A stretch of DNA of 34,374 nt, taken from IMG/VR virus record IMGVR_UViG_3300042307_000526, positions 1 through 34,374 of that record; one strand, written 5' to 3'. Of the stretch, positions 1 through 34,374 are shown piece after piece. This DNA is from a virus. The notes under the pieces were generated by a model, which was given only the letters and a program-made list of their open reading frames with translations, searched no databases and was not told the origin of the DNA. Numbering within the stretch: position 1 is the stretch's first letter; every line of letters begins with the position of its first letter. The position numbers were made by a program, and so were the translations under genes.

Positions 1-118
1 AGTTAGCAAAAAGATGACAAAAGAAGAACAAATTATTTTTTTACATCAATACAATAATGGTCGTTACTTGGATAAAGAATCATTTATAACTATTGACATT
101 GTTGAAGCTAACGAATAA
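1..118 (+). CDS. Duplicate 3' fragment of the small junction-spanning gene
   Basis: The reading frame entering from base 2 and ending at the TAA at 116-118 is the C-terminal part of the protein encoded completely at 34159-34365. It is present twice only because the circular genome was opened inside this gene. It should not be counted as a separate gene. The complete copy shows that the rightward transcription unit runs without a break from the right end into the left end of this window. Confidence 0.9.
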   Translation, partial: VSKKMTKEEQIIFLHQYNNGRYLDKESFITIDIVEANE

Positions 119-127
119 ATAAAACAA
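1..127. repeat. Left copy of the 127-bp terminal direct repeat (circular assembly overlap)
   Basis: Bases 1-127 match 34248-34374 exactly. A perfect overlap of 127 bp at the two contig ends is what a de Bruijn assembler using k=127 leaves on a circular path. I therefore read it as an assembly overlap on a circular or circularly permuted genome and not as a biological terminal repeat. It contains the 3' end of the small gene that is complete at 34159-34365. Confidence 0.93.
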
Positions 128-148
128 ACTATGAATCTAAAACAGAAA
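127..148. repeat. 22-bp direct repeat, copy 1 (relic of the holin-like gene start)
   Basis: Identical to 451-472, with a near match continuing for about seven more bases. The second copy holds the start codon and first codons of the holin-like gene (MNLKQK). In this first copy the same codons lead into a stop after nine codons (MNLKQKARN). The 302 bases between the repeats therefore look like a later insertion or recombination product that duplicated the 5' end of the holin-like gene. Confidence 0.8.
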
Positions 149-156
149 GCCCGCAA

Positions 157-393
157 TTGAATATAGGTGCTGTTACCTGCCGTTATTTTATTTACGTTTA
201 TTACCAAGTTGGGAATATTGGTAGTAGAGATGTAAAAACTATTGATGAACAACCTAAAGATGGATTTGAAACTGAACACGAAGCTGAACAACACTTAATA
301 AAATTAATATTGGCTAAGAAAGGGTATCATTTTGATAGAGATTGGTATAAGTTCACAATATTGAAAACTTGGAATAGTCTGTCTGCTGTATAA
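157..393 (+). CDS. Small protein of unknown function, TTG start
   Basis: A 78-residue reading frame without an internal methionine; the only plausible start is the TTG at 157. The protein alternates beta-like and charged helical stretches (YIFVYY-like start, a central acidic helix, then DWYKFTILKTW near the end). I do not recognise the family. It resembles in general style the short proteins at 33969-34365 of the same transcription unit. It lies between a 22-bp direct repeat (127-148 and 451-472) and is overlapped near both ends by a 14-bp inverted repeat (172-185 and 391-404). An unusual start codon plus flanking repeats suggest a recently acquired or rearranged cassette. It could also have lost its native 5' end. 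Confidence 0.5.
   Translation: MNIGAVTCRYFIYVYYQVGNIGSRDVKTIDEQPKDGFETEHEAEQHLIKLILAKKGYHFDRDWYKFTILKTWNSLSAV
172..185. repeat. 14-bp inverted repeat, left arm
   Basis: The reverse complement of this segment matches 391-404 at 13 of 14 positions (taaYggcaggtaac). The two arms bracket most of the small TTG-start gene. Possible roles are a recombination site, a protein-binding site or an RNA stem. The sequence alone does not decide between them. Confidence 0.55.
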
Positions 394-404
394 TGGCAGG
401 TAAC
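391..404. repeat. 14-bp inverted repeat, right arm
   Basis: Partner of 172-185. It begins with the last bases of the stop codon of the small TTG-start gene and extends into the 61-bp gap before the holin-like gene. Confidence 0.55.
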
Positions 405-450
405 TAACATATATGCGCTACATTTACACGCATATCCAACAACACCAAAC

Positions 451-472
451 AACTATGAATCTAAAACAGAAA
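451..472. repeat. 22-bp direct repeat, copy 2
   Basis: Identical to 127-148. It contains the ATG at 455 and the first codons of the holin-like gene, so this copy is the functional one. Confidence 0.8.
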
Positions 473-709
473 TACCGCAGCCCCGACAACAAGCAACTGA
501 AAAAGATTGCAGATTACTTAATCTACGTTCTATTGCCTTTCATTCAAACATCGTTAGCACTCGCAGAAAGTCAAGGATTAATCAGTTTACGACAAGCCTT
601 TTGGGGCGGATTGGCAGCTACTTTTTTATTGATTAATACCAAGTTTTTAACTAAATTTACAACCGAAAAACCTACAAGAACTGCGGTTATTGATGGGGAT
701 GGGTGCTAA
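455..709 (+). CDS. Putative holin (small membrane protein)
   Basis: An 84-residue protein beginning MNLKQKYRSPDNKQ. A basic N-terminus is followed by two hydrophobic segments, roughly residues 20-38 (LIYVLLPFIQTSLALA) and 48-64 (FWGGLAATFLLIN), and a charged tail. This size and topology fit a class II holin, which permeabilises the inner membrane at the end of infection. The next gene is spanin-like and an M15 endolysin lies about 1.2 kb upstream on the circular map, so the neighbourhood is a lysis cassette. I chose the ATG at 455, because an in-frame ATG at 413 would add 14 residues of uncharacteristic sequence and the start at 455 is preserved in the duplicated copy at 131. No holin signature motif exists, so the call rests on topology and context. 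Confidence 0.6.
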   Translation: MNLKQKYRSPDNKQLKKIADYLIYVLLPFIQTSLALAESQGLISLRQAFWGGLAATFLLINTKFLTKFTTEKPTRTAVIDGDGC

Positions 710-719
710 AAAAAACAAT

Positions 720-1286
720 ATGAAACCACAACACCAACTTATAACATTCGCAGTATTATGCCTGCTATTAATTATTGGCTTAAATCATTGCGCCAAAGAC
801 AAACCGAAACCTATTCCATTTGATTATAAGACAGAAGCGGAACTAATGAAAAAACAATTCGGCATTGAGCAGGCTATTCTACTTAACCAGTTGGAATCAG
901 TAAACAGAAGACTGCAAGTTGCCAATAACGCAAAAGATAGCATTAGACAACGTGAAATATCATTAACCAACACTAACATAGCTTTGATGAAGAAGTTGCG
1001 TAATACGTTGCCAAAAGAATGCGATACAGTCTTCGTGTTGTGTGATGAGATTATCAATGTAAAGGATTCAAGTTATGCTGCATTGTTTAATGCGTTTCAG
1101 TTGTGTGCTGATGGAAGTAGCATTAAGGATAGTTTGATAACCGCCTACAAAGCGGAGAATGTTACCGATAGCACGTTGTTGGTAATCAGCAAACAAGAAA
1201 CGAAACAACAACGCAAAGGTAAGATAGCAGCGTGGTGTGTTGGTGGTGCAATGTTTTTAGTTTGGTTGTTTGTGGGTTTGAAATAA
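720..1286 (+). CDS. Putative spanin-like membrane protein (two TM, coiled coil)
   Basis: A 188-residue protein with an N-terminal hydrophobic segment (about residues 7-24), a long hydrophilic and largely helical region (about 30-155) containing a possible coiled coil, and a second hydrophobic segment close to the C-terminus (about 168-186). Position directly after the holin-like gene suggests a role in disrupting the outer envelope, as Rz-type or unimolecular spanins do. The LNHC sequence after the first hydrophobic stretch is a poor lipobox. I chose the ATG at 720, ten bases after the upstream stop and preceded by an A-rich run; an ATG at 690 would overlap the holin-like gene. A structural or membrane-anchored protein of other function cannot be excluded. 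Confidence 0.5.
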   Translation: MKPQHQLITFAVLCLLLIIGLNHCAKDKPKPIPFDYKTEAELMKKQFGIEQAILLNQLESVNRRLQVANNAKDSIRQREISLTNTNIALMKKLRNTLPKECDTVFVLCDEIINVKDSSYAALFNAFQLCADGSSIKDSLITAYKAENVTDSTLLVISKQETKQQRKGKIAAWCVGGAMFLVWLFVGLK

Positions 1287-1299
1287 ATTAGTATCTTTG
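1269..1299 (+). promoter_or_regulatory. Bacteroidota-type promoter for the 1303-1384 RNA element
   Basis: TTTG at 1269-1272, a spacer of 19 bases, then TATCTTTG at 1292-1299. This matches the TTTG/TAnnTTTG promoter form described for Bacteroides and Flavobacterium. The -33 element lies inside the last codons of the spanin-like gene. Transcription should start near 1303, exactly where the first hairpin of the downstream RNA begins. Confidence 0.8.
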
Positions 1300-1302
1300 C
1301 AG

Positions 1303-1384
1303 CGTTGTGTAGGAGCAACGAAACGAAATTATAACAAAAGCCTTGACTTTAGCGACCTCCTACTCGCTATCGTTGAGGTTTTTT
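1303..1384 (+). ncRNA. Structured RNA element A: kissing-loop leader or small RNA with terminator
   Basis: Hairpin 1 pairs 1303-1307 with 1316-1320 and displays GTAGGAG (1309-1315) in its loop. Hairpin 2 pairs 1350-1355 with 1364-1369 and displays CTCCTAC (1357-1363) in its loop. The two loops are perfectly complementary over 7 bases. Hairpin 2 is nested inside a 12-bp stem (1336-1347 with 1372-1383, including three G-U pairs) whose 3' side runs into a T run, like an intrinsic terminator. A promoter ends 4 bases upstream and an ATG follows 14 bases after the T run. The element could be an independent small RNA or an attenuating leader of the 87-residue gene and the DNA methyltransferase. Elements B (28557-28653) and C (26790-26912) share the layout. 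Confidence 0.72.
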
Positions 1385-1398
1385 AATAACTAACAACT

Positions 1399-1662
1399 AT
1401 GAAACAAGATTTTATTGTAAAAGCAGAAAAAGTAATTGATAGAAAATTTGGTTTTTTTATTAGATGTGATGACAAAAACAAGCCAACAGAAGTATTAACC
1501 GATATGTATTTTGAATTATGGGAAACTGAAAGGATGAATGAGATTTTATCTTTATGTGAAAAACATAATCTTAAATATGATTTTGGATTAGAAAGTTTTG
1601 ATACCAAAATAGATGCTATTGAGCAAGAAATATGTATTGTATCAAATAATTGCGAAAACTAA
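1399..1662 (+). CDS. Hypothetical protein downstream of RNA element A
   Basis: An 87-residue acidic protein with several cysteines (FFIRCDDKNK near residue 22, LSLCEKHN near 52, ICIVSNNCEN at the end) and predicted mixed alpha/beta content. I recognise no family. Its ATG lies 14 bases after the T run of RNA element A, so its expression may depend on readthrough of that element. Its stop overlaps the start of the DNA methyltransferase in a TAATG arrangement, which implies translational coupling and makes it a candidate partner or regulator of the methyltransferase. Confidence 0.75.
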   Translation: MKQDFIVKAEKVIDRKFGFFIRCDDKNKPTEVLTDMYFELWETERMNEILSLCEKHNLKYDFGLESFDTKIDAIEQEICIVSNNCEN

Positions 1663-2405
1663 TGGAAATAAATACAATTTACAAAGGGGATTGCTTTGAA
1701 CTGATAAAGCAATTAAAAAAAGAAGATAACGTGAAACTTGTTATTACTGACCCACCATATCTACACAACAAAGGTGGAGGAAAAACATCAGGAACAGAGG
1801 GCAAAAGTTCAATAGCTAATAGCCCTATGTATAAATTCGATTCATTTATGATGGAAGATATGAGTTCTTTTTTAGAGGAAGATGTTTATAAACTATTAGA
1901 TGAATACAAAAGAATAATGACTAAACTAAACTGCTTTATATTCACTAATGATACATTAATACCATACTATACAATGTGGGCGGTAAAAAACAATAAAAAG
2001 TTTACAATCTTAACTTGGGAAAAACCGCTATCAATATTAAATAGAAATAGATTTAGCCAAAATTTAGAATACGTTGTAAGGATTTATGACAACGGAACTG
2101 CACTTAATTTAATAGATTTAGAAACATATCCCGAAAAGAAAAGCTACTACTCAAAAAACAGAAGGTTAAATTCTCCTATAAACAAGATACACCCAACACA
2201 AAAACCAATAGAATACCTACTTGGATTGATTGAATTAAACACAAACGAAGGAGATTTAGTATTAGACACATTTTTTGGTAGTGGGCAAACAGGAAAGGCT
2301 TGTCAGGTTTTGAATAGAAATTATATTGGTTTTGAAAGAGAAGAAAAGTATTTTGAATTATCAAATAAATATTTACAACAAGGAATTGAAAAAACCTTAT
2401 TTTAA
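1662..2405 (+). CDS. DNA methyltransferase (N6-adenine or N4-cytosine, DPPY type)
   Basis: A 247-residue enzyme with the catalytic motif IV TDPPYLHNKGGG at about residues 29-40 and the SAM-binding motif I DTFFGSGQTGKA near residue 203, followed by NRNYIGFEREEKYFE. Catalytic motif before SAM motif is the beta-class order of N6-adenine/N4-cytosine methyltransferases. HPTQKP, another hallmark of these enzymes, precedes motif I. It probably modifies phage DNA to escape host restriction. No cognate endonuclease is adjacent, so it is likely an orphan enzyme. The ATG at 1662 is used because it forms a TAATG overlap with the upstream gene. It is the last gene of the rightward unit. A second, different DPPY methyltransferase sits at 31070-31720. 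Confidence 0.92.
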   Translation: MEINTIYKGDCFELIKQLKKEDNVKLVITDPPYLHNKGGGKTSGTEGKSSIANSPMYKFDSFMMEDMSSFLEEDVYKLLDEYKRIMTKLNCFIFTNDTLIPYYTMWAVKNNKKFTILTWEKPLSILNRNRFSQNLEYVVRIYDNGTALNLIDLETYPEKKSYYSKNRRLNSPINKIHPTQKPIEYLLGLIELNTNEGDLVLDTFFGSGQTGKACQVLNRNYIGFEREEKYFELSNKYLQQGIEKTLF

Positions 2406-2426
2406 AAGTGCGGTGGCTTTTTTCTT

Positions 2427-2454
2427 TTGAAATACGCAATTTTTACTATCTTTG
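2427..2454 (+). promoter_or_regulatory. Bacteroidota-type promoter in the convergent region
   Basis: TTG at 2427-2429 (TTTG from 2426), 17 bases, then TATCTTTG at 2447-2454. It points rightward towards a hairpin at 2479-2504 only about 25 bases downstream, with no rightward gene after it. It could make a transcript of roughly 50 nt or oppose leftward readthrough. The spacing is at the short end of the accepted range. Confidence 0.55.
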
Positions 2455-2478
2455 CCCTGTTCAATGTTAGTTAGTTCG

Positions 2479-2510
2479 AAGCCCTTGCAGAAATGTGAGG
2501 GCTTTGTTAT
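2479..2510 (+). terminator. Intrinsic terminator between the convergent arms
   Basis: AAGCCCT at 2479-2485 pairs with AGGGCTT at 2498-2504 around a 12-base loop, followed on the plus strand by the U-rich TGTTATTT. It ends the rightward unit after the DNA methyltransferase and is placed directly beyond the last stop codon of the leftward unit (2507). On the minus strand the bases after the stem are not T-rich, so termination should be stronger for rightward transcripts. Confidence 0.75.
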
Positions 2511-2683
2511 TTATCATCTATGATCCCAAGCATAACTAACAAGGCAACAACACCCATTTTAAACGATGTTGCTACATAATTTATTTGCTGCCTATACTGA
2601 TATAGCATAAGCAATACAAAGGCTATCACAATGGCTGCAATTGTTATTAATGGAGGTATATTAGCAGCCTCTTCATTACTCAT
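2507..2683 (-). CDS. Small membrane protein, last gene of the leftward unit
   Basis: A 58-residue protein beginning MSNEEAANIPP, with hydrophobic segments at about residues 10-26 (ITIAAIVIAFVLLMLY) and 38-54 (MGVVALLVMLGI). The start at 2683 overlaps the upstream stop in ATGAGTAA, so the two genes are translationally coupled. With its neighbour (2676-2882), another small membrane protein, it sits at the distal end of the late operon, a common place for lysis-related or membrane-modifying proteins. A holin or antiholin role is possible but not shown by sequence. Confidence 0.6.
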   Translation of the reverse strand: MSNEEAANIPPLITIAAIVIAFVLLMLYQYRQQINYVATSFKMGVVALLVMLGIIDDK

Positions 2684-2882
2684 TCTTATTTTTCTTTGCA
2701 ACACGATACGATGCCCACATTGATACACACAATGCACCTAACTTGGCAAAGTCATAAATCGTATCGTAGATGCCGACTAAATTCATATTGCCAAACCAGT
2801 CCGAAGTCCACACTCCTGCTTGAATTATAACCGATGTAATGATAACTAAAATGCTATTGTCGGGGTGTTCTTGATGTATCAT
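2676..2882 (-). CDS. Small membrane protein, possible holin-related
   Basis: A 68-residue protein beginning MIHQEHPDNS, with a hydrophobic segment at about residues 11-28 (ILVIITSVIIQAGVWTSD) and a weaker one at about 42-58 (FAKLGALCVSMWASYRV), ending in a lysine-rich tail (KKNKNE). The ATG at 2882 overlaps the upstream stop by four bases (ATGA), which is why I prefer it to an in-frame ATG at 2954. Two membrane segments plus a basic tail resemble small holins. As there is also a holin-like gene at 455-709, its role is uncertain. Confidence 0.6.
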   Translation of the reverse strand: MIHQEHPDNSILVIITSVIIQAGVWTSDWFGNMNLVGIYDTIYDFAKLGALCVSMWASYRVAKKNKNE

Positions 2883-3118
2883 AAAATAATTTCTTTTGGA
2901 GTATAAAGTATCAAAGGTAAATCTTTTAACCAAATAAATTCTTCGTTTGCGCACTCAATTTCTCCAACCGAAATTATCCAATTATCGTAAAAATCTTGTA
3001 TAGGATTATAATATGAATATGGAGCATATAACTGCCCTACTAATTCATTTTTTTGAGTTTCTGTCAGAAGTCCAACGTAGGTCAACTTTTCTTCTTGTGT
3101 TAGTTCTGTTAGTTTCAT
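2879..3118 (-). CDS. Hypothetical protein after the tail fibre-type genes
   Basis: A 79-residue protein (MKLTELTQEEKLTYVGLLTE at the start), with an acidic helical N-terminal half and a C-terminal half rich in aromatic and hydrophobic residues. No family is recognised. It follows the LamG-like tail protein after only two bases and is coupled by ATGA overlap to the next membrane protein gene. Position after receptor-binding genes would fit a small tail fibre assembly or accessory protein, but this is only context. Confidence 0.6.
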   Translation of the reverse strand: MKLTELTQEEKLTYVGLLTETQKNELVGQLYAPYSYYNPIQDFYDNWIISVGEIECANEEFIWLKDLPLILYTPKEIIL

Positions 3119-3120
3119 AC

Positions 3121-3900
3121 TTATACGTTTCTTGAAAGTGAAGTTTGAAATGCTTGTATTAACGTATATAATGTTGATGCTTCACCACTTGATAAACCGC
3201 TACCAATAGAGGCAAATGCCAACTCTCTGCTTGTGTAACTATCAATAGTTCCATTATTATTTCTTGCGCCTAAAACCAAACCAGTTGTAGGTCTTGAAAT
3301 TGACACTACTGCTGATGTTGCGCTACTTGCTCCATTCTTATAAGTAGTCAACAATGTAGATGATGTTCTTGATATAGTAAACCAGCCCCGTGAATCAGCA
3401 TTTGCGACAGTTGCAAATGTCAAATTATTAGCTATTCCTCTATAATTTCCTGCAGTTCTTGAATCTAATTGAAATGCAGCACCAGTACTACCACAACCAA
3501 TATCAGCCCCTACATTTGTGTTTGTTCTTGAATATACACTTAAATGTGTATTGTTTAATGATAGCGTTGTGCTTGGTGTCAGACCAGTATTTGCGTATGC
3601 GTTTGTTCCATTTGGCAAAGCACCAGTTGCTGCGTGTGTCCAAAATCCGTTAAATGTTAATTGGAATGTAGCAGTATTGATAAAGTTATATCGATGCTTT
3701 GTCGAATCACCTCCAACAAACGGATATAACGCATTGAATTTAGTTGTCAAACTATTCGCAATTAAACCTGCCTCAAATGTATTTAAAGCATTTAAAATAG
3801 TTGTGCTTGTTTCTCCAGTCGCTGCTATCCACGCAGTAGTTAAAGGTAGATAGCCTTGTTTCTTACCCATTATAGGTGTTATGAATGATGGTAGTCCCAT
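3121..3900 (-). CDS. Tail-tip protein with LamG/concanavalin-like fold (predicted)
   Basis: A 259-residue protein. After a short N-terminal part (MGLPSFITPIMGKKQGY) comes a beta-rich region with many Ser/Thr/Asn residues, including FQLDSRTAGNYRGIANN, GWFTISRTSST and YKNG segments typical of jelly-roll (LamG/concanavalin-like) domains. The C-terminus, GLSSGEASTLYTLIQAFQTS followed by LSRNV, resembles the ending of many Bacteroidota phage and prophage tail proteins. It probably binds surface glycans as a receptor-binding or tail-tip protein. The start at 3900 makes a TAATG overlap with the upstream tail fibre gene. An in-frame start at 3924 would overlap it further. Confidence 0.7.
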   Translation of the reverse strand: MGLPSFITPIMGKKQGYLPLTTAWIAATGETSTTILNALNTFEAGLIANSLTTKFNALYPFVGGDSTKHRYNFINTATFQLTFNGFWTHAATGALPNGTNAYANTGLTPSTTLSLNNTHLSVYSRTNTNVGADIGCGSTGAAFQLDSRTAGNYRGIANNLTFATVANADSRGWFTISRTSSTLLTTYKNGASSATSAVVSISRPTTGLVLGARNNNGTIDSYTSRELAFASIGSGLSSGEASTLYTLIQAFQTSLSRNV

Positions 3901-5321
3901 TATGCTACTCCAACGCACCTCCATACGCTTGTTGCTTCATTCCAAATAAATGCAACATCTAACCTTGTACTTATTACTGTTGTTGTTGGCAATGCTATTG
4001 TTGATGCTTCAAAACTTGCGCCCCACGCTATTGCCCTTGCAGTTCCATTGTCTTTAATTGAAATCCACAATGTTTGACCTATTGTTGGTATGCCGCTTAA
4101 ATTAGTTGTAAATGATGTAATTGCTGCTGCTAAAGCGGTTATTGAATAATAATCAACATTGTCAGTATTAATCGTTGGTGTTGCCGAACTTGCAACTGTG
4201 CCCGTTCTTGCAGTTATGCGCTTGTTTGTTAATGTGTTTGTGTCTGTTGTGCCTACAACTTGACTACCTACACCACTTAAATAACCTAATTCCGTTGGTG
4301 TTGCTCCATTTATATTTTGAGCAGTTGTAATGTTTCCATTGGCACGATTAATAGCTATTGGGTTATCTATATGAGCTCCTGCATCATCATATCTTCTTAA
4401 TTGAAAATTACCCCCACTATTTGCCCCACTTTCTATGCCATCAACACGTAATGCCCATCGTTGAACATCATCAGTTCTAAAAGACAAAATTCTACTAACT
4501 CCATTATCTGCATCAATTTTTACGCGTGTAGTTGTAGCCCCACCATCAATATGCAATTTTTCAGCACCAGCGGCAACACCTATTCCTATTGTGTCAGTAG
4601 TTAATGAATGAATTCCTAAATCTACATCGGCAGTTGCACCAGTGTATGGAACAAATGAAAGTGCAGTTACATCCTCTATCATCGCAAATGTTTGCGGGCT
4701 TGTTAGTTTGTCGGGTAGTTGTGCATTATAAGCAGTAGTAACCAACGATGCATTAATGTTTACAGTTGCCCCGCCAGTTGTTAAGTCTATAGTGCCATTA
4801 TTTAAGCTTCCTACACTTCCAGCACCATTACTTGATATTATTTTATTAGTTGTTGAAAATCCTACATCAGTTACTTGTTGTAGGTCGGGTGTGCCACTGA
4901 CTACTATGGGTGTAAATACATCAGTTGTTATATCATATGTTCCTTGCTCACCCGTTGTAATGTCTGTGCCTATTGAATATAAATTTATATTGCTTTCGGC
5001 AATAACCAACAATGTTATAGTTGATCCAACCGCATCATTTATTCTGTAAAACTTTCCACCAACCGCTAAGTTAGCAGTTAAGTCAGTAATCAAATCGGCT
5101 CTTGAAATCTCCTCATCGTAATAACTTGAAAACATTTCATTATTTGCATCGGTTGATACATAGCCATTAGGCTGACTTGCATCACTTAATATATTTGGGC
5201 TGCTATCAAGTAAATTTACAAACCTATCTTGCGCATTTTGCCCCGTTATAAAGTTTATTAAATTGTTGTAGATATTGCTTACAATATCTGTGAGCATGTT
5301 TGCCCTATTCTTTTGTGCCAT
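3900..5321 (-). CDS. Tail fibre protein
   Basis: A 473-residue beta-rich protein of low complexity (Thr, Asn, Ala, Gly). The N-terminal 60 residues are helical and may attach to the tail. The middle contains VPYTGATADVDLGIHSLTT, a sequence type seen in many phage tail fibres, and NGATPTELGYLSGV, another recurrent fibre motif. The C-terminal part (ISIKDNGTARAIAWGASF and WNEATSVWRCVGVA) is a beta-structured tip of the kind found at fibre ends. It is most likely a trimeric host-recognition fibre. The gene lies directly upstream of the LamG-like tail protein and is coupled to it. Confidence 0.8.
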   Translation of the reverse strand: MAQKNRANMLTDIVSNIYNNLINFITGQNAQDRFVNLLDSSPNILSDASQPNGYVSTDANNEMFSSYYDEEISRADLITDLTANLAVGGKFYRINDAVGSTITLLVIAESNINLYSIGTDITTGEQGTYDITTDVFTPIVVSGTPDLQQVTDVGFSTTNKIISSNGAGSVGSLNNGTIDLTTGGATVNINASLVTTAYNAQLPDKLTSPQTFAMIEDVTALSFVPYTGATADVDLGIHSLTTDTIGIGVAAGAEKLHIDGGATTTRVKIDADNGVSRILSFRTDDVQRWALRVDGIESGANSGGNFQLRRYDDAGAHIDNPIAINRANGNITTAQNINGATPTELGYLSGVGSQVVGTTDTNTLTNKRITARTGTVASSATPTINTDNVDYYSITALAAAITSFTTNLSGIPTIGQTLWISIKDNGTARAIAWGASFEASTIALPTTTVISTRLDVAFIWNEATSVWRCVGVA

Positions 5322-5323
5322 GT

Positions 5324-5917
5324 CTAAGGTATATCAAATGATTCATCAAAACTATTGTCAAAACTTGCACCATAAACAACTGATGGAGCGCAAACAAATA
5401 CACCATCTGGAATGCTAAACTCCAATGGCATCTTATCGTGTATCCACTTGTAATTCAATACAAAGTTTACCTCATCCTTTAATGAATTTGCAACGGGATT
5501 ACTTGCAATCAATGTGCCTGGTCTTTGTGAAATACGCATCAATGTTTCCGAGCAAAACGCTAAGTAAAAGTTTCGGCTTCCCGTAATTGAATTGTAATGC
5601 GGTAAATTAGAAACGTAATCGGGGTCTTTATAATTTACTTCAAAATTATAGGCAATCAATGTTTCATCACTCCAACCAAAGCCACGCCCAACAATAGGAC
5701 TTCCACCGTTGTACTCGCCATGTGTTTGTGGCAATACGATTATCATTCCGGCAGTGATGCCCGTTTGCCAAATCAAAGTTGATTCGGGGTCAGTCATTAA
5801 CTGTTGGTAGAATGTTTTGTGTATCAATGCCACCGAACGAACGCGTGCAAGCTCAATCCCACATCCACAAGCGTTGTGACTTTCAATAGTATTGCAATTT
5901 GATGGATAGAATGCCAT
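5324..5917 (-). CDS. Tail tube protein paralogue (second copy)
   Basis: A 197-residue protein clearly related to the one encoded at 5968-6510. Both begin MA-F/Y-YPS-C, keep a CGxELxRVR stretch, share IIVxPxTxGExxGG, KDPxYVxN and HYNSxxGSRNFxxAFxSET, and end with an IPxxxFxC region. This copy has an extra C-terminal tail (YGASFDNSFDESFDIP). Position after the head-tail connectors suggests that one or both are major tail tube proteins. The second may be a minor tube protein, a tube cap or a tube protein adapted to the tail tip. A strong hairpin at 5935-5962 separates the pair. Confidence 0.7.
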   Translation of the reverse strand: MAFYPSNCNTIESHNACGCGIELARVRSVALIHKTFYQQLMTDPESTLIWQTGITAGMIIVLPQTHGEYNGGSPIVGRGFGWSDETLIAYNFEVNYKDPDYVSNLPHYNSITGSRNFYLAFCSETLMRISQRPGTLIASNPVANSLKDEVNFVLNYKWIHDKMPLEFSIPDGVFVCAPSVVYGASFDNSFDESFDIP

Positions 5918-5934
5918 TATTTTAAAGTATTAAA

Positions 5935-5962
5935 GGCGGCCACCTTACGGGGTGTTACCGCC
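5935..5962 (-). terminator. Strong hairpin between the two tail tube paralogues
   Basis: GGCGG at 5935-5939 pairs with CCGCC at 5958-5962, with an inner stem CACC (5941-5944) and GGTG (5951-5954). On the leftward transcript it is followed by TTTAATACTTT. It lies between the upstream tail tube gene and the downstream paralogue. It would act as a partial terminator or 3' stabiliser that raises the amount of the first gene product relative to the second. Confidence 0.7.
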
Positions 5963-5967
5963 AATGA

Positions 5968-6510
5968 TTAAACTACGTAACAAGTAAACAAGTTAGCAGG
6001 AATAGCTGACTCTTCAGGAAAGTTGTCAGATGTCCACTTAACTTCTACATCCCAAGTGCGCTCAACTTTTAAGTCGTTTGCGATTGGATTCTTTGGTACG
6101 ATAGTGCAAGGCTCATCACTGATAGCAAGCACTGTTTCACTTCTGAATGCTACGTGAAAATTACGTGAGCCCTTAACGCTATTGTAATGGTTACGGTTGC
6201 CTACATAGTTAGGGTCTTTAAACGACAATAAGAAAGTGTAAGAATTTAAACTCTCCTCTGTGTCGCCATAACCTTGGCCCATGTTAGGTGTTCCACCATC
6301 AAATTCGCCTTGGGTTTCAGGGTAAACTATGATTGCGCCTGATGCTATGCCCGCATTCCACAATGCTTCATCTTCGAAGTCAGTAGATAATGTTGGGTAA
6401 TAGCTTTTATTTATAAATGCAGTTCCTCTTACGCGAGATAACTCAACGCCGCAAGTACCACAACTGTGGGCGGTAATGTTTTCATCACAACCCGATGGAT
6501 AATATGCCAT
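5968..6510 (-). CDS. Major tail tube protein (predicted)
   Basis: A 180-residue protein beginning MAYYPSGCDENIT with a CGTCG pair of cysteines near residue 18. It is predicted to be beta-rich, and it is paralogous to the product of 5324-5917 over its whole length. Siphophage tail tube genes usually follow the connector and tail-terminator genes, which is the position here. A strong hairpin right after the stop would favour high expression. The call as the main tube protein is inferred from position, length and hairpin. Its fold cannot be checked by eye. Confidence 0.65.
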   Translation of the reverse strand: MAYYPSGCDENITAHSCGTCGVELSRVRGTAFINKSYYPTLSTDFEDEALWNAGIASGAIIVYPETQGEFDGGTPNMGQGYGDTEESLNSYTFLLSFKDPNYVGNRNHYNSVKGSRNFHVAFRSETVLAISDEPCTIVPKNPIANDLKVERTWDVEVKWTSDNFPEESAIPANLFTCYVV

Positions 6511-6522
6511 GATTATTTGTTT

Positions 6523-7074
6523 TTAGCACTCGCAAATGACCGTACAGCCTCTGCGATATGTTTGTTTGATTTCGTATCGAACTGCAAGCAGTCCATGGTT
6601 TAGACCGACTCTCACATCGGGTATTGAACATTCCTCGCGAAACACTAAAGTTGAATTCATTTCGGTTTCCGTTAACTCGAATGTGCAATCAAATACATTA
6701 ATGCTCTCACACACTAATTTACTTAACACACTTGGAATAGCCGAAACAAATATGTCCTTAATTGTTTGCGATGTTAATGTTTTATTTGCATAAATAACAA
6801 GTGTAACTGGCGTTGTTTCCTCCACCTTATCCATCTTGTCACCAAAATTGTTTTCAATTACTGTTAGTCGTGATGATTCCGAACGATGATACCAACTTAT
6901 TGCGTATTGATCTTGCAATAAACAGTTAGTTACTTCGCCATTAATGTTGATGCCAGGATAACGCTTTTCGCCATCGTAGTAAAACTCAGCAAGTCCAAAC
7001 GCCTTGTTAGGTGTTAATGGTAACGCTGCGATAATAGCGTTGTCAATTTCGGTTATTACTTGCTTTAAATTCAT
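6523..7074 (-). CDS. Putative tail terminator or head-tail joining protein
   Basis: A 183-residue protein (MNLKQVITEIDNAI at the start, VGLNHGLLAVRYEIKQTYRR near the end). The helical N-terminus followed by alternating strands fits the small alpha/beta fold of tail terminator proteins. It lies between the gp10/gpG-like protein and the tail tube, which is the usual tail-terminator position, and overlaps the upstream gene by four bases (ATGA). The ending TVICEC carries two cysteines. Function is inferred from position. Confidence 0.5.
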   Translation of the reverse strand: MNLKQVITEIDNAIIAALPLTPNKAFGLAEFYYDGEKRYPGININGEVTNCLLQDQYAISWYHRSESSRLTVIENNFGDKMDKVEETTPVTLVIYANKTLTSQTIKDIFVSAIPSVLSKLVCESINVFDCTFELTETEMNSTLVFREECSIPDVRVGLNHGLLAVRYEIKQTYRRGCTVICEC

Positions 7075-7511
7075 TTGTTCATAATTAATAAAGCGGTTTC
7101 TTGCGCAACGATTTGAGTCATTTCAAGCTCACGTTCTGTTAGCTGCCAAATGTCGCCATACTTCTCAGTTAAGTGACCGATTATATCCTCGTTTGCGGGC
7201 GATGTGTTGCCTATTGTGTAACCTTTCTCGGTTGCCTTTAATGTGTAGCCATTTTCAAGTTGGCGCGTTAACGATATAATTACCTTAGTGCTTGTTCCTC
7301 TATTGTTTTGCTCACGAATCTTTAAATAACTATTGCTATAAGTTCCGATAGCACCTCCGCTTGAATTCTTGCCATCTACGTGAATGCGATAACGCAATTC
7401 AGGCAGCACCGCAATAGCCGCAGCCCTTGAAACCGTTTCGGGGTTTCCAAGTTCGCGAAACTTAGCAAGGATATTGCCAATCACAAATGGTATGTTAGAT
7501 GTTATATCCAT
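7071..7511 (-). CDS. Head-tail joining / tail completion protein (HK97 gp10 or Mu gpG type, predicted)
   Basis: A 146-residue protein with the layout of tail completion proteins: helix (residues 1-40), a RIHVDGKNSSGGAIGTYSN segment with a turn-rich stretch, a beta hairpin region (LENGYTLKATEKGYTIGN), and a C-terminal helix with TEKYGDIWQLTERELE, a pattern typical of this group. It joins finished heads to tails. The stop and start codons overlap those of both neighbours, so the connector genes form a tight translational block. Confidence 0.6.
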   Translation of the reverse strand: MDITSNIPFVIGNILAKFRELGNPETVSRAAAIAVLPELRYRIHVDGKNSSGGAIGTYSNSYLKIREQNNRGTSTKVIISLTRQLENGYTLKATEKGYTIGNTSPANEDIIGHLTEKYGDIWQLTERELEMTQIVAQETALLIMNK

Positions 7512-8533
7512 TAAGGTATTTGTGTAAACACTTGTACTTGACTATTGCACTCTAAACATGCATCGCATTCTAATTTGATGCCGCCTAATGCGTTCTTAAT
7601 TGCTTCCTCATAACGTGTAGTGTAAAGTGCTAACAACTCGTTTGCCTCCTCACGTTTAACCGTTGTGTAAAAGTTTGTGCGCTCAGAGTATAAACGCTCA
7701 GTCATAAACTCGATGCCTAATGCATACCAATACGCCTCAGCAAACAGCATTCTATTTGAGCACACCGCAGAATCGTAACTGCATCCAAGTGTTAATAGTA
7801 CTTGTAATGAGTCAGCAATGGTGTTATATGATAGTGTTCCGTTTGCACTTGTATTTGATGAAACAAAGCCATTGATTTGACCGCATGTTCCGCAGTCATA
7901 ATATGCGCTAAAGCAACTTGCAAAAAACGTATCTGAATCGGTAGTTGAATAAGTAACACCGTTAATGTTTGTGTCTAAAAAACCGATGGCTAAAATAGCG
8001 CAATCGAATTGTTTTAATATAGAGAATTCATTCCAACCATTAACCATATTTGCTACGGTTAAAGTCTTAGTGAATAGTACTTCCTTAGATAAGTAATTAA
8101 AAAACTTTACATCAATTGTCGTTGCAGTTGTGGTGCTTGACTTGTAAAATCTTATTTTGTCAACCGTTGTTGTTTGCAATGGGCTAATCTTCCAATTGTC
8201 AACAAGTGTGTAAGCCGAATTTATAACGATGCCCTTGAATAAATTGTTACTTGTTGAGGGTAACTCATCATCGCCAAACACATCGACTGTCCTACGCACT
8301 CTTTTAATATCATATCGCGTTGACATATACGATATAATTTGATTCTTCATACGCGCCTCAGCACGTTCATTAATAGCATTCCATACGCCAATGTAGTTTT
8401 GTTGCTCACTATTGGCTACTTGCTCAAATGATTTTAATGAAATGCCTGGCAGGCTGTTTAAAGAATAAACAGCCTGCGGCACCTCTGTAATTGAGCAACC
8501 GTTAAGTTTTACGATTCCGTCAAAACAACTCAT
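7511..8533 (-). CDS. Head-tail connector/adaptor protein with inserted beta domain (predicted)
   Basis: A 340-residue protein in the adaptor position directly after the capsid gene. The N-terminal part (about residues 1-75) is helical (LPGISLKSFEQVAN, then a helix to DIKRVRR). A beta-rich region at about residues 95-215 (DKIRFYKSSTTT, DVKFFNYLSKEVLFTKTLTV, GWNEFSI) looks like an inserted jelly-roll or Ig-like domain. The C-terminal part (about 240-325) is helical again, followed by a cysteine-rich end (ECDACLECN). The helical halves would form the connector ring and the insert would be exposed. The domain reading is from pattern only. Confidence 0.55.
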   Translation of the reverse strand: MSCFDGIVKLNGCSITEVPQAVYSLNSLPGISLKSFEQVANSEQQNYIGVWNAINERAEARMKNQIISYMSTRYDIKRVRRTVDVFGDDELPSTSNNLFKGIVINSAYTLVDNWKISPLQTTTVDKIRFYKSSTTTATTIDVKFFNYLSKEVLFTKTLTVANMVNGWNEFSILKQFDCAILAIGFLDTNINGVTYSTTDSDTFFASCFSAYYDCGTCGQINGFVSSNTSANGTLSYNTIADSLQVLLTLGCSYDSAVCSNRMLFAEAYWYALGIEFMTERLYSERTNFYTTVKREEANELLALYTTRYEEAIKNALGGIKLECDACLECNSQVQVFTQIP

Positions 8534-8536
8534 TTA

Positions 8537-9649
8537 TTAAGAGTTAGTTGCGGTGTAACGTAATGAACCATTGTTGCCAGTTAATCTGTCAGATGCTAAG
8601 TAAGCATCACTTGGCACTTGCCATAATGCAAATCTCTTAGACATAATCAAAGAATAACCCGCTCCAAGTGTTGCAGATTCGTAACCAACTGTGGTTTCAG
8701 TCGGGCAGTCAATCTCTCTTAATTGGAAATCGATGTTTAACATACCTAAAGTTCCCTCACTTCCTGGCATTTCAAATGGCATTGCCATGTTCCAAAAAGT
8801 AGATAAACCAAGTTGCTGAGCTCTGAATCCTTTGTATCTGTCTAATTCAACGATACCAAAAGTTCCAGGCATCAATACTGCAAACTGATTTGATCCCCAA
8901 GAAGCACCTGAATAGATGTCATGGTAGTAATCAATGTTACCAGCAGCGGCCGCGTTGTTTAACGTAGCGTATTGAGTCATTGCAGGATTCAAAGATTGAA
9001 CGTAAGCAGAATCAACCAAACCACTACCAACAACGATTGGTCTACCTTGACCCTCATTGCTTCTGTAATCAGTTAATACTTTTGTCCATCCCTCTGTAAA
9101 ATCATTTACAGTTGAATCGTTGTTGAAGTTAACGGTAACTGCAGTATTGTTTCCAGTTACTACGTTTTTACCCCATGTAACTTGACCTAACAATGTTTGG
9201 TCAATCTTACCAACGAAACCATTCATAGCAGCCATTAAGCCTGCTAAGTGCTCTTGCATAAATGGAGTTGGTGCACCACCGATTGATACAGTTGCAGAAG
9301 CTTCATCGCAGTAACGTGCGATAGTTGCTTGGTCAAAATGTAATCCGAATTTTACGATTGAAGTTGTATCAATAGTAATTTCATCATACGCTTGTACCAA
9401 ATCAATATCACAGTTGTCAGCAGTTGACATTTGTGCAGGTGTTGTACGTTGGTAGTATTTCAATCTTAAATCTTTAATATGACCCGCAGTGTTTGCAAGT
9501 TGTAAAGAGTCAGCGATTGGTGTTGCGTTTGCGCCTTTCTCTAAGGCAGCGCGTAAAAATCCCGTAGGAGTAATCTTATGTTCTGGTGCGTTTTGTCCAA
9601 TTATGAATTTCATATGTTGGAGCATCGCGGGGCAATAACCTAATGCCAT
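8537..9649 (-). CDS. Major capsid protein (predicted)
   Basis: A 370-residue protein with the features of a major capsid protein: it follows directly after a scaffold-like gene, precedes the connector genes, and contains YDEITIDTTSIVKFGLHFDQ, a central alpha/beta domain with GRPIVVGSGLVDSAY and a later GTFGIVELDRYKGFRAQQLG region. HK97-like fold is assumed. The N-terminal part (about residues 1-60) may be an N-arm. No separate prohead protease is recognised in the window. The start at 9649 is preceded by an A/T-rich stretch and is the only good ATG near the scaffold stop. Confidence 0.82.
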   Translation of the reverse strand: MALGYCPAMLQHMKFIIGQNAPEHKITPTGFLRAALEKGANATPIADSLQLANTAGHIKDLRLKYYQRTTPAQMSTADNCDIDLVQAYDEITIDTTSIVKFGLHFDQATIARYCDEASATVSIGGAPTPFMQEHLAGLMAAMNGFVGKIDQTLLGQVTWGKNVVTGNNTAVTVNFNNDSTVNDFTEGWTKVLTDYRSNEGQGRPIVVGSGLVDSAYVQSLNPAMTQYATLNNAAAAGNIDYYHDIYSGASWGSNQFAVLMPGTFGIVELDRYKGFRAQQLGLSTFWNMAMPFEMPGSEGTLGMLNIDFQLREIDCPTETTVGYESATLGAGYSLIMSKRFALWQVPSDAYLASDRLTGNNGSLRYTATNS

Positions 9650-9663
9650 GATATTTTATGTGT

Positions 9664-10542
9664 TTATTTCTGCCCGAAACCTTGCAATGCGATGTCTAAG
9701 TCGCTTAAAGCGTTGGCTGCCGCGGCAGATGGTTTAGATGAGCTTTGTTGGCTCTGTGTCGACTTTGGTGGCATTCCGCCTCCATTGTCAGATACTTTCA
9801 AAAACTTGTTGTCGGCCAAGGCCATATCTGTGAGAGTGTCAAGGTCGAGTTCCTTTCCGTTGTCAAAGATAAGCATTTTATCATCATCTTTTGCAACTAA
9901 TTTTAACTTGCCATCAATTTTTTTTATTGCCGCACTTTTTTCAGCAAGTTTCTTATTCAAAAACTCACGCGCAATCTTGCTTTCAACATCCAAACCAAAC
10001 TGACCAGGCAACTTCTTAGATGATATAATGCGGTTAATTTCCATTTCTGTAAACTCGCCATCATATTTTGCAACAATCGCATCGATAGCACTTTGCTTTT
10101 CAAATGCGGCATCGGTTGCAGCCTTGGAAAGTTGTGCGCTTAGTTCGTTAATCTTACGTTCTAACTCTGCCTTATCACCTTTGCCATCAATTTGCTTTGA
10201 TTTCAATTCAGCAATCTTTTTAATTGCTACTTCAACTTTGTTATACGTGTTTGGGTCATCAGTAATCAGTTTGATAGTGTCATCATCAGCGCCATTGTCT
10301 TTTAGCCACGTTGAAACTTTATTGTTAAACGGATCTAATGCCTCGGCTTTAAAATGTTTCTTAATATCGATGTTATTTTTAGCCTCATTTGCACTCATAA
10401 GAGTTGTTAATGATTGGTCAACCTCATCAGGTATCTCAGCAACCAGTTCTTTGATGCCTATAAGTTGTCTGTATGTTTCGGAGTTAAGGTCGAAACCCGC
10501 TTTGGTAAGTAATTTTTTAATTGTATCAGCTAATATTGCCAT
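9664..10542 (-). CDS. Scaffolding protein (predicted)
   Basis: A 292-residue, highly charged and mostly helical protein. A coiled-coil-like stretch lies at about residues 105-150 (KVEVAIKKIAELKSKQ through ELERKINELSAQLSKA). The C-terminal region is low complexity and rich in Ser/Gln/Pro/Ala (QSQQSSSKPSAAAANAL), followed by a short helix. The architecture and position directly upstream of the capsid gene are those of a capsid assembly scaffold that is removed from mature heads. Confidence 0.75.
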   Translation of the reverse strand: MAILADTIKKLLTKAGFDLNSETYRQLIGIKELVAEIPDEVDQSLTTLMSANEAKNNIDIKKHFKAEALDPFNNKVSTWLKDNGADDDTIKLITDDPNTYNKVEVAIKKIAELKSKQIDGKGDKAELERKINELSAQLSKAATDAAFEKQSAIDAIVAKYDGEFTEMEINRIISSKKLPGQFGLDVESKIAREFLNKKLAEKSAAIKKIDGKLKLVAKDDDKMLIFDNGKELDLDTLTDMALADNKFLKVSDNGGGMPPKSTQSQQSSSKPSAAAANALSDLDIALQGFGQK

Positions 10543-10565
10543 TGTGTTTGTGTTTTAAATTATAA

Positions 10566-10622
10566 TTAACGTGCACCGCCACATCCTTTGCAGCCGCCTT
10601 TAGGTTTAGTTTGCTTTGCCAT
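10566..10622 (-). CDS. Mini-gene for an 18-residue cysteine-containing peptide
   Basis: The frame from the ATG at 10622 encodes MAKQTKPKGGCKGCGGAR and stops at 10566. Its start overlaps the upstream stop in TAATG, the same arrangement used by real genes of this operon. It fills the otherwise empty 79 bases between 10543 and 10621. The basic N-terminus and the CxxC-like GGCKGCGG may bind a metal or nucleic acid. It is too short for any family assignment and may be non-functional. Confidence 0.45.
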   Translation of the reverse strand: MAKQTKPKGGCKGCGGAR

Positions 10623-10966
10623 TATTTCTTTGGTTTAGTGGTTTCGTTTTTGGATTCTAACATCTCCATTAATTTAGCATTTTGAGCAATAAGCATCTCC
10701 ATGATGTTTGTGTTTGCTGCATTCGGTTGCCCTTTGCGTGTCGGTGGGTAAAGAATAGCGTGTGCTTCAGCAACACCTAACTCTGCCGCTTGCTCGGTTG
10801 TTAATTCAACTTCCTCAACTTTGTACTTCTCGCGTTTTTCATTGCTTAGTGAGCGCTTATAAGTTTCGTGAAATTGTTTGTTTGTGCGGTTTAGTGGGAA
10901 GTAATTAACTTCATTTCGCACGTTGGTAATCTTTAATAGTTTAAATAGTGTCGGATTTGTTTCCAT
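10622..10966 (-). CDS. Hypothetical protein of the head gene block
   Basis: A 114-residue hydrophilic protein (METNPTLFKLLKITNVRNEV at the start) with a helical C-terminal half (MEMLIAQNAKLMEMLESK). No family is recognised. It is the first gene after a promoter at 10995-11024 and lies between the minor head protein and the scaffold. Proteins of this place in related phages can be head accessory or scaffold-related proteins, but nothing in the sequence proves that. Confidence 0.7.
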   Translation of the reverse strand: METNPTLFKLLKITNVRNEVNYFPLNRTNKQFHETYKRSLSNEKREKYKVEEVELTTEQAAELGVAEAHAILYPPTRKGQPNAANTNIMEMLIAQNAKLMEMLESKNETTKPKK

Positions 10967-10983
10967 TTTATTATTGGGTTTAA

Positions 10984-11901
10984 TTATTTATTTGCAAATG
11001 TAGCAATTATATTCTTAGGTACAAGCGAAGCGGGTATCGGATATGCTTGGTGCCCGCAGTTATAACCGCCTCGATAAGTTTGGAAGTTACTTGGGTTAGT
11101 ATCCTCAATCATTCCTTGCGGTAATCCAGTACGCTCATAGATTTCTCCTTTCATTTCTTTGAATTCAGCAAAGTTACCTTTGATAATCTTTGGCAGTTCG
11201 CTTCTGTGATAGTATTGCTTTTGCGTTAATGCCTTGCAAAACGTGCGTGTTGTCTTTATATTACTGCCGACATATCGAAACCAATCCCACCCCAAATCCG
11301 CGCTTATAGCTTGGTTAACTGTTGCGTTGTATTGATTTATTGAGTCGGTTGCAATCAGTTTTGTGTACTTAACCAACGCGCCATCAATCGTTGGTGTACC
11401 ATTAATGTAGTTGTTTAGTTCCTTAGATAGCTTAGAGTAACTTCCACCAGTAGTCACATAGGTGTTAATCATTTCTCTTACGGGTGTGATGAGGTTTTGA
11501 TTCAATCCCGATTCCGTTAAGCCCTCCAAGGTAACCGATATTGATTGTTGCCTAATTGCCTCAACTACTTTGGGCGGTTTGAATTTCTTTTCAAGTGCTT
11601 TGTAATAAGAAAAATTAAGCGCGTTTACCTTATCGTAAAGCTTTGCAAATTTCGTTACACTTTCGCTATAATCGGAATCATCTAAAATGATTGTTTCTAA
11701 GTCGCTCTTAAGACTGGATAATAGTTTGATGTTCTTAACAGAGTTCGTTATCGTATCGCCTTGAACACCCAACTCGCGTTGGAATTGTAACAGCCTCCGA
11801 TAGATTTGTTCTTGGATTTTTGGCATTGCCTCATTCCAAGTAATCAAACCATTGTCAATGGCGTTTAATGTTGCTTGTATTTCTTTATTCGCTTGCGCCA
11901 T
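10984..11901 (-). CDS. Minor head protein (Mu gpF / SPP1 gp7-type head morphogenesis, predicted)
   Basis: A 305-residue, largely helical protein. The C-terminal domain has the conserved layout of phage head morphogenesis proteins: RTFCKALTQKQYY near residue 220, GLPQGMI near 260, then YRGGYNCGHQAYPIP near 280 with a conserved Cys and His. It is encoded immediately after the portal, with which it overlaps by 17 bases, the usual place for this family. Members sit inside the prohead near the portal and are ejected with or needed for DNA packaging. Confidence 0.75.
   Translation of the reverse strand: MAQANKEIQATLNAIDNGLITWNEAMPKIQEQIYRRLLQFQRELGVQGDTITNSVKNIKLLSSLKSDLETIILDDSDYSESVTKFAKLYDKVNALNFSYYKALEKKFKPPKVVEAIRQQSISVTLEGLTESGLNQNLITPVREMINTYVTTGGSYSKLSKELNNYINGTPTIDGALVKYTKLIATDSINQYNATVNQAISADLGWDWFRYVGSNIKTTRTFCKALTQKQYYHRSELPKIIKGNFAEFKEMKGEIYERTGLPQGMIEDTNPSNFQTYRGGYNCGHQAYPIPASLVPKNIIATFANK
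10995..11024 (-). promoter_or_regulatory. Internal promoter for the capsid gene block
   Basis: Read on the minus strand: TTG at 11024-11022, 19 bases, then TACATTTG at 11002-10995. It lies in the last codons of the minor head protein gene, and the next ATG is at 10966. A good match to the Bacteroidota consensus with ideal spacing suggests separate, stronger transcription of scaffold, capsid, connectors and tail tube. Confidence 0.65.
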
Positions 11902-13621
11902 TATCTACAATAGTAGCACCAAATATCTGATTAAACAATATATCCTTAGTGTTTATTTCTTTCAATTTCTCAACTGCAAATCCATTCAATACCGCTTGTT
12001 GCTTTGACTTATCTAAGCGGTTAAATTCAGGATTCTCAGCGTATGCACGTTGAACAAAGTCTTGAATGTATGTGCTTATAACCGCATCAGTTTTAGAAAG
12101 CATTTTATTGCTTACCAATAACGCTTTTTCCTCTTGCGTTTTACCACTGGCGGGGTCAAGGTTGAATGCATCGCGCAACATATCTTGCATTGCGATGTCG
12201 TTAGGAAATCTCTTAACGATGTATTCCAACTCTTGCGCACTTAACACCGCATCGTTTAAACCGCTATCCTTAGCCGCTTTAATCTCCTCAAGTATTAGTT
12301 GACTGCCTAAGATATCAAACTGATTTGGCACAACGCAAACGGGCACCATTGATTTAATGGTTTCAACATCGTAAATCTCTTTATATCTCCACATCGCACA
12401 CAACTCAGCAATGTTTGTCATTATCGTTCCCATATCAACTGCAACACCATAAAATGTGTTGTTTGTTTCATCTCTATCGTATGCCTTTGCAACACCACTT
12501 TGAGCCGCTGGTTGTGCTTCTAAAAACTGCATATTGATGGCAGCTAACGAACGATAACGCATTTCGTTTATGCGTTTATCCTGCAACTCAGCAATCTCAG
12601 TTTGTTTTTGAATGTAGCCCATCGGTGGAGTCGGTGCAGGCACTTCTCCCATCGTTGTTTTAGCAGGTCTTACACGTATAGTTTCGTATGGAGATGTCGG
12701 TATCTGCCCATCTTTACACTTACTATTAGTACATGGCACACGCTCTTGCTCTTTGGTAAACGTAAAGCCTTGACCGTTGCATGACTTACATTGCTCATCT
12801 TGGTAAATCCAAACCGTTGAATGTATGTGCTGCGTTATTTCAGCACGTAAATCACTAAACTCAACCGTAGCCACGTTTAACCATGGTAACATTGCTTTTA
12901 ATCTGCTTTGATATTCGCGGCCAAGTTCCTCTTCCTCTTCTACAACACCGCCAATTGTAAATCCAGGGAATACACCTAAGCCATGGAATGTTTCCTCAAC
13001 TAAATCAAACCCGTTGCCTTTCTTTTTCTTGCGCCACTTTGACCAACTAATCTTATCAATCGAATAATATACATTGCCATTGTCATCATCTTTGTAAACG
13101 ATTGAATTGCCCTCGTAATGGTAAACAATGCTGCTTGAATTAATTACGTAAGGTTTAGGCTTCTTATATTCAGTTGGCTCAGCTTGTTCCGCCCACACAA
13201 TAATAACACCGTTTGCATCAATTGTATATTGTTTTAAGCCCACTTGAAAAGCCCAATTCATTAACGACTTGGAAGCGGTAAAGTTTTTAGTAAGGTATGT
13301 TTTTAAGTCCTCATCTTTGGCAATTCTTGGATATTGCGTGTCGGGAAACTTTAAAAAGAATCCATCAGCACGTTGTATTTTATTAAGTGCATTTAATACG
13401 CGATCATAAACTTCGCTAAATACCGCCTCATAAGTTTTCTTGCGATATTCCTTAACGATAATGTGTTCGTTAGGTCTTACCTCATCAATTAATTTACGCG
13501 GATATTCTCCATCGGAATAGTATTGAAAGTTAACATACTCCTCATCCTCTATATGTGGATTACGTGCGACATCAGCAACGATATCGGCATCAATAATAAT
13601 GTATTTGTTTTCGGTTTCCAT
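11885..13621 (-). CDS. Portal protein (predicted), with a cysteine cluster
   Basis: A 578-residue protein whose size, position before the minor head protein and long helical C-terminal half fit the portal ring through which DNA enters the head. It contains KPYVINSSSIVYHY at about residue 157, a GFTIGGVVEEEEELGREYQSRLK region near 220-242 and a helical region after residue 330. Four cysteines (278, 281, 297, 302) in CKSCNGQG and CTNSKCKDG look like a zinc ribbon of DnaJ-like type inserted in the middle. The next gene starts directly after its stop. Portal identity is inferred from layout, as no short diagnostic motif exists. Confidence 0.75.
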   Translation of the reverse strand: METENKYIIIDADIVADVARNPHIEDEEYVNFQYYSDGEYPRKLIDEVRPNEHIIVKEYRKKTYEAVFSEVYDRVLNALNKIQRADGFFLKFPDTQYPRIAKDEDLKTYLTKNFTASKSLMNWAFQVGLKQYTIDANGVIIVWAEQAEPTEYKKPKPYVINSSSIVYHYEGNSIVYKDDDNGNVYYSIDKISWSKWRKKKKGNGFDLVEETFHGLGVFPGFTIGGVVEEEEELGREYQSRLKAMLPWLNVATVEFSDLRAEITQHIHSTVWIYQDEQCKSCNGQGFTFTKEQERVPCTNSKCKDGQIPTSPYETIRVRPAKTTMGEVPAPTPPMGYIQKQTEIAELQDKRINEMRYRSLAAINMQFLEAQPAAQSGVAKAYDRDETNNTFYGVAVDMGTIMTNIAELCAMWRYKEIYDVETIKSMVPVCVVPNQFDILGSQLILEEIKAAKDSGLNDAVLSAQELEYIVKRFPNDIAMQDMLRDAFNLDPASGKTQEEKALLVSNKMLSKTDAVISTYIQDFVQRAYAENPEFNRLDKSKQQAVLNGFAVEKLKEINTKDILFNQIFGATIVDNGASE

Positions 13622-14491
13622 TTAATAAGTATGGCGTTCTGGAGCCCATCTTCTTTTGGGCTGTTGTAAAAATTTATATCGCATATTCATTCTTAATGCA
13701 TGAATTTGCACAAGGTTGTTATAGATTGTTAATTGCACTTCACTTATTCTGTTACCTCCAATAGATACACCACAATAATCATCTTTTAAATCCTTTAAGC
13801 GCATTGTTTTAGTTGAATCCATTGGCCAAAAAGTAGGATGATACATTTCTTCATGGCAGTCAACACCTAACTGGCACATTGCAATCCATAACGGTAACTC
13901 ATCGGGTATGCATCCAGCAAACTCAATGTTCTTTACACGTATGTTTTCAAAGTTTTCTACCCACTTTGTAAACAATGGATGTCCTTTTTTCCACCATATA
14001 AACTCGGAATGCACATTCCAAATCTTTTCAGTTGTGAATCCAAATGCCTCTTTTACTTCTAATAAGTTAGCCCATTGCTTTGAATCGGCAGTAATCTCAT
14101 CACTATCATAGTTTTTAAACCCGCTATTTTTTACCGCGAAATCAATACCTTTTAGCGATGCGATTACCTCGTTTATTTTATGGTTGTTAATCATAATCAC
14201 ATCGGCATCAATAAACAACGTATAGTCATACGGTGTTAACTCATCCATGTGCGCCTTTGCTTTGATGTAACAAGTTTCGTTATCATTAAGCGTGTAGCAA
14301 TGTGGCGGGATTTCTTTTATCTCTGTAAACAATGCTTTATAGTCTTCATCTAAACGCGTGATGGTATCGGCTTGCGTTACTAATGTTATAGGCAAATGAC
14401 AACCGTTGGCACGTAATGACATCGCAAGGTTTGCAGCCATACATCCATAGTTCTTATGGCCTATTCCTATTAAAAGTATTCCAGTTGTCAT
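13622..14491 (-). CDS. Glycosyltransferase (GT-A fold, GT8-like)
   Basis: A 289-residue enzyme. It begins with MTTGILLIGIGHKNYG, a nucleotide-sugar binding beta-alpha start, and carries the metal-binding DxD motif as LFIDADVIM (D95, D97). Later segments HSEFIWWKKGHPLF and CIPDELPLWIAM fit the acceptor half. It would transfer a sugar to DNA, a virion protein or host surface glycans. Placement between the baseplate and portal genes, coupled to both (ATGA overlap upstream, portal stop and start adjacent), suggests virion glycosylation. The substrate cannot be read from sequence. Confidence 0.8.
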   Translation of the reverse strand: MTTGILLIGIGHKNYGCMAANLAMSLRANGCHLPITLVTQADTITRLDEDYKALFTEIKEIPPHCYTLNDNETCYIKAKAHMDELTPYDYTLFIDADVIMINNHKINEVIASLKGIDFAVKNSGFKNYDSDEITADSKQWANLLEVKEAFGFTTEKIWNVHSEFIWWKKGHPLFTKWVENFENIRVKNIEFAGCIPDELPLWIAMCQLGVDCHEEMYHPTFWPMDSTKTMRLKDLKDDYCGVSIGGNRISEVQLTIYNNLVQIHALRMNMRYKFLQQPKRRWAPERHTY

Positions 14492-15381
14492 TCGCAGTTA
14501 GAATTAAAGTTGTTAAATGGCGTTTCAAAGATAGTAAAATCTGAGCTCCAAATGTTTACGTTCTGCATTATTTCGGGATAATTATTGTTATACTCATCCT
14601 CAAATCGTGCTTGTATTTGAGTTGTAAAGTTTTCGGGTGTGAAGTAAATGCCATCATGATTCAATGCAATTACTAAGTTTTGATGCACTTCCTCTGGCAC
14701 CTCATCGACATAACCTTTATAACGCTTTGCCAATCGTGCCGATAATAATTGGCGGCTTCCATCAGGTCGAACGTAAACAGTTTTGTCGCTGCTAATGTTT
14801 GGCTCTTTAAAGTATAATGGTAAGCGGATATAGTTTGTTGTCGGTATAAGCAAAGGTGGTGCAGGAGGTGGATTAATAACAACAACCGCAGTCCTATAAT
14901 AAAAACCAAATGCGTTTGATGTGTTTGTGTATGCAAGTTTAGTGGTTAAGCATTTATCATTAACTTTTTTAAAACATTGATTTGATATAAAAAAACTTGG
15001 CTCCGAAACACCACACGCAAACGCTAACTGAAAACAATCTCCATCAAAAGTATTATCAAGTAAATTAGATAACACAAACGAAAAATAAATATTGTAAATC
15101 GGCACTCCGCTTTGTGTTCCATTAGTTACAATGCTTGTTATTACATCGTTTAAAATTATACCAGTTCCACTTGTCGGCACTTTATAAACTGTCACGCTAC
15201 TTATTACTTCACTTGATACTATTTGCGTTTGAAAAGCCACATCGCCAACCTCATAAATCGGTAAGCAAAAGTCTTTTTGAATTCCGCATTCGGTATCAGT
15301 TACATACTCGGGTATGCCTAAGTCATTCGCCAGGTTGTAAAATGTTACAAAGCTATTAGGTATGTTTAATATCGCTGCCAT
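14488..15381 (-). CDS. Putative baseplate or tail-tip structural protein
   Basis: A 297-residue protein that is beta-rich, with many Thr/Asn/Ser and several cysteines in the first half (TECGIQKDFCLPIYEVGD, GDCFQLAFACGV, NQCFKKVNDKC). A proline stretch (INPPPAPPLLIP) at about residue 168 separates it from a C-terminal part with TVYVRPDGSRQLLSARLAKRY. It starts at the TAATG overlap with the hub gene. Family not recognised; a structural tail-tip role is inferred from position. Confidence 0.6.
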   Translation of the reverse strand: MAAILNIPNSFVTFYNLANDLGIPEYVTDTECGIQKDFCLPIYEVGDVAFQTQIVSSEVISSVTVYKVPTSGTGIILNDVITSIVTNGTQSGVPIYNIYFSFVLSNLLDNTFDGDCFQLAFACGVSEPSFFISNQCFKKVNDKCLTTKLAYTNTSNAFGFYYRTAVVVINPPPAPPLLIPTTNYIRLPLYFKEPNISSDKTVYVRPDGSRQLLSARLAKRYKGYVDEVPEEVHQNLVIALNHDGIYFTPENFTTQIQARFEDEYNNNYPEIMQNVNIWSSDFTIFETPFNNFNSNCE

Positions 15382-17609
15382 TATCTTCTTATTAAAAGTT
15401 TAAATTCTGCTAATCCCTCGTTCGGATCGTGATTAATTTCAACAATGTTACCAATGTAGTAAGTGTCTGAGCATCTAAATCTAATCGCACCATAAGGATT
15501 TACTTTAACATCTTCAAAGTCTGCCATTGAAAACGGTGCGGTAAAGGTCACGTATTCTGTTTTCCAAATCGGTGTGATGTAATAGTCATTGTCGAAGTTG
15601 CTCACATCGATAGTTTCCTTTTCAGATAATGTGCTGCCCTCAATCGGACAGTTATAAAGCATTTGACCTTGCGCAATATAGTTACCAGTGCCGCTTGTAA
15701 ATATAAAGTTTTCATTAGCAACAGTTGGTTGCGCTGCGGCAATAGATTTAAACCAACGCATCAATGAACGCGCAGGAGTTAACGCATAATTCATTCGTGT
15801 GTTAGGTGAATAAACGTTATCAGGGTTAGCATCGATGCCTCTGTAAGCATATAAGTTACCATCCTCAACAATAGCATTAACAATAAACAAGTCATCATCA
15901 TAACGCCAGTCACTTGTTCCCGTTCTTGCTTGGTTTTTTCTGCGTGTTATTTCGATGGTATAACCTGCTGCAATCATATCGGACATTAGGTCTAACTCGG
16001 TTGGGTTTGAGTCGATGTTTCTGCGATATTGTCGCTCTGTATTCATCTCATCAAGCCCGTTATACTCTTCGGCTTCCCACTTGTTATATCCAACCATTAT
16101 CGTTCCGTAAATCAAATCTTTTGCGGTTGTGAATATAGCTTTGTCAACTAATCCCACATCGACAACTATTGTTGACTTATAAAAGTGCTCAATACGTGCA
16201 ATCTTTAATTCGGTTTCGTTATTGTCAAACCCCCAACCGATGTTAAATATTTTGCGGCATTGCTCAAATAAATACTCGTATGATGTAAATAATTTTGGAA
16301 CACTTGGCTCAGTTACTTGGCGAATAAATGATCCTTTAGTTATTTGATAAAAATCTAAACATTGATTTAATTCCTCTTCCATAACTACCGATGGGCAATC
16401 CTCATCCATGTATGCCGATGGGAGAAACTTTAACAACTCGGGCAAATAAACTGATGTGGCAACTGATGGCTCGCAGTTTGAATTGAGCGTCATCTCTACT
16501 TTAGAGGTGTTATCGTAATCAATGCTAATGTTTAACTTACGTACGAATAAAGTATTCCAATTTAATGGCTCAAAAAAACATTCCCAATATAAAAACAAAT
16601 AATCAGCATCTGAATATGATGGAGTGCCTGAATATGTAAAATTAAATGGCACTGATTGCACAACTCCAGTTGGGCAAGTTATTACTGGAATAAAACCAAC
16701 ATCTGTAATTAAAGTAAATGCTCCGCTAACGCTATTGTATTTAAATAGTTTTAAAATAGGAATTACTTCTCCATCATACGTTCCTCCTGCGGGCTCTGTT
16801 GTATATTCAACATTAAAAGTCCCTTTGCAAATTATATCAATTTGTGCATCATTATCAATGCAATTTAATGGGTCAGATGTGCGCTGCCAAATAGTTAAAA
16901 ATTTACCAAATAATTCAAATGCTGCGTTATGGTCTGTTATAAATGCTGAAAGCGGTGGTAGGTCACCACTTGTAGTTGGAATAAGCGTTGCACCATTCAT
17001 ATTAAATGTTCCCACCTCTTCCATATTTCTTTCAGGAAGTGTCATGCAAAAGTTTAAATATAAATAACCATTAGCGCCAAATGGAAAAAAAGTAAATCCA
17101 ACGGTTGTCCCATCATTAAACGCTTTATTCTGCAACAATATATCTTGCCCCTCAATGTTTAATACCCTTAACAACGGTGGTGTTATCGCTTGCCCATCAA
17201 AGTTAGTTGTTGCCTCAATGTCAACATCTTGACCCATTCTACTCATAAACACATCGGTGCACTTCGATGCAGTAACGCTTAGTTTAATGAAGCAATAGTC
17301 AGCACATTGCCTTTCAAATGTATTAAAGTCAAATGCACCAATAAAGTAGTTTGTATATCCATCGCCCTCGGCACATTCGTAATCGATTTGCACTTGGTAT
17401 TGACCATTGGCGCCATTGGTTTGATATTCTGTATAAAGCAAATCGTAAGCCTCACCAACCCACTCGAATGAATCAGTTGATATGTTTATATTGATGCCAT
17501 GATGGATAATGTTACGCGTTAAGTTGCCACCAATACCATTCCACCCAACTGGCGATTCAACAACCGTTGAAACACTTGAACTGTCTATTAATGTGAACTT
17601 CCAATTCAT
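15381..17609 (-). CDS. Baseplate hub / tail-associated protein (predicted)
   Basis: A 742-residue protein that directly follows the tape measure gene, with a four-base overlap. The N-terminal 120 residues (MNWKFTLIDSSSVSTVV) have an alternating strand pattern. The middle is beta-rich, and the C-terminal 250 residues include LFEQCRKIFNIGWGFDNN, a repeated YRRNIDSNPTEL region and GAIRFRCSDTYYIGNIVEINHD, which resemble hub-type baseplate domains. In siphophages this slot is occupied by the distal tail and tail-associated proteins. Here both functions may be in one protein. The family call is positional. Confidence 0.65.
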   Translation of the reverse strand: MNWKFTLIDSSSVSTVVESPVGWNGIGGNLTRNIIHHGININISTDSFEWVGEAYDLLYTEYQTNGANGQYQVQIDYECAEGDGYTNYFIGAFDFNTFERQCADYCFIKLSVTASKCTDVFMSRMGQDVDIEATTNFDGQAITPPLLRVLNIEGQDILLQNKAFNDGTTVGFTFFPFGANGYLYLNFCMTLPERNMEEVGTFNMNGATLIPTTSGDLPPLSAFITDHNAAFELFGKFLTIWQRTSDPLNCIDNDAQIDIICKGTFNVEYTTEPAGGTYDGEVIPILKLFKYNSVSGAFTLITDVGFIPVITCPTGVVQSVPFNFTYSGTPSYSDADYLFLYWECFFEPLNWNTLFVRKLNISIDYDNTSKVEMTLNSNCEPSVATSVYLPELLKFLPSAYMDEDCPSVVMEEELNQCLDFYQITKGSFIRQVTEPSVPKLFTSYEYLFEQCRKIFNIGWGFDNNETELKIARIEHFYKSTIVVDVGLVDKAIFTTAKDLIYGTIMVGYNKWEAEEYNGLDEMNTERQYRRNIDSNPTELDLMSDMIAAGYTIEITRRKNQARTGTSDWRYDDDLFIVNAIVEDGNLYAYRGIDANPDNVYSPNTRMNYALTPARSLMRWFKSIAAAQPTVANENFIFTSGTGNYIAQGQMLYNCPIEGSTLSEKETIDVSNFDNDYYITPIWKTEYVTFTAPFSMADFEDVKVNPYGAIRFRCSDTYYIGNIVEINHDPNEGLAEFKLLIRR

Positions 17610-19756
17610 GCTCTGTATCTCATTTTTTTGTTTCTAAATTCAACGCGGCTATTTTCTTTGAGCAAAAAAGTTGTTAACCCTTGCTCATCAATATTGACAT
17701 TTAAATTCGATTTGTGCTTTGCCATAATGCGGTCTAACTTATCGTAGTTTATTCCATCACTGCTTGCACTTTGTTTAGTTTGAAATTGTGCCGCAAGGTC
17801 GAATGTTCCGTTGGCTAATGCAGTTAATATATTGTTTGCGAATGTTGGCTCAACCTCACCGCTATTAAGCACCTTTAACGATGGCAAATAATCTGATGTT
17901 GATTGTCTATTAATTACGTATTCGCCTCGCTCAGCCTCAATCAATGTGCCTCCACTTGAATGCAATTGACCGCCTACCATACCACCATCGGCAAACTTTG
18001 GCGGTTGTGTAGAACTTATTATGGCTATTTGTGCCGCTCCTGCAACGCCAGCGGCAGCCGCAGCGAATATGTTTGCAGGCGGTGGAACTGTTGCAAATGC
18101 CTTGGTAACTGCTAAAGCAGTGTTGATAATTGCTTGTGCTAAATCGGCTTGTTTTTGTGCTTCCCACGCGCGTTGTTTTATTTGCGCCTCTTGTTGTTGA
18201 TAGCGTGCCTCAATCTGTAATCTTTGTGCATCTGTTAAATTCTTGTTTGCCAACTCGGCATCTTTACGCATGGCAAGTGAATCAAGTATATCGTTTGTTT
18301 CTGCTTGTCTATTTTGTTGGTTAATAGTGAAGATGGTGTTACTAAGTACTGTTGCTTGTTCAATGGCAAATTGAGTATATTCCTCAGTTGACATTTTTCT
18401 AACCGCAGTTGTTTCACTCATTAAAGCCTTTAATCTTTCTAATTCTAAATCATTTGCGGCTTTTTGTTTATCCATTCTGTCCAAAATTTGTTGGTCAAAA
18501 TCAGCATCATCTTTTTTTCTTGCATTAATTTTACCCTCCACCTCAGCCATTTCCATATCAATAGATGCTTGCTTCATTTCCTCCATCATTTGTTGGCGTT
18601 TATCTCGCCAATCTTGCAATGCTTTAGCCTCTGCCGCATACGCCTCTTTTACTTTTTTTAACTTTTCATCGGCTGCTTTTTTATCTGCATCGGCTTTTTG
18701 CTTATTGTACTTATCATTTATATCAGCCTCATCTTGTTTAAATTTCTTAAACAATAAAATAGTATTTTCTTCAATAAGTGCTCCATCGGCTTGGCTTTTC
18801 ATCAAATCTGATTTTTCCTTTTCGTATGATTGCCTTAACAATGCCAATTCACGCTCACGTGCATCTTTAATTAATTCAGCACGTATTTTATTATTCTTTT
18901 CAATCAATTCATTGTTAGCGCCAAGTGTAGCAAGTTTTTTTTCTAACTTTGCGGTTTCATCTTCTGCAAATATCATTTCGGTAACCAAATAAGCTATACC
19001 CGCAATCAATAAAGTTAATCCAGCAGTTGCAACCGCAGATGCAGTCGCTATGCTTGTACCCATTACTCTTGCACTAACAGCCACCGCCTTTTGCGCCCCA
19101 TCCAACACATACGTTCTCAATGCACCCTCAGTTGTGGCTATGTTTGCCAATTCTTGGACACCTTGCAACAATGCCATCGCGCCTTGGGCTTGCGCTAATG
19201 TTTTAGTTAACTTCTCGTTCTCACTTCCAAACAATGATGCAGCACCCGCAGCAACCGAAGCCGCTGCCGCTATTCCTCTAAACGCAGTTACAACCGCATC
19301 TATTCGCTTTGTGTCGCTTGCTAATGCCTTAACCTTATCGTTGACATCGCCAATCTTATCTTGTAGTTCTGCCGCGCGTTTTGTGGCTTCTCTTAATTCC
19401 TTTTCGCCTAATGACCCACTACTAATCTGCGCCTTTAACTCTTTCAACTCCTGCTTCATTGATTTGAAGCCACCGCCCGCTTGCTTGGTTTCTTTCGTTA
19501 CCTCAGCTAAATGGTCAGCGAATCCTTCCATCACACCCGCTTGAATTTCAGCCATAAGCCCATCAACCTCGTTGGACAACTTGCCCATTTCGGTTGTGGA
19601 TTTATTTAAGTTTTGGATAAATTCCTTTTGCTCATTGTTTACTTGCGCAAACGCGGCCGCATCATCTTTGCTAATTTTACCAAGTAATTCAAGTTGCTTT
19701 ATTGCAGGCTCAAGTCCTGATGTGTCTGCAACGAATTTAATTATTACATTTTCCAA
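17606..19756 (-). CDS. Tail tape measure protein, TTG start
   Basis: A 716-residue protein that sets tail length. The start (MENVIIKFVADTSGLEPAIKQ) is typical of Bacteroidota tape measures. Long coiled coils cover about residues 30-160 and 270-560. Hydrophobic segments lie near 163-182, 225-255 and 590-615. The C-terminal region (KFADGGMVGG, then GEYVINRQSTSDYLPSL) is a common tape measure ending. The only usable start is a TTG at 19756, because the frame is closed by a TAA just upstream and the nearby ATG at 19763 is in another frame. The start lies seven bases after the end of the frameshifted chaperone extension. Confidence 0.9.
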   Translation of the reverse strand: MENVIIKFVADTSGLEPAIKQLELLGKISKDDAAAFAQVNNEQKEFIQNLNKSTTEMGKLSNEVDGLMAEIQAGVMEGFADHLAEVTKETKQAGGGFKSMKQELKELKAQISSGSLGEKELREATKRAAELQDKIGDVNDKVKALASDTKRIDAVVTAFRGIAAAASVAAGAASLFGSENEKLTKTLAQAQGAMALLQGVQELANIATTEGALRTYVLDGAQKAVAVSARVMGTSIATASAVATAGLTLLIAGIAYLVTEMIFAEDETAKLEKKLATLGANNELIEKNNKIRAELIKDARERELALLRQSYEKEKSDLMKSQADGALIEENTILLFKKFKQDEADINDKYNKQKADADKKAADEKLKKVKEAYAAEAKALQDWRDKRQQMMEEMKQASIDMEMAEVEGKINARKKDDADFDQQILDRMDKQKAANDLELERLKALMSETTAVRKMSTEEYTQFAIEQATVLSNTIFTINQQNRQAETNDILDSLAMRKDAELANKNLTDAQRLQIEARYQQQEAQIKQRAWEAQKQADLAQAIINTALAVTKAFATVPPPANIFAAAAAGVAGAAQIAIISSTQPPKFADGGMVGGQLHSSGGTLIEAERGEYVINRQSTSDYLPSLKVLNSGEVEPTFANNILTALANGTFDLAAQFQTKQSASSDGINYDKLDRIMAKHKSNLNVNIDEQGLTTFLLKENSRVEFRNKKMRYRA

Positions 19757-19762
19757 CTGCCA

Positions 19763-20044
19763 TTACTTTTTAGGCTGTTTAGGTTGTGGCTTCTTTGCCT
19801 CATTAGCAAAGAAAAAGAAATCCCACAAATTTAGTAAATTTATTTGATAATTCGCGGGTAAATATTTTAATACGGTAATCTTTAATCTTTCTCGGCTTGC
19901 AATTCCATCCCTAATGTCTGTAACGAAACTATATCCCGTTGAATCTGCTCGACTTTTTCCACTATCGCCAAATACGTCAGGGAAGTGTCTCCTGACTTCG
20001 CTAAAAACGGAACTAATTTCTTTATTGGCATTGACAAAAAAAAA
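19763..20044 (-). CDS. Tail assembly chaperone GT extension (made by -1 frameshift)
   Basis: In the frame -1 to the chaperone gene, the minus strand is open from the T9 run at 20044 to the TAA at 19765-19763, and a TAG closes this frame immediately before the run. The extension (about 91 residues from the slip point) contains RDGIASRERLKITVLKYLP and ends lysine- and proline-rich (ANEAKKPQPKQPKK). It fills the otherwise unexplained 125 bases before the tape measure gene. In lambda and many other tailed phages the GT product binds the tape measure while G coats it. A fusion of about 301 residues is expected here. Confidence 0.85.
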   Translation of the reverse strand, partial: FFFVNANKEISSVFSEVRRHFPDVFGDSGKSRADSTGYSFVTDIRDGIASRERLKITVLKYLPANYQINLLNLWDFFFFANEAKKPQPKQPKK

Positions 20045-20667
20045 CTATCGCCCGCGTTTTCTTTCCAGTTCTTTATCTTTTTTTCGTTAGCCTTAAAGTC
20101 ATAACGTGTCAATGGCTCACTTTTATCCACAAACGCAACCGAAGCGACCTTGTAAATAATATCCTTGCTTATAATGAAGTTACAACGTTCCTCGAATCGC
20201 ATTTGCAGTTTAATGATTTCGTTTAGGTTGATTTTCTTTGGATCACTTAACAACTTGCTCATTGCCGCGTTGTAATTCTTAATGTAATCGTTTGTTACAC
20301 CGTTCTGCATTTCTTGGTAAAATGTTAACGCTTCTAACCCACGTTCGTATGGTAGGTTGTTTTTATCGACAAACTCAAAGTAGTCAACGCCTCCGCACTT
20401 GAACGCAAATTCAAGAGGAAATTCAGATTTATAAACTGGTGGCGAGGTTTCTAATGTTATGGTTAATATTGTTCTATTTGCCCACTGCCATTTATTAGGT
20501 ATAAATTCATAAGTCAATCTATTTTCGATTTGCCCCATGTAATCCCATGTTCCTTTTATTCCGTTAGTTGAAATATTAGGCAACTTTGGTAAATCTGCAC
20601 CGCTTGGAACATTCTTTATTACATCAAATGTTGGTATTGATTTCTTGAATAGGTTTCGGAAGTTCAT
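19882..20667 (-). CDS. Tail assembly chaperone (G-like)
   Basis: A 261-residue protein located directly before the tape measure gene. It begins MNFRNLFKKSIPTFDVIKN and ends LQTLGMELQAEKD. A helical region around residues 110-165 is followed by KIKNWKENAGDSFFLSMPIKK at the slippery site. Identification rests on position and on the -1 frameshift that extends the product. It has no strong family signature and is longer than the lambda G protein. The start overlaps the upstream small gene by 44 bases. Confidence 0.72.
   Translation of the reverse strand: MNFRNLFKKSIPTFDVIKNVPSGADLPKLPNISTNGIKGTWDYMGQIENRLTYEFIPNKWQWANRTILTITLETSPPVYKSEFPLEFAFKCGGVDYFEFVDKNNLPYERGLEALTFYQEMQNGVTNDYIKNYNAAMSKLLSDPKKINLNEIIKLQMRFEERCNFIISKDIIYKVASVAFVDKSEPLTRYDFKANEKKIKNWKENAGDSFFLSMPIKKLVPFLAKSGDTSLTYLAIVEKVEQIQRDIVSLQTLGMELQAEKD
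20036..20044 (-). promoter_or_regulatory. Programmed -1 frameshift site (T9 run)
   Basis: Nine T on the minus strand, read as AGT TTT TTT TTG in the chaperone frame. It contains the slippery heptamer T TTT TTT. The -1 frame has a TAG exactly before the run and is then open for the whole extension to 19763. Slippage could be ribosomal or transcriptional, because long T runs allow both. Confidence 0.85.
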
Positions 20668-20824
20668 TGTTGTGTGTGTATTGTTTAGTTCTTAGATTAA
20701 TTATTACTTTATTGTCTACTTTATTATAAGTCCGCTTCTTTGCGCTGCCTCCACACCCGCACGTTTGACCAGTGTAAGTGTAGCCGAGTGATAGCAGAAA
20801 CTTATGTGCATCTTCAATCTCCAT
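20624..20824 (-). CDS. Small protein with CGCGG motif
   Basis: A 66-residue protein beginning MEIEDAHKFLLSLGY, with TYTGQTCGCGGSAKKR in the first third and a lysine/asparagine-rich C-terminal half. No family is recognised. The start overlaps the end of the preceding gene (20814) by 11 bases and its end overlaps the chaperone start by 44 bases. The CGCGG stretch resembles that of the 18-residue peptide at 10566-10622. Confidence 0.6.
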   Translation of the reverse strand: MEIEDAHKFLLSLGYTYTGQTCGCGGSAKKRTYNKVDNKVIINLRTKQYTHNNELPKPIQEINTNI

Positions 20825-21104
20825 AATAAAACATTTTAGATGTTAACGCGTTTAGGCCACATAGCACCAATAAGTAAGGTATCAAATGTAAGTCGGTTAC
20901 AAAATATAACCAACCCATTAAACCCCAAACCGATGCCATACAAGGTGGGCAATCGAACAATGGTTTGCTCCAAAACTCGCCAATGTAATGGCGAATATAG
21001 TTTGCTACTTTCTCTAATAACATACCCTCACGCGTTAGGCAGTGAACACCTAAACACGCTAAGCTATTCAGGACAAGGACAAGGGATAATGGCAATAGTA
21101 TCAT
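20814..21104 (-). CDS. Membrane protein, DUF1360-like
   Basis: A 96-residue protein with a hydrophobic N-terminus (about residues 2-20, LLPLSLVLVLNSLACLG) and two more membrane segments (about 55-70 and 72-86). The FDCPPCMASVWG segment resembles the CPFC-W motif of small DUF1360-type membrane proteins found in phages and bacteria. Function unknown. It overlaps the previous gene by 41 bases and the next by 11, so it is embedded in the late operon. Confidence 0.6.
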   Translation of the reverse strand: MILLPLSLVLVLNSLACLGVHCLTREGMLLEKVANYIRHYIGEFWSKPLFDCPPCMASVWGLMGWLYFVTDLHLIPYLLVLCGLNALTSKMFYYGD

Positions 21105-21423
21105 CTTCAGTTATGTTTATGAAGTTAAGTGTAATCGATGAATAAACTGTCCCACAAATATCAAAATTTGTGACATCGCAGCCATTTAAAATCTCAACCT
21201 TTACGATGCCAGTGCCAATGTTCCAGAATCCGTTATTGTTCATTTCAATTACTGCATCGTATAGGCCGCTTGTTACATCTTTTTTAAGCACCCATCCGTT
21301 TGAATAGGTAAACTTAATAACGTAATCAGTATCGTTTGTGAATGTGGGCGAACTGAATTCTAATACCTCAGCGCAGCCGCTAATGTCTTGGGTGTAGCTT
21401 GTTAGGCAGTTAAGTATGCTCAT
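21064..21423 (-). CDS. Hypothetical beta-rich protein
   Basis: A 119-residue protein (MSILNCLTSYTQDISGCAEV at the start) with alternating strands (DYVIKFTYSNGWVLKKDV, GIVKVEILNGCDV) and a cysteine-rich end (PCPCPE). The pattern suggests a small beta-sandwich, perhaps a virion or tail-associated protein. Family not recognised. It follows the methyltransferase by three bases. Confidence 0.65.
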   Translation of the reverse strand: MSILNCLTSYTQDISGCAEVLEFSSPTFTNDTDYVIKFTYSNGWVLKKDVTSGLYDAVIEMNNNGFWNIGTGIVKVEILNGCDVTNFDICGTVYSSITLNFINITEDDTIAIIPCPCPE

Positions 21424-21426
21424 GTT

Positions 21427-21960
21427 TTATTTTTTTATTCCGTAAAAATACAAATCTTGTGGGAAGTCTATACGTGTTTTGAATTTATAATTTGAAAATA
21501 TCGCATCGCAATCCAACACGCTTCTAATATCGGACTCGCTTAAGTTGCGATAGTAGTCATTCGTAAACGGTGAATCCTTTGGGCTTGTGCGCTTTGTGCC
21601 ATGCTCGGGTCTTCCTGGCGCGGCACAACTGAATAAAAACAAACCGCCATCTTTCAATAAGTTATTGATTACATTCTTTAACGTTTGTTGCCAATACTCA
21701 TCATGCTCAAAGCATTCTGTTGAAATAACAACATCGTAATCGTTATCGATGTCTGTCCTATGCAAGTGCCCTTTAATTACAAGGTCAACATTTGGGCCAT
21801 GTCCGATATCGATACCAGTGTAGTTGCATTGCTCAAACAAATAACGGTTGTTGCCATTAATGTCAAGTGAGCCGATGTCTAACACGTTAGTGCCGACAAA
21901 AAATTCATCGTGCGCGTATTTAACAAGCTCACACCATTCTCTTTGTTCTCTGTGTGCCAT
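21427..21960 (-). CDS. Class I SAM-dependent methyltransferase
   Basis: A 177-residue enzyme. Motif I is NVLDIGSLDINGNNRYLF (from about residue 25), and the ribose-binding acidic residue follows in YTGIDIG (D51). The later YDVVISTECFEHDEYW and LKNVINNLLKDGGLFLFSC segments complete a Rossmann-type methyltransferase. The target may be a sugar, a protein or a small molecule; no DPPY motif is present, so it is unlikely to be an ordinary N6-adenine DNA methyltransferase. It shares its start region with the glycosyltransferase gene upstream, so the two may modify the same substrate. Confidence 0.8.
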   Translation of the reverse strand: MAHREQREWCELVKYAHDEFFVGTNVLDIGSLDINGNNRYLFEQCNYTGIDIGHGPNVDLVIKGHLHRTDIDNDYDVVISTECFEHDEYWQQTLKNVINNLLKDGGLFLFSCAAPGRPEHGTKRTSPKDSPFTNDYYRNLSESDIRSVLDCDAIFSNYKFKTRIDFPQDLYFYGIKK

Positions 21961-22568
21961 TACTTTTTGTATTTAGTTAAGAAAGTTTGATTGTCGTTAT
22001 GCTGAATCATTCCGAATTCGGGCAGTTGTGATGTTGTGCTAATCTCGGATTGAATTGATAAGCCATGCAACTCGTAAGGTGTTGAATTTTGTGCTAACCA
22101 GTCATCGCCATTTGCAATCAATAGGTCTTCGGGTATAGCAACGTATTTTGATTTATGCATTAACATCATACATCCCCATCCGTATGGGCGTTGCTTCATT
22201 GATTTCAAATGTATGTTAGCATCTTTCTTTAGTTGGTAGTTTTCAAAGGCCATACCGATAATGCCAACGTGCTGCAAACTGTCATCAAATATAGATAAGA
22301 ATGCAGGATTAAAGTTAATGTCATCGTTGCATATCAATATGTTGTCATACTTAGCGCGCTCAACACCATAATTCCACGCGGGATTTACGTAAATGTTTTC
22401 AGGCATTAAGTGTATGTCATACTTAGCACTAAGCGGCAACGGTCTATATTCGGTTGTATCGTTGTCAATAATGATTACCTCGCCGACGGATTCGCAGTTG
22501 CACAAATCGGTTAACAGTTGTGTTATGCGTGGACTTCGCCACATAGTTGGAATGATTACGCTAAACAT
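21960..22568 (-). CDS. Glycosyltransferase, GT2-like
   Basis: A 202-residue enzyme with MFSVIIPTMWRSPRI at the start, EVIIIDNDTTEYR after the first Rossmann unit, and ILICNDDINFNPAF around residues 77-90 carrying the DxD-type motif (NDD). Length is short for GT2 but the catalytic domain is present. Adjacent SAM methyltransferase suggests synthesis of a methylated sugar or modification of a glycosylated virion component. The start overlaps the terminase large subunit stop by eight bases. A TATATTTG element lies only five bases before the ATG. Confidence 0.78.
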   Translation of the reverse strand: MFSVIIPTMWRSPRITQLLTDLCNCESVGEVIIIDNDTTEYRPLPLSAKYDIHLMPENIYVNPAWNYGVERAKYDNILICNDDINFNPAFLSIFDDSLQHVGIIGMAFENYQLKKDANIHLKSMKQRPYGWGCMMLMHKSKYVAIPEDLLIANGDDWLAQNSTPYELHGLSIQSEISTTSQLPEFGMIQHNDNQTFLTKYKK

Positions 22569-23871
22569 TTGACAAATATATGAAATTTTTTAGATAAGTG
22601 TTACATGCATAACGAAATGTATCTAATGCATCGGCTTGTTGTGTCGGATCGTTTCGGTCGGTTTTCTTTATTGTCCCATCGGGCAACACCGCCACGTTTT
22701 CTAAATCGAATTGCAAGCCCTTAGTAAACTGAGGGTCAAGTTCGACATTGCCACGCGCAAGAAGTGAGTTTACAAGCATTCTGTTGTCTTCTAACGATGG
22801 GTTAACGCTTGGCACCAACATTTGATTGTTGCTGAGGTTAAACTTCTGCCGAATGACAACATAATAGTTGAGGTTATCCTGCACTAATGCACTTGATGAC
22901 TTGCCTGAAGCATCGCCAGTTACTTGGTAAAGTGCATTGCCATACTTGCTTTTAATCACATCACAAAGTTGATAGATGTCGCTGTTGGCAAGTTTAATCG
23001 TTTCCTTAACGCGTATAGTTGATGGCGGCATTACTTGAAGCACTGAGCAACATATCGGATTACGGTTAAAATCAAAACTAAGTATTATTGGCAGTTGTTT
23101 GTTAAGTTCAACGGGTTTTAAGTGTTTAGTCGAATCGTAAGCATAAGCCCATCGGTTGCCATCCATATCAAAGTTTGTCCAATCGCCACCGATAAACTGC
23201 CTCTTATAACGCTCATCCATACGTGACCACACCTTGCGTTGCTCCTCGGTTACGAAAGCGTTGTCATCGGGCAAAGCTAACTGATAATAAAACTCTGGGC
23301 CTAATTCTCCTTTTAAATACGGAATGTGTATCTCATCCTTAATCCACGTTTGCGTTGGGTTAAATGTTGCAAGTATCAAAGGGGTTGGCATCTTATCAAT
23401 ATACCATGAGCCAACGCGTGAGCTTCCTATATTCCATAACTTCTTGCTTAACTCTTCAATTTGCTCAAAGTATATTCCGTTTGTTTCAAGTCCAAGAAAC
23501 GCGTTAAGTTCGGGGTCATGGCTTATGTTCTCAGCCATAAAGAATATCTTTGATTTTGTTTTGGTATTCTCTAAGAAGTAGTTTGACTTATCGCGTGACC
23601 ACCTAAAGTGTGTTGAGCCATCGATAATCTTTTCAAAGGTGGGTATGATTGTTTTAACTAACTTCGGAAAGTCGGAACGGATTACATGCCACTTGCTATT
23701 TGGATACATCGATGCCAAACGCAAACAGATCGTGGCACAGATAAAAGACTTGCCACCACGAATTGCGCCACCATAAAGTAGATTGCGCTTCTCTGTCGCG
23801 CCTTGAGCAGCCGCCATTGCTTGAATGTAAAAGTCATACTGCTTTGGGTTGGCTTGTAAGTCAACGTTCAT
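22561..23871 (-). CDS. terL: Terminase large subunit
   Basis: A 436-residue packaging motor and nuclease. Walker A is GGAIRGGKS (residues 34-42), Walker B is in GIYFEQIEE (about 132-140), and the nuclease domain has ILSFDFNRNP and VTGDASGKSS with acidic active-site residues, ending in QADALDTFRYACNTYL. The start makes a TAATG overlap with the small terminase-like gene. Family type (headful or cos) cannot be told by eye, so the end structure of the packaged DNA is not known. Confidence 0.95.
   Translation of the reverse strand: MNVDLQANPKQYDFYIQAMAAAQGATEKRNLLYGGAIRGGKSFICATICLRLASMYPNSKWHVIRSDFPKLVKTIIPTFEKIIDGSTHFRWSRDKSNYFLENTKTKSKIFFMAENISHDPELNAFLGLETNGIYFEQIEELSKKLWNIGSSRVGSWYIDKMPTPLILATFNPTQTWIKDEIHIPYLKGELGPEFYYQLALPDDNAFVTEEQRKVWSRMDERYKRQFIGGDWTNFDMDGNRWAYAYDSTKHLKPVELNKQLPIILSFDFNRNPICCSVLQVMPPSTIRVKETIKLANSDIYQLCDVIKSKYGNALYQVTGDASGKSSSALVQDNLNYYVVIRQKFNLSNNQMLVPSVNPSLEDNRMLVNSLLARGNVELDPQFTKGLQFDLENVAVLPDGTIKKTDRNDPTQQADALDTFRYACNTYLKNFIYLSNV
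22573..22580 (-). promoter_or_regulatory. Possible -7 element before the GT2-like gene
   Basis: TATATTTG on the minus strand, five bases before the ATG at 22568, inside the terminase gene end. No clear TTG is found at the expected -33 distance, so this is a weak promoter candidate. If active, it would make a nearly leaderless mRNA, as at 24232-24261. Confidence 0.3.
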
Positions 23872-24227
23872 TAAATTTCAATCTTAGTTCCATCAGGCAT
23901 TGTGACAGTTGAGGGTGGTCGCGTGTCGGTGATGGTTGTTTCGGTTTTAGTTATTTGCTCCTCTATTCCGTTATTCAATGTGTCAATGGCCTTAGCATTG
24001 CCCATCTTTGCGTTGTTAAATAAACTATCGACATACTCTTCCAGGTTGTTGGCGCCCGTTAGTTTTTCAATAATTTTTTGAGTCAGTAACCTTTCCGCGC
24101 GCCTTGCCTCCCAACCTTTGCTTTTAGCTTCGGGGCTTGGTTGGTTGGTAGTTGTAAATGGTGTTCCATCAACTGCTCCTTTAAACGGTTTTAATGGGCG
24201 TTTTTTGGGCGTTTTGTCGGCTTTCAT
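23871..24227 (-). CDS. Putative terminase small subunit
   Basis: A 118-residue basic protein directly upstream of terL, coupled by TAATG. It begins with a lysine- and proline-rich tail (MKADKTPKKRPLKPFKG), continues with a helical region KGWEARRAERLLTQKIIEKL, and contains GNAKAIDTLNNGIEEQITK, a helix found in short Bacteroidota small-terminase-like proteins. I see no classical helix-turn-helix. The assignment rests mainly on position. The ATG lies only five bases after the -7 promoter element, so the mRNA may be leaderless. Confidence 0.6.
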   Translation of the reverse strand: MKADKTPKKRPLKPFKGAVDGTPFTTTNQPSPEAKSKGWEARRAERLLTQKIIEKLTGANNLEEYVDSLFNNAKMGNAKAIDTLNNGIEEQITKTETTITDTRPPSTVTMPDGTKIEI

Positions 24228-24231
24228 AGCA

Positions 24232-24261
24232 CAAAGATAAGTATTATTTTAATATGCTCAA
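24232..24261 (-). promoter_or_regulatory. Late promoter before the terminase genes
   Basis: Read on the minus strand: TTG at 24261-24259, 19 bases, then TATCTTTG at 24239-24232. The match and spacing are ideal. It lies across the end of the VRR-NUC gene, and the next ATG begins at 24227. It is the best candidate for the main start of the virion operon. Confidence 0.78.
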
Positions 24262-24774
24262 TAATTCCGTTTGCACCTGCTCAAACGATGTCGCAATAAT
24301 GTAATGACCGCCATCACTTTCAACTGCCGCCTTTCGTTTTAGTTGTGCTTCTCCTATTCGGTCACTTGGACTTTTGACTTCGATTGCAAATAGTTTCCCT
24401 TTCAATATACATTGTATATCCTCCATTCCTTTATTCAGTCCTGCAATGTAACCAATACCTTTTCGATAACGGCCCTCGCTACTGATTCGCCTCGCACTAT
24501 TGCAACTATGTACGGATTTCAAATATGCAATAATAAGGTCGGTAAACTTATTGGTGTTAAATGCATCTTTGGTTTCTTTCGGTTGGGTAACATTGTTTAC
24601 TGGCAAGTCTAAATGGTTTGTCGTAAGCTCCGCTTTGCGCTTCTTAACCACTTTCTTTTTATTCAAGTTAAATCGCTCAATCGGTAATGTTTGCCAAAAC
24701 GCTTGGGCCATGTTTGACCGTTTGTATTGATTGTGGTAATATAGTTCGAATTCTGGGATTGTGTAAATTTTCAT
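24244..24774 (-). CDS. VRR-NUC domain nuclease
   Basis: A 176-residue protein. The N-terminal 60 residues are basic (KKKVVKKRKAE). The C-terminal half carries the VRR-NUC pattern of the PD-(D/E)XK superfamily: KGMEDIQCILKGK (acidic residue near 118), then FAIEVKSPSD (E132, K134), then EAQLKRKAAVESDGGHYII with a conserved Gln (about 144). Such proteins are found near terminases and replication genes of many phages, where they may resolve branched DNA before packaging. Here it sits between the putative origin and the small terminase gene. Confidence 0.82.
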   Translation of the reverse strand: MKIYTIPEFELYYHNQYKRSNMAQAFWQTLPIERFNLNKKKVVKKRKAELTTNHLDLPVNNVTQPKETKDAFNTNKFTDLIIAYLKSVHSCNSARRISSEGRYRKGIGYIAGLNKGMEDIQCILKGKLFAIEVKSPSDRIGEAQLKRKAAVESDGGHYIIATSFEQVQTELLSILK

Positions 24775-24804
24775 ATTATTTATAATTTATAGAAAACGTA
24801 ATTT

Positions 24805-24846
24805 TTTTCTAAGTCTTTTCTAATAACTTTTCTAAGTCTTTTCTAA
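24805..24846. repeat. Tandem 19-bp iterons (four TTTTCTAA units)
   Basis: Two identical 19-bp copies at 24805-24823 and 24828-24846, period 23. The helical-turn spacing of the four half-units (about 11-12 bp) places them on one face of the DNA, as expected for cooperative binding of an initiator protein. Confidence 0.85.
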
Positions 24847-25035
24847 GCTATAACCCTTACTACTACTATATTTTATATATATATAGAAAAAACAAAGAGG
24901 TAAATGGCTAAAACTATTGCTATTATTATTATTGATAATATTTTTTATAGTAGTTTGCCAAATGCCTTTTCTATTTCTATTTTTTTCTAAATAATTAGTA
25001 ATCAATAGTTTAATATAGAAAAGACTTTTAGAAAA
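24805..25035. other. Candidate replication origin: AT-rich region with iterons
   Basis: This lies in the only sizeable gap of the leftward arm (24775-25045), just after the helicase gene. The 19-bp sequence ttttctaagtcttttctaa occurs at 24805-24823 and again at 24828-24846, giving four TTTTCTAA units spaced 11, 12 and 11 bases. A further direct unit is at 24983-24990, and an inverted, slightly expanded copy of the pair is at 25016-25035. Between them is very AT-rich DNA (about 24868-24886 and 24918-24950) suitable for unwinding. Iterons beside a replicative helicase are typical of phage origins. No ORF of convincing quality covers it. Confidence 0.7.
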
Positions 25036-25045
25036 TACTTTACTA

Positions 25046-26608
25046 TTAAAATGGTTGTTTATCTTCATAATCGCTATAAGATTCATATTCAACTGATTGT
25101 GGATTTTCCCTAACAAATAGGAATGGAGTGCCTTTCTTTTTTTCAAGGTAATTATTGCTATTAAATGGAAAATAATACTTATTTGGTTGTGGTGTCATTT
25201 TCATTTCGTTTTTAAGCACTTTAAGAATGTAAGACATCTTTTCTCTATCATGTTCAAACCACTTTTCTTTAATATCTTTAGCAGTTGCTTCAAACTCATT
25301 TACATCATTATTGTTAAAAAAGTCTTCGATGTATATTTCAAGTTCTTTACGCAATCCGTTTTTACTTTCTTTTTTGATAAGCTCCAGCGAATCAGTTTGT
25401 ATTTCCTCCTGCGTAAATACCATTCGAGAATTTGAAAAGTCAATTTCAGGCAGTTGTTCCAAATATTTAAGGAATTTAGGAATCTCGTTAAACAAATCAT
25501 TTTCGATGTTGGTGTTTTTTTTGCCAACAATCGGGTTAATTTTCCTAATCCAAAAGCGAATCTCTTCGTCATCTATTCGCATAAAATCGGTTTCCTTATT
25601 TGTGCAAACAATAATTTTACCAAAGAATGGCACGCTGTAATGTTGAACAAACTTTTGCGATACTGAAATAGTTTTTGCAGTTGCTAAGGATTTAAGTTTT
25701 TCAACAACGTTCTGCTTTTCAATTACGGTTTCATCAATCATAATGATGTTTTTAGTTGCGTAAGCATCGTTAAAAGAACTCGTTAAGTCACTTGGATTGA
25801 TAAGTGTCGAATTCTCGCCAAATAGCATCTGAATATAATTTAAAAATGTTGTCTTACCAGTTTCTCTTTCAGTTGAAACTAACGAAAGCACTGGTAATAT
25901 TTGACATGGATATTCATAAAGTAACTTCATGTACTTTAAACCTAACTCTAACTGCTCACCAAATATGTGACTTAACAAACCAAGTGTTACACTGATGTCA
26001 TCTGTGTAAACAGTATCACTATATTTTGTATGTGGGAATTTAGCGTACAAATTATAGCAGTTGTTTTTTGATGGAATAAAAGTCACATTATTAGGTATAA
26101 TTGTGAAGTCATCAAACTTATAAATTTTGCAAAGTATATTTTTGGTATGATCTTCTTTTATTTCATCTTTTTTCCAAGACTTTAAAATAACATTAGTTCC
26201 TGAATAGCGGTCATCTTTTTTAATTACTTTAAAATAATCGGAGCCAACGCGAATATAAGGTATTTCGTTTTGCATTATATTATAAGAAACGTGACTCATT
26301 GCTTGAAAGTAATCGCCTTTAAATTTAACCGTTGTCAACAATATAAATTTACTGAAGCTTTGTCCAGTTGCTAAATCAAATGGGTTTGACTTCTTAATGT
26401 CAATCTTTCCGTTTTTATTTAAAATAAAATTAGGGCTTTTAGACAAATCACTTGCATCACTAACTGGATAAGTTGCTTCAGTATCTGAAAACGAAATACA
26501 TTTTTTATCGCCCTCAAATATTTGCTGCATCGTTCCAAATTCGTTAAACCAATCTATTGGATTGTAGATTGAATTCTTTTCTGGTTTCTTAAATTTGTTC
26601 ATTTTCAT
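25046..26608 (-). CDS. Replicative helicase, SF3/D5-type (primase-helicase C-terminal part)
   Basis: A protein of about 520 residues. Walker A lies in STERETGKTTFLNY (near residue 246), Walker B in KNIIMIDE (near 288), and the SF3 motif C in GKIIVCTNKETDF followed by an arginine-rich RFWIRK stretch. The N-terminal half has no clear polymerase-type primase motif, so priming is probably done by the AEP-like protein at 26932-27813. The C-terminus has a winged-helix-like region (TAKDIKEKWFEHDREKM). The ATG at 26608 or 26602 is used; the start overlaps the upstream small gene by about 20 bases. The origin candidate is directly downstream. Confidence 0.85.
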   Translation of the reverse strand: MKMNKFKKPEKNSIYNPIDWFNEFGTMQQIFEGDKKCISFSDTEATYPVSDASDLSKSPNFILNKNGKIDIKKSNPFDLATGQSFSKFILLTTVKFKGDYFQAMSHVSYNIMQNEIPYIRVGSDYFKVIKKDDRYSGTNVILKSWKKDEIKEDHTKNILCKIYKFDDFTIIPNNVTFIPSKNNCYNLYAKFPHTKYSDTVYTDDISVTLGLLSHIFGEQLELGLKYMKLLYEYPCQILPVLSLVSTERETGKTTFLNYIQMLFGENSTLINPSDLTSSFNDAYATKNIIMIDETVIEKQNVVEKLKSLATAKTISVSQKFVQHYSVPFFGKIIVCTNKETDFMRIDDEEIRFWIRKINPIVGKKNTNIENDLFNEIPKFLKYLEQLPEIDFSNSRMVFTQEEIQTDSLELIKKESKNGLRKELEIYIEDFFNNNDVNEFEATAKDIKEKWFEHDREKMSYILKVLKNEMKMTPQPNKYYFPFNSNNYLEKKKGTPFLFVRENPQSVEYESYSDYEDKQPF

Positions 26609-26777
26609 CAATTTGCTCTATCATTTCTTTTGCAAATTCTCTGGCAACAAAACATATAATTTTTATCATATCTTCATCAAAATTGTCGACATTTTCTTTA
26701 GTTGTTGCAATAAAACTTTGCATTGCTAAACCTGCAAAGTAATCAAATCTTTCTTGTTTTGTTTTTTTGTTTTTCAT
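26589..26777 (-). CDS. Small protein downstream of RNA element C
   Basis: A 62-residue protein beginning MKNKKTKQERFDYFAGLAMQ. The DYFAGLAMQSFIA and AREFAKEMIEQ segments match a small protein type often found in phage and integrative-element replication regions of Bacteroidota; its function is unknown to me. The ATG lies 12 bases after the U run of RNA element C, so expression may be controlled by that element. It overlaps the helicase start and probably is translated with it. Confidence 0.72.
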   Translation of the reverse strand: MKNKKTKQERFDYFAGLAMQSFIATTKENVDNFDEDMIKIICFVAREFAKEMIEQIDENEQI

Positions 26778-26789
26778 AATTTTAAAAAT

Positions 26790-26912
26790 AAAAAAGCCCT
26801 AGTGATTAAGTTTGCTTACGAAGCAAGTAAGGGATTGACTCCTTACACTTAATCATTAGGACTTCTAATGTTTTAATGTCAATCTATGTTACTTCGGTTC
26901 GTGACTCCGATG
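26790..26912 (-). ncRNA. Structured RNA element C: multi-branched terminator-like leader or small RNA
   Basis: Read on the minus strand, a 17-bp stem (26863-26847 with 26811-26795, one mismatch) encloses two hairpins: 26846-26841 with 26832-26827, and 26826-26821 with 26817-26812. A run of six T follows. The loop of the first inner hairpin contains GTCAATC (26839-26833), complementary over 7 bases to the upstream GATTGAC (26884-26878). A small 5' hairpin (26910-26907 with 26897-26894) has ACGAA in its loop, complementary over five bases to the loop region of the last hairpin. The whole lies about four bases after a promoter and 12 bases before an ATG. The layout parallels elements A and B. 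Confidence 0.75.
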
Positions 26913-26915
26913 TTG

Positions 26916-26947
26916 CAAATGTACTTTATAATTATCTATTTTGCAAA
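26916..26947 (-). promoter_or_regulatory. Promoter of RNA element C and the helicase operon
   Basis: Read on the minus strand: TTTG at 26947-26944, 20 bases, then TACATTTG at 26923-26916. It overlaps the stop codon of the primase gene. Transcription should begin close to 26912, at the first base of RNA element C. Confidence 0.75.
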
Positions 26948-27813
26948 TAAGTAGGAAAATTTAAACCCTTATCCACCATTTCTTTGGCAGTTTTTTTATA
27001 AACATCTGGCTTTTTAGATAAATAGCTTTGCGAATCAATTAAGTTATTAATAAGTGAAATGGCATCATTATAATCAATATAATTCGCGCCAACAAACCCT
27101 CCGAGCAAGTACGAAGTTGCACGTAAAATAATATGCCCAGTATCGGTTATGGTATTAATACGTTTAGCAATAATCTTTTCAATAACCGAAGTTTTATCAT
27201 CAATAATATATTGTTTAGTCGCAGGCCTAACGATTTCAATATGTTTTGTTGACCACGTTTGCGCATCGTTTCTATGTAGGATGTCGGCATCATAACTGAT
27301 AAACATTGGTAGGATACAATTCTTTGGTGCTGTGTCAAACCCATTGTAACAGTTAAGGTGTCGCTCAATTCCTGCATAGTATTGTTTAAATTCATCTACC
27401 GAAGTGCAAATCGGAATCTTAACCAGTGCGCGAACACCATGCCTTGAAGCGGATAGCCACGCGGTTATAATATATTTATATTCATTAAATAAATACTCTT
27501 TGAATTCAACTGCCACATCGCTTTCTAAATGGTCAAAATCCAAAACAAGTAATCCAGTCCAATGTTGAATGTTGGAATATTTACGCGGGCCATCAACATA
27601 AACACATGGAGTAAACGAGTATAATTTTGACTTTAATGCTTGCTTTGTCGCCATGTCTTTTTTTTCCTCCGCAATCCTTATCTCCTCAAATACATTGCGG
27701 ATATCTTTTTTTGGCGTTCTAATCGCGTTAATTAGATATTCAAGCGTAACACTACCAAGTGGAGTGCTACGTTTGATATCGGCTTCGTAATAGTTAAATG
27801 TTATTGGTTGCAT
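26932..27813 (-). CDS. BT4734/VirE N-terminal-type primase (AEP fold)
   Basis: A 293-residue protein of the BT4734-like family, a Bacteroidota branch of archaeo-eukaryotic primases. Recognisable are HWTGLLVLDFDHL (D92, D94 as metal ligands) and SASRHGVRALVKIP (about 121-134), a conserved AEP segment with a catalytic His. The N-terminal part IRTPKKDIRNVFEEIR and a C-terminal helical part flank the core. It probably makes primers for the SF3 helicase product of the next gene; no DNA polymerase is seen in this genome. The start is 13 bases inside the end of the upstream nuclease gene. Confidence 0.85.
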   Translation of the reverse strand: MQPITFNYYEADIKRSTPLGSVTLEYLINAIRTPKKDIRNVFEEIRIAEEKKDMATKQALKSKLYSFTPCVYVDGPRKYSNIQHWTGLLVLDFDHLESDVAVEFKEYLFNEYKYIITAWLSASRHGVRALVKIPICTSVDEFKQYYAGIERHLNCYNGFDTAPKNCILPMFISYDADILHRNDAQTWSTKHIEIVRPATKQYIIDDKTSVIEKIIAKRINTITDTGHIILRATSYLLGGFVGANYIDYNDAISLINNLIDSQSYLSKKPDVYKKTAKEMVDKGLNFPTYLQNR

Positions 27814-28397
27814 AGTTTATCCATATAAAAATTATAATTAACTTCATGCACCTTTGAATAATCTTTACCGTTGTGGGGGTAAATTATATGTTCAAATATT
27901 GGTTTGTTCATAAAAGCAAACTGATAGCCTAATGATTTCTTTCTTACTTCACCAATATCCGCAATTTTACAAATAAAAGCATTAAAAGTATGGTGATTGC
28001 ATAATTCAGAATGCCTGTCTTGATGCCATTTAGTAAATTTTTCACCATTACAATAAACACTATCTTCATTATCAATAATTGTTGATCTCTCATTTAAAAT
28101 AAAATAGTTATAAGATAATGCAGGATAAATAAATATAAGTGCTTTTACAAATTTGCCTGGTCTATATTCCCATTCTGCTTTTGTATATCTATTAGCTTGC
28201 AAAACATATTCACCAATTTCCTCGCCTCTTTTTTTATCTGGCTTTTTGCATTCAATACCAAAATGATATTTACCATCAATAGTCAAAAGCAAATCAATTC
28301 GGTTTTTTTTACACTTGCTTACTACTTCTCTTTGCACTTCAAAATACTTTTTAAAATGGACTACCATTTTATCAACCAATTCTTTTTCTGTTTTCAT
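27801..28397 (-). CDS. PD-(D/E)XK nuclease-like protein
   Basis: A 198-residue protein. The core is RIDLLLTIDGKYHFGIECKKPD (D35, E49, K51), then EEIGEYVLQANRYTKAEW with a Gln and conserved tyrosines, matching the layout of small PD-(D/E)XK nucleases. It could be a Holliday junction-type, restriction-like or repair nuclease. It is coupled to the upstream small gene by a four-base overlap and lies directly before the primase. It differs from the VRR-NUC protein (24244-24774) and the YqaJ-like protein (28661-29284), so three nuclease folds are present in this region. Confidence 0.72.
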   Translation of the reverse strand: MKTEKELVDKMVVHFKKYFEVQREVVSKCKKNRIDLLLTIDGKYHFGIECKKPDKKRGEEIGEYVLQANRYTKAEWEYRPGKFVKALIFIYPALSYNYFILNERSTIIDNEDSVYCNGEKFTKWHQDRHSELCNHHTFNAFICKIADIGEVRKKSLGYQFAFMNKPIFEHIIYPHNGKDYSKVHEVNYNFYMDKLCNQ

Positions 28398-28543
28398 TTC
28401 TTAACCGGATTAAGTTTATTGTACTCGGTTTGATTGTAATTAAAGCCATCGACAACCATTGCTTTTTGGATTGCATGATAAATTGTTTCGGCCCATGTTG
28501 GAATGATTTTTCCGCTGGGGGATTTTACTAAAAATATTTTCAT
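28394..28543 (-). CDS. Small protein downstream of RNA element B
   Basis: A 49-residue protein beginning MKIFLVKSPSGKIIPTW, with AETIYHAIQKAMVVDGFNY in the middle and a lysine end. No family is recognised. I use the ATG at 28543 and not one at 28615, because the longer form would run through RNA element B. The ATG lies 13 bases after the U run of that element. The stop overlaps the nuclease start in ATGA. Confidence 0.65.
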   Translation of the reverse strand: MKIFLVKSPSGKIIPTWAETIYHAIQKAMVVDGFNYNQTEYNKLNPVKK

Positions 28544-28556
28544 ACTTATAAGAATT

Positions 28557-28653
28557 AAAAAAGCCCTTAAAGATTTGCAAGGGGTCTCACTTCCTTGCGC
28601 CTCTATAAGGGCCAATATTGTTATGTTTCTATAATGTGAGACCGAAACAACAA
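28557..28653 (-). ncRNA. Structured RNA element B: kissing-loop leader or small RNA with terminator
   Basis: Read on the minus strand: hairpin 1 pairs 28653-28649 and 28648-28644 with 28629-28625 and 28622-28618 (a two-base bulge between) and shows GGTCTCAC (28643-28636) in its loop. Hairpin 2 pairs GCAAGG (28598-28593) with CCTTGC (28582-28577) and shows GTGAGACC (28590-28583). The loops are perfectly complementary over eight bases. Hairpin 2 sits in an 11-bp stem (28612-28602 with 28573-28563, one mismatch) followed by a run of six T. Promoter four bases upstream, ATG 13 bases downstream. Same layout as element A, with different sequence. Confidence 0.78.
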
Positions 28654-28655
28654 TG

Positions 28656-28686
28656 CAAACTTAATGAATCTTTCCCAAAGTAGCAA
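28656..28686 (-). promoter_or_regulatory. Promoter of RNA element B
   Basis: Read on the minus strand: TTG at 28686-28684, 20 bases, then TAAGTTTG at 28663-28656. It spans the end of the YqaJ-like gene; the first three bases of the -7 element are its stop codon. The start of transcription should be near 28652, at the beginning of hairpin 1. Confidence 0.7.
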
Positions 28687-29284
28687 GCATTTTTTTATCA
28701 TATTCCTCAAGCCATTCGCGACATTGAATGACGCGCTGAATTATTTGTTGTTCAATAGTAACATCGCGTTGCACCTGATAGGCCACCCATCTTTCGTTAT
28801 CGGGTAAGTCATCATAAACAACTTCTCCTTCGTAATTAGCCTCCTCTGGTGTGTTCATTAAGCCATGAAACACGATAAAGGTAGGCCTTTCATAAAGCGC
28901 CATGTAACCGCGACCTTGCCATTCGTAGTCGCTATTCATTCCCTCAATAGCTTGTTGCTGCAATGTTTTACGTGACCATGCTGCCTTGACATCAACTATT
29001 AAATGATTAGTGATTACATCGCAAGTGCCTACCATCCATTCGTTGTGAACGGTTACTTCGTTTTTTTCGGCCATCCCAAGTCCTATTTGCTCGGCCATAA
29101 AGTCTATAAGGTCAATCTCAACAAGGTTACCTTTCATAATGTACTTGGAATGAATTTGTTCTCGGTCATTGGCATACCATTCCATCAAAAATGTTTTGCA
29201 GGTTGCTGACAATTCGCCTTTAGTTTTTGCGTTGCTCATAATCTTTCCGATTTGAGAGCAATGTATTCTGAATATTTTATCCAT
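28661..29284 (-). CDS. YqaJ-like viral recombinase / exonuclease
   Basis: A 207-residue protein of the lambda-exonuclease/YqaJ group. Early residues IHCSQIGKIMSNAKTKG are typical of the family start. The PD-(D/E)XK core has the KGNLVEIDLIDFM segment (E56), then MVGTCDVITNHLIVDVKAAWS (D89, D98, K100), then a Gln-containing helix. It digests double-stranded ends for homologous recombination, usually with an annealing protein. The upstream gene (29277-29741) overlaps by eight bases and is the likely partner. Confidence 0.87.
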   Translation of the reverse strand: MDKIFRIHCSQIGKIMSNAKTKGELSATCKTFLMEWYANDREQIHSKYIMKGNLVEIDLIDFMAEQIGLGMAEKNEVTVHNEWMVGTCDVITNHLIVDVKAAWSRKTLQQQAIEGMNSDYEWQGRGYMALYERPTFIVFHGLMNTPEEANYEGEVVYDDLPDNERWVAYQVQRDVTIEQQIIQRVIQCREWLEEYDKKMLATLGKIH

Positions 29285-29741
29285 TTGTCAATAGTTTTTC
29301 CACCTCGTTAGTAACATTATATTTTTTCTTTATTGCTTCAATCGTAACCGATCCCGCAGCAATAGCCGCTTTTGCTTTTTCGATTGCTTCACCGGTCAAT
29401 GTCGGTTTCGTAACTGGCTTAGTTGACACCCTAACAGCATCGTGCATCTCACCGAATGCTCTGACCTTTTCGGTTGTTAATACTATTTGTTTGTTTGCCC
29501 AATCCTCGATAAATGGACTGCCCAATAGTTTTGAAATGCGCTTTAGGTTAGTAGCGTTAGCCACCATCGGTTTGCATTCGGCAAAGTGAACGATGCAGCA
29601 TTCGGATTCGCCACCTTTGCCATCGTGAACCTTTTCTTTGTCCACTTTGGTTATTGTAACTGTTTTGTCTGCATCTGTTAAATCCCAACCACCGATATAA
29701 TTTGGGTTGCGTAATTTTTTGAAATGTGTTTTTTGTTCCAT
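29277..29741 (-). CDS. Putative recombination-associated protein
   Basis: A 154-residue protein beginning MEQKTHFKKLRNPNYIGGWD. NPNYIGGWDLTDADKTVTIT and KQIVLTTEKVRAFGEMHDAV are segments seen in small proteins encoded next to YqaJ-type exonucleases in phages. The first half is beta-rich (possible OB-type), the C-terminal part is a small helical region (EAIEKAKAAIAAG). It may act as a single-strand binding or annealing cofactor. There is no RecT or Erf signature. The stop overlaps the exonuclease start. Confidence 0.6.
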   Translation of the reverse strand: MEQKTHFKKLRNPNYIGGWDLTDADKTVTITKVDKEKVHDGKGGESECCIVHFAECKPMVANATNLKRISKLLGSPFIEDWANKQIVLTTEKVRAFGEMHDAVRVSTKPVTKPTLTGEAIEKAKAAIAAGSVTIEAIKKKYNVTNEVEKLLTNG

Positions 29742-29766
29742 TGTTAGTTATGTATTAGGGTTAAAA

Positions 29767-30111
29767 TTAAAATGGCAATCCATCATCTTCAACTGGCTTT
29801 GAATAGCTTGCTTGTGGATCTTCAGTCTGCGTAAACGGATTCGCATCAACTTTCCAGCATACTATAGTATTAAAAACCTTAACCTCACCTTGTGGGCTTG
29901 TCCACTCGCGCCCACGAATATTGATGTGAGCTTCAATGTCCTGACCAACAGATAAAGAATCTGCAAGTGAGCAGGCTTTCTGCTGCAATTCAACTGATAC
30001 GATTTGCGGATACTGGTCATTTGTGGTTAGTATTATTTCTCTCTTTGAGAATTTACCATCACTTACTGTTTGCGTTGCGCCTATGCGCTTGATTGTGCCT
30101 TTGATTGTCAT
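29767..30111 (-). CDS. Single-stranded DNA binding-like OB protein (DUF3127-like)
   Basis: A 114-residue protein with an OB-fold-like pattern (MTIKGTIKRIGATQTVSDGKFSKREIILTT at the start in strand segments; GQDIEAHINIRGREW; TIVCWKVD), resembling DUF3127 proteins of Bacteroidota. The C-terminal tail is low complexity and ends DDGLPF, like the acidic tip with which SSB proteins recruit partners. It probably covers single-stranded DNA during replication and recombination. It lies directly upstream of the recombination genes. Confidence 0.78.
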   Translation of the reverse strand: MTIKGTIKRIGATQTVSDGKFSKREIILTTNDQYPQIVSVELQQKACSLADSLSVGQDIEAHINIRGREWTSPQGEVKVFNTIVCWKVDANPFTQTEDPQASYSKPVEDDGLPF

Positions 30112-30121
30112 AATTGTTTAT

Positions 30122-30412
30122 TTATTTGTTTTTGTGTAAAAAATCTGTTAATACCATTGATAAAAATGAGGTGTGCGGAATATAATCGTTAAATTGCAAG
30201 TTAATTTCGTGCTTATCGTTGCTAACTGCCAAGTCACATATTTGCATAGTCCAGAATGCATCTTTAAGTTCGATTGAAGCAGTTATTTCGTTGTCTTTAT
30301 TCCATACGTAAAACGTTTCATTGTCTGATTCGTATTCAATACGCTCTTTAGAATTTTCAATTTGCCACGTTGTTGTGGTTGATACTTTTGTGATTACGTT
30401 AATCGAGTTCAT
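30122..30412 (-). CDS. Hypothetical early protein
   Basis: A 96-residue acidic protein with an alternating strand pattern (TKVSTTTTWQIENSKERIEY, ETFYVWNKDNEITASIEL) and a C-terminal helix (FLSMVLTDFLHKNK). No family is recognised. It is in the early block before the SSB-like gene. A stable G/C hairpin lies in its leader (30442-30458). Confidence 0.65.
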   Translation of the reverse strand: MNSINVITKVSTTTTWQIENSKERIEYESDNETFYVWNKDNEITASIELKDAFWTMQICDLAVSNDKHEINLQFNDYIPHTSFLSMVLTDFLHKNK

Positions 30413-30441
30413 GTTAGTTTGTTTTTATTGGGTTTGTAAAT

Positions 30442-30458
30442 GGGGGTGTTTAGCCCCC
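30442..30458 (-). promoter_or_regulatory. Stable G5/C5 hairpin between early genes
   Basis: GGGGG at 30442-30446 pairs with CCCCC at 30454-30458 around a seven-base loop. The bases after it on the leftward transcript are not T-rich, so it is not a standard terminator for that strand; on the plus strand it is followed by T-rich sequence. It may be a processing or stability element, or block antisense transcription. Confidence 0.55.
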
Positions 30459-30476
30459 TTTGATTTGTTTTATTTT

Positions 30477-30725
30477 TTATGCATTTGCATATTTTAATAA
30501 TTGATTAAAGTTATTAAAAAATCTTCTTTGCATTTCTTGATTACTGTTATCAAAGCAAATTTCTCTGCAAAAATCTTCAATTATTGTTTTACCATTTACA
30601 AATCCTGCTTTAAATGTTAAACCATTTATTGAAAATTGAATATCTTTATTATATCCATTGTTTTCTAAAACATTATAAGAAATATTCATTTTTGTAAGTT
30701 TTGAAATTAAGTTTGTAGTTGTCAT
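30477..30725 (-). CDS. Hypothetical early protein
   Basis: An 82-residue protein (MTTTNLISKLTKMNISYNVL at the start) with alternating strands and a helical end (NQEMQRRFFNNFNQLLKY). No family is recognised. It is first after the promoter at 30764-30793 and has an AC-rich leader of about 30 bases on the mRNA, which fits strong early expression. Confidence 0.65.
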   Translation of the reverse strand: MTTTNLISKLTKMNISYNVLENNGYNKDIQFSINGLTFKAGFVNGKTIIEDFCREICFDNSNQEMQRRFFNNFNQLLKYANA

Positions 30726-30763
30726 GTTGTTTTGTTTTTAGTTGTTGTTGTTATTTGATGATG

Positions 30764-30793
30764 CAAATGTACAATTAAATTCATTACCTCAAA
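30764..30793 (-). promoter_or_regulatory. Early promoter
   Basis: Read on the minus strand: TTTG at 30793-30790, 18 bases, then TACATTTG at 30771-30764. It lies in the gap between the helix-turn-helix gene and the hypothetical gene at 30477-30725, where no coding frame competes. Confidence 0.7.
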
Positions 30794-30819
30794 ATATTAT
30801 TTTCAACTAAAGTGTTAAT

Positions 30820-31068
30820 TTATGTTAAATACGATTTAAGAAAATCATAAATCATAAAATGTTGTGGCTTCCAACGGTCAACTTTACCATTCATTAATCG
30901 CGCAATACCGGGCCGAGTGTAGCCAAATTGTTTAGCGGCTTCGGTAATTGGATTACATTTCGCTGGTCGGGATCCATTGTGTTCAACAAGTGCTAACATC
31001 TGTTTGTATTCTTGTTTAAGTTGGGTGTTGCTTGGTTTGATGCGGGGTTGTTCTGCGGTTATGTTCAT
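30820..31068 (-). CDS. Helix-turn-helix DNA-binding protein (predicted)
   Basis: An 82-residue protein beginning MNITAEQPRIKPSN. Residues about 45-66, PITEAAKQFGYTRPGIARLM, read as a helix-turn-helix, followed by NGKVDRWKPQHFMIYDFLKSYL. It probably regulates phage transcription at an early stage. I chose the ATG at 31068, close to the upstream stop (31070). It may act at the nearby promoter or at the divergent control region at 32266-32328. Confidence 0.65.
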   Translation of the reverse strand: MNITAEQPRIKPSNTQLKQEYKQMLALVEHNGSRPAKCNPITEAAKQFGYTRPGIARLMNGKVDRWKPQHFMIYDFLKSYLT

Positions 31069-31069
31069 A

Positions 31070-31720
31070 TTAAAATAGTGTTGTTTGTGATTTGTATTGT
31101 TTAAATCGGTTAAGTGAGGCATCGAAGTAATCCTTATCGAGTTCAATAATGTCAAGTGAATAGTTTGTTTTGTCTAATGTGTTCGCTTTGTCAACTGCTA
31201 TGGCTATGCTTCTAGAGCCACCGTGCGAATCAAATATTTTATCGTTTGGCTTTGCGTAATTGTGTAAAATCCAATCGTAAAGCGGTATCGGTTTTTGTGT
31301 TGGATGCACTTTGTCAACTTGGTTGTGTTTGTGGATTGAGTAAGTAAATAACTTTGCTGGTTTCTTCAATCCCATACTTACCCAAGCATATTCTAAAGTC
31401 GCAAAGTTTGGCATTGCTTGTTCTTTATTCCAACACAAAAAATACTCACTTGTCGGTAGTTCAAAATTATTAGCACCCCAAACAATTTGATTTTTAGATA
31501 CTCGAAACAACTCACTCCAATATTCAGCGCTTGGTTTATAATTATTCACAGTTTCCATTCTTTGAAATCTTTTAGCGTGAACATCTTTACTGCTTGGTGT
31601 GGTTGTTACGTTTTTAAACCTTTCTATCCCATACGGCGGGTCAACAATAGCCAAATCATAATACTTGTCAGGCACATCAGCCATAAACTGCATATTGTCG
31701 CAGTTGTGAAAGTTTATCAT
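31070..31720 (-). CDS. DNA adenine/cytosine methyltransferase, DPPY type (early)
   Basis: A 216-residue enzyme with motif IV IVDPPYGIERF (D27-Y30), HPTQKP near residue 139 and a motif I of unusual form, IFDSHGGSRSIAIA (about 162-175), in place of the common FxGxG. Such DSHGGS or DTHxGSGS forms occur in phage methyltransferases. With its early position it may protect DNA soon after entry. The start overlaps the upstream gene by four bases (ATGA). It is not closely similar to the methyltransferase at 1662-2405. Confidence 0.85.
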   Translation of the reverse strand: MINFHNCDNMQFMADVPDKYYDLAIVDPPYGIERFKNVTTTPSSKDVHAKRFQRMETVNNYKPSAEYWSELFRVSKNQIVWGANNFELPTSEYFLCWNKEQAMPNFATLEYAWVSMGLKKPAKLFTYSIHKHNQVDKVHPTQKPIPLYDWILHNYAKPNDKIFDSHGGSRSIAIAVDKANTLDKTNYSLDIIELDKDYFDASLNRFKQYKSQTTLF

Positions 31721-32094
31721 ACTTCTGACATTATTAAAATTGTATTACTATTCGTTTTCTTAGCCACCTTATAAGCGGCATGTAGTTTAGCCCTTATTTT
31801 ATCTCTAAATAACTGCCCATCAATCCATACACGAAATTCTTGTGTCCATTCCTTTTCGATTATTTTCGGTTTGTACTTTAGCAGCTCCACAACCGTTGCC
31901 AATATCTGCACAACCTCAAACTTCTTTACGTGAAATAGCATTGCAATTTCAACTTGGGTTAATCCTGCATTATGTTTGAGCCACATATCCCAGTGTTGTG
32001 GGTCTATTACATCGGGTCTTATGATGTTAACGTAGGCATCACTAATATAGCGGCTTATCTTACGGTTGCGTGTTTTAGTTGATTCCTTTGGCAT
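31717..32094 (-). CDS. Hypothetical early protein with possible helix-turn-helix
   Basis: A 125-residue basic protein (MPKESTKTRNRKISRYISDA at the start). Residues about 45-65, LTQVEIAMLFHVKKFEVVQIL, may form a helix-turn-helix. The C-terminal half is helical and basic (FRDKIRAKLHAAYKVAKKTNSN). It could be a transcription regulator of early genes. The start overlaps the upstream small gene by 20 bases. Confidence 0.6.
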   Translation of the reverse strand: MPKESTKTRNRKISRYISDAYVNIIRPDVIDPQHWDMWLKHNAGLTQVEIAMLFHVKKFEVVQILATVVELLKYKPKIIEKEWTQEFRVWIDGQLFRDKIRAKLHAAYKVAKKTNSNTILIMSEV

Positions 32095-32242
32095 TGCGTA
32101 TGTTATATTGCATTAATACCAGTGCAGAATGTATGGCTTCAGCATTGCCACCTTTGTACGTAAGTTTCGCGCCTCCTTTTGGGGTGTAGGCTGCTGGATT
32201 GCTTCGGTAACCGAAGAGTAAGCGTTGGATTAGTTGTTTCAT
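32075..32242 (-). CDS. Small first gene of the leftward unit
   Basis: A 55-residue protein beginning MKQLIQRLLFGYRSNPAAY and containing TPKGGAKLTYKGGNAEAIHS. It is the first gene after the divergent control region and about 24 bases downstream of the -7 element at 32266-32273. Basic and glycine-rich; no family is recognised. Coding quality is supported by position, a normal ATG and the 20-base overlap with the next gene. Confidence 0.6.
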   Translation of the reverse strand: MKQLIQRLLFGYRSNPAAYTPKGGAKLTYKGGNAEAIHSALVLMQYNIRNAKGIN

Positions 32243-32265
32243 GTTGTTAGTTTTAAAAGTTTCGG

Positions 32266-32273
32266 CAAACCTA
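32266..32273 (-). promoter_or_regulatory. Leftward early promoter (-7 element)
   Basis: TAGGTTTG on the minus strand, about 24 bases before the first leftward gene. A TTG at the -33 distance is lacking, so the promoter may need an activator or be weak. It faces the rightward promoter at 32298-32328. Confidence 0.55.
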
Positions 32274-32280
32274 CTAATAA

Positions 32281-32294
32281 TATTTTTAAAAATA
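32281..32294. promoter_or_regulatory. Perfect 14-bp palindrome, possible operator
   Basis: TATTTTTAAAAATA, identical on both strands, placed between the two divergent promoters. An operator that controls both arms would be expected here. The palindrome has only A and T, so chance is a real alternative. Confidence 0.4.
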
Positions 32295-32297
32295 AAA

Positions 32298-32328
32298 TTG
32301 TTTGCTAATTATTTTATTTTTATATTTG
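32298..32328 (+). promoter_or_regulatory. Rightward promoter
   Basis: TTG at 32298-32300, 20 bases, then TATATTTG at 32321-32328. Transcription would start near 32333, about 17 bases before the ATG at 32350. It drives the whole rightward arm through the junction. Confidence 0.72.
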
Positions 32329-32349
32329 CCAAAATTTAAAACTAATAAC

Positions 32350-32520
32350 ATGACAACAACAACATTTGATTTAATTTGGGATTACCAAGATGATGACAGA
32401 GAAAACAATATTAAAGGAGGCTCTGTTTTAATTGATGCCACTTACGGAAATAAAAAAGTGAAATTAAGCGCAAAACTTGAAGAACTTATAAATGAAGAAT
32501 TAAATCCAGATAATTTTTAA
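32350..32520 (+). CDS. Small acidic protein, first gene of the rightward unit
   Basis: A 56-residue acidic protein (MTTTTFDLIWDYQDDDRENN at the start). No family is recognised. The ATG at 32350 fits the promoter position and an A-rich leader; an in-frame ATG at 32302 would lie inside the promoter. As the first gene after the rightward promoter it may be an early host-takeover protein or DNA mimic, but this is inference from position and charge. Confidence 0.6.
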   Translation: MTTTTFDLIWDYQDDDRENNIKGGSVLIDATYGNKKVKLSAKLEELINEELNPDNF

Positions 32521-32523
32521 ACT

Positions 32524-32715
32524 ATGAAAACAAAAGCATCTTTAATCTTATGGGCAGTATCAGCCCTATTTATGTCCTTTTGGGCAATCAAATTCGCAAT
32601 GACTGGGGTTTTCTTTGGAAATTCCGAGTTACTTACCTTTACTTTATCCTTTTGCGCCTCACTAACAAGTGCCGTGTGTGGTGCTGGCTTTATGCAACAA
32701 TGGATGAAAAAATGA
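32524..32715 (+). CDS. Small membrane protein
   Basis: A 63-residue protein with hydrophobic segments at about residues 6-27 (SLILWAVSALFMSFWAIKFAM) and 36-56 (LLTFTLSFCASLTSAVCGAGF). It starts three bases after the preceding gene, and its stop overlaps the next start in ATGA. Possibly a superinfection or membrane-modifying protein; family not recognised. Confidence 0.6.
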   Translation: MKTKASLILWAVSALFMSFWAIKFAMTGVFFGNSELLTFTLSFCASLTSAVCGAGFMQQWMKK

Positions 32716-33128
32716 AACTGCTCTGGAAACCAACAAAACTAACCTGCGAGTTCATCGTACCCGACATCGAGAAATCCGAAGGAGTGCAAAAGGTTTGCGG
32801 CTTCTCACGCGGTTGGCATCATTGGAATAGCATCCGTTTAGGTATTCGTAAAGAGGAAAACTATTGCGTGTTGTATTTCTATGCCTATATTAAAGGGCAG
32901 CGCATCATACAACGGTTAGGTAGATACCAAATAGGTGAGCTTGTGAAGTGCCAGTTGCATTGGGGATATTATATCGAATGCAAAGCTAACGATGGCTATG
33001 CTTTTAGAGTAGCACCAAAGTGTTCATTTCCGATTGGTTACCAACTTTATTCCTATGCCGAGAAAGATGGTGTGAGGGGTGTTGAAGTGCCTATTGAGAT
33101 ACAGATAAGTAATTTGAAAATAAAATAA
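32712..33128 (+). CDS. Hypothetical protein
   Basis: A 138-residue protein beginning MKLLWKPTKLTCEFIVPDIE. Predicted mostly beta-structured, with many Trp/Tyr/Cys residues (GFSRGWHHWNSIRLGIRKEENY, KCQLHWGYYIECKANDGYAF). The ATG at 32712 is favoured by the ATGA overlap with the upstream stop; longer forms would overlap the membrane gene. Family not recognised. Confidence 0.65.
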   Translation: MKLLWKPTKLTCEFIVPDIEKSEGVQKVCGFSRGWHHWNSIRLGIRKEENYCVLYFYAYIKGQRIIQRLGRYQIGELVKCQLHWGYYIECKANDGYAFRVAPKCSFPIGYQLYSYAEKDGVRGVEVPIEIQISNLKIK

Positions 33129-33129
33129 G

Positions 33130-33321
33130 ATGCCCACAAAACAAATAAGCGCAGTTGACTGGTTAGCGAACGAAATAGAAATTAATGATAAGTTGCTTAA
33201 ATTAGCAAAAGAAATCGAAAAGCAAAACATTATCAATGGCTACCACGTAGGCTATTCAAGGGCAATAATGCCGAAACAGTACAATGCGCAGGAGTATTAT
33301 GAACAAAACTTTAATAAATAG
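33130..33321 (+). CDS. Small protein, paralogue of 33380-33553
   Basis: A 63-residue protein, MPTKQISAVDWLANEIEIND at the start, followed by KLLKLAKEIEKQNIINGYHVG. It shares the pattern [TKQ-AV-WL--E--------L---AKEMEKQ-I--] with the product of 33380-33553 and with many short phage proteins of unknown function. A tandem duplication is the likely origin. Helical, probably dimeric. Confidence 0.65.
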   Translation: MPTKQISAVDWLANEIEINDKLLKLAKEIEKQNIINGYHVGYSRAIMPKQYNAQEYYEQNFNK

Positions 33322-33379
33322 TTGTGCGTGTTATGGCTCGAATGACATACACGAATGCTATTGTAATAAACAAAACAAT

Positions 33380-33553
33380 ATGAAACAAACCGCAGTTGAA
33401 TGGATAGTTGAGCAACTTGCTCCATCTGTATCTTTACAACAAAAGTACATTGATGAATTACTTGAACAAGCCAAAGCAATGGAAAAGGACCAAATCGAAG
33501 ATGCTTGGATAGACGGAATGAAATCTAATCAAAATAATTTTCAAGGGATATGA
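33380..33553 (+). CDS. Small protein, paralogue of 33130-33321
   Basis: A 57-residue protein (MKQTAVEWIVEQLAPSVSLQ at the start; EQAKAMEKDQIEDAWIDGM later) of a type widespread in phages and of unknown function. I prefer the ATG at 33380 because it restores the family start; in-frame ATGs at 33284 and 33299 would add an unrelated cysteine-rich stretch. A 16-codon frame (33333-33383) overlaps the start by four bases and could couple translation, but I do not count it as a gene. The stop overlaps the endolysin start. Confidence 0.65.
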   Translation: MKQTAVEWIVEQLAPSVSLQQKYIDELLEQAKAMEKDQIEDAWIDGMKSNQNNFQGI

Positions 33554-33972
33554 AACCAAAAGATGAAACCAAGCCTTATGAATCGAGATTAATCGAGGAC
33601 CTACACCCAACATTAGCCAACGCTTATAAGAAAGCAGAAGCGCAGTTTAACGCAACACACAATGATGTTCACGTTATAATAGTTTGCACTTACCGCAATA
33701 ATGCAATGCAGGAAGTTTACTTTCATAAGCGACCAAAGATAACCCAAGCCCGAGCCTCGCAATCAGCGCATAATCACTACCCCTCCAGAGCCTTTGACAT
33801 AGCCTTTGTTAAAGTTGGCAAACGTGAACTTGACTACTCCGCAAAACATTTTAAAGAGTTTTGGGAGATGTTGCAAACACATAGTAACAAGCTAACTTGG
33901 GGTGGTAATTTTAAATCGTTTAAAGATATGCCTCACTATGAACTTACTAACTGGAAAATGACAATAATATGA
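33550..33972 (+). CDS. Endolysin, M15-family peptidase (VanY/L-alanyl-D-glutamate type)
   Basis: A 140-residue enzyme that cuts the peptide part of peptidoglycan at lysis. The zinc site is visible: SAHNHYPSRAFD (H74, D83) and DMPHYEL (H129), with WGGNFKSFKD before the last ligand, the layout of M15 endolysins such as those of T5 and A500. No signal peptide or wall-binding domain is seen, so it needs the holin for release. Stop and start codons overlap both neighbours. The holin- and spanin-like genes follow about 1.0-1.2 kb later across the junction. Confidence 0.9.
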   Translation: MKPKDETKPYESRLIEDLHPTLANAYKKAEAQFNATHNDVHVIIVCTYRNNAMQEVYFHKRPKITQARASQSAHNHYPSRAFDIAFVKVGKRELDYSAKHFKEFWEMLQTHSNKLTWGGNFKSFKDMPHYELTNWKMTII

Positions 33973-34154
33973 CACGCAACACACGCTACACTAATGGCAA
34001 GGAGGTTATCACTTTCAGCAAAATAGATTTTATTGTAATCGGAGGTCGCAAGATAGACCACGTTTATTTTAGGAGAAAAGATAAAATAGATTTGATTATG
34101 CCTTTGTTAGAATGGAATATTAAGGCTAAATTTGAATGGGAAATAATCAATTGA
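33969..34154 (+). CDS. Small hypothetical protein
   Basis: A 61-residue basic protein (MTRNTRYTNGKEVITFSKID at the start) with strand-rich content. No family is recognised. The start overlaps the endolysin stop in ATGA. It precedes the junction-spanning gene by four bases. Confidence 0.6.
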   Translation: MTRNTRYTNGKEVITFSKIDFIVIGGRKIDHVYFRRKDKIDLIMPLLEWNIKAKFEWEIIN

Positions 34155-34158
34155 TATA

Positions 34159-34365
34159 ATGAAAGAAGAATTAAAATCGAATTATTGTTATAGATTTAAA
34201 ATAACCAGTAAGCAAAACGATTCTACTTTAGGAACTGGATTTTTTACAGTTAGCAAAAAGATGACAAAAGAAGAACAAATTATTTTTTTACATCAATACA
34301 ATAATGGTCGTTACTTGGATAAAGAATCATTTATAACTATTGACATTGTTGAAGCTAACGAATAA
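34159..34365 (+). CDS. Small hypothetical protein spanning the assembly junction
   Basis: A 68-residue protein (MKEELKSNYCYRFKITSKQN at the start; KMTKEEQIIFLHQYNNGRYL later). Beta-alpha pattern; no family recognised. Its 3' end lies inside the 127-bp terminal overlap, so the same codons are repeated at 2-118. Confidence 0.65.
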   Translation: MKEELKSNYCYRFKITSKQNDSTLGTGFFTVSKKMTKEEQIIFLHQYNNGRYLDKESFITIDIVEANE

Positions 34366-34374
34366 ATAAAACAA
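34248..34374. repeat. Right copy of the 127-bp terminal direct repeat
   Basis: Identical to 1-127; see that entry. Removing one copy gives the circular genome. Confidence 0.93.

Follow-up and report, generated by a model that had tools for sequence, protein, structure and literature searches.

The window, which here means the whole 34,374-base stretch of an IMG/VR phage record, contained three elements with a common layout, designated A (positions 1292 to 1384, plus strand), B (28663 to 28557, minus strand) and C (26923 to 26790, minus strand). A preliminary description of this DNA had given them the shared order promoter, upstream segment, terminator with nested hairpin, T run and ATG, and all of these features were confirmed in the three elements. 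Each had a complete Bacteroidota promoter of the form TTG-N19/20-TAnnTTTG, which is the flavobacterial sigma-A layout, with a spacer of 19 nt in A and of 20 nt in B and C. Since the TAnnTTTG box lies at -12 to -5 in the F. psychrophilum transcriptome (PMC9723704), transcription was predicted to start at 1304 in A, 28651 in B and 26911 in C. The terminators consist of an outer stem, P2, and an inner hairpin, P3, whose loop holds a segment (S1b) complementary to the upstream segment (S1a); the helix between the two is referred to as S1 or the kissing helix. The folding energy of the terminator hairpin was -19.7 kcal/mol in A (z of -6.2), -24.1 kcal/mol in B (z of -3.9) and -31.3 kcal/mol in C (z of -7.2), and the ATG start codon was located, respectively, 14, 13 and 12 nt past the T run. 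On inspection, each element was a single unit without tandem repeats.

The promoter of element A (1270..1299, plus strand), assigned by sequence and spacing, comprises TTG at 1270-1272, a 19-nt spacer and TATCTTTG at 1292-1299. Folding indicated a 5' hairpin, P1, at 1303..1320 (CGTTG at 1303-1307 with CAACG at 1316-1320), with S1a, GTAGGAG (1309-1315), inside its loop, and a terminator at 1337..1384 with P2 at 1337-1347 and 1372-1382 and a T run at 1379-1384. P3 is formed by TAGCGA (1350-1355) and TCGCTA (1364-1369), and its loop contains S1b, CTCCTAC (1357-1363). An 87-aa open reading frame (ORF; 1399..1662) and an N6/N4 DNA methyltransferase gene (1650-2405; N6_N4_Mtase in a Pfam scan) follow on the same strand.

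Element B has its promoter at 28656..28686 on the minus strand (TTG at 28686-28684, 20 nt and TAAGTTTG at 28663-28656), and the TAAGTTTG box overlaps the stop codon of the upstream gene. P1 (GTTTC/GAAAC; 28625..28648), which was supported by covariation, carries S1a, GGTCTCAC (28643-28636), in its loop. The linker from P1 to P2, AACATAACAATATT (28614..28627), shares its first three bases with P1 and fits the A-rich linker motif of the element family. In the terminator (28557..28613), P2 is located at 28613-28602 and 28573-28562 and the T run at 28562-28557, and the loop of P3 (GCAAGG at 28598-28593 with CCTTGC at 28582-28577) contains S1b, GTGAGACC (28590-28583). This terminator is nearly symmetric; its antisense strand (28530-28618, plus) scored 33 bits in the model search, and it may stop transcription both ways. 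The operon past B comprises, on the minus strand, a 49-aa ORF (MKIFLVKSPSGK...; 28394..28543), a gene at 27801-28397 that matched HSDR_N weakly and, at 26932-27813, a primase-like gene of the BT4734 type (BT4734-like_N), the latter two identified by the Pfam scan.

Element C, also on the minus strand, has its promoter at 26916..26946 (TTG at 26946-26944, 20 nt and TACATTTG at 26923-26916). A small 5' hairpin, TCGG...CCGA (26894..26910), is present, and the kissing segment lies outside it: S1a, GATTGAC (26884-26878), is followed by the linker ATTAAAACATTAGAA (26877-26863), the two spanning 26863..26884. The preliminary scheme had omitted these 5' hairpins, which enclose the upstream segment in A and B and are separate from it in C. 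The terminator of C (26790..26862) has P2 at 26862-26847 and 26811-26795, a T run at 26795-26790, P3 (GTAAGG at 26846-26841 with CCTTAC at 26832-26827) with S1b, GTCAATC (26839-26833), in its loop, and an extra hairpin at 26826-26812. A 62-aa ORF (26589..26777) and a DUF5906 helicase-like gene (25046-26611; Pfam scan) follow. The reported change between the P3 stems of B and C (GCAAGG/CCTTGC and GTAAGG/CCTTAC) was correct, the two copies being only weakly alignable; model R1, built from B with no S1 information, recovered C at 15.8 bits.

In relatives, the C slot was occupied by a C-type element, a D-type element or none, with the small ORF present or absent. D-type loci (L008, 2007-2130; L011, downstream of 6870; L152, about 12430-12560) had the kissing segment at the 5' end without P1 and paired beside an extra hairpin, and covaried across three lineages (CTTACTCACT, CTTATTCAGT and CTTATTCGAC with their partners). 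The D-type linker contains an ATG with a short frame. A leader-peptide attenuator, a reading prompted by this ATG, was rejected: A and B have no internal ATG, and an early stop in one D relative counts against it.

The loop pairings of 7, 8 and 7 nt proposed for A, B and C were all present, and dinucleotide shuffles gave probabilities of 0.0004, 0.0008 and 0.008, respectively, for the P3 loop to find an equally long match upstream. The kissing helix, computed as a duplex, had an energy of about -7 to -16 kcal/mol. A loose scan of both strands of the window ranked A, B and C above the other candidates. The wider model R2 likewise placed B, C and A ahead of every other site, the antisense echo of B aside, this ranking being partly circular as R2 was trained on matches that included B and A-like relatives. 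Loose descriptor scans without promoter and T-run rules were dropped, as they gave as many matches in shuffled sequence.

A pairing-blind analysis was performed on leaders from viral relatives of the primase-like, methyltransferase and DUF5906 proteins. All leaders with a promoter, a strong terminator and an ATG were listed blind to loop pairing, and copies of >80% similarity were removed. A helix was counted as strong when the Watson-Crick pairing of the 5' segment with the terminator interior scored ≥16, and 5' segments permuted among the leaders served as the control. Such a helix was detected in 19 of 27 independent viral leaders, compared with an expected 2.8 and a maximum of 8 in 200 permutations; the same outcome was obtained with fewer loci. 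The loop pairing is not due to chance. No leader with a kissing helix was found in 1.08 Mb of bacterial loci around DUF5906 relatives.

The P1 hairpin scored ≥11 in 16 of 26 independent elements, whereas swapping the flanks gave an expectation of 6.8 and never more than 13 in 500 trials, and the 5' segment is usually located in its loop. Because of this location, A and B form loop-loop kissing complexes; the C and D types are without a P1 hairpin enclosing the 5' segment. A linker motif resembling AAAACATT was present in 10 of 41 linkers, compared with 0.28 in shuffles, and is a candidate site for contact with a protein or within the fold.

Covariation was counted in a B-type alignment of 13 sequences against the named structure of P1, S1, P2 and P3. 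Pairing was kept in 99.7% of 390 pair cells, and in 100% of those in S1, compared with at most 47% when partners were slid by 1 to 3 columns. Two-sided changes were detected at 16 of the 30 pairs (4/8 in S1, 7/11 in P2, 4/6 in P3 and 1/5 in P1), the clusters of elements not being phylogenetically independent events. The covariation in homologous phages on which the preliminary description had let its proposal depend was found, half of the 8 kissing pairs having two-sided changes, and its claim that pairing is kept while sequence is not was borne out by this alignment and by the blind leaders. The S1 variants were GGTCTCAC/GTGAGACC, GGTTCGAC/GTCGAACC, GATTCCAC/GTGGAATC and GCTCTCACA/TGTGAGAGC in the B type, GATTGAC/GTCAATC (window) and GATTCAC/GTGAATC (relatives) in the C type, and CTTACTCACT/AGTGGGTAAG and CTTATTCAGT/ACTGGATAAG in the D type; ACCCGCCAA, CTACCAC, AGAGTCTCA and GGTCAGAGC were further kissing words, each with its complement. 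RNAalifold analysis of 49 matches recovered P1, P2 and P3, with compensatory changes at 20 of 20 predicted pairs, in an alignment that was fitted to the R1 structure and hence biased towards it.

At least 60 further elements were detected in IMG/VR. Scanning for the promoter with GGTCTCAC and its matched partner yielded 41 contigs, compared with none for a scrambled partner of the same composition; GTAGGAG with its partner was found in 43 contigs, 27 of which had both promoter and terminator, and strand-swapped kissing words formed real elements in 5 contigs, all of these counts being lower bounds since exact words were used. The GGTCTCAC pattern was absent from 251 bacterial genomes of the same family as a Flavobacterium genome. 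A Myroides match (L237; E of 9e-4) was rejected as a family member, being a simple long palindrome without element features; this contig has a long inverted repeat around AACCTTTTTAATGAGTAGAAGTT at 1034-1125, near a DUF5906-type gene. The elements had been said to belong to no named family, and no Rfam 15 match at the gathering threshold was obtained for the window and 12 other element-bearing loci; B gave chance matches alone, to microRNA-type and unrelated sRNA families, at E≤10. No description of the element was found in the literature searched on kissing loops, attenuation, put and Bacteroidetes phages, which covered few subscription papers, and this points to a family that is undescribed in that literature.

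Elements were carried by the cultured Flavobacterium phages snusmum, mumin, hattifnatt, hemulen, snork, lillamy and 11b. The covariance-model search that had been suggested for further matches detected, with R2, a snusmum element absent from its training (70 bits; E of 1.3e-13). With the 3.5-kb region of the window or the DUF5906 protein as the query, no DNA similarity to annotated phages was found, and snusmum was reached by DNA similarity solely from a distant element. Three elements were located in snusmum: one at 9708, ahead of a helicase, one at 13649, ahead of an HNH-type endonuclease, and one at 14684, ahead of gp043 and a helicase/VirE operon. Hattifnatt likewise has three, two were present in the stretches read of each of hemulen, mumin and snork, and lillamy and Flavobacterium phage 11b have one. 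At the 14684 slot, the kissing words were GTGGAACG/CGTTCCAC in snusmum and mumin and GTGAGACG/CGTCTCAC in hattifnatt, hemulen, snork and lillamy, with the versions otherwise nearly identical, so that the difference is a natural two-pair compensatory swap. A conventional terminator was located just upstream of the element's promoter in the helicase/primase slot of the cultured flavophages. The terminator of the element is consequently not needed there to end the previous operon, and RNAs of the replication operon are expected to begin at the element and to pass its terminator. In lillamy9-2 (MN812213, 12776-12836), the element and HNH endonuclease cassette present in other Lillamyvirus and Muminvirus genomes is missing and a ParB-like gene without an element takes its place, which provides a natural empty comparison.

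The elements occupied fixed slots, mostly one to three per genome. B-like elements preceded replication genes and homing endonucleases, and A-type elements preceded Dcm-like, N6 or Mom-like modification genes or others, these names coming from a reading of protein starts and not from a family search. The region at 1399-2405 of the window and the loci L312 to L353 have a variable cargo site behind a nearly constant A-type element, in which N6, Dcm-like and other methyltransferases and a Mom-like gene swap with one another; this slot looks like an anti-restriction cassette site. An identical element was found before two different HNH-type genes, and element and cargo are separable. The preliminary description had each element heading an operon with a small ORF first, which holds in the window but not across the family: in relatives, the element is often directly before a methyltransferase, helicase, primase or homing endonuclease, and in some the DUF5906 gene follows with no small ORF between.

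Kissing words of different slots within one genome combined freely with no coordination, as would be expected of cis-acting units; a test for avoidance of crosstalk between slots was negative, with most combinations of words occurring. Among 37 independent elements (L001 to L277 and the cultured phages), GTGAGA/TCTCAC was present in 7 and 55 element pairs shared a 6-mer, compared with 3.8 in shuffles. The words GTGAGA/TCTCAC, GTGGAA/TTCCAC and GTCGAA/TTCGAC came up repeatedly, in both strand orders, in elements that are unrelated. Some of this recurrence is accounted for by common descent and by the need for a loop not to pair with itself. A pairing requirement acting purely in cis does not explain the use of words in both strand orders, and the recurrent words might hint at contacts in trans.

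These results suggested, with a probability that we put at about 0.58, that the elements are a large family of cis-acting transcription attenuators of Bacteroidota phages in which kissing competes with the terminator stem P2. By sequence, a promoter and then an intrinsic terminator stand ahead of a gene, which is the general arrangement of an attenuator, and an attenuator position before phage DNA-metabolism operons, methyltransferases and homing endonucleases is well supported. The ATG usually lies 4 to 26 nt past the T run, a gap too short for a promoter, so that every transcript of the next gene must cross this terminator. Given this lack of promoter room and the separate upstream terminator at the cultured slot, attenuation is the best-supported role, and there is good support for inferring it. 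That kissing would oppose termination, like any trigger for it, is something we only infer.

In the proposed mechanism, the RNA would start at the element's own sigma-A promoter and the 5' segment would be made within the first 15 to 35 nt, usually being shown in the P1 loop. The A-rich linker would be next and then the terminator, in which P3 would display the loop complementary to the 5' segment, with P2 completed last, right before the T run. Since P1 and P3 would emerge complete ahead of the 3' strand of P2, the kissing helix (7 to 12 bp) could form first, trapping the 5' strand of P2 in a closed ring of P1, linker, P2a, P3 and kiss. This ring should hinder the winding of the last, G+C-rich terminator pairs and so favour readthrough; where kissing failed or was too slow, P2 would zip and transcription would stop. 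The output of the downstream operon would thus depend on whether kissing or P2 closure prevails, and transcription speed or a factor reading the linker or the fold might tune it. One might go further and, tentatively, regard the element as a topological antiterminator in use throughout these phages, a 5' hairpin that clasps the terminator loop before the stem winds, with words that are interchangeable by paired substitution and could serve many operons with no dedicated protein or ligand; this seems possible rather than probable.

The preliminary description had offered an attenuator or a new small-RNA class, and the attenuator position stood while a trans-acting small RNA became less likely. 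Such an RNA, stand-alone, of 80 to 125 nt and closed by 5'/3' kissing, with the downstream genes expressed through leaky readthrough, would fit the compact form with a 5' hairpin at about +1 and a 3' terminator hairpin, and the recurrent words in both strand orders could reflect its contacts in trans. We consider it unlikely: the loop sequences change freely and vary between the slots of one genome with no cross-coordination, whereas a trans-acting RNA should keep its target sequence, and the elements immediately precede start codons and, in the replication slot of the cultured phages, follow a separate terminator. Because of that location, the elements control their operon in any case.

P2 and P3 would make a good terminator alone, and linkers of 12 to 19 nt may allow kissing and P2 together, so that kissing could instead stabilise the terminated RNA. 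All helices can indeed be drawn together, and the T run and a strong P2 are always kept. Type III toxin-antitoxin loci have the order promoter, pseudoknotted RNA, terminator and gene, which the layout of the elements resembles; the elements differ in having no tandem RNA repeats, and no ToxN/AbiQ-type toxin was found by the Pfam scan of the genes after A, B and C, which for B and C covered the genes beyond the small first ORF. A role of kissing in strengthening termination or protecting the RNA, with constant, unregulated readthrough setting stoichiometry, is nonetheless distinctly improbable, as a plain stronger stem would suffice and the retention, in a separate hairpin, of 7 to 12 complementary nt by elements that are very diverse suggests a competing function. 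A ligand-binding riboswitch with a terminator-embedded aptamer, for which the architecture of HMP-PP/thiS (PMC6478431) and the enriched A-rich linker motif could be cited, is very doubtful given that all four helices vary in sequence with no invariant nucleotide block able to form a pocket and that the cargo genes have no common metabolic pathway. An HK022 put-like site for processive antitermination at downstream terminators would suit a promoter-proximal two-hairpin RNA at phage early-type operons but hardly suits elements that each have their own terminator, lack sequence conservation and serve many separate operons, compared with the two early promoters described for put (PMC9378689).

Read as attenuators, the elements place a tertiary contact where it could decide between termination and readthrough. 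The family adds a widespread, strongly covarying structured RNA to a virus group with almost unstudied gene regulation, and with up to three clear copies per cultured Flavobacterium phage, kissing-loop gating is open to a direct test with paired mutations. In addition, the elements flag DNA methyltransferase and homing endonuclease genes as portable cassettes, and they could find use as compact attenuators whose sequence can be programmed.

Several known systems share parts of this design. HK022 put is, like the elements, a phage cis-acting two-hairpin RNA near a promoter that alters termination, in its case RNA-only antitermination via the zinc-binding domain of RNA polymerase; it has no terminator of its own, binds the polymerase and acts on distant terminators (PMC9378689), whereas the elements carry theirs. 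The hairpins that delay T4-type homing endonucleases also place an RNA structure immediately before phage genes, but these T-even hairpins hide the ribosome binding site and so act on translation (PMC2988022), whereas the elements use an intrinsic terminator and a kissing contact. Put and the T-even endonuclease hairpins are functional neighbours of the elements, not relatives. For the fhsA motif, a weak riboswitch candidate, it was suggested that the terminator loop pairs with a preceding hairpin and blocks termination (PMC11109978); that pairing is speculative, the motif occurs in bacterial formate-tetrahydrofolate ligase leaders, and no sequence or phage link to the elements was found. The HMP-PP (thiS) riboswitch has a terminator-embedded aptamer in which a pseudoknot accompanies suppression of termination, and it shares with the elements, whose folds are predicted, a pseudoknot with the terminator loop, competing ON and OFF folds and an operon-leader position (PMC6478431). 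It is associated with thiamin genes, binds a ligand and has a loop with conserved nucleotides, whereas the elements have loop sequences that differ completely from one another, no conserved pocket, a separate 5' hairpin and a cargo of phage genes (DNA methyltransferases, helicases, primases, endonucleases and small ORFs). Overall, the HMP-PP riboswitch is the nearest published architecture.
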